Positions 1 to 64,000 of a stretch of DNA of 64,000 nucleotides are shown here, in pieces. Numbering within the stretch: the first letter of the stretch is position 1; every line of letters begins with the position of its first letter. The translations under genes and the position numbers were made by a program. The stretch is taken from NCBI RefSeq assembly GCF_003797945.1, contig NZ_RKKU01000010.1, positions 1 to 64,000 on the forward strand, read 5' to 3'. Source of the DNA: Pseudomonas neustonica (GTDB lineage Bacteria; Pseudomonadota; Gammaproteobacteria; Pseudomonadales; Pseudomonadaceae). The notes beneath the pieces are model-generated. The model saw only the letters and a list, made by a program, of their open reading frames with translations. It was not told where the DNA came from and did no database searches.

Positions 1-2
1 TT

Positions 3-80
3 GGGCCTGTCAGGCTTGGTGGCTTTGATCAGCGCAAAGCCGGTGGGAATCTAACTCCGTATTGGACGTTAAAAGTGTAA
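3..80 (+). pseudogene. possible C-terminal end of a transposase cut by the window edge
   Basis: An open frame enters from the left edge and stops with TAA at 78-80. It encodes about 25 residues ending in PYWTLKV. It directly precedes a pair of direct repeats that look like an insertion-sequence end, which is the main reason for suspecting a transposase tail. The fragment is too short for a family assignment; an IS481-like element is only a guess. Confidence 0.25.
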
Positions 81-119
81 CCCATGTATTTGAAATGATG
101 TGTTACCTATGTTTTTGAA
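75..119 (+). repeat. direct repeat pair, putative insertion-sequence terminus
   Basis: Two copies of GTGTWACCYATGTWTTTGAA occur at 75-94 and 100-119, with a 25-bp period. Tandem sites of this kind at an element end are typical transposase-binding repeats. The element body would lie to the left of the window. No second end is visible here. Confidence 0.4.
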
Positions 120-142
120 TCATACAGGGTGGATTTCTTTTG

Positions 143-177
143 GTTACCTTTTCTTTGGCCATTCAAAGAAAAGTAAC
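143..177. repeat. imperfect inverted repeat (hairpin)
   Basis: GTTAC-C-TTTTCTTTG (143-157) is complementary to CAAAGAAAAGTAAC (164-177), with one bulged C and a 6-nt loop. The surrounding 100-321 stretch is nominally open but carries no recognisable protein. I read it as a repeat in the non-coding stretch 81-300 rather than a gene. Confidence 0.45.
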
Positions 178-300
178 TCGCCGGAGAAGGCGAAAGACAG
201 ATTAAAGAAAGACACTAAAATGAGCTTGCCACTTAAGGATACACAGCAAGAACTGGCACAGTTCACGCCGACCCAACCCGCACGCCAAGCCAAAAAACAA

Positions 301-329
301 ACAAAAAAAAAGCCGACATAAATGCCGGC
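301..329 (-). terminator. intrinsic terminator of the tRNA operon
   Basis: Read on the minus strand, a GCCGGCAT...ATGTCGGC hairpin (312-329) is followed by a run of at least nine T (complement of the A-run at 303-311). It lies ten bases downstream of the last tRNA, which makes it the natural 3' end of the tRNA transcript. Confidence 0.75.
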
Positions 330-338
330 CTTATAAAA

Positions 339-414
339 TGGTGGAGCTAAGCGGGATCGAACCGCTGACCTCCTGCATGCCATGCAGGCGCTCTCCCAGC
401 TGAGCTATAGCCCC
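339..414 (-). tRNA. tRNA-Ala(GGC)
   Basis: The 76-nt cloverleaf includes an encoded CCA end. The acceptor strand begins GGGGCTA, the D-arm is AGCTCAGCTGGGAGAGC, and the anticodon loop AT-GGC-AT is closed by CTGC/GCAG. The T-arm contains GGTTCGATCC. It appears identical over its length to the tRNA at 608-683. It is the promoter-distal member of a three-tRNA operon. A small hairpin GACACGG-AGA-CCGTGTC (430-446) separates it from tRNA-Glu and may guide processing. Confidence 0.95.
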
Positions 415-454
415 AGGTCTTTCGACCCTGACACGGAGACCGTGTCGGTAAAGA

Positions 455-530
455 TGGCGTCCCCTAGGGGACTCGAACCCCTGTTACCGCCGTGAAAGGG
501 CGGTGTCCTAGGCCACTAGACGAAGGGGAC
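455..530 (-). tRNA. tRNA-Glu(TTC)
   Basis: The 76-nt cloverleaf has an encoded CCA. It begins GTCCCCTTCGTC, has the anticodon loop CT-TTC-AC closed by CCGCC/GGCGG, and carries the T-arm AGGGGTTCGAGTCCCCT. It is the middle gene of the tRNA operon. The synthetase that charges it, gltX, lies next door on the same strand. A hairpin CTGAACA/TGTTCAG (543-566) lies between it and the upstream tRNA-Ala. Confidence 0.95.
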
Positions 531-607
531 GCAAACCCTTCTCTGAACAAACTGGAATCTGTTCAGCAGTGATAAAACAGGCCAACGCGAACGTCGACCA
601 AAAAACT

Positions 608-683
608 TGGTGGAGCTAAGCGGGATCGAACCGCTGACCTCCTGCATGCCATGCAGGCGCTCTCCCAGCTGAGCTATAGCCCC
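608..683 (-). tRNA. tRNA-Ala(GGC), second copy
   Basis: This 76-nt gene with encoded CCA reads the same as the copy at 339-414, including the GGC anticodon. It is the promoter-proximal gene of the operon: its 5' end lies 18 nt from the -10 hexamer at 702-707. Two identical Ala(GGC) genes flanking one Glu gene suggest a local duplication. Confidence 0.95.
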
Positions 684-701
684 GTCTCGATGACGGGGCG
701 C

Positions 702-730
702 ATATTATGATTCACGCCCCGCCCTGTCAA
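702..730 (-). promoter_or_regulatory. consensus sigma-70 promoter of the tRNA operon
   Basis: On the minus strand the -35 hexamer is TTGACA (complement of 725-730) and the -10 is TAATAT (complement of 702-707), with an exact 17-bp spacer. The bases after the -10 are GCGCCCCG, a GC-rich discriminator typical of stable-RNA promoters under stringent control. The hexamers and spacing are visible; the stringent control is inferred from the discriminator. Confidence 0.85.
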
Positions 731-761
731 CAGAATTTTACGCAAAACAGCAACTTAAGGT

Positions 762-897
762 AGCAGCAAGCGACAAGCCCCAAGCTGCAAGCAGAACCCC
801 AACGCTATATCGCCCTTGCCCTTGCCCTTGCCCTTGCTTTTAGCTTTTAGCTTGCGGCTTGCGGCTTGCGGCTTGCGGCTTCTAGCTTGCAGCTGGA
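762..897. repeat. heptad-repeat intergenic element, copy A
   Basis: A left arm of AAGC-rich words (762-795) is followed by four CCCTTG hexamers (813-837) and then heptads of the type GCTTGCG repeated about four times up to 895. Left and right arms are loosely complementary, so the whole could fold back. The element ends two bases from the gltX stop codon. A second element of the same architecture lies at 36508-36637, and a short one at 52118-52142. Confidence 0.7.
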
Positions 898-899
898 GG

Positions 900-2375
900 C
901 TAAATAGCCTCCAGCTCCTTCTGCCAGGCCTTGTTTTCCTTCTTCGAGGTGCCGCCGAGCAGCTCCAGAGCCTGCCGCAAGCGGAAGCGGGTCAGATCAG
1001 GCCCAAGATGCGCCATGGCATCCAGCACCGAGACCGAACTGGCTTGACCCGTGATAGCCGGGAACAGCAGCGGCATCAGATCGCGCAGCTTGAGCTCCTG
1101 ACTGGCCGCCACGGCGTTAATGGTGGCCATGATGCCGTCCTTGCTCCACTCGCGAAGCGCTTCGAGCTTCCACAACAGTAGCTGCATGACCTTACGCACC
1201 TCGTCAGCCGACAGCTTTTTGTGTTCAAACAACTCGGGCGACGGGTCGACCTTGCCAGCCATGAAAAAGCCCAGCAGGTCCGGCAGATCACTGAAAGTTT
1301 CGACCCGGCTCTGCGCCAGGCCGATCATTGGCTTGAGATAGGCAGGGTTAAGCGCCCAGGTCTGCACCGCAGCGGCAAACTCATCTTCCGACAGCTCGCG
1401 AATCCATTGGCCATTGAGCCAGGACAGTTTTTCAACGTCAAAGATCGGACCACCCAGCGACACGCGTTGAATGTCGAAGTGCTCGACCATTTCAGCCAGG
1501 GTAAATTTTTCACGCTCATCGGGCATCGACCAGCCCATACGACCCAGATAGTTCATCAGCGCTTCGGGTAAATAGCCCATGCGCTCGTAGAAGGTAATAC
1601 TGGTCGGATTCTTGCGCTTGGACAATTTGCTTTTGTCAGGATTGCGCAATAATGGCATGTGGCAGAGTTGCGGCATGTCCCAGCCAAAGTACTGATACAG
1701 CAGCATGTGCTTGGGAGCCGAGTTAATCCACTCTTCGCCACGCAGCACATGGGTAATACCCATCAGATGATCATCCACCACATTGGCAAGATGATAGGTC
1801 GGCAGGCCATCCGCTTTCATCAGCACCTGCATATCCACCTGCTCCCAGGGAATATCGATCTCGCCGCGCAGCATATCCTGTACCTGGCAGACGCCTTCAC
1901 TGGGTACTTTCATGCGCACCACGTGGGGCTCGCCCGCACTCACTCGCTTGGCAACATCGTCAGCCGGCAAATGCAGGCAGTGGCCGTCATAGCCGGGTGT
2001 CTGCTTGTTGGCCATCTGCTCGGCACGTAGCTCGTCCAGACGTTCGCTACTGCAGAAGCAGCGGAAGGCATGGCCATCACTGATCAGCTTTTCGCTGTGT
2101 TGGTGATAAATCGCACTGCGCTCGCTCTGCCGATACGGGCCGTGGGGACCACCGACATCAGGACCTTCATCCCACTCCAGACCAAGCCAGCGCAGAGAGT
2201 CAAGAATCTGCTGCTCTGATTCAGCGCTGGAGCGGACTTGATCCGTGTCTTCGATCCGCAAAATGAACTGACCACCATGCTGGCGAGCAAAACACTGGTT
2301 GAACAGAGCGATGTAAGCAGTGCCAACATGCGGATCACCGGTTGGTGAGGGCGCGATACGAGTACGAACAGTCAT
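900..2375 (-). CDS. gltX: glutamate--tRNA ligase
   Basis: A 491-residue class I aminoacyl-tRNA synthetase that charges tRNA-Glu with glutamate in the cytoplasm. The HIGH-type signature is PHVGT at residues 15-19, in the context [15 protein letters not shown]. The KMSKS-type loop is KLSKR at 250-254. A zinc-knuckle pattern is visible as C106, C108, Y129 and C133. The length is normal for bacterial GltX. It lies downstream of the tRNA operon on the same strand, but the heptad-repeat element and the tRNA promoter separate them. The synteny with tRNA-Ala/Glu matches P. aeruginosa. Confidence 0.97.
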
Positions 2376-2464
2376 GAAATCTCTCAGTCAGGCTGCCGAA
2401 GTCGACTTCGGCATGGTAATGATTGGGTTGTGGTAAGGATGAATGAAGATAATTTTATCAGTCC

Positions 2465-3367
2465 TCAAGCCTGCATCTCTACTTGCACGTCGTCACGCGC
2501 CTCCAGATTCTCGATAACAAAATCGATGAAAGCCTTAACCTTCATAGCCTGAAAGCGTCGTGACGGATATAACGCATACAGCTCGCTGGACGGCAGTGTC
2601 ACACCTTCCAGCACCCGAACCAGGGTACCTTCGGCAACGCAAGGCTCAGCAATAAAGGCTGGCACATTGATAATACCGGCACTGGCCAGCGCAGCCTCAC
2701 GAGCAAAGGTGATGTTGTTGACGACCAACACCGGGTTAATCGGCACGCTCAAATGCGGCTGTAAAAAGTGCCACTTGCGGCTACCGTCCACTAACGCGTG
2801 AATACAACGGTGCTGGCTCAGCTCCTCGGCCTTTTTCGGCATCCCATACTGGGCGACGTAATCAGGACTGGCATAAAGCTGCCGTGGACTGGACATGAGC
2901 GGACGTGCCACCAGACTCGAGTCCTGTGGTCGCCCAAGGTGCACTACGATGTCGACGCCCTCTTCAACCGGATCGACCATGCGGGTAGTCAGTTCAACTT
3001 CAACCTGAATAGCCGGGTAGCGGCGCATGAACTCCCCCACTACGCCGCCCAGAAACAACTGACCAAACTCAATCGGCGAGCTCACCCGCAACAAACCGGT
3101 AGGCTCACGCTGCAGCTGCATGATCGCCTGTTCGGCCTCGGCAAACTCCTGCATTATCTGCCGACAACGCTCGTAATAAGCCTGCCCAACCTCGGTTAGA
3201 CGTAATTTACGCGTGGTCCGATTCAACAGACGCACACCAAGACGCTCCTCTAACTGAGCGATGCGCCGGCTCACCGTCGACTTCTGCATACTCAGGGTCG
3301 CGGCCGCACTGGTAAAGCTGTGACACTCCACTACGCGGGTAAAAATCAGCGCGTCATCCAATCCCAT
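2465..3367 (-). CDS. LysR-family transcriptional regulator
   Basis: This 300-residue protein has an N-terminal winged helix-turn-helix (residues ~5-62, SFTSAAATLSMQKSTVSRRI) followed by a LysR substrate-binding domain (~90-295). It is transcribed divergently from the emrA/emrB-like pair with a 104-bp shared intergenic region, the usual arrangement of a LysR regulator and its target. The equivalent P. aeruginosa locus is PA3135-PA3137. The effector is unknown; efflux-pump control is inferred from position. Confidence 0.9.
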   Translation of the reverse strand: MGLDDALIFTRVVECHSFTSAAATLSMQKSTVSRRIAQLEERLGVRLLNRTTRKLRLTEVGQAYYERCRQIMQEFAEAEQAIMQLQREPTGLLRVSSPIEFGQLFLGGVVGEFMRRYPAIQVEVELTTRMVDPVEEGVDIVVHLGRPQDSSLVARPLMSSPRQLYASPDYVAQYGMPKKAEELSQHRCIHALVDGSRKWHFLQPHLSVPINPVLVVNNITFAREAALASAGIINVPAFIAEPCVAEGTLVRVLEGVTLPSSELYALYPSRRFQAMKVKAFIDFVIENLEARDDVQVEMQA

Positions 3368-3471
3368 TAGTTACTGTTCCCGTATTGCAACAAAGTTTCC
3401 AGATTCTAGCGCCTCTGTGGTGATGTGGAACAGTGTTAGAGTGCAACGCATAACAAAAACTGGGGAACTTC
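3368..3471. promoter_or_regulatory. divergent promoter region, LysR regulator / efflux pump
   Basis: The 104 bp between the two divergent start codons must hold both promoters and any LysR operator. A GGGGAA ribosome-binding site precedes the efflux gene start at 3472. I did not find an unambiguous T-N11-A operator by eye. Confidence 0.5.
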
Positions 3472-4503
3472 ATGTCTGCCCGCGTTCGCGTACGATTACT
3501 TGCCTTCCTGCTTGTCTGCGCCTTGATTGGTGCCGCTGCCTTCGCTAACTGGTGGCTCGTAGGCCGCCACTACGAAGAAACCGATAATGCCTACGTACAG
3601 GGCGATATCACGCTGATCTCCAGTCAACTGGCCGCTCAGGTCATCGAGGTACTGGTTGACGACAACCAACTAGTGGAAGCAGGAACCCCCCTGGTACGCC
3701 TTGATCCGCGCGATTTCGACGTTGCCCTGGCTCACGCCCGTGCCAACCTCGCCACGCGTGTCGCTGAACAGCAGCAGGCGCGTTCAAAGCTGATCCAGCA
3801 GGACAGCCTGATCCAGTCGGCAGAAGCCGGTCTATCGGCCACTCAGGCGGAGCGGCGGCGCATCGAGCTGGACATCAGACGAATTACCCCATTGCAGCAG
3901 TCCGGCTATGCCTCTGAGGAGCAACTGAGCAATTTCCGCGCACAGCTTGAAGTAGCCAAAGCGCAGGTCAAGAAAGCCGAAGCTGACGTGCAGACGCAAA
4001 AACTGATGAAAGACACGCTCAGTGCCGAAATCGATCGCCTGGCTGCACAAATTCAGGCCGCCGAAGCAGACGTAAGCCAGGCTGAGCTGGCGCTGGAACG
4101 CACTGAAATTCGTGCCCCCATTGCCGGTCGCATAGGCCAGCGCACTGCTCGCGCCGGCCAAAACGTGCAGGCTGGCAGTCACCTGCTGGCGGTCGTGCCC
4201 AGCAAGCAGCTTTGGATCAAGGCCAACTTCAAGGAAACTCAGGTTCAGGCAATGCACGAAGGCCAGAGCGCCGAGCTGATATTCGATGCCTTCCCAGACC
4301 AGGTTATAACAGCCCAGATCCAAAGCCTGTTCCCAGCCTCAGGGGCCCAATTCAGTCTGTTACCGCCAGATAATGCAACCGGCAACTTCACCAAAGTGGT
4401 GCAGCGCATTCCGGTCAAACTGGTCATCGACAGCGACCACCCGCTTGCAGGCAGCATCCGCCCGGGCATGTCGGTACATGTAAAGGTTGATCTGCGTGGC
4501 TGA
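3472..4503 (+). CDS. HlyD/EmrA-type membrane fusion protein of an efflux pump
   Basis: This 343-residue periplasmic adaptor has one N-terminal membrane anchor (residues ~7-30), a biotinyl-lipoyl-like half (Y..TDNAYVQGDITLISSQLAA), a long alpha-hairpin coiled coil (~85-210, rich in Ala/Gln/Glu), then the second lipoyl half (RTEIRAPIAGRIGQRTARAGQNV) and a beta-barrel domain. These are hallmarks of EmrA proteins, which connect an inner-membrane MFS pump to an outer-membrane channel. No outer-membrane factor is encoded next to it. It overlaps the downstream pump gene by 8 bp, so the two are translationally coupled. Confidence 0.93.
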   Translation: MSARVRVRLLAFLLVCALIGAAAFANWWLVGRHYEETDNAYVQGDITLISSQLAAQVIEVLVDDNQLVEAGTPLVRLDPRDFDVALAHARANLATRVAEQQQARSKLIQQDSLIQSAEAGLSATQAERRRIELDIRRITPLQQSGYASEEQLSNFRAQLEVAKAQVKKAEADVQTQKLMKDTLSAEIDRLAAQIQAAEADVSQAELALERTEIRAPIAGRIGQRTARAGQNVQAGSHLLAVVPSKQLWIKANFKETQVQAMHEGQSAELIFDAFPDQVITAQIQSLFPASGAQFSLLPPDNATGNFTKVVQRIPVKLVIDSDHPLAGSIRPGMSVHVKVDLRG

Positions 4504-6067
4504 ACACGCGATCCCCGAACAGGAAATCCCGCCACCGGGCAGACGCGACTGGATAGCACTTCTAAGCGCTATCCTCGGCGCCTTTATGGCGATTCTGGAT
4601 ATCCAGATCATCAACTCATCCTTGAAGGATATTCAGGGCGCGCTGTCGGCGACCATTGAAGAAGGCTCCTGGATATCAACCTCTTACCTGGTCGCCGAGA
4701 TCATCATCATTCCGCTCGCTGCCTGGCTGACGACAATCTTCTCGCCCCGCCGTTTTGCGGTCGGTATTTCAACCCTGTTTGTCCTTGCCTCGCTGCTCTG
4801 CTCCATGGCCTGGAATCTGGAGAGCATGATCGTATTCCGTGCCTTACAGGGGCTCGCCGGCGGCGCACTTATCCCTTTCGCCTTTACCCTGATCCTGACC
4901 AAGCTACCACCCGCCTCGCGCCCAAAGGGCATGGCGATGTTCGCCATCACCGCCACCTTCGCCCCGTCTATCGGCCCCACCATTGGTGGCTGGCTGACCG
5001 AGAACTTTGGTTGGGAATACATTTTCTACATCAACATAGTGCCCGGCATTCTGATGGCCAGCGGCTTAATGTATGGCCTGGATAAAGCAGCGCCGCGCTG
5101 GGAACTGCTTCGCCAAGGCGATTACTTTGGCATTGCTACCATGGCCGCCGGACTCGGCTGCCTGCAGGTTTTTCTTGAAGAGGGTCACCGTGAAGACTGG
5201 TTCGAATCCAGTGCCATGGTCACGCTGGCTGTCGTATCTTTTATCAGCCTGGTGTGTTTCATCATTCTGCAGCTCTCCAGACCTAACCCCCTGGTCAATT
5301 TGCGCCTTCTCAAAGACCGGAATTTTCTGTTTGGCAGTCTCGCTAATATTGGCCTCGGCGTAGGCCTTTACGGCACCGTCTTTGTGTTGCCGGTTTATCT
5401 GGCGCAGATCCAGCAATACAACGCCTTGCAGATTGGCCAGGTGATCATGTGGATGGGGTTTCCCCAGTTGCTGATCATTCCATTGGTGCCCATCCTGATG
5501 AAGTTCGTCGATGCTCGCCTCATCTGCGCTACCGGTTTTTTTCTGTTTGCCTTTGCCAGCTTTTTCAGTGGCAGCCTCAACCTGGATTTTGCCGGCGACC
5601 AGTTCATTGCCATTCAGATATTCCGTGCCTTTGGCCAACCTATGGTATTAGTCCCCATGTCGATTCTTGCCACGGCCATGATTCCGCCGTCGCAAGCGGG
5701 CTCAGCTTCCAGTCTCTATAACATTCTGCGCAATCTGGGCGGCGCAATTGGCATCGCTGCTTTGGCCACCATCCTGGATAGCCGGGCCAAGCACTATTAC
5801 GAGATACTCCGCGAGAGCATTACACCCGGTAACGCTGCTTTTACCGACCGTATGGAGCTGCTCACAGCGCAACTGGGCAATGAACAAAGCGCCTTCCAGT
5901 TGCTGAGTAATCAAGTGCACCAACAGGCTAGCATCATGGCTTTTAATGATGCCTTTCACTTGATCGCTATCATGCTGGGCTTCTCCATGGTTTTCGTACT
6001 GCTGACCAAAGCCATTCCCAAACCTGTCGCTGCCAAGCCAGCCACTGCGAACGAAAAAAAATCTTGA
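4496..6067 (+). CDS. EmrB/QacA-type MFS drug transporter (DHA2, 14 TM)
   Basis: An inner-membrane proton-driven exporter partnering the upstream EmrA-like adaptor. The protein is hydrophobic throughout, with about 14 membrane segments, and carries DHA2-type motifs such as LDIQIINSSLKDIQ in TM1 and ALQGLAGGALIPF after TM4. I favour the GTG at 4496 (protein (M)AEHAIPEQE, 523 residues) over the TTG at 4487. An AAAGG box at 4482-4486 is 9 nt before the GTG but abuts the TTG. Substrates cannot be read from sequence. Confidence 0.93.
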   Translation: MAEHAIPEQEIPPPGRRDWIALLSAILGAFMAILDIQIINSSLKDIQGALSATIEEGSWISTSYLVAEIIIIPLAAWLTTIFSPRRFAVGISTLFVLASLLCSMAWNLESMIVFRALQGLAGGALIPFAFTLILTKLPPASRPKGMAMFAITATFAPSIGPTIGGWLTENFGWEYIFYINIVPGILMASGLMYGLDKAAPRWELLRQGDYFGIATMAAGLGCLQVFLEEGHREDWFESSAMVTLAVVSFISLVCFIILQLSRPNPLVNLRLLKDRNFLFGSLANIGLGVGLYGTVFVLPVYLAQIQQYNALQIGQVIMWMGFPQLLIIPLVPILMKFVDARLICATGFFLFAFASFFSGSLNLDFAGDQFIAIQIFRAFGQPMVLVPMSILATAMIPPSQAGSASSLYNILRNLGGAIGIAALATILDSRAKHYYEILRESITPGNAAFTDRMELLTAQLGNEQSAFQLLSNQVHQQASIMAFNDAFHLIAIMLGFSMVFVLLTKAIPKPVAAKPATANEKKS

Positions 6068-6182
6068 GCCCCCCTTATCTGTAATTTTTTTTGATCACCC
6101 TCTAGCGCTAGCTGGAGCCAAGGGTTAGCATCGCCTACAAATGTAAAATATTTTAAACAACCCAATTTTCAGCAGGTGCACT

Positions 6183-7466
6183 ATGGCCGAAACTCAGCAC
6201 ACCACTTCCTATTACGCCGCCTCGGCCAACCCAACGCCTTCACGGCCGCCGCTCCAGGGCCGTCATGAAACGGATGTGTGCGTTATCGGCGCCGGTTATA
6301 CCGGTATTTCAACCGCGCTTTTCCTGCTGGAACAAGGCTTTAAGGTCACTGTTCTGGAAGCCGTCAAAGTGGGCTTTGGTGCTTCTGGTCGTAACGGTGG
6401 CCAGATCGTCAACAGCTACAGTCGCGACATCGATGTTATTGAGCGTAGCGCCGGCGCGCAGCAAGCTCGCATGATGGGCGAAATGGCCTTTGAGGGTGCT
6501 CGTATCATTCGCGAGCGGGTGGCCAAGTACAACATTCAATGCGACCTGAAGAACGGCGGGGTATTCGCCGCCTTCAACGAGAAGCAAATGGGTCACCTGC
6601 AAGCACAGAAAAAGCTCTGGGAGCGCTACGGTCACACGCAATTGGAAATGCTCGATCAGCGCCGTATCAATGAAGTCGTCAATACGGATCGCTATGTTGG
6701 CGGCATGCTCGATATGAGCGGCGGCCACATTCATCCGCTCAACCTGGTACTAGGCGAAGCCGAGGCAGTCGAGTCACTGGGTGGTATTATTCACGAGCAC
6801 TCGACCGTGACGCGCATCGAGCAGGGCGCCAAGCCGGTGGTGCACACCGACAAGGGCCAAGTGGTTGCAAATTTCGTGGTCGTAGCGGGTAACGCCTATC
6901 TGGGCAACCTGGTTCCACAGCTTGCCGCCAAGTCCATGCCGTGCGGTACCCAGGTAATCACTACTGAACCGCTGAGCGATGAACTGGCGCAATCGCTGTT
7001 GCCGCAGGATTACTGTGTCGAAGATTGCGCCTACCTGCTCGACTACTATCGCCTGTCCGGTGACAAGCGCATGATTTTTGGCGGCGGCGTCGTTTATGGC
7101 GCGCGCGATCCTGCCAACGTCGAGGCGCTGGTGCGCCCCAACCTGATCAAGACCTTCCCACAACTCAAAGATGTGAAGATCGATTACGCCTGGACCGGTA
7201 ATTTCCTGCTCACCCTGTCACGCCTCCCTCAGGTTGGCCGCATCGGCGACAACATCTACTATTCCCAAGGCTGCAGCGGCCATGGTGTAACTTACACGCA
7301 TCTGGCTGGCAAAATCCTCGCCGAAGCCATACGCGGCCAGGCCGAGCGTTTTGATGCCTTTGCCAGCCTGCCGCACTATCCCTTCCCCGGCGGCCGACTG
7401 TTCCGCGTGCCCTTCACCGCAGTTGGCGCCTGGTACTACCAAATGCGCGACAAACTAGGCTTCTAA
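6183..7466 (+). CDS. puuB: FAD-dependent oxidoreductase, gamma-glutamylputrescine oxidase type
   Basis: A 427-residue flavoprotein of the DAO family. The FAD-binding Rossmann motif GAGYTGIST is at residues ~36-44, preceded by DVCVI, with the typical GASGRNGGQ signature at ~67-75. The C-terminus has the family sequence YSQGCSGHGVTYTHLAGK that closes the FAD site. Closest in character to PuuB, which oxidises gamma-glutamylputrescine in putrescine breakdown. No other puu genes are adjacent, so the substrate assignment is moderately secure at best; other amine or amino-acid oxidases of the family are possible. Confidence 0.8.
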   Translation: MAETQHTTSYYAASANPTPSRPPLQGRHETDVCVIGAGYTGISTALFLLEQGFKVTVLEAVKVGFGASGRNGGQIVNSYSRDIDVIERSAGAQQARMMGEMAFEGARIIRERVAKYNIQCDLKNGGVFAAFNEKQMGHLQAQKKLWERYGHTQLEMLDQRRINEVVNTDRYVGGMLDMSGGHIHPLNLVLGEAEAVESLGGIIHEHSTVTRIEQGAKPVVHTDKGQVVANFVVVAGNAYLGNLVPQLAAKSMPCGTQVITTEPLSDELAQSLLPQDYCVEDCAYLLDYYRLSGDKRMIFGGGVVYGARDPANVEALVRPNLIKTFPQLKDVKIDYAWTGNFLLTLSRLPQVGRIGDNIYYSQGCSGHGVTYTHLAGKILAEAIRGQAERFDAFASLPHYPFPGGRLFRVPFTAVGAWYYQMRDKLGF

Positions 7467-7475
7467 CTCGCTTTC

Positions 7476-7505
7476 CCGACAGCCCTGCTGGGTATGGGCT
7501 GTCGG
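7476..7505. terminator. strong hairpin after the FAD oxidoreductase gene
   Basis: CCGACAGCCC (7476-7485) pairs perfectly with GGGCTGTCGG (7496-7505) over a 10-nt loop, nine bases after the stop codon. There is no T-tract, so it may act as a 3'-end stabiliser or weak terminator. Confidence 0.55.
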
Positions 7506-7696
7506 ACACAACGCCTCCCAGACCAACGCATTAGAGTGAACCAGATCACAAGTGAAGTGGCATTTTGGAACTGCACGATACTTATCTAGTCAGATTATGC
7601 AGTGTCTGTGCAGCTTCAAGGCGCTACGCAGGCTTTCTAGCTGCAATCCAAGGCTTCCATGCAAGGAGGCCACGATCAGAATGAGGAGTAACTCCA

Positions 7697-8101
7697 ATGA
7701 CTTTCATGCAATCCAGCAAGCGCTATTTCTCCATCGTATTCGCCGCTCTCTTCATGCTTACCTCATTGGTCAGCATCCAGGCACAAGCAGCCATGGTAGG
7801 TACTGACGAAGTCATCGCGCAGCAGCAGTTGAATGTTGATCGAGCAGAGCTGAAAGGCATGCTGGATGATCAGTCGGTTCAGGATAAACTCGCCAGCATG
7901 GGGGTATCGCCTGACCAGGTCGACCAGCGCATCGATAGTCTCACGGCAGACGAGTTGGCCTACTTCAACACCCAACTTGATGAGGCTCCAGCCGGTGCCG
8001 GCGTCGTAGGTATTATCGTTCTGTTCCTGGTCATATTCGTCATCACCGATATGCTCTGCGCGACCGACGTTTACAGCTTCGTTAATTGCATCAACCGCTA
8101 A
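7697..8101 (+). CDS. PA2779-family small membrane protein
   Basis: This 134-residue protein has an N-terminal signal sequence (residues ~1-31, cleavage after AQA), a short acidic helical periplasmic region with repeated D/Q, and a C-terminal membrane helix (~104-121, VVGIIVLFLVIFVITDML). A GAGGAG ribosome-binding site ends 8 nt before the ATG. It lies 4 bp upstream of a C39-like cysteine peptidase lipoprotein, matching the PA2779-PA2778 pair of P. aeruginosa. The function of the family is unknown to me; the fixed pairing suggests a partner, substrate or anchor of the peptidase. Confidence 0.85.
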   Translation: MTFMQSSKRYFSIVFAALFMLTSLVSIQAQAAMVGTDEVIAQQQLNVDRAELKGMLDDQSVQDKLASMGVSPDQVDQRIDSLTADELAYFNTQLDEAPAGAGVVGIIVLFLVIFVITDMLCATDVYSFVNCINR

Positions 8102-8105
8102 GCAA

Positions 8106-9044
8106 ATGCTTAAAAAACTGCGCATTATTGCTGCGCTCGGGCTGACAGCATTGCTGTCAGCTTGCGCTGGCACTCCCACCGCGCCAACCCTGGCGCAGCT
8201 GCCACCAAAGCTCGATAACCGCAAGTTACTGACTGACGTCCCGTTTTTCGCTCAGGACGAGTACCAGTGCGGCCCTGCAGCGCTGGCCATGATGCTCAAC
8301 CAGCGTGATATTCAAGCCACGCCCGAGGCGCTCAAAGAGCGCGTCTATATCCCCGAGCGAAAAGGCAGCCTACAGGTTGAGATGATAGCCACCGCCCGCG
8401 ACAACGGCTTATTGGTCTACCCGCTGGAACCCGACTTGGCAGCGGTTCTAAGTGAGGTCGATGCCGGTAATCCGGTACTGGTGATGCAGAATTTAGGTCT
8501 GAGCTGGTACCCACAGTGGCATTACGCCGTGGTGGTGGGTTATGACCTCAGCGAGCAACAGATAATCCTGCACAGTGGTCTGCAGGAGGCAAAGCGCGAA
8601 CCCATGAAACTCTTCCTGCGCACTTGGCAGCGCGCTAACAACTGGGCCAGAGTCACGCTACCCACAAATCAGCTTCCTGCCACCGCCATTGCACTGCCCT
8701 ACTTGCGTGCTGCCAGCGACCTGGAGCAAACCGGCAAACTGAATGCAGCCAAAGAGGCTTATCAAACCGCTCTGGTTGAATGGCCGGAAGAGCCTGCAGC
8801 GCGCCTGGGGCTTGGCAATATAGCCTGGAGCCAAGGCGAACAAAGTGTTGCCATCGACCACTTCAGCGCGCTGACGCGCCAGTTTCCGACGTTCGATGCT
8901 GGCTGGAATAACCTGGTAACCGGACTCACTGAGATGGGCTGCACTCGCGCCGCCGAGATAGCAAAACACTGCTCTAAGCAACGCGACCAACTCAATACGG
9001 AGAATGACCAGAATGGCACTTGTCCACTGCCGGTATGCCCCTGA
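8106..9044 (+). CDS. PA2778-family C39-like cysteine peptidase lipoprotein with TPRs
   Basis: A 312-residue lipoprotein: the signal peptide ends in LLSAC (Cys20). The C39-like papain fold follows, with DEYQCGPAAL (Cys55, likely nucleophile) and QWHYAVVVGYD (His139, likely general base). The C-terminal third (~195-290) has TPR-like helices (EEPAARLGLGNIAWSQGE). No ATPase or transporter domain is fused, so it is not a bacteriocin exporter. It starts 4 bp after the upstream stop with no clear ribosome-binding site, implying translational coupling. The substrate is unknown. Confidence 0.88.
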   Translation: MLKKLRIIAALGLTALLSACAGTPTAPTLAQLPPKLDNRKLLTDVPFFAQDEYQCGPAALAMMLNQRDIQATPEALKERVYIPERKGSLQVEMIATARDNGLLVYPLEPDLAAVLSEVDAGNPVLVMQNLGLSWYPQWHYAVVVGYDLSEQQIILHSGLQEAKREPMKLFLRTWQRANNWARVTLPTNQLPATAIALPYLRAASDLEQTGKLNAAKEAYQTALVEWPEEPAARLGLGNIAWSQGEQSVAIDHFSALTRQFPTFDAGWNNLVTGLTEMGCTRAAEIAKHCSKQRDQLNTENDQNGTCPLPVCP

Positions 9045-9211
9045 CAATCTCTGCTGATTATAAGCAAGCAGACGCACTAGAAATCGGAGAGTGTAGAAAA
9101 ATCGCTCGCCAAGTCCTCGATTCATGCCGCCTGCCACCGCTTTATCTTGCCAATGTGTTCGCAATGCGCTGCGATAGGTAGAACAGCGTCCATCCATTAA
9201 GGATTCATCTT

Positions 9212-10054
9212 TTGACCCCGCGTGCAGCCTTGTTAACCATGCTCGCTATGTTGGCCTTTGCTGGCAACTCCATTCTGTGTCGTCTGGCATTAAAGGAAAC
9301 CAGTATCGATCCCGCCAGCTTTACGGGTTTGCGGCTGTTATCAGGTGCATTGGCGTTATGGCTTATCGTCCGGTTGCGACGGCCGAACAGCGCTGGGAGT
9401 GGCAACTGGATATCAGCGTTTGCGCTTTTTGCATACGCTGCAGCATTCTCGGTCGCCTACGTAAAACTGACGGCCGCGACCGGTGCCTTGCTGCTCTTCG
9501 GCGCCGTACAGATCAGCATGATCGGCTATGGCATTAGCCGTGGCGAGCGCTTGCGCTTGCTGCAATGGCTGGGCCTCGGTTTGGCAACCATCGGCCTACT
9601 TGTTCTGCTACTACCAGGCCTATCAGCACCACCACTGGATGCAGCCCTGATGATGCTGCTATCTGGGGTTGCCTGGGGAGTCTATTCAGTGCGCGGTCGC
9701 GGCGCGGGCGATGCTACCCGCGTTACCGCCGGTAACTTCATGCGCGCCTTGCCCTTTGCGGCACTATTTGTCGCGCTAAGTTGGCAAAGCACACCGCTTG
9801 ACACCTTAGGCGCGGTCTATGCGATGGTATCAGGAGCGCTGGCGTCAGGTGCAGGCTACGCGCTCTGGTACGCGGTACTCCCGTTGCTGGCGACCAGCAA
9901 TGCCGCCACGGTACAATTATCAGTACCTGTCATTACGGCATTAGGCGGCGTTATGCTATTGAGCGAGCGCCTGACGTTCAGCCTGACTCTGGCTTCAATT
10001 ACGCTATTGTGCGGCATCGCAATGGTCATACTGAATAACCAGAGAACCTCCTGA
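9212..10054 (+). CDS. EamA-family (DMT superfamily) transporter
   Basis: This 280-residue protein has about ten membrane segments in two EamA repeats (~10-135 and ~145-275). Motifs include LAFAGNSILCRLALK near the N-terminus and YALWYAVLPLLATSNAATVQLSVPV in the second half, typical of metabolite exporters of the RhaT/YdcZ/EamA group. The start is TTG at 9212, supported by AAGGA at 9199-9203 with proper spacing; the next ATG at 9239 has no ribosome-binding site. The substrate is unknown. Confidence 0.85.
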   Translation: MTPRAALLTMLAMLAFAGNSILCRLALKETSIDPASFTGLRLLSGALALWLIVRLRRPNSAGSGNWISAFALFAYAAAFSVAYVKLTAATGALLLFGAVQISMIGYGISRGERLRLLQWLGLGLATIGLLVLLLPGLSAPPLDAALMMLLSGVAWGVYSVRGRGAGDATRVTAGNFMRALPFAALFVALSWQSTPLDTLGAVYAMVSGALASGAGYALWYAVLPLLATSNAATVQLSVPVITALGGVMLLSERLTFSLTLASITLLCGIAMVILNNQRTS

Positions 10055-10130
10055 GTATACGGCCATCAACCACCTGCATCTGCGCTACCTGCTCATTCTC
10101 ACAGCCGCCTTCTGCCTGCTATTTGCGGGC

Positions 10131-10805
10131 TTGGCCATCAATCCGCACGACCGCTACGACTGGGCCCTGGAAAACCTCCTGGTACTGGCCTTCGCCGTAG
10201 TGCTCGGACTGAGTTGTCGCACGTTTCCGCTCTCACGCCTGTCGTATACCTTGATCTTCCTGTTTCTCTGCTTGCATGAAGTCGGCGCACACTACACCTA
10301 CTCTGAAGTTCCCTACAACGACTGGATGACCCAGGCTTTTGGCGTCACTCTCAATGAGCTACTGGGCTGGGAACGCAACAATTTTGATCGCGTCGTTCAC
10401 TTTCTGTTTGGCGCCTTACTGGTGTATCCAATTCGCGAGTTGTACTGCCGAATTGCCAACGCCAAAGGGTTCTGGGGGTACTTCTTCCCGCTCGAAATGG
10501 CGATGGCCGCGTCTATGCTCTATGAACTGTTTGAATGGGGTGCTGCCTCCCTGTTCGGTGGTGACCTGGGAGTCGCCTATCTGGGCACACAGGGTGATAT
10601 CTGGGACGCGCAGAAGGACATGGCACTGGCCAGCCTCGGCGCGCTGATAACATTGACGCTGGTGCTCCTGGTTAACCTATCGCTCAACCCCAACTTTCGC
10701 ACTGAGTGGCGCGACAGCTTCAAGGTGAAGCGCAAGACGCCCTTGGGTGAAGATGAGCTGGAGCAACTGCTAAAAAGCCGGGAAAAAGCGAACACCGCGC
10801 TATAA
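10131..10805 (+). CDS. YjdF-like (DUF2238) inner-membrane protein, start uncertain
   Basis: This integral membrane protein of the DUF2238/YjdF family carries the family segment FLCLHEVGAHYTYSEVPYNDW and a later GALLVYPIREL...AMAASMLYELFEW. The nearest standard start is TTG 10131, but the same frame is open back to 10035 and encodes an obvious first membrane helix (RYLLILTAAFCLLFAGLAI) upstream of it. No ATG, GTG or TTG exists in that extension. Translation may therefore begin at a rare codon such as ATC 10065 or CTG 10074, or the original start may be mutated. The function of the family is unknown. Confidence 0.75.
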   Translation: MAINPHDRYDWALENLLVLAFAVVLGLSCRTFPLSRLSYTLIFLFLCLHEVGAHYTYSEVPYNDWMTQAFGVTLNELLGWERNNFDRVVHFLFGALLVYPIRELYCRIANAKGFWGYFFPLEMAMAASMLYELFEWGAASLFGGDLGVAYLGTQGDIWDAQKDMALASLGALITLTLVLLVNLSLNPNFRTEWRDSFKVKRKTPLGEDELEQLLKSREKANTAL

Positions 10806-10829
10806 CGCAGCTAAATTCACGGCTGATGT

Positions 10830-10884
10830 ATTGCGCGCAAAGTGTTAATGTAGCGCGCACAAAATGTGCAAACACTTGCGCAAT
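10830..10884. repeat. nested inverted repeat upstream of cti
   Basis: The outer arms are ATTGCGC(GCA)AAGTGTT (10830-10846) and AACACTTGCGCAAT (10871-10884). Inside the loop sits a second perfect hairpin GCACA-AAA-TGTGC (10857-10869). It begins 25 bp after the YjdF stop and ends 68 bp before cti, so it could be a terminator for one or an operator for the other. Confidence 0.55.
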
Positions 10885-10952
10885 TTCTTTCAGCAATGCC
10901 GCAGCGCCCTGAGTAGCGTGTGAGGCAGATACGATCGTTCGAAGGATTTTAA

Positions 10953-13340
10953 ATGGCGCGTGTTTCAGGCATCACCCGACTGAAGTTAACAGCCTTGGTG
11001 CTGCTTATTGCTGGCTTATTTCTCGCCTGCACTCAAATACCCCGTTACCCGGTTGAAGAGCCGGTAGCAGCCCGCGTGCAAAGCTTCGACTATCAACGTG
11101 ATATCCGCCCCATTTTTGAGCAAAAATGCATGGCGTGTCACGGCTGCTATGACGCGCCCTGCCAACTCAAGCTAACCAGCGCAGAGGGTCTGGAGCGCGG
11201 CGCCACGACACTGCGTGTTTACGACGGCGGCAGATTGGAAGATGCAAAACCAACCCGCCTGGGTATCGATGCCAGCTCGACCGCAGAATGGCGTGAAAAA
11301 GGGTTTTTCTCGGTATTGCACGGTGCAGAAGACGGCCAACTTAGCGGACTGGATGCCTCGGTGCTGTTCAAGATGCTTGAACTGGGACGCGCCAACCCGC
11401 TACCCGCCAACAGCTTATTACCGGACGAAATCACCATCGGCACTGGGCACGAAAACAGCTGTCCGAGCATAGATCAGTTTGCCAGCTACGCCGATAGTTT
11501 CCCGCACGGCGGTATGCCCTATGGCACCAGCGGATTGACTGACGAGGAATTCGCCACACTGACCCAGTGGGTCAGCGAAGGCGCCGTAGTCAGGCCCGCA
11601 TCCTACGCCCCCGGCCAAGCCGAGCAGGCAATGGCCCAGCGTTGGGAAACCTTTTTCAATCAGACCGGGACACGTGAGCAACTGGTAGCGCGCTACCTGT
11701 TTGAACACCTGTTTGCTGCTCACCTGCACTTCCCCGAGGTTGAAGGCAGCGCATTCTATTCGTTGGTACGCTCCAGTACTCCGCCGGGCCAACCCGTGCA
11801 GCCGCTGCGTACCGTGCGACCCAATGATGATCCTGAACAAGCGTTTTTCTATCGTTTACAGCCCCTGCGCCAAACCATTGTAGAGAAAACCCACATTACC
11901 TACGCACTGGGTGATAAGCGCCTGCAGCGCTTCCAGTCGCTGTTTTTCGAACCCCAATGGGAGGTTACCGCGCTACCGGGTTATAGCTATGCCGAGCGCG
12001 CGAACCCGTTTATTACTTTTTCTGCCATTCCTGCCAAGGCGCGCTATCAGTTCCTGCTAGACAACGCAGAGTACTTCGTACGCAATTTTATCCGCGGCCC
12101 TGTGTGTCGTGGCCAGATCGCTACTGACGTTATCAGGGACCAGTTCTGGGCTGTGTTTGAAGACCCTGAGCAGGAAGCCTACGTCAACGATGCCGACTAT
12201 CGTCAGAAGACCAGTCCGCTGCTTGGGCTACCAGGCCAGAAAAGCGATCTACTATCGCTTGGGCCACAGTGGCTTGAGTACAACGAGCAACGCAACAAGT
12301 ACCTTGACCTGCGCAGTACCTACTACGCCGAGCGTAAGCCTAACGGAGCCACGCTGGACGAGCTATGGGACGGTGACGGCTGGAACCAGGACGCCCTACT
12401 GACGATCTTCCGCCATCACGACAGCGCCTCGGTGCGTCGCGGTCTGCACGGTCGCGTACCACGTACCATTTGGGTGATGGATTACCCGTTGCTAGAGCGC
12501 ACTTATTACGAACTGGTAGCCAATTTCAACGTGTTCGGTAGCGTGTCCCATCAAGGACAAACTCGTCTCTACTTTGATCTGATCCGCAATGGCTCCGAGC
12601 ACAACATGCTGCGCTTTATCCCTCAGAATAAACGCGAAGCACTCTACGCTCACTGGTATCAGGGCAGTGCCAGAATCAAACACGCACTGACCTACACCGG
12701 CCTGGACACCAGCACACCGGTTGCAATGGACTATGAGGGCGCAGACGATAACGCGGCCGTCATGCAGCGCTTCAGTCAACTACTGCTGGCTCGCGCCGAC
12801 AAGGTCAGCGGGCCAGCAGATACCTTGAACCGCTGTGCGCAGAATAACTGTCAGCGCGCCGGAATAAGTAGCGAACAGCAGCAACTGGAACAGACACTGC
12901 AACCCTTGGCACGCGCCGATGGCGGCAGTCTGCCGGTCATCAGCCTGCTACCCGAGGTAACATTCCTGCGCGTCAAGCAGGGTGACCAACGCTGGGTTTA
13001 TACGCTGGTGCATAACCGAGCGCATTCCAGCGTAGCCTTCATGTTTGGTGAGGAGTCGCGTTTTCTGCCCGACGAAGACACGCTAACCCTGATCGAGGGC
13101 ACCCTTGGTAGCTACCCTAACTTCAGCTTTGATGTCAGCTTGGACGAGCTACCTGATTTTGTCGAAGCGCTTTCAGCAGTGCAGAAGCAGGACGGTTTGC
13201 ACAAGCTCGCTGACCGCTGGGGAGTGCGTCGAACACACCCCCAATTCTGGGACATCATGGCTGACTTCAAACGCAGCATCGAGGAAGTGTCGCCCGACCA
13301 GGCTGGCATACTCGACGTCAACCGATACCAGAATCTCTAG
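10953..13340 (+). CDS. cti: fatty acid cis/trans isomerase
   Basis: This 795-residue periplasmic haem protein converts cis-unsaturated fatty acids of membrane lipids to the trans form, stiffening the membrane under solvent or heat stress. The N-terminal hydrophobic export signal covers residues ~10-27. A c-type haem motif CMACH is at 59-63, in the context FEQKCMACHGCYDAPC. The length matches Pseudomonas Cti. A further CMACHG-like cytochrome domain is not present. It stands alone in transcription, preceded by the nested inverted repeat at 10830-10884. Cti is usually constitutive, with activity set by substrate access. Confidence 0.95.
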   Translation: MARVSGITRLKLTALVLLIAGLFLACTQIPRYPVEEPVAARVQSFDYQRDIRPIFEQKCMACHGCYDAPCQLKLTSAEGLERGATTLRVYDGGRLEDAKPTRLGIDASSTAEWREKGFFSVLHGAEDGQLSGLDASVLFKMLELGRANPLPANSLLPDEITIGTGHENSCPSIDQFASYADSFPHGGMPYGTSGLTDEEFATLTQWVSEGAVVRPASYAPGQAEQAMAQRWETFFNQTGTREQLVARYLFEHLFAAHLHFPEVEGSAFYSLVRSSTPPGQPVQPLRTVRPNDDPEQAFFYRLQPLRQTIVEKTHITYALGDKRLQRFQSLFFEPQWEVTALPGYSYAERANPFITFSAIPAKARYQFLLDNAEYFVRNFIRGPVCRGQIATDVIRDQFWAVFEDPEQEAYVNDADYRQKTSPLLGLPGQKSDLLSLGPQWLEYNEQRNKYLDLRSTYYAERKPNGATLDELWDGDGWNQDALLTIFRHHDSASVRRGLHGRVPRTIWVMDYPLLERTYYELVANFNVFGSVSHQGQTRLYFDLIRNGSEHNMLRFIPQNKREALYAHWYQGSARIKHALTYTGLDTSTPVAMDYEGADDNAAVMQRFSQLLLARADKVSGPADTLNRCAQNNCQRAGISSEQQQLEQTLQPLARADGGSLPVISLLPEVTFLRVKQGDQRWVYTLVHNRAHSSVAFMFGEESRFLPDEDTLTLIEGTLGSYPNFSFDVSLDELPDFVEALSAVQKQDGLHKLADRWGVRRTHPQFWDIMADFKRSIEEVSPDQAGILDVNRYQNL

Positions 13341-13381
13341 GACGCTTGCAGATTAACGGGCTGATCCAACAACTCGTTAAT

Positions 13382-13696
13382 CTAGCCTACGACTACCTCA
13401 CTGATCAGCAACTGCGGCGCGATATCTGTGTAGTTAACGATATCGCTCTGTATCACCTTGGCGTGGGGCGCAAAGGCAGCCTGAAAGCCTTCTATCGACT
13501 CGCAAAACAAGTGACCCGTGGCGACATAGGCGGCAGGTGCATCGGGTGCGCCGCCAGCCAGACCGCGATCCACCCCAAATGACAGGCAAGCATCACCCAT
13601 CAGTCTTTTGACCATTGGCATATGCTGGTCACGGTAATAATCGTGATCAAAATGACTGCCTGGGTTGTTGGGATACATCACGCTTACTTTGATCAT
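13382..13696 (-). CDS. EthD-family protein
   Basis: This 104-residue ferredoxin-like-fold (dimeric alpha/beta barrel) protein begins MIKVSVMYPNNPGSHFDHDYY and has the family motif YYRDQHMPMVKRLMG. EthD-type proteins occur as small accessory or catabolic enzymes, and the true reaction is unknown for most. It is convergent with cti. An ATG with a GGAG box 7-8 nt upstream supports the start. Confidence 0.85.
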   Translation of the reverse strand: MIKVSVMYPNNPGSHFDHDYYRDQHMPMVKRLMGDACLSFGVDRGLAGGAPDAPAAYVATGHLFCESIEGFQAAFAPHAKVIQSDIVNYTDIAPQLLISEVVVG

Positions 13697-14039
13697 GGAG
13701 TGCTCCAGTGGTTAAGGTCCGCCTGACTTGCAGGATGACGTTTGCTAACTGAGTTTGCCTCAGCCTATGCGCAAGCGGCAACGCCATCAGCAGCGCGAAT
13801 GCTTTATCAGTCATGGGCTCTGATAGTGACGAACAACTCGCCCGGCCAATTCAGGTTATTGCCAACGCAGACCTGCACTGAACTTGCCAGCGCCAACGCT
13901 GCCCATAGTACGACAGAGAGACGTCGGCCAACTGAATGGCTCAAGGCATCAGCGGATAAGTCAACACGCGTCTTTGGGTTACACTCTTTAAACGAATAGA
14001 TATCGCTGGCGCTTGGCGCCGAGTATTGAGGAGCATTGC
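13697..14039. other. 343-bp stretch without a convincing gene
   Basis: No RNA gene, repeat or terminator was recognised. On the minus strand a short frame (TTG at 13944 to TGA at 13807, 45 residues) encodes an apparent signal peptide (RRLSVVLWAALALASSVQ) followed by VCVGNNLNWPGELF, then stops. It could be the remnant of a secreted protein, but it has no ribosome-binding site. The plus-strand open frame 13742-13999 shows no family features. Confidence 0.5.
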
Positions 14040-15188
14040 ATGCATATCACACCTGCACACGTCATGTTGATCGGATTCACTTCCCTGCTGGCCGCCGGCT
14101 GCAGCCAGATAAACAGCAAAAATAGCGCCAGTGATACGACACCCCAAGAACAGGCAGCCCCCGCCACTGAGCAGGTCATCGGTAGCATCAGCTACCGTGA
14201 ACGCATAGCCCTTCCGCCGGGCAGCGTCGCACACATCAAGCTCAGCGATGTCTCGCGTGCCGACGCGCCCTCAATCCTATTGGCCGAACAGAATACAACG
14301 ATGTTTGCCAAGCAGGTGCCGGTGCCTTTTACCCTCAAGGTCGAGCCCGCCATGTTCGACTTGCGCAACAGCTATTCGGTGTCGGCGCAGATCCGCAGTG
14401 CCGAGGGCCAATTACTCTGGACCACTGACAGCGCCAACCTGATCGATGTTACTCAGCCGGTAGCTGACATGGGTACCTTGATGCTTATCAAGGTCAGCGG
14501 TGCAGTGGCAGACGATGCCGAAATCGTCGATGTGAACGCATTCCTGCCCTTTGCCGCCCAGGGTAATGAGCCGGGCTGGACCCTCAAAGTCGACAACGAG
14601 CGCATGAGCCTGAACCGCCAAAACGACCCGACCACCATACTCACTCCTACCCCGACGACCACCCGAGAAGATGACAGTTACCATTTTAACGCCAGTACCG
14701 AGGCGAACTCTGTCATTGTCGATGTAACCCCTGAACTATGCCGTGACAGCATGACCGGGATGCCATACCCCTATGCCGTCAGCGTCAAGGTCAATGGCGA
14801 CACGCTTAAAGGCTGTGGCGGTTCACCTCAGTCGCTGCTGACCGGACGTGAGTGGATTGTCGAGGATGTTGATGACAAGGGCGTCATCGACAATACCCGG
14901 ATGAGCATGAACTTCACCGCCGAGGGCCTGCTGGGCGGCGTGCTTGCGTGCAACCACTACAGCACCGGCTACCAACTGACTGGAGAAGGGCTTACTACCC
15001 AAGCGATCGCCTCAACCAATAAAGCCTGCGCGCCCGCGCTAATGAACCAGGATGGTCACTTTCTTGAGGTACTAGGCGATATAAACCGCTTTGAAATCGA
15101 TAATGCCGGTGCGCTGCTGCTTTACAGCAGCGATAACCGCAGCATCAAAGCACGTGCCCAAGAGCCAGCAAACAGACCACTGCAATAA
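14040..15188 (+). CDS. YbaY/META-domain lipoprotein
   Basis: This 382-residue lipoprotein starts at the ATG at 14040, behind GAGGAG at 14028-14033; an upstream in-frame start at 14013 has no such site. The signal peptide ends LLAAGC (lipobox). An N-terminal YbaY-type domain (~45-150, LPPGSVAHIKLSDVSRADAPS) is followed by a COG3650-like domain with FAAQGNEPGWTLKVD. A C-terminal META (heat-shock HslJ-like) domain has REWIVEDVDDKGVID and a conserved ACNHYSTGY. Such proteins sit in the outer-membrane periplasmic face and are linked to envelope stress; the precise role is unknown. Confidence 0.88.
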   Translation: MHITPAHVMLIGFTSLLAAGCSQINSKNSASDTTPQEQAAPATEQVIGSISYRERIALPPGSVAHIKLSDVSRADAPSILLAEQNTTMFAKQVPVPFTLKVEPAMFDLRNSYSVSAQIRSAEGQLLWTTDSANLIDVTQPVADMGTLMLIKVSGAVADDAEIVDVNAFLPFAAQGNEPGWTLKVDNERMSLNRQNDPTTILTPTPTTTREDDSYHFNASTEANSVIVDVTPELCRDSMTGMPYPYAVSVKVNGDTLKGCGGSPQSLLTGREWIVEDVDDKGVIDNTRMSMNFTAEGLLGGVLACNHYSTGYQLTGEGLTTQAIASTNKACAPALMNQDGHFLEVLGDINRFEIDNAGALLLYSSDNRSIKARAQEPANRPLQ

Positions 15189-15272
15189 CCTGCGCCTTGG
15201 GCTGCGTGCAGCGCGTGCGCAGCCCAAGATGGGTACGTCCTCTACTTTTCCAGCACAGCCGCGAGTTAACGC

Positions 15273-15557
15273 ATGACCAAACAGAGCAACCCAGAGCAGG
15301 ACAACCCGCTTACTCTGCATCTGGGTCATGAAGAACTGATTATTCGTCGTCGCTACGAACTGCTCAGCATCATCAACGACTTTTTTATCGCTATCTGGTT
15401 TCTCATCGGTAGCATTTTGTTTCTTTTTCCGTCACATGAAAAGCTCGCCGTTGTACTGTTCATTATTGGTAGTGCGCAATTCTTGATTCGCCCAAGCATA
15501 CGTCTGATCAGTCATATTCACCTACAACGTAGAAGCGCCAGCAACTGGGAGAATTGA
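15273..15557 (+). CDS. YrhK-domain small membrane protein
   Basis: A 94-residue protein with a short N-terminal cytoplasmic part (IIRRRYELLSIINDF) and two membrane helices (~38-55 and ~60-78), matching the YrhK-like domain. It lies 84 bp after the META lipoprotein on the same strand. Function unknown. Confidence 0.75.
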   Translation: MTKQSNPEQDNPLTLHLGHEELIIRRRYELLSIINDFFIAIWFLIGSILFLFPSHEKLAVVLFIIGSAQFLIRPSIRLISHIHLQRRSASNWEN

Positions 15558-15695
15558 GCTACAGCGGCAATTACGGGCCTCACCAAGAACCTATCCTAGG
15601 CCAGTCAACATGGACAGAAAGGTCAAGTTACGGCATTATGCCCCGCTCAAAAACCCTGTTTCCCGCAAGGTTATGCACCCTGACAAGGTAATTTC

Positions 15696-16034
15696 ATGAG
15701 CGATTTGCCCAACTGCCCCAACTGCGATTCTTCCTTCACCTACGAAGATGGCCTGATGTTCGTATGCCCGGAGTGCGCGCACGAATGGCCACAGCAAGCA
15801 GCTGAAGAAGAAAGCGCCGGCAGCGGCATCACCGACGCCAATGGCAACCCGCTGGCCGACGGCGATTCAGTAACGGTCATCAAGGATCTCAAGGTCAAGG
15901 GCTCGTCACTGGTCGTGAAGGTAGGGACCAAGGTGAAAAATATTCGCCTGGTTGACGGCGATCACGATATCGACTGCAAGATTGATGGTGTAGGCGCCAT
16001 GAAGCTGAAATCAGAGTTCGTTAAAAAGTCCTGA
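15696..16034 (+). CDS. yjdM: YjdM/PhnA zinc-ribbon protein
   Basis: This 112-residue protein has an N-terminal zinc ribbon (CPNC at ~7-10 and CPEC at ~24-27) followed by the PhnA/YjdM beta domain ([23 protein letters not shown]). The name PhnA is historical; a direct role in phosphonate use is doubtful for this family and no phn genes are nearby. Confidence 0.9.
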
Positions 16035-16109
16035 TTCTCAGGCCGGGCGGCCTATTGCTGCATTCCTCCAGAGCCGCCCGCCCCGCTTCATCACTGCTCG
16101 CCGCTTCCT

Positions 16110-17105
16110 TCAACGCTTGAATGCGACGTACTGTCGGTGCGGGTTAGGACCGCGCCAAATAAAACCTTCAAAATAATAATGTAGAAACGACAGGGTCAGA
16201 ATCAGGATATTGATCCAGGCGAAATGCTGATAACTGTTTAATGCATAGGCGACCAGCAGCGAACTCACTGGCAACACAATGAAAGGCGACCAGCCACTGG
16301 CATGAGTCAAGCGATAGCACCAACTGCCATCGCCTGCGCGGATACGGTTACGGTCGTGGGTGATATAGACGCTATACGCAGTCAGGTCATGAATGACCCG
16401 CGGAATCAGGATAACAAACAAGGTATAACCCACCTCGTTAATGACCAGCGCCGACACCAGCATGGCTGCATTGGCCCATAGATACCAACGTCCAACTCCC
16501 CGTTTTGCCAGGCGTGCCAGGCGCCATGACAACAATAGAACTCCGGCGCACAACCCGGCAGCCAGTAGCGACATCAGCTGGTAACCATTGATTCCCAGCA
16601 ACGCCCAATCACCCAGAAAGCGCATACCGTAGACATTAATGTAAATTGCGAAGCCGGCCATAATTGCCAGCCACTTCCAGCAGGTAAAAAGGCGATCAGG
16701 ACGCCTACCAAGCATCATCAGGGTCAATCCCAATTGCTGGGCCAGCACGTGATAGATAGTGTAGAAAGCGAGGAAGACAAAGAGCAGGTTATAGCTGAGC
16801 GGCTGCGGCCCAAAGTGGCCGGCAATGGCGATGAATAGAAACAGGCAGAAGGGCCACAGCAGCGTGCGACGGTAATACGACAGGTATTCCCCGTCTGCCA
16901 TCGTTAGCATGCTGGCAATGATATGCGGCAACCCAAAAAGCACCGCCCAGATCGGCCAATCGTTGGGATCGTCCGGCAACACCTCGTTAAGCAGCCAACC
17001 ATTCCACAGCAATACATCCAGCGCAACCAGCGCAATCGACAGCGGAATAACCGCGTAAAGTGCCAACAGCCAGCGGCAATCAATACTGTGTAGCGAATGT
17101 TCCAT
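16110..17105 (-). CDS. polytopic membrane protein of unknown function
   Basis: About 331 residues with eight to nine predicted membrane helices. Polar residues cluster at membrane edges: LFGLPHIIAS, FYTIYHVLAQQ, IPRVIHDLTAYSVYITHDRNR and LSFLHYYFEGFIWR. The conserved-looking histidines in several helices suggest metal or cofactor binding, faintly like the Brp/Blh or fatty-acid-desaturase styles, but I cannot assign a family. I use the ATG at 17105; a GTG at 17120 is also possible, and neither has a clear ribosome-binding site. It is followed at a distance by the DUF3429 gene on the same strand. Confidence 0.75.
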   Translation of the reverse strand: MEHSLHSIDCRWLLALYAVIPLSIALVALDVLLWNGWLLNEVLPDDPNDWPIWAVLFGLPHIIASMLTMADGEYLSYYRRTLLWPFCLFLFIAIAGHFGPQPLSYNLLFVFLAFYTIYHVLAQQLGLTLMMLGRRPDRLFTCWKWLAIMAGFAIYINVYGMRFLGDWALLGINGYQLMSLLAAGLCAGVLLLSWRLARLAKRGVGRWYLWANAAMLVSALVINEVGYTLFVILIPRVIHDLTAYSVYITHDRNRIRAGDGSWCYRLTHASGWSPFIVLPVSSLLVAYALNSYQHFAWINILILTLSFLHYYFEGFIWRGPNPHRQYVAFKR

Positions 17106-17187
17106 ATAGGGGGCCAGCACTCAAGTGGTTATAACCATCACTTGAGCACAGGCTATTTACCGCGCATATCACCCGAATCAGTGAAGC

Positions 17188-17652
17188 TTAACCAATACGC
17201 CCGGTTGCCAGCCAAGCCACGATCAGACTTAAGATAACCACGATACTGAGCGGTTTACGCAGCGCAGGATACCACACCGGTGCCAGACCATGCCGTACAG
17301 CCCATAGATCAGCAAAATACAAGGTCGCAAAGGCGACGAAAAACACCGGCAAAGCCAGGTTAATCGGCAAACTCAATCCCACCCACCCCAGCAGCGGCGG
17401 CACAACCGATAACGCCAGCTGGATCGGCGCCTTACTGCTGTGCTCGTCCGCACGCATCGCCAACCCCCAGTGAATCGCGCCCATAAAAGCCAGAATCAAC
17501 GCGGCATAGGCGAGCAACTCCTCCAATACCCGCTCACGCCATGCTTCCGGCGTCACCCATAAACCAAGGGCACCAGTGATAAAGGGAATCAAGCCAGCCA
17601 AGCCCAATCCGAGAGCCAGCTTCGGTGGCCGTGTCGCGCTGAAAGGATGCAT
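17188..17652 (-). CDS. DUF3429 membrane protein
   Basis: A 154-residue protein with five membrane helices, matching the DUF3429 pattern (YAALILAFMGAIHWGLAM and SVVPPLLGWVGL). Family function is unknown. It lies between the tgpA operon and the unknown membrane protein, all on the minus strand. Confidence 0.85.
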   Translation of the reverse strand: MHPFSATRPPKLALGLGLAGLIPFITGALGLWVTPEAWRERVLEELLAYAALILAFMGAIHWGLAMRADEHSSKAPIQLALSVVPPLLGWVGLSLPINLALPVFFVAFATLYFADLWAVRHGLAPVWYPALRKPLSIVVILSLIVAWLATGRIG

Positions 17653-17700
17653 GCCTACTCCATAGGTCCTGTTAACGCGCCAGCAAGACGCAAAGCTGAA

Positions 17701-19761
17701 TTATAGGGGCTTATCGGAATGGGACAATGGCTGATCAGCCAGTAACTCACTAGCCGCCGCTGGTCGCTTGCGAGGCAACGCCTTTATCAACGCCTTTAAC
17801 CGCGCTTGCAGGCGCTGCTGATCTTCACCAGAGCCAGAGCCAGAGGCAAGCGCGGCATAAGACTGCCGCACAAATTCATCGAAGAAGCCATCTATCGCAC
17901 TACGTTGCCACGGCAAAGCCAATTGCAGACGTTGCTGCCAGTCCCGCGGGCCCTCACCCGGCAGTGCCTGCAAGCGCAGCCGTGCCAGTCGTTGATCCAA
18001 GCGCACCCAGGCGCGTTGCTGGGCACTACCACTCTGGCGTTGCGGGCGTAACCACCACAAGGCTTGCAACAGCATGATCGCGCCTGCGATTGCCAGCACA
18101 ACCACACCGATCCGCTGCCAGTCTGTGGTACCCAGCCAGCGGCGGAACAGCCCCATCTGTTGCTCGCTCTTGAAATTCAGCACCCGCAACTGCCATTGAT
18201 AGTTAATGTTATCCCAGGCCAGGCGCGCTTCATTGAGCCAGGCTACATCGCGGTACCGCGAGCCGGAAAGAAAGGCGTCCTGCAGGAAGCTACCTTCGCC
18301 TCGTACTGCTTCTTCCAGGCCCATTTCTATCCGCTCGGGTGCTACCTGGAAGGTAGGATCAACCGAAACCCAGCCACGCCCTTGCAGCCAAACCTCTACC
18401 CAGGCGTGGGCGTCAAACTGATGTACCAGAACATAGCTCCCGCGCGTATTGATCTCGCCGCCCTGATAGCCCGCAACAACCCGCGCCGGTATACCCGCAG
18501 CGCGCAGAACAAAGGTCATGGCGCCCGCGTAGTGTTCACAGAAGCCGCGGCGAGTATCGAAGAGAAACTCGTCGTTACTGTGCTGCCCCAATGGGGTCGG
18601 GTTGAGCGTGTAAAAGAATGGCTGTTGATTGAAATAACCAAGCAGCGCCTGCACCAACTGCGCATCGTCGGCATGCTGCTGGCGGAGCTCCTGGGCCCAC
18701 TTGCGCGCACGCGGATCACCTTGTTTGGGCAGCGCCAGCTGTCGATCACGCTCCAGCTGGCTCAGTAGCTGCGGCTGTAATGCTGCGCTCGGGTAAGACC
18801 GAGCAGCGTAACCAAAGGTGCTATTCAGCGGTGCAATCGACCGCAGGGTGAAGTCTTGCATACGGCGCAGCGCAGGTTCTTCGGTGACCGCGCCAGCCAG
18901 ACTGAACACCCAGTGTTGGCCACTCGCACCGGCAACCACGCGATAGTCAATAAACTCACCCGAGGTATCCAGCTCAGGTGCAGGCAGGTTATTAAGCAAG
19001 CGATCCTGCGACCAGCTACGCCCATCAAAACGGCTAAAGGTCATGGCTCGCCAGTAGAGCGTGCGAAGTGGCGGAATATCACCTTCGAAGCTGGCGCGAA
19101 ATGCCAGCTCTGGCGAGCGCGCAAGATTGGCAATGTCGGCTGGTGACATGCTATCCGACAGGCCGGTGCGGGCCGTACCGCCCGGCATATTGACCGACCA
19201 CAGCGGCTCCAGGCGCGGGAAGAAGATGAACAGCACCAGCAATAACGGGATAGCTTGCAACAGCATCACCCCCGCGCTGCGCAACGCGCGAATGGGGTCA
19301 TTGCGACCCGAACTCTGCTGCAGACCAACCAGTGCAGCCACCAACACCAGCAAAGGAATGCACTGATACAGGGTTAACGGTATCCCTTGATCAAATAGAA
19401 AGGCCGTAGCCAGAATAAAAAAGCCAAGATAGACCACGACCAGGGCGTCGCGTGGGTTGCGCATTTCCAGTAACTTGAGCATGAACAGCAGCAGCAGAAA
19501 CATGACCGTGGCATCCAGCCCGATCAAGGTGCCCTGTGCAAAGAACACCCCCAACAGGATCAACACCAGCGCCATGCTTTTGACCAGCGTCCCTGGATAA
19601 CGCCAGCGCATGCGTTGAATTTGCACCCGCCAAAGCGCGCAGCCGATCCACATCAGCGCGACCCACCAGGGCAGGCGCGGCAAATGCGGTAACAGCACGA
19701 CTACCTGCGCCGTCAGCAGCCAGGCCAGACTGTTGCGCGGGATAAGCCCGGCGGCACTCAT
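17701..19761 (-). CDS. tgpA: transglutaminase-like membrane protein TgpA
   Basis: This 686-residue inner-membrane protein has about six N-terminal helices (DUF3488 region, 1-190), a periplasmic transglutaminase-like domain, another helix near 555-572 and a cytoplasmic DUF4129-type tail. The catalytic triad is visible: Cys in RRGFCEHYAGAM, His in DAHAWVEVW and Asp in WVSVDPT. The P. aeruginosa homologue (PA2873) is needed for viability. The start overlaps the DUF58 stop by 4 bp (ATGA), so it is the third gene of a MoxR-DUF58-TgpA operon. Confidence 0.95.
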   Translation of the reverse strand: MSAAGLIPRNSLAWLLTAQVVVLLPHLPRLPWWVALMWIGCALWRVQIQRMRWRYPGTLVKSMALVLILLGVFFAQGTLIGLDATVMFLLLLFMLKLLEMRNPRDALVVVYLGFFILATAFLFDQGIPLTLYQCIPLLVLVAALVGLQQSSGRNDPIRALRSAGVMLLQAIPLLLVLFIFFPRLEPLWSVNMPGGTARTGLSDSMSPADIANLARSPELAFRASFEGDIPPLRTLYWRAMTFSRFDGRSWSQDRLLNNLPAPELDTSGEFIDYRVVAGASGQHWVFSLAGAVTEEPALRRMQDFTLRSIAPLNSTFGYAARSYPSAALQPQLLSQLERDRQLALPKQGDPRARKWAQELRQQHADDAQLVQALLGYFNQQPFFYTLNPTPLGQHSNDEFLFDTRRGFCEHYAGAMTFVLRAAGIPARVVAGYQGGEINTRGSYVLVHQFDAHAWVEVWLQGRGWVSVDPTFQVAPERIEMGLEEAVRGEGSFLQDAFLSGSRYRDVAWLNEARLAWDNINYQWQLRVLNFKSEQQMGLFRRWLGTTDWQRIGVVVLAIAGAIMLLQALWWLRPQRQSGSAQQRAWVRLDQRLARLRLQALPGEGPRDWQQRLQLALPWQRSAIDGFFDEFVRQSYAALASGSGSGEDQQRLQARLKALIKALPRKRPAAASELLADQPLSHSDKPL

Positions 19762-20732
19762 GCGTCCTCCTCCAGCCCATACAAGGCCAGGGCGCGCAGA
19801 CAGACATCGCGGTGCGACTCACCCAATGCAGGCGCCAATCTGAGCCCCGGCAAAGCCAACCCATAGGGCCGCCCGGCTGCTTCCAACGTCAATATCCAGC
19901 CTGTTAGCATGCCCAGACGCTGCTCCAGATCGCTTCCGGCAGTCTGCTCCAGATCCAGCCACTGGCTCTGCTGCTGTGGCTCGGCAAAGATCTTGCTGTG
20001 CAGCCCCTGACCGCGCGAGTAGGCTCGCCAGTCCAGGCGTCGCCGCGAGTCTCCGGGACGATAGGCACGTAGTCCCTGAAAGTCATCCACTCCCTCGGCC
20101 AATGGCGCTTGCTGGGCCTCGTCCTGCCCCTTACCACTGCGATGCACAGGCAGCGGCGCCTTGATTGGGCGCGGATACACCAACACCCGCCAATTCAGAT
20201 CAAGCAAACTCCAGGCAACGAAGCAACCCAAAGGGAAACGGGTTTCAATACGCAACCGCTCAGGCTGCAACCAGCCCCGTCGCGCCGTTGGGTAATAGAG
20301 CGTTGCGGCAGTCTCGCCGTCAGCAGGCACGTCCAGCTGCTGTGGCACGACCTGTGGCCAACTTAGTTTGAGCGCCTGTCGCTCGCGCCTTGGGCTCTGC
20401 AATAACAGCCCCAAGGGCACCTGCTCCCCGGCAAACACCGGACGTCCACCGGTGGCGCGTAAACTGATCCCCGCGAGATTGCGATAGCTATGATGCAGCA
20501 CTACCCAGAACAGGCTGAGTAACAGGAAGGTTAGTCCGTACACCAGACTATTTTGGTAATTGATTGCCCCCACCAGCAAGATCGCCAGCAACAGCAAAAA
20601 TCCCAAGCCTGCCCGGCTTGGCAAGATAAAGATGCGGCGGTGATCCAGGCTGATCTGCTGTGCCGCCGGAATGCGGCGCTTGAGCCAGCGCTGATGCAGT
20701 GCGCGGGCACGCACTCGCCAGGCCTTGCTCAC
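19758..20732 (-). CDS. DUF58 domain protein of the moxR-tgpA operon
   Basis: I start it at GTG 20732, which overlaps the MoxR stop as GTGA, giving 324 residues; a TTG at 20759 lies inside moxR. Two membrane helices (~42-90) are followed by the DUF58 domain with the signature VDDFQGLRAYRPGDSRRRLDWRAYSRGQ. DUF58 proteins travel with MoxR ATPases and may be chaperone clients or substrate adaptors. It corresponds to PA2874. Confidence 0.93.
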   Translation of the reverse strand: MSKAWRVRARALHQRWLKRRIPAAQQISLDHRRIFILPSRAGLGFLLLLAILLVGAINYQNSLVYGLTFLLLSLFWVVLHHSYRNLAGISLRATGGRPVFAGEQVPLGLLLQSPRRERQALKLSWPQVVPQQLDVPADGETAATLYYPTARRGWLQPERLRIETRFPLGCFVAWSLLDLNWRVLVYPRPIKAPLPVHRSGKGQDEAQQAPLAEGVDDFQGLRAYRPGDSRRRLDWRAYSRGQGLHSKIFAEPQQQSQWLDLEQTAGSDLEQRLGMLTGWILTLEAAGRPYGLALPGLRLAPALGESHRDVCLRALALYGLEEDA

Positions 20733-21652
20733 ACCGCAGGCACTTCGTTGAGCAGCCAAAGCGCCAGGCTATCACCGCCATGACCGGTCGGATCGCTGGC
20801 CGCGCGCAAACGATGGCTGACAACCGATGGCAAGACCGCCTGTACATCCTCCGGAATCACATAACTACGCTGCTCAAGCATGGCCCACGCGCGGGCAGCA
20901 GCCAGCAAACCAAGACTGGCGCGGGGCGACAGCCCCCAAGCACAGACATCACTGTTACGGGTGTGATTGACCAACCGCAGAATGTAATCCACCAGTGCCT
21001 CACTGGCGTTGACCTGCGGCACCAGGCTCTGCAATCGGCGCAACTCATCACGATTGAGCAGCGCCTCTACCCGATCCAGACGCACCCGGCGATCATCACC
21101 CAGCAACAGACTCTTTTCTGCCTTTTCACTCGGATAGCCCAATGAAAGGCGCATTAAAAAGCGATCCAGTTGTGATTCGGGCAGGGCAAAGGTGCCGCCC
21201 TGAGATACCGGATTCTGGGTGGCAATCACAAAGAACGGATCTGATAACGCACGCGTGGCGCCATCGACGGTAACCTGGCCTTCCTCCATCGCCTCCAGCA
21301 ACGCGCTCTGGCTTTTGGGTGTCGCCCGGTTGATTTCATCCGCCAGCACCAACTCGGCAAAAATCGGCCCCGGGTGAAATACAAACTGACCTGTATTGCG
21401 GTCAAATACGGAGGTGCCAAGAATATCGCCCGGCAGCAAATCACTGGTGAACTGAATACGCTGGTAGCTCATGCCCATTACCGAGGCCAGTGCCTGCGAC
21501 AAGGTGGTCTTGCCCATCCCCGGCAGATCCTCAATCAGCAAATGCCCTTTGGCCAGGATGCACGTCAAAGCCAGCTTGACCGCGCGGGATTTGCCCAGCA
21601 ATACCTGATCGATCGAGTCCTGTGCCGCTTTCAACGCATCCTTCATGCTCAC
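20729..21652 (-). CDS. MoxR-type AAA+ ATPase
   Basis: A 307-residue cytoplasmic AAA+ chaperone-like ATPase. Walker A is DLPGMGKTT (~43-51), Walker B is ELVLADEINRA, sensor 1 is FFVIATQNPV, and the arginine-finger region is ESQLDRFLMRLSLGYP. First gene of the moxR-DUF58-tgpA operon, equivalent to PA2875. MoxR proteins assist metal-cofactor insertion or assembly of partner complexes; the target here is probably the DUF58/TgpA pair. Confidence 0.95.
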   Translation of the reverse strand: MSMKDALKAAQDSIDQVLLGKSRAVKLALTCILAKGHLLIEDLPGMGKTTLSQALASVMGMSYQRIQFTSDLLPGDILGTSVFDRNTGQFVFHPGPIFAELVLADEINRATPKSQSALLEAMEEGQVTVDGATRALSDPFFVIATQNPVSQGGTFALPESQLDRFLMRLSLGYPSEKAEKSLLLGDDRRVRLDRVEALLNRDELRRLQSLVPQVNASEALVDYILRLVNHTRNSDVCAWGLSPRASLGLLAAARAWAMLEQRSYVIPEDVQAVLPSVVSHRLRAASDPTGHGGDSLALWLLNEVPAV

Positions 21653-21767
21653 CTCTTCTCCGGGTTACTATCCCATGGTAGGTGTAAGCGTCGCGCCGTG
21701 AAAGCCAAATGCAATGGCTTGTAACAGCTTGCGCGTCGCCAACTCATTCAACAGCGAGGGTCTCAGC

Positions 21768-22676
21768 ATGTTGCTCCGTCCGCTTTCTCTGCTACTGACT
21801 ACTCTTTTGGCTGGCTGCTCGGCATTATCGCCCGTCAACTGGCTAGTACCCGATGAAGGATATGAGCAGCTTGAGACTCAAGCTTACGGCGACTTGCCGC
21901 GCCAGCAGCTCGACATCTATCTGCCACAGAAGCTGGCATCTCAAGCACCTGTAGTGGTGTTCTATTATGGCGGCAGCTGGCGCAATGGCGAGCGCGCCAG
22001 CTACCGCTTTGTCGCTCAGGCGTTGGCCAGCCGCGGCATCATTACGGTGATCCCCGACTATCGTTTATTCCCGGAGGTACGCTACCCGGACTTTCTGCGC
22101 GACAGTGCCAAGGCATTGGCCTGGGTAAAAGCCCATCAGACTGACTGGCAAAAGCAACCAGGACCGCTGTTTATCATGGGGCACAGCGCTGGAGCCTACA
22201 ATGCAGCGATGCTCGCGTTGGACCCACGCTGGCTGAAGCAGCAAGACCTCAGTCCGGATATGCTGAGCGGCTGGATCGGTCTGGCTGGCCCCTATGACTT
22301 TCTTCCGATCCGTAACCCCGACGTACGACCGGTGTTCTATCACCCGGTCACACCGGTTGATTCACAGCCACTGTTTCACGCACAGCCAGGCAGCCCGCCG
22401 GCGCTGCTACTAGCGGGTAGCGAGGATGACCTGGTAGACCCAAAGCGCAATACCGAGCAACTTGCGCAGGCTCTGGCAGAACAGAAGGTCTCAGTAGACA
22501 GTGAGATATTAAGCGGGCTGGGGCATATAAAGATATTGCTTACACTGGCAGCGCCCTTTCAGGATTGGGCACCGGTGATTCAACGCATCAGCTGCTTCGT
22601 TGACACTCAGGCAGACGCTGCTAATGCCAGGCCTGCACCGAGAGACTGCCCGCCCAGCGGCCGGGGGGCCATGTAA
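21768..22676 (+). CDS. alpha/beta hydrolase lipoprotein (esterase-like)
   Basis: A 302-residue protein starting at ATG 21768 behind GCGAGGG. The signal peptide ends TLLAGC (lipobox). The fold has YYGGSW (oxyanion HGG-like motif), nucleophile elbow GHSAG, acidic residue in GSEDDLVD, and catalytic His in GLGHIKIL. This is the HSL/BD-FAE-like group of carboxylesterases. It is divergent from moxR. Substrate unknown; its location on the outer membrane or periplasmic face is inferred from the lipobox. Confidence 0.85.
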   Translation: MLLRPLSLLLTTLLAGCSALSPVNWLVPDEGYEQLETQAYGDLPRQQLDIYLPQKLASQAPVVVFYYGGSWRNGERASYRFVAQALASRGIITVIPDYRLFPEVRYPDFLRDSAKALAWVKAHQTDWQKQPGPLFIMGHSAGAYNAAMLALDPRWLKQQDLSPDMLSGWIGLAGPYDFLPIRNPDVRPVFYHPVTPVDSQPLFHAQPGSPPALLLAGSEDDLVDPKRNTEQLAQALAEQKVSVDSEILSGLGHIKILLTLAAPFQDWAPVIQRISCFVDTQADAANARPAPRDCPPSGRGAM

Positions 22677-22755
22677 TACAAATCACCCGCACTGCTCTCG
22701 CTCGCAGGGTAAGTCCGTGGCGAGCGCCTGAGCTTTATCAGCCAGGCGCACAAGC

Positions 22756-23226
22756 CTATTCGGCTACCTGACTCACCTGCTGGTAAGCCTGCGTGCCCCA
22801 AAGCGGGACGGTTGAAAGGCTGTGTTTAAAGCTGCCTGATGTTTCTTTGGTGGAGTAAGAAAGATACATCAGCGTCTGATTGGCGGGATCAAAGATGCGT
22901 CGCACCTTCATGGTCTTGAAAAATACGCTCTTGGATTTACGAAAGACGATCTCACCTGAATCGCTGCGATCAATTTGCGCTATCATCTCTGGCGTAATCT
23001 CGCCCGTCTGGCGGCAGGATATGGCGCTATCGCTCGGATCAGAAAAGCTCAGGTTGGCTTCAACCGAAGCAATGTGACAGGTGACCCCGGTTACCACCGG
23101 ATCGACCATCGAGTTGAGTTTGATGTCCTTGAGCGTAAACACCCCCAGTGATACATCACCTACTTCGTTATCAGAACAACCGGTAAGCAAAGCCAGTACA
23201 CCGGCAGCCACGAGTAGCTTCTTCAT
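22756..23226 (-). CDS. creA: CreA family protein
   Basis: This 156-residue secreted protein has a signal ending ALLTGC, so probably a lipoprotein. The family sequence includes VGDVSLGVFTLKDIKLNSMVDPVVTGVTCHI, a second Cys in AISCRQTGEI, and VFFKTMKVRRIFDP. The ATG at 23226 is preceded by AGGGAG and is preferred over the GTG at 23232. CreA is widely conserved but its role is unknown; no creBCD genes are adjacent. Confidence 0.9.
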   Translation of the reverse strand: MKKLLVAAGVLALLTGCSDNEVGDVSLGVFTLKDIKLNSMVDPVVTGVTCHIASVEANLSFSDPSDSAISCRQTGEITPEMIAQIDRSDSGEIVFRKSKSVFFKTMKVRRIFDPANQTLMYLSYSTKETSGSFKHSLSTVPLWGTQAYQQVSQVAE

Positions 23227-23396
23227 TATCACTCCCTGTTTTAATCGTCAGATTTATTCCAGACATTTTTCAATTCCAGACATTGGAACAGGATGTCTTT
23301 TATAAGTTGCATACGTCGACAGCAGGCACGACAAGGGGCCCAATCAATCCGACTTTTGCCCCGTTCGCTGACGGCCCTTGTGCAACCTGAAATAAA

Positions 23397-23431
23397 AAAG
23401 CTGCGCTCCCGGAACACAGGAGCGCAGCTTT
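23397..23431. terminator. bidirectional intrinsic terminator after the urease operon
   Basis: A 13-bp stem AAAGCTGCGCTCC / GGAGCGCAGCTTT encloses a 9-nt loop. It is followed by TTTTTTATT on the minus strand (20 bp past the hupE stop) and by GTTTTTAG on the plus strand. It ends the leftward urease transcript. Confidence 0.9.
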
Positions 23432-23450
23432 GTTTTTAGCCAGGTAGCGC

Positions 23451-24035
23451 TTACATGCTTAGCGCCATGCTAACACCCGCCATACTAATCAGCGCGCCCA
23501 GTACCTGAACCGCGCGCTGCCAGTGACGCGCCTGCAGCCACTGACCGCCGAGCAGACCCAAGCCGTGCAGCGCAGCCGTGGCAAATGCAAAACCAAGGGC
23601 ATAAGTCGCTGCCCCTGCAGCGGCCGGCATCTCTGCACCATGTGCATAACCATGGAACAGGGCAAAGCCGCTGACCAGCAGCGCGGCTGGCACCGTAGCG
23701 CCGCTACGCGCAAAGATCAGCAACATGCCCAGCACAATCACCGAGGCGACAATGCCCAACTCAACGCCCGGCAGGTGCATGCCTGCGATCGCCACACTGC
23801 CACCCAGCACCATGATCGACACAAAGAGCACCGGCAGTAACCAGCGCGCAGTTCCACCCAGCTTGGCGGCACAGAGACCAACAGCCACCATCGCCAACAG
23901 GTGATCCAGACCAAAAAGCGGATGGCTCAAACCGCTGACCAGGCCTGACGTGCCATGACCAGGGTGCGCGAACGCCATAGACGGTAAGAGTACCAGGCCG
24001 GCGGCAAAGGCGAGATTAGTACGAAGTGAAGACAT
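23451..24035 (-). CDS. ureJ: HupE/UreJ nickel-permease-like protein
   Basis: A 195-residue membrane protein starting at ATG 24035, one base beyond the ureG stop. The signal-like first helix ends at AFA, followed by the family motif HPGHGTSGLVSGLSHPLFGLDHLLAMVAVGL, whose histidines and Asp form a metal site. A second motif is FALFHGYAHGAEMP. HupE/UreJ proteins import nickel (or cobalt) for urease or hydrogenase; with urease genes upstream, nickel supply to urease is the obvious role. Last gene of the operon. Confidence 0.93.
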   Translation of the reverse strand: MSSLRTNLAFAAGLVLLPSMAFAHPGHGTSGLVSGLSHPLFGLDHLLAMVAVGLCAAKLGGTARWLLPVLFVSIMVLGGSVAIAGMHLPGVELGIVASVIVLGMLLIFARSGATVPAALLVSGFALFHGYAHGAEMPAAAGAATYALGFAFATAALHGLGLLGGQWLQARHWQRAVQVLGALISMAGVSMALSM

Positions 24036-24036
24036 G

Positions 24037-24684
24037 TCAGGCTCCTTGTTGGGTTTTGTCGGTGTCCGGCAGCGCCTTGAGCATGCCCTGGCGAACGATA
24101 AATTCAATGATATCTTCCACACCCTGACCACTTTTCAGGTTGGAGAAAACGAAAGGACGCTCACCGCGCATTTTTTTGGCATCACGATCCATTACCCCCA
24201 AATCGGCCCCCACCAGCGGCGCCAAATCGGTCTTGTTGATGATCAGCAGATCGGAACGGGTGATGCCCGGCCCCCCCTTGCGCGGAATCTTGTCACCAGC
24301 CGATACATCAATCACATAGAGCGTCAGGTCAGAGAGCTCGGGGCTGAAAGTGGCCGCCAGGTTGTCACCGCCACTTTCGACCAGCACCAGCTCCATTTCC
24401 GGATGCGTTTGCTGCAATTCGGCAATGGCGGCCAGGTTCATTGAGGCATCTTCGCGGATCGCGGTGTGCGGGCAGCCGCCGGTTTCCACCCCAAGAATGC
24501 GGTCTTCCGGCAATGCGTCATGGCGCAGCAGAAAGTCGGCGTCTTCGCGGGTATAAATGTCGTTGGTGATCACGCCCAGGTTGTAGTGCGGGTACAGGCG
24601 CTCGCACAGGATACGCACCAGGGCAGTCTTGCCGGACCCAACCGGTCCGCCGATGCCTACGCGCAAAGCAGGTCTGGTAGTCAT
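24037..24684 (-). CDS. ureG: urease accessory GTPase UreG
   Basis: This 215-residue SIMIBI GTPase delivers nickel to the UreABC apoenzyme with UreD and UreF. The P-loop is [11 protein letters not shown] (~11-21). The Ni/Zn site CPH is in [17 protein letters not shown], and the guanine-specificity motif is NKTDLAP. The length is standard. Confidence 0.97.
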
Positions 24685-24697
24685 GGATTAAAGCTCC

Positions 24698-25369
24698 TTA
24701 TGATCGAAACAATCGGGTGTATTGGTGTTCATGCCGCGCACTGGCAAAGGCCAGCCCCGGCAAACCGGCGCCCAGCTCATCGCTTGGCAGATCGCGCGCT
24801 ATTTCAATAACAGCGGGCAGGCTCGGCAAAATACGGTCAAGCAGCCGCTGGGCATCGGTCTGCCCCAGCGGAATCAATTTGGTTGCGGCGCCCACCTGAT
24901 TTTCCAGCCAGCTCCAGAGCGCGCCTAGTGCTAGCGCATGGGCGCCGGTGTGCCAGTGCTGCCCTGCCATGGCCAGGCCGGTCATCAAGGCCAAGGGCTC
25001 GCCCGTTGGCCACTCCTGCGCCGCTGGCACGCCCAGCGAGCACATCAGCCGCAACAGAGCACCGCCCTGCTGACTGTCTTCCAGATAAAGTTCCGCTGTC
25101 TCGCGATTGGCCAGCAACCAGTCATTCCAGGAAAACAGCGCACCGTCATCAGCTCGTTCCAGCGCTTCGTACTGCCGCAGCAGCACCGGTATATCCAGCC
25201 GCGCCAGCGAATGCTCAAGCAGACCACCCAACCAGCCGGCGGCACTGTCGATGTCTGTCACCCAGCCCTGCTCGATGGCATATTCCAGACCTTGCGAATA
25301 GGCGTAACCACCAATCGGCAAAGCCGGACTGGCCAACTGCAATACCCGCAGCAGTGCCAGATCCGTCAT
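24698..25369 (-). CDS. ureF: urease accessory protein UreF
   Basis: A 223-residue all-helical protein that bridges UreD and UreG as a GTPase-gating factor. Family features include LASPALPIGGYAYSQGLEYAIEQGWV near the N-terminus. I chose the ATG at 25369, with GAGG upstream, over the ATG at 25393, which overlaps ureE. Confidence 0.95.
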   Translation of the reverse strand: MTDLALLRVLQLASPALPIGGYAYSQGLEYAIEQGWVTDIDSAAGWLGGLLEHSLARLDIPVLLRQYEALERADDGALFSWNDWLLANRETAELYLEDSQQGGALLRLMCSLGVPAAQEWPTGEPLALMTGLAMAGQHWHTGAHALALGALWSWLENQVGAATKLIPLGQTDAQRLLDRILPSLPAVIEIARDLPSDELGAGLPGLAFASARHEHQYTRLFRS

Positions 25370-25379
25370 GACTCTGGCC

Positions 25380-25865
25380 TCAGCCACGATCATGACCTGC
25401 CAGACGCAGGAAAGGTGCGGCGGGTGTGGCCACGCTGTGACTGTGGTTGTGATACGCGCCGGACTCTGGATTGAACGGCGCAGTAATCTGCTCTATCTCC
25501 ATGCCAAAGCCGCGCAGCATGGCATCGAGCACGTGATCACAGAGATAGCGCAACTCGTTGGCACGTACCTCCAACGCTACATGGCGGTTCCCCATGTGAT
25601 AGGCGGCGCGGGCCAGCAACAGCGCATCATCGCAATGCACGCGCGAGAGCTGTTCTGGCGCAGCGCTGATCATCAATACGCTGCCGTCATTACACTGCAA
25701 TCGCTCGCCCTGCGCCAATACCCGGCCACGCGGCAGAAACAGGCCCACTTCAAGGCCGCCTTCAGTCTCGGCGCGCAAGCGGCTGCGGGTGCGCAGTTCA
25801 TACGACAGCTCCAGCACATGATCGTGGCCGCCCTCGCCCTCTAGCCATTCATGACATTCCAGCAT
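25380..25865 (-). CDS. ureE: urease accessory nickel chaperone UreE
   Basis: A 161-residue metallochaperone. The C-terminal domain carries YHMGNRHVALEV, with the conserved nickel-binding His. The tail is only modestly His-rich (YHNHSHS), unlike the long polyhistidine tails of some UreE proteins. It lies between ureC and ureF in the operon. Confidence 0.95.
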   Translation of the reverse strand: MLECHEWLEGEGGHDHVLELSYELRTRSRLRAETEGGLEVGLFLPRGRVLAQGERLQCNDGSVLMISAAPEQLSRVHCDDALLLARAAYHMGNRHVALEVRANELRYLCDHVLDAMLRGFGMEIEQITAPFNPESGAYHNHSHSVATPAAPFLRLAGHDRG

Positions 25866-25916
25866 TCAGTCCTCCTAAAACATAAAATCCACAACAGACA
25901 ACGCAACGCTGCCTGA

Positions 25917-27617
25917 TCAAAATAAGTAGTAGCGCTGCGCCAATGGCAAGTCAGTAGCCGGCTCGCACAGCAGCTCGACACCATCGGCCTTGACCACATA
26001 GGTCTGCGGATCAACGCTGATGTCTGGCTGATAGTCGTTGAGCTTCATGTCGGCCTTGCTGATGGTGCGGGTATTGCGTACCGCTTCCAGTCGGCGGCTC
26101 AAGCCCAGCTTGTCAGCGATACCAGCATCAATCGCCGCCTTGGACACAAAGGTCACGCAGGTACTGTCCATGCCTTTACCAAAAGCGCCGAACATCGGCC
26201 GGTAATGTACTGGCTGCGGGGTCGGGATCGAGGCATTGGGATCGCCCATGGGCGCTGCAGCAATAGAGCCACCCTTTAGAATGAGGCTGGGCTTGGTACC
26301 AAAAAACGCAGGTTTCCACAAAACCAGATCAGCCAGCTTGCCAACTTCGATCGACCCCACTACATCCGACAAGCCCATCGTGATCGCCGGGTTGATGGTG
26401 TACTTGGCGATATAGCGTTTGGCGCGCGCATTATCGGACCAGTCATCATCACCGTCGAGCGGTCCACGTTGCACCTTCATTTTGTGCGCAGTCTGCCAGG
26501 TGCGGGTAATCACCTCACCAACGCGGCCCATAGCCTGAGAGTCCGACGAGATCATGCAGAAGGCGCCCAGGTCATGCAGGATGTCTTCGGCGGCGATCGT
26601 CTCGCGGCGGATGCGCGAGTCAGCGAAAGCCACATCTTCAGCGATCGCTGGGTCCAGGTGATGGCAGACCATCAGCATGTCCAGATGCTCGTCAACGGTA
26701 TTGATGGTGTAAGGCCGCGTCGGGTTAGTCGACGATGGCAAGACGTTGGACTCACCACAGGCCTTGATGATATCCGGGGCGTGACCGCCGCCCGCGCCTT
26801 CGGTGTGATAGGTATGAATCACCCGGCCCTTGATAGCCGCCAGGGTATCTTCAACAAAGCCTGACTCGTTCAGGGTGTCAGTGTGAATAGCCACCTGCAC
26901 GTCATAAACGTCGGCTACGCTCAGGCAACAGTCGATAGCCGCCGGTGTGGTACCCCAGTCCTCGTGCAACTTGAGACCCATCGCGCCAGCCTCAATCTGC
27001 TCTTCCAACGCGTCTGGCAGGCTGGCATTACCCTTGCCCAGAAAACCCAGGTTCATCGGAAAGCACTCAGCCGATTGCAACATCTTGCCGATGTGCCAGG
27101 CACCCGGCGTACAGGTGGTGGCATTGGTGCCGGTAGCCGGACCAGTACCACCGCCAATCATGGTGGTGACACCCGACATCAGCGCCTCTTCAATCTGCTG
27201 CGGGCAGATAAAGTGAATGTGCGCGTCAATACCACCGGCGGTAAGGATCATGCCTTCGCCGGCAATAATTTCGGTACAGGGCCCGATAATGATGTCGATA
27301 CCGGGTTGAATGTCCGGGTTACCCGCTTTGCCGATGGCCTGAATGTTGCCATCCTTGAGCGCCACGTCGGCCTTGATTACACCCCACCAATCGAGAATCA
27401 GGGCATTGGTAATAACCGTATCCGGGGTATCCGTGCGGGTACGCTGGCTCTGGCCCATGCCATCACGAATCACCTTGCCGCCGCCAAATTTCACTTCCTC
27501 GCCGTAGCGGGTCATGTCCTTTTCTACGCTGATCCAGAGTTCGGTATCGCCCAGGCGTACCCGGTCTCCGGTCGTCGGGCCATACATTTCGGCATAGGCC
27601 TGTCTGCTGATTTCCAT
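25917..27617 (-). CDS. ureC: urease subunit alpha
   Basis: The 566-residue catalytic subunit hydrolyses urea to ammonia and carbamate at a dinickel centre. Visible active-site elements are HIH in [14 protein letters not shown], the carbamylated Lys in [11 protein letters not shown], Ni-ligand histidines in [11 protein letters not shown] and [13 protein letters not shown], the mobile-flap Cys in MVCHHLDP, and Asp in SSDSQAMGR. All key residues are present, so it should be active. It follows ureB with a 25-bp gap. Confidence 0.98.
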
Positions 27618-27642
27618 TTGTCGCTCCTGTCAAAACCCGGTT

Positions 27643-27948
27643 TCAGAGACTGCCCATGACATCGCCACGGAAGCCATATACCTTGCGCTCACCCGCCAGG
27701 GCGACCAGTTCCACTTCGCGGCTTTGGCCCGGCTCAAAACGGACCGCCGTGCCGGCGGCGATGTTCAGGCGAAAGCCACGCGCGGCGGTGCGGTCGAACT
27801 GCAGCGCCGGATTGGTCTCCGCAAAATGGTAATGCGAGCCCACCTGTACTGGCCGGTCACCGCTATTGGCAACGCTGATCACGATGGTTTCGCGACCTTC
27901 ATTGAGCTGCAATGAACCCGGCCGGGTCTGCACTTCTCCTGGAATCAT
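27643..27948 (-). CDS. ureB: urease subunit beta
   Basis: This 101-residue structural subunit of urease has the family sequences [22 protein letters not shown] and [16 protein letters not shown]. It is separate from ureA, as in most proteobacteria, not fused as in Helicobacter. Confidence 0.97.
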
Positions 27949-27959
27949 GTCAGTTCTCC

Positions 27960-28262
27960 TCAGGGAATCGGGTTATGGACAGTGACCAACTTGGTGCCGT
28001 CCGGGAAGGTAGCTTCCACCTGCACCTCGGCCAGCAGCTCGGCAATACCGGGCATCACCTGCTCGCGAGTCAGCAGCGTGCGGCCGTAGCTCATCATCTC
28101 GGCCACGCTGCGACCATCGCGAGCGCCCTCCATGATGGCGGCGCTGATATAGGCCATCGATTCGGGGTAATTCAGTTTCACCCCACGTGCCAACCGACGT
28201 TCAGCCAGCAAGGCTGCGGTAAACAGCAGGAGTTTGTCTTTTTCGCGCGGTGTCAGCTCCAT
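27960..28262 (-). CDS. ureA: urease subunit gamma
   Basis: This 100-residue subunit begins [23 protein letters not shown]. The start is the ATG at 28262, with GGAG about 9 nt upstream; the longer open frame to 28343 runs into ureD. The C-terminus VTVHNPIP is typical of UreA. Confidence 0.97.
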
Positions 28263-28276
28263 GAAACGGGCTCCAT

Positions 28277-29134
28277 TCAGGTATTCCAGATACGGGGTGG
28301 GCAGGCAGCGCGACCATTGATCAGCGGGCGCAGGTGCTGCCACAAACGAATAAACGTGTTACGTGCATGCTCAGCCTCTAGGCCGATATAGCGACCGATC
28401 AGCAAGCCGTTCCGCTGAGTCAGCGCCAACTGCGGATAATCCGCAAAGGTCTCGCGCAGATCATCCATCTGTTGGCGATCCAACTGCAGTGTAGCCATCC
28501 AGGTGCCACTGACACCGGCACCCGCCAGCCCCCAGCGTGCATCCAGCAGAGGCTCACCGCCAATAAAGTGATTACGCTCAATATAGATTGGACGACCATC
28601 GCGCCATACATCCAGCCGCTGCTCCACCGCGCCATGGCTAAAGCGCTCATCCGCCGCAGGGCGACCCAGGCAAAGCAGATCCCACGCGCAGCAACGAGCG
28701 TCGCCGCTCAGATCAATACGGGTGATCAGCTTGGCGTTACAACCTTCAAAGGCAATGGTGTCCTGCGGCAAGTACTCCAGGCTACTGCCGGCAGCCAGCG
28801 TAAAGCGGTTGTGCTGCACCTGAAAGGTGCCGTTGTCGCGCGCGCGGTAGCACTTGCCCGATGAAGGTGTGGTCAGCAAGGCATTCGCGCCCGGCTGCAC
28901 ATCCGCCTGCAGACGTAGCGTATCGCCACTGACCAAGCCACCGGGCGGATGCAGAATATATAAATGAGGGCAATCAATCCCTTCGGGGTAAAACGGGCGC
29001 TGTATGCGCAATGGTCCACGATGGCTCGTGTGCGCCAACTGAGTGCGCTCGCCGCTGCGGGTGAACCCCAGGCTCAATCCTGCCTGCCAGTTCAGCGCGC
29101 TGTCATGCTGCTCAAGGTGCCAGGCTACTGTCAT
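28277..29134 (-). CDS. ureD: urease accessory protein UreD
   Basis: A 285-residue scaffold protein that docks on UreABC and channels nickel. Family features are [27 protein letters not shown] and [14 protein letters not shown]. The start is ATG 29134; a TTG at 29164 would extend into the promoter. First gene of the operon ureDABCEFG-ureJ. Confidence 0.93.
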
Positions 29135-29170
29135 CCGTGCTGTCCAACCGTGTAATGTGGCCAATTACAG

Positions 29171-29186
29171 AGCAAGTGCCATGCCA
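29171..29186 (-). promoter_or_regulatory. sigma-54 (-24/-12) promoter of the urease operon
   Basis: Read on the minus strand, TGGCATGGCACTTGCT matches the RpoN consensus TGGCACGNNNNTTGCW at every defined base but one. The invariant GG and GC lie exactly 10 bp apart. The expected transcript start is near 29160, about 26 nt before the ureD ATG. This implies nitrogen control through NtrC. Confidence 0.75.
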
Positions 29187-29279
29187 GCCAACCGCCCTGA
29201 TATTTCGCGGCGTGCCCGACAAGGGGTCACGACACCATGCACCATAAAAGAACACTGACCATCTGGACAGCATTTCAGC

Positions 29280-29294
29280 GCACCATCATTGGGC
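29280..29294. promoter_or_regulatory. candidate NtrC site upstream of the urease promoter
   Basis: GCACCATCATTGGGC resembles the NtrC palindrome GCACCA-N3-TGGTGC with two mismatches. It lies about 100 bp upstream of the -24/-12 element, at enhancer distance. A further GCACCAT half-site is at 29239-29245. Suggestive, not certain. Confidence 0.4.
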
Positions 29295-29431
29295 ATAATT
29301 TGAAACCTATTAGCCATTGTAACTGGCTGCCAATCTGGTAACGTCAGCTGACCAGCGTCCTGCTGGGCATGCCTTTTGTAATCTCACAACGGTTTGAATC
29401 AAACTCTAGAAAAGGAGTAGTGCCGCTCGCC

Positions 29432-29839
29432 ATGAACAAATCCCCTGCCATCGTAATGACACGCTTGGATGTACAGCGCCTGGAAAAGGTGCTCGACAAC
29501 ATGCAGGCACCGCTGGACCTGCTCGAAGCACTCGAAGATGAAGTGCTGCGCGCCCGCGTGGTTAGCCACAAACGCATAGCCAGTGATGTGGTAACCATGA
29601 ACTCCACGGTGCGCTTTATCGATGAGGCCAGCGAGCGCGAATTCGTGCTAACGCTCGTTTATCCCGAGCAAGCAGGACGACCAGGCACCATCTCTATTCT
29701 GGCGCCAGTCGGTATTGCGCTGCTAGGTTTGAAGGTAGGCCAGAGCATCAACTGGCAAGGTCCACAGGGTCGCCCGCTGAAGCTGAAGATCATGGATATT
29801 GTCTATCAGCCGGAAGCCAGCGGCGACTTTCACCTGTAG
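29432..29839 (+). CDS. rnk: Rnk, nucleoside diphosphate kinase regulator
   Basis: A 135-residue GreA/GreB-related protein without the long N-terminal coiled coil. The C-terminal FKBP-like domain has LVYPEQAGRPGTISILAPVGIALLGLKVGQ. Rnk binds RNA polymerase and influences nucleoside diphosphate kinase levels and alginate production in Pseudomonas. The GGAG at 29414-29417 is rather distant (14 nt) from the ATG at 29432. Confidence 0.9.
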   Translation: MNKSPAIVMTRLDVQRLEKVLDNMQAPLDLLEALEDEVLRARVVSHKRIASDVVTMNSTVRFIDEASEREFVLTLVYPEQAGRPGTISILAPVGIALLGLKVGQSINWQGPQGRPLKLKIMDIVYQPEASGDFHL

Positions 29840-29886
29840 CCCGCAAAGGCGCCCGTCGCTATCAGCGGGCGCCGCTTCACAGCAGA

Positions 29887-31461
29887 TTACTCCGCTGGAT
29901 CGGGGCTGTCATGACTCAGCTCAAGACTCGCACGCTCGGTCCATTCTTCGCTTAACTCTGCTTTAACTGACACACCCAACTCTTTGAAATCATTAACCTG
30001 TTTCACCAGATTCGCACGACCCCCCAATAGCTGATCCTTGGCTTTTCGGTAAGCGTCCGAGGCCTTATCCAGGCTCTTCTCGATGTTATCCATACTGCCC
30101 AGGAAGGTACGTAACTTGTCGTGAATTTTGCTTGCACGTTCGGCGAGTTCGGCGGTATGGCGATTCTGATCCTCAAAGCGCCAGAGCTGACGTACGATAT
30201 TCAGGCTGGTCAGCAGCGTGGTCGGCGTGGCCACCAACACATTCTGTTCAATCGCTTTCTGGAACAGGGTTTCGTCCGCTTTCAGCGCCTCGACAAACGC
30301 CGACTCAATCGGGATGAACATAAACACCATTTCTGGTGCGTTGAGCCCCGGCAAATCAAAATAGTTACGATCCGACAATTCGCGAATACGCTGGCCGATG
30401 GCGTGCACATGCTCGCTCAGCGCGACTCGGCGCTCGGTATCATCTTCACTATTGATATAGCGCGTGTAGGCGTTCAGTGACACCTTGGCATCAATGATCA
30501 GATGCTTGTCCTGCGGCAGGTATACCAGCACGTCCGGTCGCTGACGCTGCCCTTCGCTATTGGTCATGCTGACTTCACGCTTGAAGTCGATCCCGGCGCG
30601 CAATCCCGAGCGCTCCAGCACATTCTCCAGAATCAGTTCACCCCAGTTGCCCTGGGTCTTCTTCTGCCCACGCAGCGCAGTACTGAGGTCATGCGCTTCC
30701 TGAGTGATCTGCAGGTTCAGATCCTTCAGGTGTTTGAGCTCGGCGGACAAGGTCGCCTGCTGCTGCACATCCTTATGGTGGATGTCTTCAACCTTGCTGC
30801 GGAACTGATCAATCTGCTCACGAAACGGCTTGAGCAGCGCGTCCAGTGATTGCTGGTTCTGCTGCGAAAACGCCTGGCCCTTGGCTTCAAATATCTTGCC
30901 GGCCAGTTGCTCGAATTCCATTTTCAGTTGATCGCGGCTGTCCTTGAGCAGTTGCTGCTGTTCACTGAAGTGCTGCTGGCGTTGCTCCAGGCTGCTTTGC
31001 AGGGTGGAGTGCTCCACCTTCAACTGCTCATGCTCGTGCTGCAGAGCATCCAGTCTTGCGCGCAGCTGATCGCGCTCAGTGCGCAGTTCATCGACCTGCC
31101 GACCCTGCTCGCGGCTCAGGGTTTGTGCGCGCTCAGCCTGCAACTGCCATTCCTGGCCCTGACTCTGCGCATTGCTCAGGCGCTCGGCCTGTTGCTGCAG
31201 CTGCTGCCGCAGGTCGTGCAGCGTCTCCTGCATATGCTCATTACGTGCCTGTAACCCACTGTGTTGTGTGTCCTGCTGGTGCAACTCCAGTTGCACTTCC
31301 TGCAACTGCTCACGCAGCAACGCCTGCTGCTGCTGGCTCTGCGCCAACTCGTCACGCAGGGCACTCTGACGGCGCAGCAATAACGCAGCGGTCAACGACC
31401 AGCCGAGCAGCAAGGCAATACAAATAAAAGGGTACAGATCAGGTAGGTCAGACAGGGGCAT
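29887..31461 (-). CDS. rmuC: DNA recombination protein RmuC
   Basis: This 524-residue protein has an N-terminal membrane helix (~10-28), a very long Gln-rich coiled coil (~30-200), and a RmuC nuclease-like domain (~215-480) with GNWGELILENVLERSGLRAG and DVLVYLPQDKHLIIDAKVSLNAY, where D and K fit the PD-(D/E)XK core. RmuC limits inversions and affects recombination. It is convergent with rnk. Confidence 0.95.
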   Translation of the reverse strand: MPLSDLPDLYPFICIALLLGWSLTAALLLRRQSALRDELAQSQQQQALLREQLQEVQLELHQQDTQHSGLQARNEHMQETLHDLRQQLQQQAERLSNAQSQGQEWQLQAERAQTLSREQGRQVDELRTERDQLRARLDALQHEHEQLKVEHSTLQSSLEQRQQHFSEQQQLLKDSRDQLKMEFEQLAGKIFEAKGQAFSQQNQQSLDALLKPFREQIDQFRSKVEDIHHKDVQQQATLSAELKHLKDLNLQITQEAHDLSTALRGQKKTQGNWGELILENVLERSGLRAGIDFKREVSMTNSEGQRQRPDVLVYLPQDKHLIIDAKVSLNAYTRYINSEDDTERRVALSEHVHAIGQRIRELSDRNYFDLPGLNAPEMVFMFIPIESAFVEALKADETLFQKAIEQNVLVATPTTLLTSLNIVRQLWRFEDQNRHTAELAERASKIHDKLRTFLGSMDNIEKSLDKASDAYRKAKDQLLGGRANLVKQVNDFKELGVSVKAELSEEWTERASLELSHDSPDPAE

Positions 31462-31574
31462 GCAGTTCTCCTTGGATTACCCTTATTATCCATGCCCCGC
31501 CGCCGCTTTAAAATGGCTGATCGCAGGCTTGGCGTGAATAGCCAAGCCTGCGATGCATTTTGTGCGGCCAGTGA

Positions 31575-33059
31575 CTACTTGCTACGCAAGGATCCCAGAA
31601 TCCCGCGGACGATGGCCCGGCCCGCCTGCGTGCCCACTGAGCGCATGGCGCTGCGACCAAAGGAGCGAAACATGTCACTTAGCTCCTGACCGATCGACTT
31701 ACCGGCACGCGGCTTGCGCGCCTGGCTCTGTGGTGTAATGCTCGGCTTCTCTTCAGACAGCGCTTTATCCGCTCTCTCCTGCAGTACCTCATAAGCTGAC
31801 TCGCGATCCACCGTCTGATCATAAACACCCGCCAGCGGTGAGCCCTTGACCAGAGCCGCGCGCTCAGGCTCATCAATCGGGCCCATCTGACTATCGGGTG
31901 GGCGAATCAGCACCCGCTGCACTATGCTCGGTGTGCCCTTGGCGTCGAGCACCGACACCAGGGCTTCGCCTACGCCCAGTGCCGTGATGGCACTCTCGGT
32001 ATCCAGCTCAGGGTTGGCGCGAAAGGTTTGCGCCGCCGCCCGCACCGCCTTCTGATCGCGCGGAGTGAAGGCCCGTAGCGCGTGCTGTACACGGTTACCC
32101 AGCTGGCCAAGGATGGTATCGGGAATATCCAACGGGCTTTGGGTCACGAAGTAGACGCCCACACCCTTTGAGCGGATCAAGCGCACCACCTGTTCGATGC
32201 GGTCAACCAGCGCCTTGGGGGTGTCCTTGAACATCAAATGGGCTTCATCAAAAAACAGCACGAAGCGCGGTTTATCCGCATCCCCTACTTCAGGAAGCTG
32301 CTCGAACAATTCAGACAGCAACCACAGCAAAATGCAGGAGTAAGCCAGCGGGCTATCCTGATACAGCTTGGCCGCATGCAGCACATTAACCACACCCTGG
32401 CCGTGCTCGTCGGTCTGCAGAAAGTCATCCAGACTGATGGCCGGCTCGCCAAACAGCCGCTCGCCACCCTGCCCGTCCAGACGCAACAAGGAGCGCTGAA
32501 TCGCACCCAGACTGGCAGCCGATACATTGCCGTATTTGGCGCCCAATGCAGCGCGCTGTTCGTGCAGATAAATCAGCATGGAGCGCAGATCTTTTAGATC
32601 CAGCAGCAGCCAGCCGTTGTCATCTGCCACGCGAAACAGAATATCGATGATGCCGCTCTGGGTTTCGTTGAGGTTCAGCAGGCGCGACAAAAGCACCGGA
32701 CCCAGCTCCGCGATAGTCAGGCGGAGTGGATGGCCATGCTCACCGAATACATCCCAGAACACGGTCGGCGCGCCGCGCAGCGTCATGGTGCCCAAGCCCA
32801 CCTTATCCGCCCGTTTCTGCAGTTTTTCACCCGGCTTTCCGGCCTTGGCGATACCGGAGAAATCGCCCTTGATATCCGGCACCAGCACTGGCACCCCCAG
32901 CTGTGAAAAGCTCTGCGCCAGCACCTGCAACGTAATGGTCTTGCCGGTGCCGGTCGCTCCGGCGATCAGGCCGTGACGGTTCGCCATACTCGGTTCAATG
33001 GCCACGCTGGCCACGTCATTGCCGCCAATCAGTAATGGCGGTACGTGCAATTCTGGCAT
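31575..33059 (-). CDS. HerA-like/DUF853 ATPase (YjgR type)
   Basis: A 494-residue P-loop ATPase of the FtsK/HerA class. Walker A is GATGTGKTIT (~34-43). Walker B is FVLFFDEAHLMF, with an arginine-finger-like motif downstream. A C-terminal Ala/Lys/Arg-rich tail includes SDMFRSFGRSAMRSVGTQAGRAIVR. It is known in E. coli as YjgR (DUF853). HerA relatives pump DNA or act in repair; no nuclease NurA partner is adjacent, so the role is open. Confidence 0.9.
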   Translation of the reverse strand: MPELHVPPLLIGGNDVASVAIEPSMANRHGLIAGATGTGKTITLQVLAQSFSQLGVPVLVPDIKGDFSGIAKAGKPGEKLQKRADKVGLGTMTLRGAPTVFWDVFGEHGHPLRLTIAELGPVLLSRLLNLNETQSGIIDILFRVADDNGWLLLDLKDLRSMLIYLHEQRAALGAKYGNVSAASLGAIQRSLLRLDGQGGERLFGEPAISLDDFLQTDEHGQGVVNVLHAAKLYQDSPLAYSCILLWLLSELFEQLPEVGDADKPRFVLFFDEAHLMFKDTPKALVDRIEQVVRLIRSKGVGVYFVTQSPLDIPDTILGQLGNRVQHALRAFTPRDQKAVRAAAQTFRANPELDTESAITALGVGEALVSVLDAKGTPSIVQRVLIRPPDSQMGPIDEPERAALVKGSPLAGVYDQTVDRESAYEVLQERADKALSEEKPSITPQSQARKPRAGKSIGQELSDMFRSFGRSAMRSVGTQAGRAIVRGILGSLRSK

Positions 33060-33154
33060 CAGCCATCACTCCCTGGGGTCACTTTGAAAGGCTCTCATTG
33101 CGCTACCGCATTATGGCTCGCCTCGCATTGCTTGCAAGCGCCCAATCTGACGCC

Positions 33155-33172
33155 ACCCCCCATTAGGGGGGT
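33155..33172. promoter_or_regulatory. palindromic operator candidate upstream of the DUF1302 gene
   Basis: ACCCCCC-ATTA-GGGGGGT is a perfect 7-bp-arm palindrome followed by AT, centred about 125 bp before the DUF1302 ATG. The same palindrome with a different 4-bp spacer stands upstream of the PQQ alcohol dehydrogenase (41758-41777). I infer a shared activator site, most simply for the MalT-type regulator encoded between them. Confidence 0.6.
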
Positions 33173-33288
33173 ATAGCAGGCAAGAGCACAGTCATAGAGT
33201 CGAGCAAGTGATGCTCAGCTTGATAGTACCGTGAGCGTCATTTGCCAGGGATCACTAATAAAAACAAGCGCCCGGCGCGAGGAATGTC

Positions 33289-35043
33289 ATGACAAATACA
33301 ACAACAAGAAAGGTCTTGAGGAACACACTGAAGCCGCTGGTCGTCGCGGTAGCCATGGCTTCAGCAATGCCGGCCCATGCAGTTCGCTTTGATCTGGGCG
33401 AAGTTCAAGGCCAGTTCGACTCACAAATGTCGATCGGTGCCAGCTGGGGTACCAGCAACATAGATGATGACCTTGTCGCCGCGAATAACGGTGGCAACGC
33501 CAACGCACTCAACTCTGACGACAACCGACTGAACTTCGACAAGGGAGAAACCTTCTCCAAGATATTCAAGGGCATCCACGATCTGTCACTGCAATACGGC
33601 GACACAGGTGTCTTTTTGCGCGGCAAGTACTGGTACGACTTTGAGCTCAAAGACGAGCACCGCAACCTCTACGATATCAGCGATGACAACCGCAAGGTTG
33701 GCGCCCAGTCATCCGGCGTTCAGCTGCTTGATGCCTTCGTCTACCACAGCTTCAGTATCGGCGATAAACCAGGCTCTATTCGCGCAGGTAAGCAAGTAGT
33801 GAGTTGGGGCGAAAGTACCTTTATTCAGAACGGTATCAACTCCATCAACCCGATTGACGTAGCGGCGTTTCGCCGTCCGGGCGCAGAAGTAAAAGAAGGC
33901 CTGATACCGGTCAACATGCTCTATCTGTCACAGAGCCTGACCGACAATCTGGGCATTGAAATGTTCTACCAGCTGGAATGGGACCAGACCGTACTCGACA
34001 ACTGCGGCACCTTCTTTTCCTTTACCGATACCGTCGCCGATGGCTGCAATTATGTCGGTGTGGGTGGCAGCCAGAACGGCAAGGATGGTAGTCCTATTTT
34101 TGCCTATGTGCCGCGCGCCGCAGATCGTGACGCGCGCGATGACGGCCAGTTCGGCGTGTCACTTCGCTACTTTGCCGAGAATTTGAACCAGACCGAATTC
34201 GGCTTCTATGCCATGAATTACCACAGCCGGAACCCGATCTACAGTACCAGCACTAACGGTGTAGCTTATCCAGCCGCGGTTCCTGTCTCGCAATTACCTG
34301 GCGTCAACGCGGGCGGATCCTATTTTATCGAGTATCCGGAAGACATTCGTATGTACGGGGTGAGCTTTCAGACCAGCCTGGGTACCACCGCCGTCTCGGG
34401 TGAAATCAGCTACCGCCCCAACCAGCCACTGCAAATCAGCAGTAATGACCTGACTGCTGCGGTACTGGGGGCATCCAACCCCGCTACTGCAAGGATTGAG
34501 GCCAATGGTGATCTACACGGTTACAAGCGACTACCGGTCACCCAGGCGCAGGTTACCGTGCTGAACTTCATCGATAACGTATTGGGCGCCGAACGCCTGA
34601 CATTGATTGGCGAAGTCGGCTACAACCACATCAGCGGAATTGATAGCAGCCTGGGAGAGCTGCGCTTTGGCCGCGATTCACTCTACGGGTCTGGTGATCT
34701 GACCACACCTGGCGCCTGCGCCGCCAGCAACACCGCTGATCCGTCTACCTGCACCAATAGCGGCTTCTATACCGATAACTCATGGGGCTACCGCGCGGTT
34801 GCCTCGCTCGACTACAACGGTTTTGCCGGTGTGGCACTCACCCCCGCACTTGCGTTCTCCCACGATGTTGACGGCTACGGCCCCAACTTCAATGAAGGTG
34901 CCATGGCCGCCAACATAGGTCTCACTGCGGTCTACAACAATAAATACAACGCCAGCATCAACTACACTAATTTCTTCGGTGGTGACTTCAATGCCAATAC
35001 CGATAGGGATTTTGCGGCAGTTAGCGTCGGCGTTAACTTTTGA
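33289..35043 (+). CDS. DUF1302 outer-membrane protein
   Basis: A 584-residue protein with a signal peptide (cleavage after MPAHA, ~31). Alternating beta-strand sequence and a C-terminal Phe (VSVGVNF) mark an outer-membrane beta-barrel. GAGGA precedes the ATG. DUF1302 proteins are nearly always next to DUF1329 proteins, as here, with 17 bp between genes, and are linked to uptake or handling of hydrophobic substrates such as alkanes, terpenes or esters. The specific substrate is unknown. Confidence 0.9.
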   Translation: MTNTTTRKVLRNTLKPLVVAVAMASAMPAHAVRFDLGEVQGQFDSQMSIGASWGTSNIDDDLVAANNGGNANALNSDDNRLNFDKGETFSKIFKGIHDLSLQYGDTGVFLRGKYWYDFELKDEHRNLYDISDDNRKVGAQSSGVQLLDAFVYHSFSIGDKPGSIRAGKQVVSWGESTFIQNGINSINPIDVAAFRRPGAEVKEGLIPVNMLYLSQSLTDNLGIEMFYQLEWDQTVLDNCGTFFSFTDTVADGCNYVGVGGSQNGKDGSPIFAYVPRAADRDARDDGQFGVSLRYFAENLNQTEFGFYAMNYHSRNPIYSTSTNGVAYPAAVPVSQLPGVNAGGSYFIEYPEDIRMYGVSFQTSLGTTAVSGEISYRPNQPLQISSNDLTAAVLGASNPATARIEANGDLHGYKRLPVTQAQVTVLNFIDNVLGAERLTLIGEVGYNHISGIDSSLGELRFGRDSLYGSGDLTTPGACAASNTADPSTCTNSGFYTDNSWGYRAVASLDYNGFAGVALTPALAFSHDVDGYGPNFNEGAMAANIGLTAVYNNKYNASINYTNFFGGDFNANTDRDFAAVSVGVNF

Positions 35044-35060
35044 ACACAATGGAGAAATAC

Positions 35061-36434
35061 ATGAAATCAATAAGAAAACTAAAACTCCAGACCATGGCTA
35101 TGCTAGCCCTGAGCAGCCTGGCGCTGTCTGTATCCGCCGCCGTTACGCCTGACAAGGCCGCCACCCTGCAGACCACGCTCACGCCTTTGGGTGCAGAGCG
35201 CGCTGGCAACGCCAGCGGTACCATTCCCGAGTGGACCGGCGGCATGGCAACAGATGCTGCCGCGGTAGACGAAGACGGCTTTTACGGCGACCCCTTCGCT
35301 GGTGAGCAGCCGCAATATGTCGTTACTGCAGCCAACATGGAGCAGTACAAGGACATGCTCACCGACGGCCAGAAGGCCATGCTCAGCCGCTACCCTGAGA
35401 CCTATAAACTGCGCGTATTCCAGACCCGTCGTAGCGCAACGGTACCCCAGGAAGTCTTTGCTGCAGCCGCACGCAACGCGGTAAATACCAAACTGGCCTC
35501 CGGTGGTAACGGCTTGGAGAACTTCGATACCGCCTATCCTTTCCCCATTCCCGAGAGCGGCGTGGAAGTCATCTGGAACCATATTACCCGCTACCGTGGC
35601 GGTAGCTTCACCCGCACCATCGCCCAAGCTACCCCGCAGGCGAACGGCTCCAATACCTATGTAGTGCTGCAGGATGCCTTCAGCTTTGCCACCGCGCTGA
35701 CGGACTACGGCCCAAAAATCTCCGACAACCTGATGTTCTATTTCACGCAACGCGTTCTCTCGCCCTCTCGCCTGGCAGGTGACGTGCTGTTGGTCCACGA
35801 GAACATCGACCAGGTTAAGGAGCCTCGCGCCGCCTGGCTGTATAACGCCGGCCAACGCCGCGTGCGCCGCGCGCCTCAGGTTGCCTATGACGGCCCAGCG
35901 CTGAGTGCCGATGGTACCCGCGTATCGGATAACTACGACCTGTACAACGGCTCACCCGATCGCTACGAGTGGAAGCTGGTGGGTAAACGCGAGCTGCTGA
36001 TTCCCTATAACAACTTCGCCATCGCCAAGCGCGATGTGGCATACGACGACATCATTCAGAAGGGGCATATCAATCAGGATATGGTGCGCTATGAAGTGCA
36101 CCGCGTCTGGGAAGTGGAAGCCAACCTGCGCGAAGGTCAACGGCATATCTATGCCCGTCGCCACTTCTTCATCGACGAGGATAACTGGCAAGCAGGTGAA
36201 ATCGACCATTACGATGGCCGCGGGGGTCTCTGGCGTATTGCTGAAGCCATGGCCCTGCAGCGTTTTGACAAACAGGTACCCGGCTACGCGATCGAGACGC
36301 TATACGACTTGCAGAGCGGTCGCTACATGGCACTGGGCATGACCAACGAAGAGCGTAAGAACTACGATTTCAGTTTCACCGCCTCTTCAGCTGACTTCAC
36401 CCCTAACGCCCTGCGCGCCTCGGGTATTCGTTAA
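35061..36434 (+). CDS. DUF1329 LolB-like outer-membrane lipid-handling protein
   Basis: A 457-residue protein with a signal peptide (cleavage near VSA-AV, ~27). The start is ATG 35061, behind GGAG at 35051-35054. DUF1329 features are GNASGTIPEWTGG, MLSRYPETYKLRVFQTRRSA, GQRRVRRAPQVAYD and YDLYNGSPDRYEWKLVGKRELLIPYN. The fold is LolB/LolA-like, suggesting it shuttles a lipidic ligand between membranes together with the DUF1302 barrel. Confidence 0.9.
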   Translation: MKSIRKLKLQTMAMLALSSLALSVSAAVTPDKAATLQTTLTPLGAERAGNASGTIPEWTGGMATDAAAVDEDGFYGDPFAGEQPQYVVTAANMEQYKDMLTDGQKAMLSRYPETYKLRVFQTRRSATVPQEVFAAAARNAVNTKLASGGNGLENFDTAYPFPIPESGVEVIWNHITRYRGGSFTRTIAQATPQANGSNTYVVLQDAFSFATALTDYGPKISDNLMFYFTQRVLSPSRLAGDVLLVHENIDQVKEPRAAWLYNAGQRRVRRAPQVAYDGPALSADGTRVSDNYDLYNGSPDRYEWKLVGKRELLIPYNNFAIAKRDVAYDDIIQKGHINQDMVRYEVHRVWEVEANLREGQRHIYARRHFFIDEDNWQAGEIDHYDGRGGLWRIAEAMALQRFDKQVPGYAIETLYDLQSGRYMALGMTNEERKNYDFSFTASSADFTPNALRASGIR

Positions 36435-36463
36435 ACCTTTGTAAACACCGAGCACTACCAAGC

Positions 36464-36495
36464 CCCTGTCGTTTCCGCTGCTCCGGGCGACAGGG
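36464..36495. terminator. hairpin downstream of the DUF1302-DUF1329 operon
   Basis: CCCTGTCG (36464-36471) pairs with CGACAGGG (36488-36495) about 30 bp after the stop. The following bases are only partly T-rich, so it is a moderate terminator candidate. Confidence 0.5.
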
Positions 36496-36507
36496 CAACC
36501 TTCTTTG

Positions 36508-36637
36508 AGCTTCAAGCTGCAAGCGACAAGCAGCAAGTTAAAACCCTAACCCACCACCCCCGCAGTTGCAGTTGCAGTTGCTTCTAGCTTCTAGCTTTCG
36601 GCTTTTAGCTTGTAGCTTGTAGCTTGTAGCTTGCGCA
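36508..36637. repeat. heptad-repeat intergenic element, copy B
   Basis: It has the same layout as the element at 762-897. A left arm AGCTTCAAGCTGCAAGCGAC is followed by a spacer with three GCAGTT hexamers, then a right arm of GCTTNTA/GCTTGTA heptads to about 36637. It stops three bases from the stop codon of the minus-strand regulator gene, again abutting a minus-strand gene end. Confidence 0.7.
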
Positions 36638-36640
36638 AGC

Positions 36641-39343
36641 CTAGCCCTGCTGCAACATCACCGCCGCCTGAGCCCGACTCTCCACTTTCAATTTGGCAAA
36701 AATACTCTTCATGTGCGACTTGATGGTTTCCGGCGTTACGCTCAAGTCCTTGGCGATTTGCTTGTTGGATTTACCCTCAGCTACCAGTTGCATGACCTGG
36801 CGCTCTTTCACCGTCAATGCCAGTAGCGCTGAGCACCCGGCCTTGTCCTCATCAGCATCGCCTGCATGACCAAAAAGCGCCGTCACCTCTGCCCGCCAAT
36901 TCGCGGGGATATAAGGTGTGAGCGTCGCACAGGCCTGAGGTATGCCAATATCGCGCAATAAGCACACTGCACCAGTGTCACGAACCACCTCCAACGCCTC
37001 TATCAGCAGTGCTTCACTGCGTTGGTCTTGTTGGCTGGCCAAATAAAAACCCAGTGCCACCCCCAACTCTGCCACCATTAACCAATACTGCCGTTGGCGT
37101 AGCTCTGTCAGCAAAGCCTGTGCATCAGTGACCAGCTCTGCACGCACCGGCTGCCCGTTAAGCCCCAACCAAAGCTCAGCTAGCAGGGCGAAGAGCCACC
37201 GATCCACGCCGCCATCATCCAGGCTCATAGCACGTATTTGCTGTAGCTCGCGCAAACAGCCCGCAGCCTCACGAACCCGCTCACCTTGCAAGCAGCTGCG
37301 TACTCGCTCCATCAGCGCCCAGGATTGTAATCGCGGCCATTCACGCACCTGCGCCAGGCTAGACATCCGCTCCAGAGTGCGCCTGGCTCGACCCGGATGG
37401 CCCTGTTGCACCTGCAACCGCGCAGAGGTAACAAAGGCATGGGCAATGCAATCCAGAAAGCCCCCCATATCGATGTAATCCATACACCCCTGCAGGTAGT
37501 GGGTCGCCTGCGAGGCGTCACCCCGTAAATAGTTAAAGTGCGCAAGCAAGGCATTGGGTAGCGCCAGCAGAACAGGATTGGGTTTGGCCAGGCCATCAGA
37601 GAAACTGAGGTCGATGCGCTCGACCAGCGCTAGCAGTCCGTCTAGCGCACAAGCAACGCGACCCTGCAGCCCCTCCGCCAGCGCCGTCAATGATTGCCGA
37701 TAGCACTCGTGCAGAAAATACCCCCGATTACCATCCTGCGCATCAAGGGTCGGCGGCAATTGATAAAAAGCGTCCCAGTTCGCCTGCCGCAGCAGACTGC
37801 CGCTCATCAGATTAAGCAACACGTTGGTAATCCAGGGCCGCGTTGCACTGGACTCATAACAGACCCGCGCCCAAGGTCCTGAGCGCATATTATGGTCGGC
37901 CAAGCCCAACAACATGGCCTGCAGCGATTGCACCTCCCAATAGATGGGTGAGCTTTTGCCCTGGTCAGGCAGCCCCCCGAGTTCAGTTTCAATCTGTTTG
38001 GCCAACCTCAGCGCAGGTCCTATCTCCAGCGCCAGCCCCATTGCCCAGGCACGCGCCATCTTCAGAGGCAACGGGCACTCGGCCGGTTGGAGTTTCCAGT
38101 GTTTTTCCAAAATGACCAGGGTGGTGAAGTCGCCTTGTTCTATCAGGGTAGTAGCGCAATGCTCAATCCAGAGTTTGACCTGCCACACCTCGCCACTCTC
38201 AAGACCTAGCCGAATTGCATCCAACCAAAGCTTGCGCTCAGCAAACCAGTCTGCGGCATGCGCCATCACCGCACGGGCTTCGGCCTCATGATGACGCAGG
38301 TAGGCCTTTTTCAGATGCTCGCGAAACAGCGGATGCAGGCTGAACCAGGTTTCCTCCGGATCGAGTGCAGAAACAAACAGCTGCCGTTGTTGCAGCAAAT
38401 CCATCAGCGCTGTAGCTGCTCGATGCCCCAACAGCGTACTTAGCAAACCAGCACTGAACTTCTCCAACAGCCCCAGCAGGTAAAGCGGCTTGCGCACCGA
38501 CTCATCGAGATGCCCAATCACATCATCAAACAGGTTGCAGATACTGCGCGGCGTAATACGCGCTACCGTGTGGCCAGGCGTCAACAGGAAGGCACGCAAT
38601 GCGGCGATCCAACCTTCTGCCGATTCCTGAATACAGAGAACATCATTCGACTGCTGCGGCTCGAAGCCGGCCTTGCGCAATAAATCACGCGTCTCTTCCA
38701 ACTCGAAACGCAGCTGATTACCGTCGATCTCAAGTAGATCATCAGCGTATAAATGCGTGAGCAAGGCCGCCGGCAATTCGTTTCGACTGATGAACACCAG
38801 ATGAACGTGCGGCGGTGCGCGCTGCAACAACACGTGCAAGGCCTCTACCAGCACCTCATCGTCGATACAGTGGAGATCGTCAATAAAAAGAGTAATGGGC
38901 TCCACACTCTGGCTTAGCTCATTGATGAGCAGACCAACCAGAGTTTCGCTGGAAAAGAAGGTCAGCTCGGCGCGCAGACTCATACAGGATAAACCCAGCG
39001 CCGGATTCGCCTGATTCAGAGCCGCCGCAATATAAAACAGCAGGCGCTGAGCTGAATCATCCTGCGCATCCAATGACAACCAGGCCACGGCATGCGACTG
39101 GGCCAGTAGCACTTCTGCCCAAATACTGGCCAATGTGGTCTTGCCAAAACCCGGTGGCGCCTTGAGGATTGCCAGGCGGCGCTCATGCAGCAAGGCAGCA
39201 TGCTGCTCCAGGCGCGGTCTTGGTAAAATACCGCGCCCACGACGCGGCGCTGTGATTTTGGTTTTCAGTAGCAGAGGTGCGTCACTGCCCTGCGCCCCAG
39301 GTGCGGCTGCAGGAATGTTCTGCGCATCGAATCTGATGTTCAT
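36641..39343 (-). CDS. MalT-type LuxR-family ATP-dependent regulator
   Basis: A 900-residue STAND-class regulator. The P-loop is KAPPGFGKTT (61-70), with TLFIDDLHCIDDE as Walker B. A long TPR-like sensor region spans ~400-800. A C-terminal LuxR helix-turn-helix reads LTVKERQVMQLVAEGKSNKQ followed by IAKDLSVTPETIKSHMKSIF. Relatives AlkS, AcoK and MalT activate catabolic operons in response to an inducer and ATP. It lies between the DUF1302/1329 operon and the PQQ alcohol dehydrogenase, whose promoters share a palindrome; control of both is inferred. Confidence 0.92.
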   Translation of the reverse strand: MNIRFDAQNIPAAAPGAQGSDAPLLLKTKITAPRRGRGILPRPRLEQHAALLHERRLAILKAPPGFGKTTLASIWAEVLLAQSHAVAWLSLDAQDDSAQRLLFYIAAALNQANPALGLSCMSLRAELTFFSSETLVGLLINELSQSVEPITLFIDDLHCIDDEVLVEALHVLLQRAPPHVHLVFISRNELPAALLTHLYADDLLEIDGNQLRFELEETRDLLRKAGFEPQQSNDVLCIQESAEGWIAALRAFLLTPGHTVARITPRSICNLFDDVIGHLDESVRKPLYLLGLLEKFSAGLLSTLLGHRAATALMDLLQQRQLFVSALDPEETWFSLHPLFREHLKKAYLRHHEAEARAVMAHAADWFAERKLWLDAIRLGLESGEVWQVKLWIEHCATTLIEQGDFTTLVILEKHWKLQPAECPLPLKMARAWAMGLALEIGPALRLAKQIETELGGLPDQGKSSPIYWEVQSLQAMLLGLADHNMRSGPWARVCYESSATRPWITNVLLNLMSGSLLRQANWDAFYQLPPTLDAQDGNRGYFLHECYRQSLTALAEGLQGRVACALDGLLALVERIDLSFSDGLAKPNPVLLALPNALLAHFNYLRGDASQATHYLQGCMDYIDMGGFLDCIAHAFVTSARLQVQQGHPGRARRTLERMSSLAQVREWPRLQSWALMERVRSCLQGERVREAAGCLRELQQIRAMSLDDGGVDRWLFALLAELWLGLNGQPVRAELVTDAQALLTELRQRQYWLMVAELGVALGFYLASQQDQRSEALLIEALEVVRDTGAVCLLRDIGIPQACATLTPYIPANWRAEVTALFGHAGDADEDKAGCSALLALTVKERQVMQLVAEGKSNKQIAKDLSVTPETIKSHMKSIFAKLKVESRAQAAVMLQQG

Positions 39344-39540
39344 GAACTACTCGCTGAACACGTATCGCTGGACCCACACTGAAAATCCGCGTTAGCAACG
39401 TAGCTTCAGGTTTTTCCGCGATCTATTGTTATTGTTGTCGCCAAGGCGGCTCACCGAGCAGCCTTGGGTCAGCATAGCAGGCATGAAAAAGACGGCGGGC
39501 CAAAACAGGGCTGACGCCGTTATCATAAGATTTGGTGATA

Positions 39541-39592
39541 TTAGAGTAAAGACTCTAAGCCAGTAGACCACAGGACGGGCTGTCCTGTGGTC
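39541..39592 (-). terminator. tandem hairpins after the alcohol dehydrogenase gene
   Basis: Perfect 11-bp stem GACCACAGGAC/GTCCTGTGGTC (39566-39592) lies 15 bp past the stop, followed on the minus strand by a second perfect hairpin TTAGAGT-N4-ACTCTAA (39541-39558). There is no long T-run, but the pair is placed as a transcript end. Confidence 0.65.
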
Positions 39593-39606
39593 ATAACCGA
39601 CGCAGG

Positions 39607-41694
39607 TTATTGCTTAGCGCTATTTATCCAGCTGTCGTATTCACGCTGCATGATGTAAAGGCGTATTTGCTTCGCTTCTTCGCTGCTGAGACTGTCTCCG
39701 AAGCTAGCCATACCGTTAGCCTGATAGGCACCGTGCAGCACAATGGCATCCCAGGCCTCGCGCACGGCATCACTGCTATGACGCAGGTCGGGCAGCACAC
39801 CGCCACCTACAACGCCAACACCATGGCAGACTGCGCAGTACTGAGAATAGAGCGTTTCGCCAGCCGTAAGGTCAGTTGCCGCGGCCACTACCGGTTCCGG
39901 CGTGCGCCCACTACCCGGCACGGCAGCCAGAGTTGGCAATTGCTGATTAGCTCCCAGCTTGAACACCAGCATGCGGCTGACGTTGCGCACGCCCGTCGCG
40001 ACTGCAGCATCACCGCCAATGAGCGCGCCGGAACCGCCCCAGCCTGCCATCAGGGCGACATACTGCTCACCATTGTGCAGATAGGTCATGGGTGCCGCGA
40101 TAACCCCCGTTTGTGCATCAAACTGCCACAGTAGCTGGCCCTTGTCGGCGCTGTAAGCCTCCAGCTGCCCAGCAGAGGTGCCTTGAAATACCAGATTGCC
40201 CGCAGTGACCAGGGTACCGCCATTCCAATGATTGGGACGCTCGACCCGCCACGCCGCCTGCTGCTTGACCGGGTCCCAGGCGAGCAGAGCCCCGGCAGTG
40301 TATTCGCGCGGCAGCTCTTTTATCTCGGAGGAGCCGGCAGCGGTATTGAAGGCGCGCTTACGCACAAAACTGCCCGCTTCATTGGTATAAGTGCCGGGTA
40401 TTTCCTGATAAGGGATATACACCAGCTTGGTCAGCGGACTGAACGACATGGAGTGCCAATTGTGCGCTCCCAGAGGGCTCGGCCACATCACCAGCGTTTC
40501 TTTCTGATAGCGCGCATCGGCCGCCTCGACAGGCCGACCAGTCGCCATATCAATGCGCTCGGCCCAGGTTACCTTGCCGAACTTCTCGGCTGACAGCAGC
40601 TCGCCAGTGGCGCGATCGAGCACATAGAAGAAGCCGTTTTTTGGTGCCTGCATAATGACCTGACGCGCCTCACCATCAATCTCCAGTTCAGCCAGCGTCA
40701 GCTGCTGAGTCGCAGTAAAGTCCCAGGAATCACCCGGCGTGACCTGATAGTGCCATACCAGCCTGCCGGTCTCGGGCTTGAGCGCGAGAATAGACGACAG
40801 GTAAAGGTTATCGCCGCCACCGGGGCTGCGTACTTCGCGGTTCCAGGGCGAGCCGTTGCCGGTACCGACATATAACAGATCGAGGTCCGGATCATAGGCC
40901 ATACTGTCCCAGGCGGTCCCGCCGCCGCCCATCGACCAGTCGGTATCCTTGCTCCAGGTTTCCAGCGCAGCATTCAGCTCCGGGTGCTCCTGTGGCTGCG
41001 CCGGGTCGCGCGGAACGGTATAAAAGCGCCAGCGTAATTCTCCGGTAGCCGCGTCATAGGCAGAGAAATAGCCACGCACACCAAATTCGGCACCACCGTT
41101 ACCAATCATCACCATATCCTTGAGCACCCGTGGTGCACCGGTGATGGTGTAAGGCTGGCTATTATCCGTGGTTTGTTGCGTCCAGACCGGTTGACCGGTT
41201 TTCGCATCCAGCGCAATCAGGCGGCCGTCCAGCGTGCCAACATAGACCTTGCCTTGCCATAACGCCACGCCGCGATTGACCGCATCGCAGCAGGCGTCGC
41301 GGCCCTTCGCTTTATCGACCTGCGGATCATAACTCCAGAGAATCTGCCCGGTCCCCGCGTCCACAGCCATCACCCGGCTCCAGGATAACGAGGTGTAAAG
41401 CACACCCTCGTGATACAGCGGGGTTGCCTCCAAACCACGATTGTTGTCGAGGTCAATCGACCAGGTCAGCCCCAGTTTGTCGACGCTCTCAGTATCAATC
41501 TGCTGCAAAGGACTAAAGCGCTGCTGTGCCCAGGTGCGGTCGTAGCTAAGCCATTCCGTGCCGTCGCTTTCCAGCGCCCGCATCGCCGCTTCATTTACCT
41601 CTGCCGCCTGCGCGGCAGCAGCCCAGCCAAGGCTGGCGAGGCCAAAGCCAGCCAAACGCAGCAATGGGCCCAGGCCCTTGGTCATATAAGTCAT
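39607..41694 (-). CDS. PQQ-dependent quinohaemoprotein alcohol dehydrogenase (type II)
   Basis: This 695-residue periplasmic enzyme has a signal peptide (cleavage after AQA, ~30) and an eight-bladed PQQ propeller. The adjacent-cysteine disulfide is at C135-C136 (GRDACCDAV), and the presumed catalytic Asp325 lies in GDSWDFTATQQ. A C-terminal cytochrome c domain has CAVCH at 620-624. Residue 327, two after the catalytic Asp, is Thr. In lanthanide-dependent relatives that position is Asp, so this looks like a Ca2+ enzyme. It oxidises primary or secondary alcohols and passes electrons to a periplasmic cytochrome or quinone. The range of alcohols cannot be read from sequence. Confidence 0.93.
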   Translation of the reverse strand: MTYMTKGLGPLLRLAGFGLASLGWAAAAQAAEVNEAAMRALESDGTEWLSYDRTWAQQRFSPLQQIDTESVDKLGLTWSIDLDNNRGLEATPLYHEGVLYTSLSWSRVMAVDAGTGQILWSYDPQVDKAKGRDACCDAVNRGVALWQGKVYVGTLDGRLIALDAKTGQPVWTQQTTDNSQPYTITGAPRVLKDMVMIGNGGAEFGVRGYFSAYDAATGELRWRFYTVPRDPAQPQEHPELNAALETWSKDTDWSMGGGGTAWDSMAYDPDLDLLYVGTGNGSPWNREVRSPGGGDNLYLSSILALKPETGRLVWHYQVTPGDSWDFTATQQLTLAELEIDGEARQVIMQAPKNGFFYVLDRATGELLSAEKFGKVTWAERIDMATGRPVEAADARYQKETLVMWPSPLGAHNWHSMSFSPLTKLVYIPYQEIPGTYTNEAGSFVRKRAFNTAAGSSEIKELPREYTAGALLAWDPVKQQAAWRVERPNHWNGGTLVTAGNLVFQGTSAGQLEAYSADKGQLLWQFDAQTGVIAAPMTYLHNGEQYVALMAGWGGSGALIGGDAAVATGVRNVSRMLVFKLGANQQLPTLAAVPGSGRTPEPVVAAATDLTAGETLYSQYCAVCHGVGVVGGGVLPDLRHSSDAVREAWDAIVLHGAYQANGMASFGDSLSSEEAKQIRLYIMQREYDSWINSAKQ

Positions 41695-41757
41695 GGTTTT
41701 CTCTTTATTATTCTGCTGTACATGACTCAGATGCTAGCCAGCGCACCAGCCAATGAT

Positions 41758-41777
41758 TACCCCCCTTGTGGGGGGTA
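41758..41777. promoter_or_regulatory. palindromic operator candidate upstream of the alcohol dehydrogenase
   Basis: TACCCCCC-TTGT-GGGGGGTA is a perfect palindrome centred about 73 bp before the dehydrogenase ATG. The core ACCCCCC-N4-GGGGGGTAT is the same as at 33155-33172. It is placed as an activator site for the leftward dehydrogenase promoter. Confidence 0.65.
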
Positions 41778-42196
41778 TGGCCACCGGAACCAACCAGCTG
41801 AAAACCGGCCCTCACCACCACTTGTTGCGCCGCTACCTCAGCGAACGACACACAGCCCAAGCACCAAGAGTGCCAGACTCGCCTATCTCGTCTCACTCAG
41901 GTTGTACCGCGTTTCAAGTACGAAAGATGAAAGTTTAAAAAGCGAGTAACTCTATTAGCGCACAACACAATATCAAACTGATATTGGCCAGCCGAAAACG
42001 TAAAGAAAAATAGAGCAAGCGGCAGTACATCTGCCAGACAAAACGGACCCAAGTCACGAAACCTAAACTTCTCACCCATTCAGGCTAGTTCAAAAAACAC
42101 TATTTAAAGTTAGCGTCATCACCTAGGAGCAAAGGCGTTTCTCAACTTACTCACTCGCAACAAAAAGCAAACAACTTTAATAATAAAGGAACCACC
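41778..42196. other. non-coding region before the first esterase gene
   Basis: About 420 bp separates the operator from the esterase start and holds no convincing gene. It is AT-rich towards the right end and ends in AAAGGAACC, the ribosome-binding site of the esterase. No second copy of the C6/G6 palindrome occurs near this gene. Confidence 0.5.
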
Positions 42197-43066
42197 ATGA
42201 ACAGATTTGCACTCAAGTTTAGTGTACTTACTTTGGGCATCGCGCTGTCTAGCGCGGCACTGGCAACCAATCCAGGCGGAGGCGGCGGTGGCAGCTCAGA
42301 TCCAACCGGCACAGGTTTCCCCGGGGTCACTGACTTTGCAGCATCAGGGTCCTTCACAACCACCAACGGCAGTGCCGGTTTCAGTTGCACCGTTTACCGT
42401 CCCAGCACACTGGGTGCCAATAACCTCAAGCATCCGATCATTCTCTGGGGCAACGGCACTGGCGCCTCACCCAGCACCTATTCAGGGCTACTATCCCACT
42501 GGGCCAGCCAAGGTTTTGTGGTAGCTGCAGCCAACACCTCAAATGCGGGTACCGGTGAAGCCATGCTCGACTGCCTGGACTACCTGACCACCCAGAACAA
42601 CCGGACGACGGGCACCTATGCCAATAAGCTAGATCTCAACCGCGTGGGCACTGCGGGCCACTCACAAGGGGGTGGCGGCACTATTATGGCCGGCCGCGAC
42701 TCACGTATCAGCGCTACGGCGCCATTCCAGCCGTACACCATCGGGCTTGGGCATAACAGCTCATCACAGAGCAATCAAAGTGGGCCCATGTTCCTGATGT
42801 CCGGCAGTGCAGATACCATCGCCAGTCCTACGCTCAATTCGTTGCCGGTGTATAGCCGCGCGAACGTACCCGTCTTTTGGGGCGAGCTGGACGGCGCTAG
42901 CCACTTTGAGCCCGTAGGCAACGCAGGGGATTTTCGCGGCCCTGCTACCGCGTGGTTCCGTTACCACCTGATGGAAGATCAGAGTGCTGGGGATCTTTTT
43001 TACGGCAGCAACTGTGCGCTTTGTACCGATAACGATTGGGAGGTACGCCGCAAAGGTATCAACTGA
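42197..43066 (+). CDS. secreted alpha/beta hydrolase, cutinase/PETase-like, copy 1
   Basis: A 289-residue secreted protein. The signal peptide runs to about residue 23 (ALA-TNP), followed by a Gly-rich linker (NPGGGGGGSS). The nucleophile elbow is GHSQGGGG with Ser156. The likely acid is Asp in SGSADTIASP and the likely base is His in DGASHFEP. The pattern NGTGASPSTYSGLLSHWASQ and the four glycines after the nucleophile resemble bacterial cutinases and polyesterases, which carry GHSMGGGG or GWSMGGGG. Here Gln replaces the usual Met. A pair of Cys near the C-terminus (CALC) may form a disulfide. Polyester or lipid-ester cleavage is plausible but untested. Confidence 0.85.
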   Translation: MNRFALKFSVLTLGIALSSAALATNPGGGGGGSSDPTGTGFPGVTDFAASGSFTTTNGSAGFSCTVYRPSTLGANNLKHPIILWGNGTGASPSTYSGLLSHWASQGFVVAAANTSNAGTGEAMLDCLDYLTTQNNRTTGTYANKLDLNRVGTAGHSQGGGGTIMAGRDSRISATAPFQPYTIGLGHNSSSQSNQSGPMFLMSGSADTIASPTLNSLPVYSRANVPVFWGELDGASHFEPVGNAGDFRGPATAWFRYHLMEDQSAGDLFYGSNCALCTDNDWEVRRKGIN

Positions 43067-43088
43067 TTTTTAATAACCTGCAGCACCC

Positions 43089-43119
43089 GCGGAGTAGTCA
43101 ACAGCTACTCCGCCTTTCT
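43089..43119 (+). terminator. intrinsic terminator after esterase copy 1
   Basis: GCGGAGTAG (43089-43097) pairs with CTACTCCGC (43105-43113) and is followed by TTTCTT. It lies 23 bp past the stop, so the two esterase genes are probably separate transcription units. The rest of the 313-bp gap to the next gene shows nothing else. Confidence 0.8.
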
Positions 43120-43379
43120 TATCCCATTTAGATACCTGGTGAAAATCCCAACCCTGCTTTATTGAATTAGCAACAATCTTCGTACAGAGCCAATCTGCAT
43201 AGTTACATCAAAGTTAAAAACATGATCGGACATAAAAAACGGTACTTAAAACATTCCACCCGAATAGGTGAGTTCATTTAATAAACAGAGCACCTATCGT
43301 TGTTAGCCAGTGCTGACAGGCCAGCGACTCCAGCCTGGTCATCACCCTTACAACAATGAATCAACACAAGGAATGTCCC

Positions 43380-44246
43380 ATGAACGCACCCGCATTCAAG
43401 CTAGCAGCCCTGACACTCGGCATGGCGATTTCCAGTATTGCTCTGGCGACCAATCCAGGCGGCGGCGGTGGAAACGGCAACCCAACCGGTAGCGGCTTTC
43501 CAGGTGTATCCAGCTTCAGTGCAGATGGTCCCTTTGCTACCACCAACGGCAGTGCTGGATTTAGTTGTACCGTATATCGCCCCCGCACCTTGGGCGCCGA
43601 TGGCGTCAAACATCCCATCATCGTCTGGGGCAACGGTACAGGTGCATCGCCGACCACCTACCGCTCACTGCTTGACCATTGGGCAAGCCATGGCTTTGTT
43701 GTCATTGCCGCCAACACATCGAACCCAGGCACAGGCACCCAGATGCGCGGTTGTATTGACTATATCGTCGATCAAAACAACCGCAGCACCGGCACCTATG
43801 CCAATAAACTGGACATCAATCGCATTGGCGCTGCCGGGCACTCCCAAGGTGGGGGTGGCAGCATCATGACCGGCCAGGATTCACGCGTCAGCGTCACTGC
43901 ACCCTTTCAGCCTTACACCATCGGACTTGGCCATAGCCGCAGTTCACAATCAAACCAGAATGGACCTATGTTCCTGATGACCGGTGGCGTGGATGTTATT
44001 GCCGGTCCTACGCTCAACGCACTGCCCGTCTTCAGTCGCGCGAACGTACCCGTGTTTTGGGGCGAGCGCCGCACCGCCAGTCACTTCGAGCCAGTCGGCA
44101 ATGGCGGCGACTTCCGCGGGCCATCCACCGCCTGGTTCCGCTATCACCTGATGGATGACCAGTCAGCCGAGAGCGTGTTCTATGGCAGTAACTGCGGCCT
44201 GTGTAATGACTTTGGCTGGGAGGTGCGCCGCAAAGGCATCAACTAA
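43380..44246 (+). CDS. secreted alpha/beta hydrolase, cutinase/PETase-like, copy 2
   Basis: This 288-residue tandem paralogue of the preceding gene has the same signal peptide, the same Gly-rich linker (NPGGGGGNGNP), nucleophile GHSQGGGG with Ser155, acid in GGVDVIAGP and His in RTASHFEP. The start is ATG 43380, behind AAGGA at 43368-43372. Differences concentrate at surface and substrate-loop positions, which suggests divergence in substrate or conditions rather than dosage alone. It has its own terminator. Confidence 0.85.
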   Translation: MNAPAFKLAALTLGMAISSIALATNPGGGGGNGNPTGSGFPGVSSFSADGPFATTNGSAGFSCTVYRPRTLGADGVKHPIIVWGNGTGASPTTYRSLLDHWASHGFVVIAANTSNPGTGTQMRGCIDYIVDQNNRSTGTYANKLDINRIGAAGHSQGGGGSIMTGQDSRVSVTAPFQPYTIGLGHSRSSQSNQNGPMFLMTGGVDVIAGPTLNALPVFSRANVPVFWGERRTASHFEPVGNGGDFRGPSTAWFRYHLMDDQSAESVFYGSNCGLCNDFGWEVRRKGIN

Positions 44247-44292
44247 GCAGCAATAACAACGCCGAAAGCTCTCTGTCGGCAGCGGTGTCGAG

Positions 44293-44326
44293 CGGCCAGC
44301 TACTCTTTTGTAGTTGGCCGTTTTTT
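44293..44326 (+). terminator. intrinsic terminator after esterase copy 2
   Basis: CGGCCAGCTAC (44293-44303) pairs with GTAGTTGGCCG (44310-44320), with one G-T wobble, followed by six T. Confidence 0.9.
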
Positions 44327-44410
44327 CATCCCGCCCCTGTCTCAAAAGCGACAGATCAAGCGTTCTGCCTGTTGTATTCTTAGCCCAAAGCCGACAACAG
44401 GAGCGTTGTA

Positions 44411-45172
44411 ATGACACAACAAACGAACAAGGTCGCACTGGTTACCGGTGCAGGCAGTGGCATTGGCCGGGCCAGCGCTCTGGCGCTACTAAGCGCCGGT
44501 TACCAAGTCGTCATGACCGGGCGCCGCATGAGCACACTGCAGGCTTCGCTGCAGGACGCAGGTAACCTCGCAAACAATGCATTACTGATCGAATCTGATG
44601 TGCGCGACCCCGACTCGGTGGTCGCTCTATTTCAACAGATCCAGGCGCAGTTCGGACGGCTCGACCTGCTGTTCAATAATGCCGGCACCGGCGCACCTCC
44701 GGTTTTGCTGGAAGACATCAGTTTCGAGCACTGGCGTGCCGCAATTGATACCAACCTCACTGGCGCGTTTCTGTGTACCCAGCAGGCGTTCAAACTGATG
44801 AAGGCGCAAGATCCAATGGGAGGGCGCATTATCAATAACGGCTCCATCTCGGCCCACGCGCCCCGCCCCAACTCAGCCCCTTACACCGCATCCAAACACG
44901 CCATGACCGGACTCACCAAGTCCACCTCTTTGGACGGCCGCAAATACAACATCGCCTGCGGTCAGATCGATATTGGTAACGCTGCAACCGAGATGGCGGC
45001 CCCCATGCAACGCGGCGTGCCACAAGCGAATGGCGAAATCGCAGCTGAGGCTGTGATGGATGTAGAGCACGTAGCACAGGCCGTGGTGCAGATGGCTGAG
45101 CTGCCGCTGGAAAGCAACATTCAGTTTATGACCATCATGGCGACTAAAATGCCGTTTATTGGGCGCGGATAG
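44411..45172 (+). CDS. short-chain dehydrogenase/reductase
   Basis: A 253-residue classical SDR. The cofactor motif TGAGSGIG is at residues ~13-20, NNAG in LLFNNAGTG, and the catalytic YxxxK in [12 protein letters not shown], preceded by Ser in [10 protein letters not shown]. An Arg after the second strand (TGRRMSTL) favours NADP(H). It could oxidise or reduce a secondary alcohol or beta-hydroxy compound. It lies behind the esterases, with its own upstream region, so membership of the same pathway is inferred from position only. Confidence 0.92.
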
Positions 45173-45596
45173 TTACTTATGCGCTACTCCAAGGTGCAAG
45201 TCAGCACATAGCTCCAAAGCCAAGTGCCAAACTTAACACTCGAGCGGGTCCGCTGCTTTAACGCTTGGCAACAGGCCCGCTGTCACCACCCTCGTTCCGC
45301 ACAGCAGCAATACAGGCACACTTCGATATACCGCTCACCAGTCAGACGCTATCGCCCCTCGTCTTCAAGAAAGTGATCAACTGACATCGTCCGAGCACGA
45401 TACAAATCGCATCAAAAAACAAAAATGCTTACTCAACTTGCCAGATCAACAAGATGAAACTTGTCGACAAATGAGCATAAAGTCGCATTTACATCTCATT
45501 AACAGGTGATTCAAGATCGGGACACTTTCCTTCTTGGTATCACCATTGTTACCATGGCGCCTATATAAAGATTCACATGAACAGGCAGGTAAGAAA
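45173..45596. other. 424-bp region without a gene
   Basis: No coding, RNA or strong repeat feature seen. A weak AGCGGG/CCCGCT pairing at 45243-45281 could be a terminator for the SDR gene, but it has no T-tract. The right part is AT-rich and presumably holds the promoter of the TetR-type gene. Confidence 0.4.
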
Positions 45597-46220
45597 ATGA
45601 GCACCCAGCAGACCCCCCTGGCGATGGCACTGTCCAAGCGCAAGTCCGACGAACGTGCAACGCCGCTAAGCGCCTTCCGCATGGCACGCAGCTGGTGGCT
45701 TGAGGGGCGTCGCCTAAACTTGTCACTGCTGGCAGAAGAACTCGGCATCGGCCGCGCCACCCTGATGCGCTGGGTAGGTAACAAGGATCTGCTGATGGGC
45801 GAAATTCTCTGGTCGCTGTACAAGCGCATCTACGATGAAGCCATCGCGCGAGCTGATCAAACCCCAGACCTCGACGGGATTGACTACCTCACCCAGATCT
45901 ACACCGATATCAACATTGCCTTGATCAACGCCAAACCCATGCACGACTTCCTGCAAGCGGAGCCGCAGTGGGGCCTGCAACTACTGACATCACGCGTGTC
46001 GGGCCTGCATGAAAGGCTAATGGAGACCTGGCGCAAAATGTTTGAAGAGCAAATCAAGGCAGGCAAGATCAAGCCCGAAATGGATGCAGAGAGCCTGGCG
46101 CTCTATATCGTCAAGATCGGTGAAGGGGCGATTTATTGTGACCTGATCTGCGCGCGCAAACCTGATCCTACACCTGCAGCTACCGCTTTCCGCCTGCTGG
46201 TTAACGGTCATCAGGCGTAA
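45597..46220 (+). CDS. QsdR-like TetR-family regulator
   Basis: A 207-residue DNA-binding protein. The N-terminal helix-turn-helix is in RRLNLSLLAEELGIGRATLMRWVGNKDLLMGEILW, a pattern I associate with QsdR-type TetR proteins. QsdR controls a lactonase operon in Rhodococcus; here the neighbours are an SDR and esterases, so a role in ester or lactone metabolism is conceivable. The start at 45597 has only a weak ribosome-binding site; the frame is open back to 45534. Confidence 0.85.
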   Translation: MSTQQTPLAMALSKRKSDERATPLSAFRMARSWWLEGRRLNLSLLAEELGIGRATLMRWVGNKDLLMGEILWSLYKRIYDEAIARADQTPDLDGIDYLTQIYTDINIALINAKPMHDFLQAEPQWGLQLLTSRVSGLHERLMETWRKMFEEQIKAGKIKPEMDAESLALYIVKIGEGAIYCDLICARKPDPTPAATAFRLLVNGHQA

Positions 46221-46226
46221 AGTAGG

Positions 46227-47855
46227 TTACTGACGCCGTAGCGGCCAATCGATAATAAAAGCCGCACCGCCCAAATCACGTGACGCTTCTACCCTGGCGT
46301 CACCATCGTGCCAGTAAACCACTCGACGCACGATTGACAGGCCCAAACCATAGCCGCCACTCGCCCGGGTGCGGCTGTCGTCAAGGCGCAAAAAGGGGGT
46401 AAAGATATGCTCGCGGTACGCCTCAGGTATACCAGGACCGTCATCCTCGACTGTGATCTGACACCGACCGCCCTTTACTCGCGTGACTACCTTTACTCGG
46501 CCAGCCGCGTGCCTGGCCGCATTGCTGACCAGATTGGTAACAGCGCGGTGCAAATACCGCTTTTCCGCATCGACCCAGCATGCTCGGCCGCGTGAGCGAT
46601 CTGAAAACTCAATACTGACCTGCGGGTTAATGGGTGCTAATTCAGCCAACACCTGCTCAATCACAGCTGGCACATCCACTGGCGCTAATACCAGGGCCGG
46701 AGCGCTCTGCTCCAGCCGCGCATAGGTCAGAATCTCATCGACCAGCTTATCCAGCTCGGTCAAATCGCCATCCATGCTCTCAAGATAGCGCTTGAGCGCG
46801 TCTTCGCCTTCGGCGCTCTCGACCATCTCCAGGCCAAAGCGTAGGCGCGCCACAGGCGTGCGTAGCTCGTGGGAGATAGCCCCTATCATCTCCCGCTGGA
46901 TACTCATCAGACTTTGCAGGTGGCGCGCCATATCATTGAAGGCACGAGCCAAGCTGCCTACCGAATCGTTACCGATGACTTCCGCGCGGGCATCCAGATT
47001 ACCGCGCGTAATATGCAGAGCGGCTGACTCCAGGTTCATCAACCGCTGCTCCAGTTGCCGAACCAATAGATAGATCAGCAAGCCGCTGAGTGAGAGTGCC
47101 AGCAAACCGGTAATCAGCAGCATCTCGGTCGGGTAGTCCTGCATCTGGTAGACCGGCCCCATGCTTAACACCCACTGGGTGTCCGGGATCTTCATGTACA
47201 TCATGACCGCGTTGCCTTCTGGCCCCAGACTGAGCACCGTATCAAACTCGTCGAGCCGGCGCATTTGATCGGCATCCAGGTCCGCCTCGGCCAGACGTGT
47301 CAAACGCAGTGGGTAGCCAAACCCTTTATCGCGCCGCAGCTCAGACAACCAGCGCGGCATTTCGGTATCCGGGTGACGCACCAGTTCATCGGCGATCAGA
47401 AACAGGGTGGCGCGGCCCAGTTGCTCGGAAATCCGTTGAATGTCGGCGGTCAGCACGACCTCTTCAGCCAGATCAACCAGGCTGTAAACGCGCACATTAC
47501 CTGGCCCTTTGCTGCGCGCCAGTACCCGACCACGAATCAGCCGCGACCAGCTGCTGGACTCGAGTTGCAGCGAGTCCAGCGAGTTGAGCTCCAGCGGCAC
47601 CCCAATCAGACGTGACCAGACCGCCAGCGCCTTTTGCCGCTCGGCAGTGTCCATGGGCTCAAGGTTATCCGCCATCAACCGAAAGGTGCCGGTGGCCATA
47701 CGCTCGCGATAGTCTTCGGCGCGCACATCGTTGACCATGCGAATGCTGATCAACGCCAAACATGAGACCGCAATCAGCACCAACAGCATGCCGCCATAGA
47801 TGCGGATAAAAATGGAGTTCACTGCGGTTCCGATGCGGATAAAAATGGAGTTCAC
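46227..47855 (-). CDS. sensor histidine kinase, RstB-like
   Basis: A 542-residue membrane kinase. It has TM1 (~22-42), a periplasmic sensor of ~130 residues, TM2 (~245-265), HAMP (~266-318) and HisKA with AISHELRTPVARLRF. The ATPase domain has NLVSNAARHA, DDGPGIP and YGLGLSIVRR. The first GTG at 47855 overlaps the response-regulator stop (GTGA). A 33-bp tandem duplication repeats the start region, so the protein begins with NSIFIRI twice and a second GTG start exists at 47822. It follows its regulator gene in a two-gene operon; signal unknown. Confidence 0.93.
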   Translation of the reverse strand: MNSIFIRIGTAVNSIFIRIYGGMLLVLIAVSCLALISIRMVNDVRAEDYRERMATGTFRLMADNLEPMDTAERQKALAVWSRLIGVPLELNSLDSLQLESSSWSRLIRGRVLARSKGPGNVRVYSLVDLAEEVVLTADIQRISEQLGRATLFLIADELVRHPDTEMPRWLSELRRDKGFGYPLRLTRLAEADLDADQMRRLDEFDTVLSLGPEGNAVMMYMKIPDTQWVLSMGPVYQMQDYPTEMLLITGLLALSLSGLLIYLLVRQLEQRLMNLESAALHITRGNLDARAEVIGNDSVGSLARAFNDMARHLQSLMSIQREMIGAISHELRTPVARLRFGLEMVESAEGEDALKRYLESMDGDLTELDKLVDEILTYARLEQSAPALVLAPVDVPAVIEQVLAELAPINPQVSIEFSDRSRGRACWVDAEKRYLHRAVTNLVSNAARHAAGRVKVVTRVKGGRCQITVEDDGPGIPEAYREHIFTPFLRLDDSRTRASGGYGLGLSIVRRVVYWHDGDARVEASRDLGGAAFIIDWPLRRQ

Positions 47856-47864
47856 TGCGGTTCC
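47799..47864. repeat. 33-bp perfect tandem duplication at the kinase start
   Basis: Units at 47799-47831 and 47832-47864 are identical. Each contains the end of the regulator frame, the stop/start overlap and the first codons of the kinase. Because 33 is a multiple of three, the kinase frame is kept and gains 11 residues. Confidence 0.95.
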
Positions 47865-48565
47865 GGGCTCGGCGCGACGAACAGATAGCCTTTACTGCGG
47901 ACGGTCTTGATGATGCGCGGCAAATCCGGATCGTCACCGATCTTGGGCCTGATGCGCGAAATACGCACATCAATGGAACGATCCTGGCCGTCGTACTCTA
48001 TACCGCGCAAGGAGACAAAAATCTCTTCCCGGCTAAGGATGCGGCCGGCATTACTCGCAAGCAACCAGAGTAGATCGAACTCGGCGCCCGTCAGCTCAAT
48101 CATATCCTCGGCTAACCAGGCCTCGCGCCGGTCGTTGTCGATCAGCAAGTTGCCAAAACTCAGACGCGGCGTACTGACCTGCTCAGGCTCACCAGAGCGG
48201 CGCAGCAAGGCGCGGATGCGCGCAAGCAGCACCTGCGGACGCACCGGTTTGGTGACATAGTCATCGGCTCCCAGTTCCAGCCCTTGTATATGATCCTGAT
48301 CTTCACTGCGCGCCGTCAGCATCAGAATCGGGCGCGCAAAGCCAGCCTCGCGTACTCGCTGGCAGATACTCAAGCCATCCTCACCGGGTAGCATCAAATC
48401 CAGCACCACTACTGCCGGCTGAGTATCGAGAATACGTTGTACCGCATCGCTGCCATTGGCCTCGAGCTCGACCCTTAACCCCTGCTGTTGCAGAAAGTCA
48501 CTGATCAGACCCGCCAGCTTCTGGTCATCTTCAACAATCAGAATAGTGCTGTTATCCGCTTCCAT
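47852..48565 (-). CDS. OmpR-family response regulator, RstA-like
   Basis: A 237-residue two-component regulator. The receiver domain has DD at ~13-14, phospho-acceptor Asp in VVVLDLMLPGEDG, Thr in LMLTARSED and Lys in YVTKPVRPQ. A winged-helix DNA-binding domain covers ~130-230 (LTGAEFDLLWLLASNAGRIL). Its stop overlaps the downstream kinase start. Confidence 0.95.
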   Translation of the reverse strand: MEADNSTILIVEDDQKLAGLISDFLQQQGLRVELEANGSDAVQRILDTQPAVVVLDLMLPGEDGLSICQRVREAGFARPILMLTARSEDQDHIQGLELGADDYVTKPVRPQVLLARIRALLRRSGEPEQVSTPRLSFGNLLIDNDRREAWLAEDMIELTGAEFDLLWLLASNAGRILSREEIFVSLRGIEYDGQDRSIDVRISRIRPKIGDDPDLPRIIKTVRSKGYLFVAPSPEPQ

Positions 48566-48710
48566 CCCACCACCTTGCCCTGACTACTTGACCGCAATTG
48601 GGCCGCGATTGTAACACCGGCGAGACAGTGCCGGGGCAACCGCAAGAAAGCAGCGCTGCAACAGTATTTTGCAGCTATCGGACAGGTACCTGTGGTGTGC
48701 TTCACACAAA

Positions 48711-48726
48711 TCACAATATGCAGTGT
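48711..48726 (+). promoter_or_regulatory. distal NrdR-like box
   Basis: TCACAATATGCAGTGT matches 12 of 16 bases of the NrdR-box type ACACAATATATTGTGT. It lies about 120 bp upstream of the better pair, so its role is uncertain. Confidence 0.35.
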
Positions 48727-48830
48727 TTGCCTGTTAAAACCTGAAAGTCGCGTCATTCCCCGCCGCGCAGGCGGGTCAAGCCTTCAGGCAAAAAAAACAA
48801 TGAAAAAATCGGCTTGCCACATAACAAAAC

Positions 48831-48878
48831 ACACACTATCTTGTGCCAATACCGTTTCACGCAACCACATATATGGTT
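48831..48878 (+). promoter_or_regulatory. paired NrdR boxes upstream of nrdA
   Basis: Box 1 ACACACTATCTTGTGC (48831-48846) matches 13 of 16 bases of the NrdR consensus. Box 2 AACCACATATATGGTT (48863-48878) is a weaker, palindromic match. Their centres are 32 bp apart, close to three helical turns, the usual NrdR spacing. They stand about 130-180 bp before the nrdA ATG. NrdR represses ribonucleotide reductase genes according to ATP/dATP levels. Confidence 0.65.
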
Positions 48879-49010
48879 ATGACGCACAACCTCACCTACC
48901 GCGTCAAGCGCTGAAATGATGCCGTATTTGGGTGCTACAGAGTCAGTCATGCAGACAAGGCAGCTGTAACACCTACTACATATTGTGTTTGTGACCACCA
49001 AGGAGCTGTC

Positions 49011-51887
49011 ATGCACGCTACATCTTCACCCAGTAATACATCCGCCACCCAAGTGCATGCAGAGGGCGACCATCAAGACGACCTGAACATGAGCGCGCCC
49101 GGCCAGTTGCGCGTGATCAAACGCAACGGCACCCTGGTACCTTATACCGACGATAAAATCCGCGTTGCCATGACCAAGGCGTTTCTCGCCGTAGAAGGTG
49201 ATCAGGCCGCCTCCTCCTCGCGCATTCGCGAGACAGTAGACGAGATGACCGACACCATCAGCGCCATCTTCAAGCGCCGCCTGCCTTCCGGCGGCACCCT
49301 GCATATCGAAGAGATCCAGGATCAGGTCGAACTGGCACTGATGCGCTCCGGTGAGCAAAAAATCGCCCGTAGTTATGTGCTCTACCGTGACGAACATGCC
49401 CGTCAACGCAAAGAGCGTGAAGCTGAAGCCCCTGCCGATGCTCACCCAAGCATTCGCGTCACCCTGTCTGACGGCACGCGTCAGCCGCTCAACATGGGCC
49501 GCCTACGTACCGTCATTCAGGAAGCCTGCTACGGCCTGGCCGAAGTCGATGCCGATCACATCGAGCAAGAAACCCTGAAAAACCTGTACGACGGCGTCAC
49601 CCAGATCGACGTCAACACCGCCATGGTCATGACCGCACGTACCCTGGTTGAGCGCGAGCCCAACTACAGCCAGGTAACCGCCCGCCTGCTGCTCGACAAC
49701 CTGCGCGCAGAAGCCCTCAGCCACCTGGGCGTCGCCACCAGCGCGACCCACAGCGACATGGCCGAGCTGTATGCTAAAACCCTGCCCGTCTACATCAAGG
49801 CCGGTATCGGTTACGAACTGCTTGATCCCAAATTGGGTGAGTTCGATCTGGACGCCTTGGGCGCCGCGATCGACCACGACCGCGACCAGCTGTTTGGCTA
49901 CCTCGGCCTGCAGACCCTGTACGACCGTTACTTCCTGCACCATGAGGGTACGCGCCTGGAGCTGCCGCAGATTTTCTTCATGCGCGTTGCCATGGGTCTG
50001 GCCATTGAAGAGCAGGATAAAACCGCTCGCACTATCGAGTTTTACAACCTGATCTCCAGCTTTGACTACATGGCCTCCACGCCTACGCTGTTCAACGCTG
50101 GCACGCTGCGCCCGCAACTCTCCAGCTGCTACCTGACCACCGTGCCCGACAACCTGTCCGGCATTTATCACGCAATCCACGACAACGCCATGCTGTCCAA
50201 GTTTGCTGGTGGCCTGGGTAACGATTGGACGCCCGTGCGCGCCATGGGTGCCTACATCAAAGGCACCAACGGTCAGTCACAGGGTGTCGTGCCCTTCCTC
50301 AAGGTCGTCAACGACACCGCCGTCGCGGTAAACCAGGGCGGCAAGCGCAAGGGCGCGGTCTGCGGTTACCTTGAAACCTGGCACCTGGATATCGAAGAGT
50401 TTCTGGAGCTGCGCAAGAACACCGGTGACGACCGTCGACGCACACACGACATGAACACCGCCAACTGGATTCCAGACCTGTTCATGAAGCGCGTATTTGA
50501 AGACGGCAACTGGACGCTTTTCTCACCATCAGACGTACCCGATCTGCACGACCTGACCGGTAAGGCATTTGAAGAGCGTTACGAGTATTACGAAGCGCTG
50601 ATCGAGTACGGCAAGATCAAGCTGCACAAGACCCTCAAGGCGGCCGATTTGTGGCGCAAGATGCTCAGCATGTTGTTCGAAACCGGCCACCCCTGGTTGA
50701 CCTTTAAAGATGCCTGCAACCTGCGCAGCCCGCAGCAGCACGCTGGTGTGGTCCACAGCTCCAATCTGTGCACCGAGATCACGCTGAACACCAGCGCTGA
50801 CGAAATCGCCGTGTGTAACCTGGGCTCGGTCAACCTGGTGCATCACATTACCGATGGCAAGCTGGATCAAGCCAAGCTGGAGCGTACCGTCAACACCGCC
50901 GTGCGCATGCTGGATAACGTCATCGACATCAATTACTACTCGGTACCGCAGGCCAAGAACTCCAACTTCAAGCACCGCCCAGTCGGCCTTGGCATCATGG
51001 GCTTCCAGGACGCACTGTACCTGCAGCACATCGCCTATGGCTCGAACGAGGCTGTCGCCTTCGCCGACCAGTCGATGGAAGCGATCAGCTACTACGCCAT
51101 CCAGGCCTCCTGTGATCTGGCCGAAGAGCGTGGCAGCTACTCCAGCTTTGAAGGTTCGCTCTGGTCCAAAGGCATCCTGCCCTACGACTCGCTCGACATC
51201 CTCACCGAGCAACGCGGCGCCAAGTACATTGAAGTCGACCGTAGCTCCACACTGGATTGGGAACCGGTCCGTGCGCGTGCCAAGAAAGGCATCCGCAACT
51301 CCAACATCATGGCGATTGCACCGACCGCGACCATTGCCAACATCACTGGCGTATCCCAGTCGATCGAACCGACTTACCAGAACCTGTACGTTAAATCGAA
51401 CCTGTCTGGCGAGTTCACTGTGATCAACCCCTACCTGGTCCGCGACTTGAAAGCCCGCGACCTGTGGGACCCGGTCATGGTCAACGACCTCAAGTACTAC
51501 GATGGCTCGGTGCAGCAGATCGACCGCATCCCGGATGACCTCAAGGCCATGTACGCCACCGCGTTTGAAGTGGAAACCAAGTGGATCGTCGAGGCAGCCA
51601 GCCGCCGCCAGAAGTGGATCGACCAGGCGCAGTCACTGAACCTGTACATCGCTGGTGCCAGTGGCAAGAAGCTGGACGTAACCTACCGCATGGCCTGGTA
51701 CCGTGGCCTGAAAACCACTTACTACCTCCGCGCGTTGGCCGCTACCAGCACCGAGAAGTCGACCGTCAACACCGGCAAGCTGAACGCGGTATCCAGCGGT
51801 AGCGCACCGACCGCCGCGCCGGCCGGTCCGGCGCCCGTGCCGAAGGCCTGTGCGATTGATGAGCCAGATTGTGAAGCGTGTCAGTAA
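49011..51887 (+). CDS. nrdA: class Ia ribonucleotide reductase, alpha subunit
   Basis: A 958-residue catalytic subunit that reduces ribonucleoside diphosphates to deoxyribonucleotides. The N-terminus has two ATP-cone regulatory domains in series: residues ~33-130 (LRVIKRNGTLVPYTDDKIRVAM) and ~145-235 (IRVTLSDGTRQPLNMGRLRTVI). Duplicate cones are known from P. aeruginosa NrdA. The catalytic barrel has SSCYLTTVPDNLSGI, EITLNTSADEIAVCNLGSVNL with active-site Asn/Cys/Glu, and the C-terminal redox pair CEAC. The ATG follows AAGGAG. NrdR boxes lie upstream. Confidence 0.97.
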   Translation: MHATSSPSNTSATQVHAEGDHQDDLNMSAPGQLRVIKRNGTLVPYTDDKIRVAMTKAFLAVEGDQAASSSRIRETVDEMTDTISAIFKRRLPSGGTLHIEEIQDQVELALMRSGEQKIARSYVLYRDEHARQRKEREAEAPADAHPSIRVTLSDGTRQPLNMGRLRTVIQEACYGLAEVDADHIEQETLKNLYDGVTQIDVNTAMVMTARTLVEREPNYSQVTARLLLDNLRAEALSHLGVATSATHSDMAELYAKTLPVYIKAGIGYELLDPKLGEFDLDALGAAIDHDRDQLFGYLGLQTLYDRYFLHHEGTRLELPQIFFMRVAMGLAIEEQDKTARTIEFYNLISSFDYMASTPTLFNAGTLRPQLSSCYLTTVPDNLSGIYHAIHDNAMLSKFAGGLGNDWTPVRAMGAYIKGTNGQSQGVVPFLKVVNDTAVAVNQGGKRKGAVCGYLETWHLDIEEFLELRKNTGDDRRRTHDMNTANWIPDLFMKRVFEDGNWTLFSPSDVPDLHDLTGKAFEERYEYYEALIEYGKIKLHKTLKAADLWRKMLSMLFETGHPWLTFKDACNLRSPQQHAGVVHSSNLCTEITLNTSADEIAVCNLGSVNLVHHITDGKLDQAKLERTVNTAVRMLDNVIDINYYSVPQAKNSNFKHRPVGLGIMGFQDALYLQHIAYGSNEAVAFADQSMEAISYYAIQASCDLAEERGSYSSFEGSLWSKGILPYDSLDILTEQRGAKYIEVDRSSTLDWEPVRARAKKGIRNSNIMAIAPTATIANITGVSQSIEPTYQNLYVKSNLSGEFTVINPYLVRDLKARDLWDPVMVNDLKYYDGSVQQIDRIPDDLKAMYATAFEVETKWIVEAASRRQKWIDQAQSLNLYIAGASGKKLDVTYRMAWYRGLKTTYYLRALAATSTEKSTVNTGKLNAVSSGSAPTAAPAGPAPVPKACAIDEPDCEACQ

Positions 51888-52166
51888 GCGCACGTATCTG
51901 AGCGGCGCGCGCGTTGTTGCCGAGCCAGCCGTATCCGGCCACGTACATTAGTACGCTCCCGGGTCCGGCAAGCCCGACGCCTAGCGCTCACTCGCTCAGC
52001 TCCGCGCTCATGCAGCAGAGAACATGAAGTCATTCCCGCCCAAGCGGGAATCAACCAGAACCAATAGCGACTCCGAGCTGGCGACAACATCGCTCGGGCC
52101 GACACACCAAACTACTTTCAGCTTCAAGCTTCAAGCTTCAAGCTGGCGACCAAAGGGAGCCACCCC
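51888..52166. other. nrdA-nrdB intergenic region with repeats
   Basis: The 279 bp holds a perfect hairpin ATTCCCGC-CCAA-GCGGGAAT (52032-52051), a REP-type sequence. It also holds a short heptad array (AGCTTCA about three times, 52118-52142) related to the elements at 762-897 and 36508-36637. AGGGAG at 52154-52159 is the nrdB ribosome-binding site. Confidence 0.65.
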
Positions 52167-53417
52167 ATGTTGAGCTGGGACGAATTCGATAGCGAAGACA
52201 CCACCACCGCACCTGCTTCTGCAGCCGCTGAAAAAGCAGCGCCAACCCAGGCAGATAAGGCGTTAGATCAACAGGCCGCTGCCAAGGCCGAGCAGGCACG
52301 TAGCGTAGATGACGCGGACTCCGCCGCCATTGCCCGCGCCAAAGCCGCACTCGATAACCTGGATGTAGAAGAAGGTCTGGAAGAGCTGGAAGGTTCTGCC
52401 GCACGCGTCAACGTAGACGCCAAGCAGATGATCAACTGCCGCGCCGACCTCAACCAGCTGGTGCCCTTCAAGTATGAATGGGCCTGGCAGAAGTACCTCG
52501 ACGGCTGCTCCAACCACTGGATGCCGCAAGAGGTCAACATGACCGCCGACATCGCCCTGTGGAAGAGCAACGACGGCTTGACCGAAGACGAGCGCCGCAT
52601 CGTCAAGCGCAACCTCGGCTTCTTCTCCACCGCCGACTCACTAGTCGCCAACAACCTGGTGCTGGCCGTTTACCGCCTGATCACCAACCCCGAGTGCCGC
52701 CAGTACATTCTGCGTCAAGCGTTTGAAGAAGCTATCCACACCCACGCCTACCAGTACTGCATCGAGTCACTGGGCATGGATGAAGGCGAGATCTTCAACA
52801 TGTATCACGAGATTCCCAGCGTCGCGAAAAAAGCCGCCTGGGGCCTCAAGTACACCCGCTCGATCTCCGACCCGACCTTCAACACCGGCACCGTCGAGAC
52901 CGATAAAGAACTGCTGCGCAACCTGATCGCTTACTACTGCGTATTGGAAGGTGTGTTCTTCTACTGCGGCTTTACTCAGATCCTCTCCATGGGCCGCCGC
53001 AACAAACTGACCGGGGTGGCCGAGCAGTTCCAGTACATCCTGCGTGACGAATCCATGCACCTGAACTTCGGCATCGACGTGATCAACCAGATCAAGATCG
53101 AAAACCCACACCTGTGGGATGCCGCCATGAAGGACGAAGCCACGCAGATGATCCTGCAAGGCACCCAGCTGGAAATCGAATACGCCCGCGACACCATGCC
53201 CCGCGGCGTACTCGGCATGAACGCCGCCATGATGGAAGACTACCTCAAGTTCATCGCCAACCGCCGCCTAACCCAGATCGGCCTGAAGGAAGAGTACCCA
53301 GGTACCAGCAACCCCTTCCCGTGGATGAGCGAAATCATGGACTTGAAGAAAGAGAAGAACTTCTTTGAGACGCGGGTGATTGAGTATCAGACAGGCGGGG
53401 CGTTGAGCTGGGATTAA
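52167..53417 (+). CDS. nrdB: class Ia ribonucleotide reductase, beta subunit
   Basis: A 416-residue ferritin-like subunit housing the di-iron tyrosyl-radical cofactor. Iron-ligand motifs include [16 protein letters not shown] and [13 protein letters not shown]. The C-terminal [18 protein letters not shown] includes the tail that docks to NrdA. An Ala/Glu-rich N-terminal extension (~1-85) precedes the core, as in other Pseudomonas NrdB. Cotranscribed with or directly behind nrdA. Confidence 0.97.
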
Positions 53418-53439
53418 ATCTGCGCCTTGATTCTCTGAT

Positions 53440-53464
53440 CGTTCCCACGCTCCGCGTGGGAACG
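53440..53464. repeat. REP element
   Basis: CGTTCCCACGC-TCC-GCGTGGGAACG, perfect 11-bp arms and TCC loop, 22 bp after the nrdB stop. It marks the left edge of the accessory islet and is the same repeat as at 57076-57100. Confidence 0.85.
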
Positions 53465-53519
53465 CACACTCTTATGCGATGCGAAGTATCCTTAAGCATT
53501 TTCTTATAAGGCAAAAATC

Positions 53520-54269
53520 ATGAGCGAAACGAACCTTATACTTGCCTATCCAGAAAGCAACCAAGAAATACGCACCTTATACCGAGATAGCGAAGTTTTA
53601 TTCTGCCTTGCAGATGTGGTGAGAATACTTGCAGAGCAAAACACTACTCTTGCCGAAGATGGAAGAAAGGTAGGCTTGGGAGGGCTAACGAAGGCATTAT
53701 TAGACGCACTAGATACCGACGAAAAGTATTCTGTACCAGAAATTGCATTAGACAACCCTCAGGATGCCCAATTTGTAACCCAACCTGGGCTTTTCAGAAT
53801 AATACTTCGCGATAACAGCCCAGCATGTAAAAAATTTCAACGGTGGGTATTTCACGAAGTTTTACCCTCCATTCAGCGATACGGTACCTATCCGCCGCCG
53901 AAGATTCAGCAGGGGTCCGAAGTAAAGAAAGCTGTAATGCTACTCCTTGAGGAAATTGAGGAGCGAGAAAGATTAGAGCGTGAAACGAAAGAACGATTCC
54001 TACAAACTGAGCGCCGATTAAATGAGCTTAGCCAAAAAATATCCACAACAGCGACACACCAAAATTACGGGGTGAATTATTTAACTGTCTCTGACTATTG
54101 CCGTCAGCTAGAAATAGAAAAGTCTCAAGAACAATTGCTTCGAGGCTGGTGTATAAAAATTAGTGCGGAAGAAGGGCATCCCAGCCACAAAGTGCTGAAA
54201 GATGGTCACGAAGAGGTATCGTTCTCTGAGCTCGTACTAAACAAAGCAATATCTAATATTCGCGGATAA
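53520..54269 (+). CDS. Bro-N domain protein (phage-antirepressor-like)
   Basis: This 249-residue protein has an N-terminal Bro-N domain (~10-120), with VLFCLADVVRILAEQNTT and the family segment FVTQPGLFRIILRDNSPACKKFQRWVFHEVLPSIQRYG. A charged coiled coil (~135-175) and an unfamiliar C-terminal domain (YLTVSDYCRQLEIEKSQEQL) follow. Codon use is clearly more AT-rich than the neighbours, a sign of transfer. Bro-N proteins act as antirepressors or DNA-binding switches in phages and mobile elements. No other phage genes are present. Confidence 0.85.
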   Translation: MSETNLILAYPESNQEIRTLYRDSEVLFCLADVVRILAEQNTTLAEDGRKVGLGGLTKALLDALDTDEKYSVPEIALDNPQDAQFVTQPGLFRIILRDNSPACKKFQRWVFHEVLPSIQRYGTYPPPKIQQGSEVKKAVMLLLEEIEERERLERETKERFLQTERRLNELSQKISTTATHQNYGVNYLTVSDYCRQLEIEKSQEQLLRGWCIKISAEEGHPSHKVLKDGHEEVSFSELVLNKAISNIRG

Positions 54270-54278
54270 CGGAACTGC

Positions 54279-54309
54279 GATGGTTCCCACGCAGAGCTTG
54301 GAAACCATC
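54279..54309. repeat. degenerate REP element
   Basis: GATGGTTCCCACG...TTGGAAACCATC, arms partly mismatched, immediately after the Bro-N gene stop. Related to the copies at 55871-55903 and 57009-57040. Confidence 0.65.
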
Positions 54310-54346
54310 GGCATATATTTTTCGCAACCGGCACAACGTAAAAATT

Positions 54347-55717
54347 TCAGTCGCCGGTCGACTCAATAGCCGCCTGCTCAGCTTCTTCACTATCTTCAAT
54401 ACTCAGAACCTCCACCGGGTCACGCTTCTGCAATTTTGGTGGCGGTGCTACCCATGCTCTGAGCTTTTGTCCAACTTCTTGGTAAAAATGCGGAACAGCT
54501 TTCTCAAGCTCTTCTATAAAAACTTTCGCGCCGGAGAAACGAGCGCCTAAATCCGCCATATAGAAAACCTCGAATGCGCTGGGCACCACATTGGTAGAAA
54601 GGGTTTCTAAAGCATTGCCATCTGCCAGGAGCGTTGCCAATGGTGTTTGGGTTTCTTCGGCACGACCGGGACGTATCGCTTTAACGTAAAAACCGTCCGC
54701 GTTCGCTTTGCTAACCTGTTTAATCAGCCAGTTCACCCTTGCGGAGCTACGTACTTTGTCTTGCGGCGCGCCGAGACGCATGGCGCAAGTAATAGTTCGC
54801 TTTGTCAGGTCAGCCGTTATATCCAGATCGGCGGCAGCATCAGGGATCGTTAGGCAGCAAGTTAGTTTGTGTTCCTTGGCCAGCAACTCACAGTCGTCTT
54901 TCAACCGCTGAACAGGATCGTTGCGGTGCGATTTACTGATTTTCTGTTTTATCTGCCTACCAAGCTTGCGACTCATAACCAGACACAGGTCGCGCTGTTC
55001 TTGATGCCAACTTGAAACCGTGTTTTCCACTTCTTCCGTAGACTTGCTCAGAACGGCGCCACTTTTTACCTTGGCAACGACTTCCTTCCATTCACGATTC
55101 ATACTGTCGAAGCGTGTTGCTCCACTCGAGTCATGACTGAAGTAACGTAAAACCTCTTCCAGAATAAAGCGCTGATCCGGCGAGGTGATGTCCCCTGAGT
55201 CCAGCAAAAGTGTCGCCTGAGTTACAGCATACATCCAAGACCAATGATAGAGTTCCACGCCCTTGAGCAGCGTCTTCGGGATTTTTACTGGATGGTGGTT
55301 TGGCAAAGCAACAAACTGGTTGGTGATGGTGATCACCGCATCGATCTTATTCTTTTTTGCTTGGAGCAGATAACGTTTCAGCTGCTCTTCGCCTACTTCG
55401 TTGCTACCTATCTTTGCTTCTATCAAAGCCGCCCATTGCTTACTGCCGGTCACAAGTTGAACAAGACCGTCAGGGCGATCTTTCTTGGGAATGTCGAGAT
55501 CGCATTCCAAGGCAACCTCAGTCCAGGCTCCCATTCTGGCTCGAGCGCTGACCCGGTGTCCGAGTGAAGCAAACATGACCTGCCGAAATTCATAAACCCC
55601 ACGCAACGCGGCGAGAAATATAGAAGCCGCCCTTTGTTCTCGGTTTGTATCAGCTACCACCGGTATTAAACGAGCTACCTCGGCTTGCACCACGTACTCT
55701 GGCCGTTCCATGCGCAT
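54347..55717 (-). CDS. PD-(D/E)XK-like protein of unknown function
   Basis: A 456-residue protein. A nuclease-like core is suggested at ~75-135 by DLDIPKKDRPDGLVQLV, then WAALIEAKIGSNEVGEEQLKRY, giving the PD...EAK pattern, followed by a strand DAVITITNQF. The rest is helical and charged, with an acidic tail. It could be a restriction-type nuclease or a defence effector; the family is not one I can name. It lies in the REP-studded islet, convergent with the Bro-N gene. The start at 55717 has AAGGA just upstream; ATG 55711 is an alternative. Confidence 0.75.
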   Translation of the reverse strand: MRMERPEYVVQAEVARLIPVVADTNREQRAASIFLAALRGVYEFRQVMFASLGHRVSARARMGAWTEVALECDLDIPKKDRPDGLVQLVTGSKQWAALIEAKIGSNEVGEEQLKRYLLQAKKNKIDAVITITNQFVALPNHHPVKIPKTLLKGVELYHWSWMYAVTQATLLLDSGDITSPDQRFILEEVLRYFSHDSSGATRFDSMNREWKEVVAKVKSGAVLSKSTEEVENTVSSWHQEQRDLCLVMSRKLGRQIKQKISKSHRNDPVQRLKDDCELLAKEHKLTCCLTIPDAAADLDITADLTKRTITCAMRLGAPQDKVRSSARVNWLIKQVSKANADGFYVKAIRPGRAEETQTPLATLLADGNALETLSTNVVPSAFEVFYMADLGARFSGAKVFIEELEKAVPHFYQEVGQKLRAWVAPPPKLQKRDPVEVLSIEDSEEAEQAAIESTGD

Positions 55718-55870
55718 TTGTCCTTGTTGTAATCAACTTCATTGCAGCCTGATACTTCAAACTACAAAAAGAACCATCAGCTGCTCACATAGCTTTACCT
55801 TAGTTGACTCTCACAAGCGCCGCCAAAACAAAGCAGCTATTGCCGACCTCCGCGACGCGGAGCGTCACCA

Positions 55871-55903
55871 GACGGGTTCCCACGCAGAGCGTGGGGACCA
55901 TCA
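55871..55903. repeat. REP element, inverted variant
   Basis: Contains GTTCCCACGC-AGA-GCGTGGGGAC inside a longer repeat shared with 57009-57040, the flanking GCGTCACCAGACGG also matching. It lies between the PD-(D/E)XK and NYN genes. Confidence 0.75.
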
Positions 55904-55935
55904 GCAATGAGATTCCAAATAATAGTAATAAGTCG

Positions 55936-56787
55936 CTAACCCCCAATCCCGTCAGCGTTTTTATCCGCCAACCATACGGACCAATGTCCGCCGGGCTCCA
56001 TCTGCAACTCTAACAAATCATACGTCTTCACCATATCTAACAAGCCTGAGTGCCCATATTTCTTAGGCGAAAAAGCGGGGTCTGTACGCTTTAGATAGGC
56101 CCCTAGCGGACCGAGTCCGACCTTACCCTCAGACGTATCACTGGCCAGTAGAGACACCGCCTCCACCACAAAGCGAGGGCGCTGCTTTACGGCTATGTGG
56201 CTGGATTCCTTAGCTGCTTCTTTGGTCTGGTCTGTTTTAGCGGTTTTAGGCTTGCTAGCAGGCTCTTCTTTGGCCGGTGACTTTTCTGCAGAGTCCGCAC
56301 TAACATCTGCGTCAGGCTCGCCTGGCGTCCACTCAAAAAAGAGGTCGCTGGCGTTGCGTAACGCCTCCGGTGTTTTGCTCTCACCTACTATGCAAACTCG
56401 TGCACCACGCTCGCGCAGTTTGCGGCAAAGGTAGGCAAAATCCGAATCACTAGTAACCAGGCAGAAGGTCTCTGCACGGTGGTCAAACATGGCTTCCAGC
56501 GCGTCTAGGGCGAGGGCAATGTCTGCCGTGTTCTTACCGGAGGCGTATTGATATTGCAGATGCGGCGTAAAGGCCAGTCGCACCAGCGCCTCCTGCCAAC
56601 GATTTGCGAGGGTGCCGTGGTTACCGTAGCCGCGGCGTAACGCGACCCGGCCAAATTGAGCGGCCATGCGCAAGGCATAGGGAAGGATGTCCGGTGGCAC
56701 GTTGTCGCAATCAACCAGCACCGCGACGGGTACATCGGTGCCGTTGGAGAAGTCCTGAACTGCGTTGGATCGAGGATTGTTATTCAT
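55936..56787 (-). CDS. NYN-domain ribonuclease-like protein with LOTUS/OST-HTH domain
   Basis: A 283-residue protein. The N-terminal NYN (PIN-like) domain covers ~18-150, with acidic residues in AVLVDCDNV, NTADIALALDALEAM and LVTSDSDFAYLCRKLRERG. A Lys/Glu/Pro-rich linker (~155-200) joins it to a C-terminal OST-HTH/LOTUS domain (~205-275, GPLGAYLKRTDPAFSPKKYGHSGLLDMVK). Such two-domain proteins (LabA-like) are thought to cut or bind RNA. It could form a defence or stress module with its islet neighbours, but this is only inference. Confidence 0.88.
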   Translation of the reverse strand: MNNNPRSNAVQDFSNGTDVPVAVLVDCDNVPPDILPYALRMAAQFGRVALRRGYGNHGTLANRWQEALVRLAFTPHLQYQYASGKNTADIALALDALEAMFDHRAETFCLVTSDSDFAYLCRKLRERGARVCIVGESKTPEALRNASDLFFEWTPGEPDADVSADSAEKSPAKEEPASKPKTAKTDQTKEAAKESSHIAVKQRPRFVVEAVSLLASDTSEGKVGLGPLGAYLKRTDPAFSPKKYGHSGLLDMVKTYDLLELQMEPGGHWSVWLADKNADGIGG

Positions 56788-56910
56788 GGCGTCCCTGTTT
56801 GATTGAAGCCCATGCGCGCTTCATATTCCTGAGTGCTGCGTCTCCCGACGTTATCCCGAAGGCTTCGATAGGTAAAGCAGCAAAATAAGCTGAGGTTTGC
56901 GCTTGATGAT

Positions 56911-56935
56911 CGTTCTCACGCTCCAGTGTGAAAAT
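56911..56935. repeat. degenerate REP element
   Basis: CGTTCTCACGCTCCAGTGTGAA is a decayed version of the TCC-loop REP, with several mismatches in the arms. Confidence 0.55.
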
Positions 56936-57008
56936 GACGCCTCGGACGCTCTGCGTAGTCCCAAGGCACCATGCGAACTCAGGCCTTGGCGAAGCAGAGC
57001 GTCACCAG

Positions 57009-57040
57009 ACGGGTTCCCACGCAGAGCGTGGGAACCATCG
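57009..57040. repeat. REP element, inverted variant
   Basis: GTTCCCACGC-AGA-GCGTGGGAAC with perfect arms, in a repeat of about 50 bp nearly identical to the copy around 55871-55903. Confidence 0.8.
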
Positions 57041-57075
57041 GCAATTTATGAAGGCCTCCACTCAGAGTTTCTGAT

Positions 57076-57100
57076 CGTTCCCACGCTCCGCGTGGGAACG
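57076..57100. repeat. REP element upstream of the RAYT gene
   Basis: CGTTCCCACGC-TCC-GCGTGGGAACG, the same as at 53440-53464. It is in opposite orientation to the copy at 57814-57838 across the transposase gene. Confidence 0.85.
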
Positions 57101-57254
57101 CAGTCTTGGACGCTCTGCGTCCAGTCAAGCCACCGAGCTCATTCAGCCGCGTGGCTACGACGACTATCTCGCGCTAGACTCCAATGCAAAGCGCGGCTCC
57201 ATCAGTGTTAAAACCAGCCGCGCACGCCAGCCAACCGATTCACGGAAGAATCCC

Positions 57255-57788
57255 ATGGGCCGCAGCCGTTACGTAATCACTGAACCGGACAAGCCTCACT
57301 TCCTAACCTGCACAGTGGTTGAGTGGCTACCGCTGTTCACCCGCCCTGCCCTGGTCGAGATCCTGCTCGACTGCTGGCGTTACCAGCAGGCTAACCAGAA
57401 CCTTAAGCTGTGCGGTTACGTGGTGCTAGAAAACCATCTGCACTACGTGGCCCAGGCACCCGATCTGGCCAAATGCGTCAGCGGCTTCAAGTCCTATACG
57501 GCGCGCCAGATGCTCAATCACTTGGAGCAGCATGGTGCCAATTCCACCCTCCAGCGCCTAAGCTTTGCCAAACGAGCGCACAAGCAGGATCGTGATTATC
57601 AGGTCTGGCAGGAAGGCAGTCATGCTGAACTGGTGTGCAGCGCGGACGTGATGCGGCAGAAGCTGGAGTACATCCATCTCAATCCGGTGAAACGCGGCTA
57701 TGTGGATGCGCCTGAGCATTGGCGCTACTCCAGCGCGCGGAACTATGCGGGGCTAGAGGGGCTGATCGAGATTGATCGCTGGGACTGA
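57255..57788 (+). CDS. REP-associated tyrosine transposase (RAYT)
   Basis: A 177-residue Y1-type transposase of the IS200/IS605-like REP-associated group. The HUH motif is HLH in VVLENHLHYVAQ. The catalytic Tyr is probably that of FKSYTARQM. The C-terminal signature is KLEYIHLNPVKRGYV...HWRYSSARNY. It is flanked by REP hairpins in opposite orientation (57076-57100 and 57814-57838), the classical REPtron. These domesticated enzymes copy or move REPs in the host genome rather than spreading themselves. Confidence 0.93.
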   Translation: MGRSRYVITEPDKPHFLTCTVVEWLPLFTRPALVEILLDCWRYQQANQNLKLCGYVVLENHLHYVAQAPDLAKCVSGFKSYTARQMLNHLEQHGANSTLQRLSFAKRAHKQDRDYQVWQEGSHAELVCSADVMRQKLEYIHLNPVKRGYVDAPEHWRYSSARNYAGLEGLIEIDRWD

Positions 57789-57813
57789 GTGGACGCGGAG
57801 CGTCTCAGGCTGC

Positions 57814-57838
57814 ATTCCCACGCGGAGCGTGGGAACGA
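57814..57838. repeat. REP element downstream of the RAYT gene
   Basis: ATTCCCACGC-GGA-GCGTGGGAAC is the reverse complement form of the TCC-loop REPs; it closes the islet on the right. Confidence 0.8.
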
Positions 57839-57862
57839 TCAACGAACAACTGGCCTGCCCGA

Positions 57863-58888
57863 CTATCTGACGGCACTCCCCGCCTTCCGCTCCAAATGAC
57901 TCCGATACTCCCCCGGCGTCATCCCGGTCCAGCTGCGAAAGGCACGGATAAAGGAGCTTTGTTCAGAGTAGCCGAGCAAGAGTGCGACATCGGTTTGCGC
58001 CAGTGCCGGGTCGGCCAGGTATTGTCTGGCGAGGGTGTGCCGCGTGTGCGCCAGCAAGCCGCGATAGCTGTAGCCCGCGCTGCGCAGCTGTCGATAAAAG
58101 GTGCGTACGGAGCAACCCAGGGCGGCGGCGACGGCTACGGCGCTGACGTCGCCATTTTTCATCGACTCCAGGATCTGTTCCTGCACCCGATGAAAAGACG
58201 CACCTGCTTCGGCATCGTCCATCTGCGGTAGCTGGTTGAGTAACGCCTGCGCTTGCTGTTCGAGCAGGCGCAACAGATAAGGGTCTTTGCCGGAAATCGG
58301 TAGCGCCAGCAGGTGCGCGGGAATGGTTAGCTCGATGGCGCTGCAGTCAAAATCGACCGGGCAGCCGAGCAACGCCTGATACATGCCCACATCCTGCGGT
58401 TTCGGGAATGGTAAACCGGCGCGAAGCGGTGTTATTGCTCGGCCAATCAGCGCTTGGCACAAACTGACAAAGACCGCGAGACTGAACTCACTGGCCAACG
58501 GGGTGTTGGCTACGGACTGGGTCCAGCGCATGCGCAAGGCACCCTCCTTCAACTCGGCACGTGATACCAGACCATGCTGCAGCAAACGCTGGTAGCGGTG
58601 ATAGCGCGCCAGCGCCTGCCCCAGAGTGCCACAGTAAGACACCATATAGCCGACTACGCCAAAGTAGCCGGGTTTTGCCGCCAGGCCCAACCTGACGCCC
58701 AGCGCGCTGACTGGTTCTTGCTCCCAGACGGCGGCCAATAACTCACAGAATTTTTGCGCAGGAACGCTGGGCGATTCCAGGCACTGACTCATCTCCTCCT
58801 GGAGCGCGGCAGCCGGCAGCGCGCGCTCGGCGACATAGTCCTGCAGCGTATGGATGAATCCTGAGGGAAGGTAGTCTGGCTTGCTCAT
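57863..58888 (-). CDS. AraC-family regulator (arabinose-binding-like N-domain)
   Basis: A 341-residue regulator starting at ATG 58888; the frame is open to 58969, but that extension has no typical content. The N-terminal ligand domain includes KPGYFGVVGYMVSYCGTLGQAL, as in OruR/ArgR-like AraC proteins. The C-terminal double helix-turn-helix is AAALGCSVRTFYRQLRSAGYSY and DVALLLGYSEQSSFIRAFRSWTG. It is divergent from the ferredoxin-FNR-molybdopterin fusion, with 113 bp between, so it is the probable regulator of that gene. Confidence 0.92.
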   Translation of the reverse strand: MSKPDYLPSGFIHTLQDYVAERALPAAALQEEMSQCLESPSVPAQKFCELLAAVWEQEPVSALGVRLGLAAKPGYFGVVGYMVSYCGTLGQALARYHRYQRLLQHGLVSRAELKEGALRMRWTQSVANTPLASEFSLAVFVSLCQALIGRAITPLRAGLPFPKPQDVGMYQALLGCPVDFDCSAIELTIPAHLLALPISGKDPYLLRLLEQQAQALLNQLPQMDDAEAGASFHRVQEQILESMKNGDVSAVAVAAALGCSVRTFYRQLRSAGYSYRGLLAHTRHTLARQYLADPALAQTDVALLLGYSEQSSFIRAFRSWTGMTPGEYRSHLERKAGSAVR

Positions 58889-59001
58889 AAAGGCACTATC
58901 GGGACGCTGGCACAAAATGTCAATCAGGCAATTACTGCCAATACGCACACACAAGCCCAGACATACCATAAGGGCTTTGCAATCTATGTGCGGAGTAGAT
59001 A

Positions 59002-62000
59002 ATGGCTTACGTAGTCACCCAAAGCTGTATTGGCAACAAACACACTAGTTGCGTCGATGTGTGCCCAGTAGAGGCTTTCCGTGAGGCGCCGGAAATGCTG
59101 TTTATTGATCCGGACGTTTGTATTGACTGCAACGCCTGCGTCTCCGCCTGCCCTGAGGGCGCGATCTTTCCGCGCAGCATGGTCCCCGACGACCAACAGA
59201 ATTTTATCACCCTCAATGCCGAGGGCGCGAAAACCCACCCGGTGATCCGCCAGAGCCTGCAAACCGGCCAACAATCGGCCAGCCCGCTCGCCAATGTGTC
59301 GAGCCGCTTTGCGATTATCGGCTCAGGCCCTAGCGGCTTTTATGCCGCCGAAGCACTGATGAAGCAGTTGCCTGGCGCCCAGGTGGACATGTTTGAGCGT
59401 TTGCCCACGCCATTCGGCCTGGTGCGTTATGGCGTGGCGCCGGATCACCCGCGTATCAAGTCTGTCACTAGTAGCTTTGAGCGCATCGCCGAGAGTGAGC
59501 GCTTCCGCTTTTTTGGCAACGTGCAGATCGGTCGCGACCTGAGCAGCGCCGAGTTGCGCCAGCATTACCACGGCGTGATCTACGCCACCGGCGGTTCACA
59601 GAGCCGCCCGCTTAACCTGCCCGGCGCCGACAGCGGCAACATCTTTGGTTCATCTAATTTTGTCGGCTGGTACAACGGGCACCCGGATGAAGCCGATTTG
59701 GCGCCCGACCTGTCGGGCACAACCGCCGTGATCATCGGTATCGGCAACGTCGCGCTCGATATCGCCCGTCTGTTAGTACTGCCCCATGCGCAATTGAGCA
59801 AGACCGATATCGCCGACCACGCCCTGCAGGCACTGGCCAATAGCGGCGTGGACGAAGTCTGCCTGCTGGCCCGCCGTGGTCCCGCGCAAGCCGCCTTTAC
59901 GCCAAAAGAGCTGGAACAGCTGATGGCCATCCCCGGCCTGCAACTGCGGGTAGATGCCGCTGATCTTGAACTGGACGACGCAACCGCGCGCCAGCTAGAG
60001 CAGCCCGAATTTGCCGAGGCGCGCCAGAACCTCAGCCTGCTGCGCGAGATTGCTGCGCGCCCCTTGAGCGCAGGCAAGCGCATTCGCTTTATGTTTTATA
60101 CCAGCCCCGCCGCCTTCACCGCCGCCGGCGGACAGGTCACCGAGGTAGAGGTGCAGCGCAACGAACTGGTACGCGATGAGCAAGGTGCGCTGGTGGCACG
60201 CCCTGCGGATCAAAGCTCACGTCTGACTGCCAGCCTGGTGGTCCATGCGATCGGCTACCAGGGCTCGGCCATTGACGAGCTGCCCTTCGATTTGGGCCGT
60301 GGCGTGATGCAGCATGAGCAAGGCCGCATTCAGGGCCATGCCGACAGCCGCGATTACGTGGCTGGCTGGATCAAGCGCGGTGCCAGTGGCGTGATTGGCA
60401 GCAACCGCCAGTGCGCCACTGAGAGTGTGCAGCGCTTGCTCGCCGACCTGGGCAATAGCCTGCCCGAGCGCGGCGGCGATATCAGCGAACTGTTGTCTGC
60501 ACGCGACGTACAGAGCGTCAGCATGGCGGACTGGCAGTTGCTTGATCAACATGAGCAAACCCGTGGCCGTATTGAAGGCCGGGTGAGAAGCAAGGTCGTC
60601 AAGATTGCCGATATGCTCAGCGTTATCCGCGATGCCCGCGCCCACGAAGAAGAACAAACTCGCCTACCGGTGAAAACTCACCACCGCGCCTGCACCCTAT
60701 GTGAAGCCATGTGCGGTGTGGTGATCGAAACCCAGGGCGAGCAGATTCTGTCGATCAAGGGCGACAAGGACGACCCGCACAGCGAAGGCCATATCTGCCC
60801 CAAAGGCTACGCCCTGCAAGATCTGCACAACGATCCGGATCGCTTGCGTACGCCGCTGGAAAAGGTCAACGGCGAATGGCTGCCGATTGACTGGGACAGC
60901 GCGCTCGACAAGGTCGCAGCCAAGCTGGTGGATATCCAGCGCCGCCACGGTGACGATTCGATTGCCGGTTACTGGGGCAATCCCTCATCGCATAACCTGG
61001 GGTTGATGATGGCCTCAGGCACGCTGCGCAAGGCGATTGGCACACGCAATATCTCGTCCGCCGCCTCCCTCGACCAGATGCCCCACCAGTTGGTCTCTTA
61101 CCTGATGTTTGGCCATAGCCAGCTATTTACCATTCCGGACATCGACCGCACGCAATACATGCTGATGCTGGGCGCCAACCCGGCGGCGTCTAACGGCAGC
61201 CTGATGACCGCTGGCGACATTCTCAAGCGACTGGAGCGTATTCGTGAGCGCGGCGGCAAGGTGGTACTGATTGATCCACGCCGCACAGAATCGGCGCGCT
61301 ATGTCGACCAGCACCTGTTTATCCGCCCCGGTACCGACGCCTTCTTTTTGCTCGGCCTGATTCGTCACGTGCTCGACCAGGGGCTGACCAAGCCAGGCCG
61401 CCTGCGTGACCTAGCCGACGACTGGACGGCGCTCGAGCCGCTGTTCGACGGCGTATCACTGGAGCAAGTCAGCGCACGCTGCGGTATTGCGGTAGCAGAC
61501 ATCAAGCGCATTGCCGAAGACTTTGCCGCCGCCGAATGCGCTGTGTGTTACGGCCGCATGGGCGTTTCCACGCAAAGCTACGGCGCACTCAACCATTGGC
61601 TGATGCTGGTACTCAATATCCTGACCGGCAATCTCGACCGCCCCGGCGGCATGATGTTTACTACCCCGGCCTTTAATAAGGCACAGAGCCGGCCCATGGG
61701 CAGCTTCAATACTTACCAAAGCCGAGCGCGTGGGCTGCCGGAGTTTGATAGTTACTTCCCTGCGGTGACCATCGCCGAAGAAATGCTCACGCCCGGTGAG
61801 GGCCAGGTGCGCGGTTTTGTCTGTGTGGCCGGCAACCCGGTGCTGTCGACGCCCAACGGGCGGCAGATGGACGAGGCGCTGGACCAACTGGAGTTCATGG
61901 TCTCCATCGACTTCTACCTGAACGAAACCTCACGCCACGCCGACATCATTCTGCCACCCACTGGGCCGCTGGAGCACGAGCAATATGACATCGTGTTCAA

Positions 62001-62808
62001 CATGCTGGCGGTGCGTAACCTGGCGCGCTTCAGCGACCCGGTATTTGCAGCACCGGAAGGCACGCGCTGCGACTGGGATATCGTGCAGGGGCTGACCGCG
62101 CGCATCATGGCACTGAAAAACCCGGATGCCGAGCCTGCGCGCAAAATGCCCTCGCCTGAACAGATTCTTGATCATGGCTTGAAAACCGGCCCCTATGCCG
62201 AAGGCTTCCATGAGTACAACAGCGGCGAGCCAGTGAAGTATGACGAGCCGCTAAGCCTGGACGTACTCAAACGCTACCCGCACGGTCTGGACCTAGGGCC
62301 TATGCGCGAATCCTTCCCCGGCTACCTGTTTACCGCCGATAAAAATCTGCATCTCACGCCGCCGGAACTGGTCGCCGATCTGAGCCGCGCCATGGCTGAG
62401 CTGCGTGGCGCCGAGCAAGGCGAGCTGATGCTGATTGGCCGTCGCGATCTGCGTACCAACAACTCCTGGATGCACAACAGCGAGCGACTGGTCAAAGGCA
62501 AGGACCGCTGCGCCCTGCTCGTCCACCCCAGCGATGCCGAGCGTCTGGGGCTGGCAAGCGGTAAACAGGCGCGCATCATGTCACGCACCGGAGAACTGCT
62601 GGTCAGCGTGCAGGTGAGTGAAGACATCATGCCCGGCGTGGTGTGCCTGCCACACGGCTGGGGCCATGATCGTGAGGGTGTGAGTCTGCGCGTTGCCCAG
62701 AGCAAGCCCGGCATCAACGTTAACGACATTACCGATGATCAGGTCGTCGATGTGCTATCCGGCAATGCTGTGCTCAATGGCATTCCGGTGTCGGTAGTCG
62801 CGGCGTGA
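59002..62808 (+). CDS. ferredoxin / NADP-reductase / molybdopterin oxidoreductase fusion protein
   Basis: A single 1268-residue cytoplasmic protein. Residues ~1-75 are a 7Fe ferredoxin of FdxA type: C9, C17, C21, then C40, C43, C46, C50. Residues ~100-520 are an FprA/adrenodoxin-reductase-type flavoprotein, with FAD site GSGPSG at 107-112, ERLPTPFGLVRYGVAPDHP, NADP site GIGNVA at 246-251, and CATESV near the C-terminal part. Residues ~560-1268 are a DMSO-reductase-family enzyme: Fe4S4 ligands C564, C567, C571, C599, MGD-binding segments (GANPAASNG, DPRRTESA) and a C-terminal molydopterin-binding domain. No Tat signal is present. At the usual Mo-ligand position (RNISSAASLDQ, 683-693) there is no Cys or Sec. 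It resembles mycobacterial FprB joined to a molybdoenzyme. The design would pass electrons between NADP(H) and an unknown substrate. GGAG precedes the ATG by 6 nt. Confidence 0.9.
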   Translation: MAYVVTQSCIGNKHTSCVDVCPVEAFREAPEMLFIDPDVCIDCNACVSACPEGAIFPRSMVPDDQQNFITLNAEGAKTHPVIRQSLQTGQQSASPLANVSSRFAIIGSGPSGFYAAEALMKQLPGAQVDMFERLPTPFGLVRYGVAPDHPRIKSVTSSFERIAESERFRFFGNVQIGRDLSSAELRQHYHGVIYATGGSQSRPLNLPGADSGNIFGSSNFVGWYNGHPDEADLAPDLSGTTAVIIGIGNVALDIARLLVLPHAQLSKTDIADHALQALANSGVDEVCLLARRGPAQAAFTPKELEQLMAIPGLQLRVDAADLELDDATARQLEQPEFAEARQNLSLLREIAARPLSAGKRIRFMFYTSPAAFTAAGGQVTEVEVQRNELVRDEQGALVARPADQSSRLTASLVVHAIGYQGSAIDELPFDLGRGVMQHEQGRIQGHADSRDYVAGWIKRGASGVIGSNRQCATESVQRLLADLGNSLPERGGDISELLSARDVQSVSMADWQLLDQHEQTRGRIEGRVRSKVVKIADMLSVIRDARAHEEEQTRLPVKTHHRACTLCEAMCGVVIETQGEQILSIKGDKDDPHSEGHICPKGYALQDLHNDPDRLRTPLEKVNGEWLPIDWDSALDKVAAKLVDIQRRHGDDSIAGYWGNPSSHNLGLMMASGTLRKAIGTRNISSAASLDQMPHQLVSYLMFGHSQLFTIPDIDRTQYMLMLGANPAASNGSLMTAGDILKRLERIRERGGKVVLIDPRRTESARYVDQHLFIRPGTDAFFLLGLIRHVLDQGLTKPGRLRDLADDWTALEPLFDGVSLEQVSARCGIAVADIKRIAEDFAAAECAVCYGRMGVSTQSYGALNHWLMLVLNILTGNLDRPGGMMFTTPAFNKAQSRPMGSFNTYQSRARGLPEFDSYFPAVTIAEEMLTPGEGQVRGFVCVAGNPVLSTPNGRQMDEALDQLEFMVSIDFYLNETSRHADIILPPTGPLEHEQYDIVFNMLAVRNLARFSDPVFAAPEGTRCDWDIVQGLTARIMALKNPDAEPARKMPSPEQILDHGLKTGPYAEGFHEYNSGEPVKYDEPLSLDVLKRYPHGLDLGPMRESFPGYLFTADKNLHLTPPELVADLSRAMAELRGAEQGELMLIGRRDLRTNNSWMHNSERLVKGKDRCALLVHPSDAERLGLASGKQARIMSRTGELLVSVQVSEDIMPGVVCLPHGWGHDREGVSLRVAQSKPGINVNDITDDQVVDVLSGNAVLNGIPVSVVAA

Positions 62809-62897
62809 GTCGTTCCAGCTAGTAGCGCAGCATCACGCAGTAACGGTTTCGAGCCGAGTAGACAGAAGCCTGATGTGTGAGTGATTGAGGGGAAACC

Positions 62898-62934
62898 AAA
62901 AAAAGGCCAGTGCTAATCGCACTGGCCTTTTTTT
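62898..62934. terminator. bidirectional intrinsic terminator
   Basis: GGCCAGTG (62905-62912) pairs with CACTGGCC (62920-62927), flanked by seven A on the left and seven T on the right. It serves both the fusion gene and the convergent M48 peptidase gene. Confidence 0.95.
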
Positions 62935-62968
62935 AATTCAAGTGAGTGTTAGTGGGAACTCAACTCAC

Positions 62969-63721
62969 TTACTTCTTTTTCTCGGCAATCATTGCCCGCA
63001 GATGGGCGGCACGATCTTCAGAAGCGGGGTGGCTATCAAACATGCTGCTGCTACCGCTATTCATGGCTGCAAGCTTATCAAACGCACTCACCAGGCCGTC
63101 TGTGTCCAGGCCACGGTCTACCAGCAAATTCAGCGAGAATTCGTCTGCAGCGCTTTCCTGCGACTGTGAGAACTGTGCACCAATCAGCGCTTCAGTCATT
63201 GCGCCTAGCTTAGACTGGGCCGCAGCGGATACGGCTGCGTTGCTGGAAAGCGCGGCGGCATTGCGGCCCACAGACGTTGCGGCGGCGACCTGCATGGCGC
63301 GCTTGGTATGTCCCAACGCGACGTGACCCATTTCGTGGCCCAGCACACCGGTTACCTCTTCGTTATCCATCAAGTCCATGAGACCCGAGTAAACGCGGAT
63401 GCAACCATTTGCCATTGCCCATGCATTGACGTCATCGGCCATATACACCTTGTAATTGACCGGCGTACCGGCGATCTCATTACCCAGTGAGCTGGCGATG
63501 GAATTCAACCGGCGCGTGTATTCACTATTGCTGGGGGCGATCTCGGCGCGAGCATCCATCTCTTGGCATGCATCGTTGCTCATCGCGATCACTTCTGCGT
63601 CGCTGAGCGTCGCTGCTTTCAATCCAGTCATGCCTGCTTGCAGAGCATTGCCGTCGAGGTTGCTGCAGCCAGTGACCAAAGCGCTGAGAGAGAGAGTGAG
63701 AAAAATACCAGTGAGTTTCAC
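62969..63721 (-). CDS. M48-family metallopeptidase lipoprotein
   Basis: A 250-residue protein with lipobox LVTGC (Cys19). The zinc motif HEMGH is in TGVLGHEMGHVALGH, and the third ligand Glu in QESAADEFSLNLL. It resembles the LoiP/YcaL/BepA-type envelope quality-control proteases, but lacks the TPR domain of BepA. A C-terminal FDSHPASEDRAAHLR motif is conserved in the family. Confidence 0.92.
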   Translation of the reverse strand: MKLTGIFLTLSLSALVTGCSNLDGNALQAGMTGLKAATLSDAEVIAMSNDACQEMDARAEIAPSNSEYTRRLNSIASSLGNEIAGTPVNYKVYMADDVNAWAMANGCIRVYSGLMDLMDNEEVTGVLGHEMGHVALGHTKRAMQVAAATSVGRNAAALSSNAAVSAAAQSKLGAMTEALIGAQFSQSQESAADEFSLNLLVDRGLDTDGLVSAFDKLAAMNSGSSSMFDSHPASEDRAAHLRAMIAEKKK

Positions 63722-64000
63722 GATACATGTCCTTTGCGGTGAGGATTGAAGTAGTTAAAAGACGCCCTTCAGCGGCGCGCGCAGATACTACCGGCAAGCG
63801 CCATCACTTTAAAAGCCATCACCCGTGCTGTATCGAATCCGAGACTCGTAAACCTCGACCATTGCGCAAAAATGGCTGAATGGCGGAAGAAGTAGTTGAA
63901 TCCAGGACACATTCCTAGGGCCAATTCTTGGTGAAGTCCCAACGGCACCTGGCGACGCAGGAGCCATCAAAACTGATGCTTGTACCTGAGTTGATCATCC
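63722..64000. other. right-edge region without an assigned gene
   Basis: It presumably contains the promoter of the M48 peptidase gene. On the minus strand a frame from the right edge stops with TAG at 63915-63917 (about 28 residues) and could be the end of a gene beyond the window. It is too short to identify. Confidence 0.4.

Follow-up and report, generated by a model that had tools for sequence, protein, structure and literature searches.

Many Mo-bisPGD enzymes rely on partner subunits or on unidentified electron donors, and orphan families of such enzymes are therefore hard to assay. Enzymes with an Asp ligand to molybdenum include both reductases and dehydrogenases; NarG and ethylbenzene dehydrogenase are Asp-ligated enzymes of the type II DMSO reductase group. 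On the side of the donor, FprA and adrenodoxin reductase are NADPH-to-ferredoxin enzymes, and FprA-type reductases are able to run backwards. The joining of FeS, FAD/NADPH and FDH-like domains in one polypeptide is already known from StnC, which belongs to the electron-bifurcating Stn transhydrogenase complex (PDB 8oh5; PMC10482914). In the available sections of that paper, the NADPH/FAD domain of StnC was compared with the Pyrococcus transhydrogenase and the FDH-like domain was stated to be catalytically inactive.

The gene analyzed here was found in a 64,000-nucleotide stretch of a contig of the marine bacterium Pseudomonas neustonica (NZ_RKKU01000010.1), referred to as the window (Table 1). 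Like StnC as described in those sections, its product joins FeS, FAD/NADPH and FDH-like domains in a single chain, but its NADPH module is different, and the best-scoring stretch in the phmmer comparison with StnC covers residues 89–257 only. No characterized ferredoxin–FprA–molybdenum enzyme was found in the literature by narrow, conjunctive searches, which are weak evidence of absence; the available part of a paper on catechol dehydroxylases (PMC7028382) has no bearing on the fusion family. The three-module architecture also occurs outside this genome.

The reading frame starts with ATG and contains no internal stop codons. At least 27 distinct full-length proteins with this fusion were found in several genera, so it is not an assembly artefact. 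For the order and class samples, the threshold was E 1e-250 and two candidates were scored in each genome, so that weaker fusions could be missed. Across position 60600, where a frameshift or stop had been named as a risk, the frame is unbroken in all 27 proteins, which makes a frameshift artefact unlikely. The modules and their cofactor motifs are well supported by the sequence, and the sequence also supports the proposed complete wire from NADP(H) through FAD and FeS clusters to molybdenum. An export signal was not seen by eye, as the protein begins directly with the ferredoxin; unfused relatives (e.g., L113, L085 and L046) begin a few residues ahead of the first cluster Cys. Defence-system models gave no matches for six proteins encoded in the window.

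Table 1. Features of the fusion locus and its regulator (positions in the window).
Feature	Position	Strand	Basis
Divergent AraC-family regulator (Arabinose_bd PF12625 + HTH_18)	57863–58888	−	Pfam on long ORF; homologous ORF starts
Promoter-like site for the AraC gene (TTGACA–17 nt–GATAGT) that overlaps the 16-mer	58895–58923	−	Consensus scan only
Operator-like 16-mer TGGCACAAAATGTCAA, sole exact copy in the genome	58908–58923	+	Fused-locus comparison; genome search
Second element, half-site-like, TGCCAATAC; similar to the TGTCAAT end of the 16-mer	58936–58944	+	Same or similar element in fused loci at near-constant spacing
Fusion gene, ferredoxin–NADPH/FAD reductase–Mo-bisPGD oxidoreductase, 1268 aa	59002–62808	+	ORF and domain searches
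7Fe ferredoxin module, residues 1–84, seven conserved Cys ligands	59002–59253	+	phmmer; alignment
FprA/adrenodoxin-reductase-type FAD/NADPH module, residues 103–541	59308–60624	+	phmmer; conserved FAD/NADP motif residues
[4Fe-4S] subdomain of the Mo module, residues 558–608, Cys 564, 567, 571 and 599	60673–60825	+	Pfam Molybdop_Fe4S4; alignment
Molybdopterin catalytic domain, residues 614–1031	60841–62094	+	Pfam; model; fold matches
Asp691 codon, predicted Mo ligand	61072–61074	+	95/95 family rows; alignments
Molydop_binding (dinucleotide-binding) domain, residues 1142–1256, RRxxRxNNSWxHN and PHGxGH	62425–62769	+	Pfam; alignment

Fer4 and Pyr_redox_2/NAD_binding_8 domains were found in the protein using Pfam. 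The N-terminal module matched 7Fe ferredoxins in phmmer and was aligned with those of solved structure; Cys 9, 17, 21, 40, 43, 46 and 50, with 7Fe spacing, occur in each of the 27 fusions, and the score with the FdxA equivalog NF045490 (97.8 bits) was under its cut-off of 135. The middle module had been called FprA/FprB-like; residues 103–541 of the protein matched FprA (1lqt, 8.4e-106). Taken separately, the module resembles FprA and adrenodoxin reductase end to end (1lqt, 5.2e-107; 1cjc, 2.1e-88), and the alignment with 1lqt spans residues 5–443 of a 447-aa piece, RRGPxQAAFT and GWIKRG included. The FAD/NADP glycines, Arg291 and the GWIKRGASGVIG segment are kept in 27/27 fusions at the positions checked, and Arg292 is replaced by Lys in two. 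What distinguishes the fusion from these reductases is a complete Mo-bisPGD module at the C terminus. Two-module ferredoxin–FprA fusions are known from proteins of the FprB kind.

The C-terminal module exceeds the Pfam gathering scores for Molybdopterin (119.3 vs. 24 bits), Molydop_binding (77.6 vs. 26.8 bits) and Molybdop_Fe4S4 (42.4 vs. 22.7 bits). The last corresponds to a CxxCxxxC...C motif for a [4Fe-4S] cluster of the module's own, which the first-pass annotation had missed. Modeling of residues 549–1268 gave a mean pLDDT of 93.9; the model of residues 1–1200 of 1268 was poor (pLDDT 68.5, pTM 0.48). Among the 50 structural matches listed, 575–670 of the 720 residues were aligned, and the best matches were tied: the polysulfide/thiosulfate reductase PsrA (2vpw; Z 32.5, 663 residues aligned, rmsd 3.3), formate dehydrogenase (Z 32.2) and Nap (Z 31.9), with Arr and acetylene hydratase at the same level. 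Both the domain scores and the complete fold attribute the module to the DMSO reductase family. PsrA shares a similar HGxGH stretch close to the C terminus but has Cys opposite the Asp of the fusion family and no NADPH module.

It had been noted correctly that Cys or Sec is missing at the usual Mo-ligand slot; in the alignment, this slot corresponds not to residues 684–686, as was suggested, but to a conserved Asp691. This residue is present in all 95 family rows, those of unfused relatives among them (the count omits the NasA/Fdh-like paralogue L003, with Cys in the slot), and it aligns with Sec (X) of the F420-dependent formate dehydrogenase 9t1s and with Cys of the genome's NasA/Fdh-like paralogue. 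Conservation of the cluster Cys, RRxxRxNNSWxHN and PHGxGH is complete or nearly so across the 95 rows. By alignment only, the predicted Asp ligand is shared with type II DMSO reductases, but the score with TIGR03479 (112.7 bits) was under the cut-off of 984.75, the match to ethylbenzene dehydrogenase (Z 26.4) was below those to FDH and Psr, and separate electron-transfer subunit genes, as in type II enzymes, were not seen at the fusion locus. Maturation genes are indeed not adjacent; a mobA gene was found elsewhere in the genome (169.2 vs. a cut-off of 151.85 bits, passed by 1 of 14 control genomes).

The divergent gene encodes an AraC/XylS protein according to both domains (HTH_18, 70.8 vs. 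33.6 bits; PF12625, 111.9 vs. 27.6 bits). Its longest ORF starts at 58969, but homologous ORF starts and a conserved non-coding motif inside the longer ORF make the start given in Table 1 the probable one. Such a gene adjoins 25 of the 27 distinct fusions. The 16-mer is exact in 21/27 fused loci and has at most three mismatches in 25/27, which are exactly the loci with the AraC gene; the new observation is this pairing together with a near-invariant 16-mer confined to those loci. The comparison of loci supports the dedicated regulator supposed earlier. The two fusions without the AraC gene (7 and 8 mismatches) count against a sensor–enzyme unit. About half of the 27 fusions come from one genus, so the shared 16-mer does not represent 27 independent observations. 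In addition, TTGACA on its other strand is the promoter-like −35 of the AraC gene, and part of the conservation may therefore reflect the promoter; the consensus scan gave 2 sites against a shuffle mean of 0.3. The element TGCCAATAC may serve as a second half-site.

Among 58 genomes, the exact 16-mer occurs in 13 (P. neustonica included), all of them fusion carriers and each with one exact site, at the fusion; the fourteenth carrier has it with one mismatch, and it is absent from the 44 genomes without the fusion. The regulator is thus apparently single-target. With up to two mismatches, four sites were found in the P. neustonica genome: the exact one and three with two mismatches, one of which is inside the neighbouring AraC gene. 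A wider regulon was rejected, since a reversed-pattern control gave two sites and no further target is supported. GliR (P. aeruginosa PA3027) and QhpR are regulators of the same AraC type, with scores under the NCBIfam cut-offs (170.3 vs. 570 and 186.5 vs. 250, respectively). GliR has several targets, whereas the regulator described here appears to have one exact site. In the available part of the GliR paper, the gene is divergent to its target operon, motif A has TGGC-like sites and no effector is named (PMC8151288).

Within 6 kb of the loci compared, no neighbour besides AraC (32 loci) recurs widely; a 19-locus cluster reads as AraC antisense frames, and since the neighbouring ORFs were called mechanically, some are spurious. 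A GST-like cluster was found at five loci of four genomes (L038 and L107 being one genome). The neighbour clusters at unfused loci mostly follow the synteny of close relatives.

These data make it fairly probable that the protein is a soluble, cytosolic, self-sufficient NADPH-dependent molybdenum reductase which is switched by the AraC protein in response to one inducing small molecule. NADPH would reduce the FAD of the middle module, from which electrons would flow via the 7Fe ferredoxin and then the Mo module's own [4Fe-4S] cluster to a Mo-bisPGD centre with Asp691 as the metal ligand. The presumed substrate, which would be reduced in the cytosol, is a specific small oxidized molecule; N-oxides, S-oxides and oxyanion-like compounds are the most plausible candidates. 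The AraC protein would sense this substrate or its relative, bind between the genes (58908–58944), turn on the enzyme and limit its own expression. The pair looks like a portable two-gene unit of a sensor and one self-sufficient enzyme.

As FprA-type reductases are reversible, the protein could also act as a catabolic self-sufficient dehydrogenase or hydroxylase, in which an organic substrate would be oxidized or hydroxylated at Mo–Asp and its electrons delivered to NADP+ through the ferredoxin and FprA modules. Genes consistent with catabolism lie near some fused loci: FMO-like, SDR and alpha/beta-hydrolase genes at L037, alpha/beta-hydrolase at L036, metallo-beta-lactamase-fold and SBF-transporter genes at L038, AMP-binding at L043 and GST at L117. 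SDR-like genes were found within 6 kb of eight loci, fused and unfused, of seven genomes. In Rhizobium CB3090, an aldehyde dehydrogenase gene is followed by separate ferredoxin, FprA-like and Mo genes. However, the neighbours other than AraC vary between fused loci, SDR is a very common family, and the Rhizobium Mo partner belongs to a different, Cys-ligated subfamily; the oxidative direction is considered unlikely.

It is highly improbable that the protein is mainly a reductase serving other acceptors as well, such as P450s, with the Mo module as a passenger. Two-module ferredoxin–FprA-like proteins do exist on plasmids of Rhodococcus and others, with matches to residues 1 to ~545 only (~36–41% identity) and, unlike the fusion, no attached Mo-bisPGD module, but the single exact 16-mer per genome, located at the fusion, gives no sign of a co-regulated acceptor. 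Even less credence is given to a catalytically dead Mo module in an electron hub. The FDH-like domain of StnC, as presented in the available sections (PMC10482914), is a precedent, but Asp691 and the motifs described above are retained across the family rows and AraC is the sole widely recurring partner gene nearby. Least credible is that the built-in NADPH reductase serves a formate dehydrogenase/CO2 reductase or an assimilatory nitrate reductase: the corresponding models gave the top NCBIfam scores (Fdh-alpha, 223.7 bits; NasC, 208.2 bits), but the scores are far under the cut-offs (TIGR01591, 666.25; NF047855, 1100), the Sec/Cys ligand is replaced by Asp, the stretch that carries the catalytic Arg of FdhF-type enzymes falls in an insertion missing from the protein described here, and the genome has another, Cys-ligated NasA/Fdh-type protein (Fdh-alpha, 528.5 bits; NasC, 480.6 bits, both below cut-off, over 667 residues of a 910-aa frame).

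A broader proposal that includes the self-sufficient reductase is put forward tentatively, as it is rather doubtful in full: a one-protein NADPH-to-Mo enzyme, the counterpart of self-sufficient P450s, with its own single-target AraC sensor, would catalyze a reaction of no characterized Mo-bisPGD enzyme, and its whole family, fused and unfused, would be Asp-ligated on a scaffold that resembles formate dehydrogenase and polysulfide reductase more closely than it does the known Asp-ligated enzymes. Since the donor is built into the fusion, the substrate could be recognized from NADPH consumption alone, and the apparently single-target sensor gives another, independent means of finding it. A substrate from the fused clade would be a lead for the wider multi-phylum family.

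Members of this family occur in at least Pseudomonadota, Bacteroidota, Chloroflexota, Actinomycetota, Myxococcota and Deinococcota, one of the underlying searches covering the best 80 of 218 matches; for the Alkalilimnicola-named carriers and an Oligoflexia MAG, contamination or mis-binning is possible. In the plasmid collection (E 1e-50), none of the 63 matching records covered 80% of the query, so the fusion is not found there; one record, of Nocardia farcinica, carries no annotation. A quick tree (LG+G4, with SH-aLRT as its sole support measure), in which two very long branches provide the root, contained 97 rows, 64 of them unfused, one being the NasA/Fdh-like outgroup. Four rows labelled as fused (L029, L032, L041 and L042) lie on contigs that end short of the ferredoxin and, for L042, of the whole reductase. 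Ferredoxin or FprA matches were found at none of the 64 unfused loci, where the sequence on each side amounts to 1.4 kb or more for 53 and to 5 kb or more for 29; the unfused proteins would thus need another donor, which counts against the proposed wire. In its favour, the Mo gene in Nocardia is directly followed by a separate ferredoxin–FprA gene.

The fusion's ORF is open throughout, and 37 full-length fused matches (the window's own included) comprise 27 distinct proteins of 1252–1328 aa. The single 1268-codon frame reported in the first-pass annotation thus stands without a break, and with so many distinct full-length copies the fusion is not an assembly artefact. Its three proposed modules were likewise all recognised by profiles and sequence comparison. 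The ferredoxin cysteines and the checked FAD/NADP residues are kept in all 27 proteins, except Arg292, which is replaced by Lys in two. Electrons would pass from FAD via the ferredoxin and the [4Fe-4S] cluster to Mo, an order taken from what is known of these families; the predicted interdomain model was poor.

Positions of the features discussed (window coordinates unless a locus or residues are indicated)
Feature	Position	Basis or remark
Fusion ORF	59002-62808 (+)	1268 codons
7Fe ferredoxin module	residues 1-84	family profiles, sequence searches and alignments
FprA/adrenodoxin-reductase-type FAD/NADPH reductase module	residues 103-541	family profiles, sequence searches and alignments
Mo-bisPGD oxidoreductase module, including its own [4Fe-4S] subdomain	residues 558-1256	family profiles, sequence searches
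AraC gene	57863-58888 (-), with 58888 as the probable start	
Operator-like 16-mer	58908-58923 (+)	
Second element	58936-58944 (+)	
Alkalilimnicola ehrlichii AK92 copy	L045, 10001-13803	80-91% identity to the window's fusion, by module
Rhizobium sp. CB3090 plasmid gene set	L102, 10001-15070	
GST-domain gene	L117, 4982-6088	Pfam match (Pfam run on L117 only)
GST-like gene, same cluster	L119, 4867-5979; also L038/L107, L027	clustering
NYN + OST-HTH/LOTUS domain protein	55936-56787 (-)	
456-aa protein	54347-55717 (-)	
BRO-N domain protein	53520-54269 (+)	

Counting genomes with the same module order, as had been suggested, gave 14 of 58 relatives (own genome included), all within the 37 genomes of the same genus. 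Two of these carriers have the gene split across contigs, and one piece, in G014, has an in-frame TAG. At E 1e-250, full-length fusions were found in 8 of 390 genomes of the order (own included), a ninth match, in G097, being unfused; in the class sample the only carrier among 369 was the own genome (G000, 4.33 Mb; the window lies on its contig C2). Among the best 80 of 218 matches, the closest named carriers were Halopseudomonas species. Named carriers in that set include H. pelagia, H. aestusnigri, H. laoshanensis and H. yangmingensis as well as Pseudomonas mangrovi, P. tumuqii, Aestuariicella, Rhodanobacter, Acinetobacter sp. ANC 4204, Glaciecola sp. 33A and Alkalilimnicola ehrlichii. The A. 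ehrlichii copy has frame breaks in its Mo module and in the accompanying AraC gene, which could reflect a recent transfer followed by decay, but also sequencing error or contamination. A quick tree was built from 97 Mo modules. In it, the 31 rows labelled as fused grouped into one clade (SH-aLRT 99), and its sister group consisted of three unfused proteins, one each from Kordiimonadaceae, Emcibacter and a proteobacterial MAG. On this tree, the fusion would most simply have arisen once and then spread patchily.

The divergent AraC-family gene, also pointed out in the first-pass annotation, has a PF12625 N-terminus and adjoins 25 of the 27 distinct fusions (one of these loci, L009, is cut by a contig end). 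The intergenic motif TGGCACAAAATGTCAA is exact in 21 of the 27 loci and has at most three mismatches in 25; in L105 and L034, which have no AraC gene, the best matches had 7 and 8 mismatches. After a nearly constant gap comes a second element, TGYCAATAC or a variant of it. The exact 16-mer is unique in the own genome and occurs in 13 of the 58 genomes, every one a fusion carrier, although many are of one genus and the counts are not independent. It is found once per genome except in G013, which has another copy at the beginning of a contig. In G020, the fourteenth carrier, the motif has one mismatch, and the reversed-pattern control did not occur in the 58 genomes. Exact copies are also present in Acinetobacter, Aestuariicella, Pseudomonas tumuqii and an Oligoflexia MAG. 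These patterns allow us to infer a single-target regulator. The 16-mer overlaps a promoter-like -35 of the AraC gene, so part of its conservation may be promoter-driven; the overlap would fit AraC self-limitation together with activation of the enzyme gene.

No description of the three-module architecture or family was found in the open literature by narrow, conjunctive searching, with subscription journals largely outside. To that extent the novelty claimed earlier holds; it does not extend to the idea, which is shared by StnC, the nearest published architecture, nor to uniqueness, the combination being present in 27 proteins. The FDH-like domain of StnC is reported to be inactive, and its NADPH module is different (PMC10482914). 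As far as searched, what is new is an undescribed, conserved combination of known modules with a dedicated switch.

In profile alignments, the SxDQ segment of the family lies opposite the Sec/Cys segment of solved enzymes. Asp691 aligns with the residue printed X in the F420-dependent formate dehydrogenase 9t1s and with Cys in PsrA and in the own genome's NasA/Fdh-like paralogue. The lack of Cys or Sec at the ligand position was thus seen correctly: Asp691 occupies it in 95 of 95 family rows, a count that leaves out the Cys-bearing paralogue row. The signatures RRxxRxNNSWxHN and PHGxGH are kept in nearly all rows. The Mo module scored higher with the Fdh-alpha (223.7 bits) and PhsA (178.4 bits) models than with the type II Asp-ligated model (112.7 bits), all far under the model cut-offs. 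The fold comparison concurs (Z scores: PsrA 32.5, FDH 32.2, Nap 31.9, ArrA and acetylene hydratase 31.7 each, ethylbenzene dehydrogenase 26.4). Because both rankings place Fdh/Psr above type II, the family's Asp may well be independent of that in the type II group.

Most economically, the fusion would be a cytosolic enzyme that uses NADPH to reduce a single inducing small molecule. The reverse direction, with the fusion as a dehydrogenase, is less likely, but its probability is appreciable. Formate chemistry is disfavoured by the Asp ligand and the missing active-site stretch of formate enzymes, and nitrate assimilation by the same ligand and the NasC score. Unfused Mo-module relatives were also found on Streptomyces plasmids (L143-L148). 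Five of the six regions viewed (H9, H10, H11, H14 and H15) are apparent natural-product clusters with genes for NRPS, acyl carrier proteins, tyrosine 2,3-aminomutase, 4-hydroxyphenylacetate 3-hydroxylase and a diiron oxygenase; H9 and H10 are nearly the same cluster, and the remaining region, H12, is of another kind. Such clusters may offer a lead on the family's chemistry.

In Nocardia rhizosphaerihabitans (L090), a ferredoxin-FprA gene comes after the Mo gene, an unfused form of the partnership. The Rhizobium sp. CB3090 plasmid carries separate ferredoxin, FprA-like and Mo oxidoreductase genes together, between an aldehyde dehydrogenase gene and moaA. However, its Mo protein is from another subfamily, with a Cys ligand in place of the Asp of the fusion, and similar wiring therefore seems to have come together on more than one occasion. 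Around the genes behind the 64 unfused rows of the tree, the flanking sequence examined gave no ferredoxin or FprA match, which counts against such a partnership.

Apart from AraC, no neighbour accompanies the fusion at many of the compared loci. The Cys-ligated paralogue, which scores under the cut-offs in the stretch scanned, keeps its neighbours (read from their sequences as argF-like and glutaredoxin-like) at five loci from the genus and at one from the family. This difference suggests that AraC and the fusion are a two-gene accessory unit, whereas the paralogue is a resident gene. By clustering, a GST-domain gene (~370 aa) is adjacent to the fusion, or at most 6 kb away, at five loci from four genomes. 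By eye, MoeA-like (L020, L021, L023, L050) and MoaA-like genes (L038, L044, L066) were noted among the clustered neighbours within 6 kb.

Elsewhere in the window, a gene for an NYN and OST-HTH/LOTUS domain protein was found. The 456-aa protein had no Pfam or defence-model match; its stretch LIEAKIGSNEVGEEQLKRY reads, by eye, like a PD-(D/E)XK nuclease core. A BRO-N domain protein is encoded downstream of the ribonucleotide reductase genes; BRO-N genes are frequent in phages.
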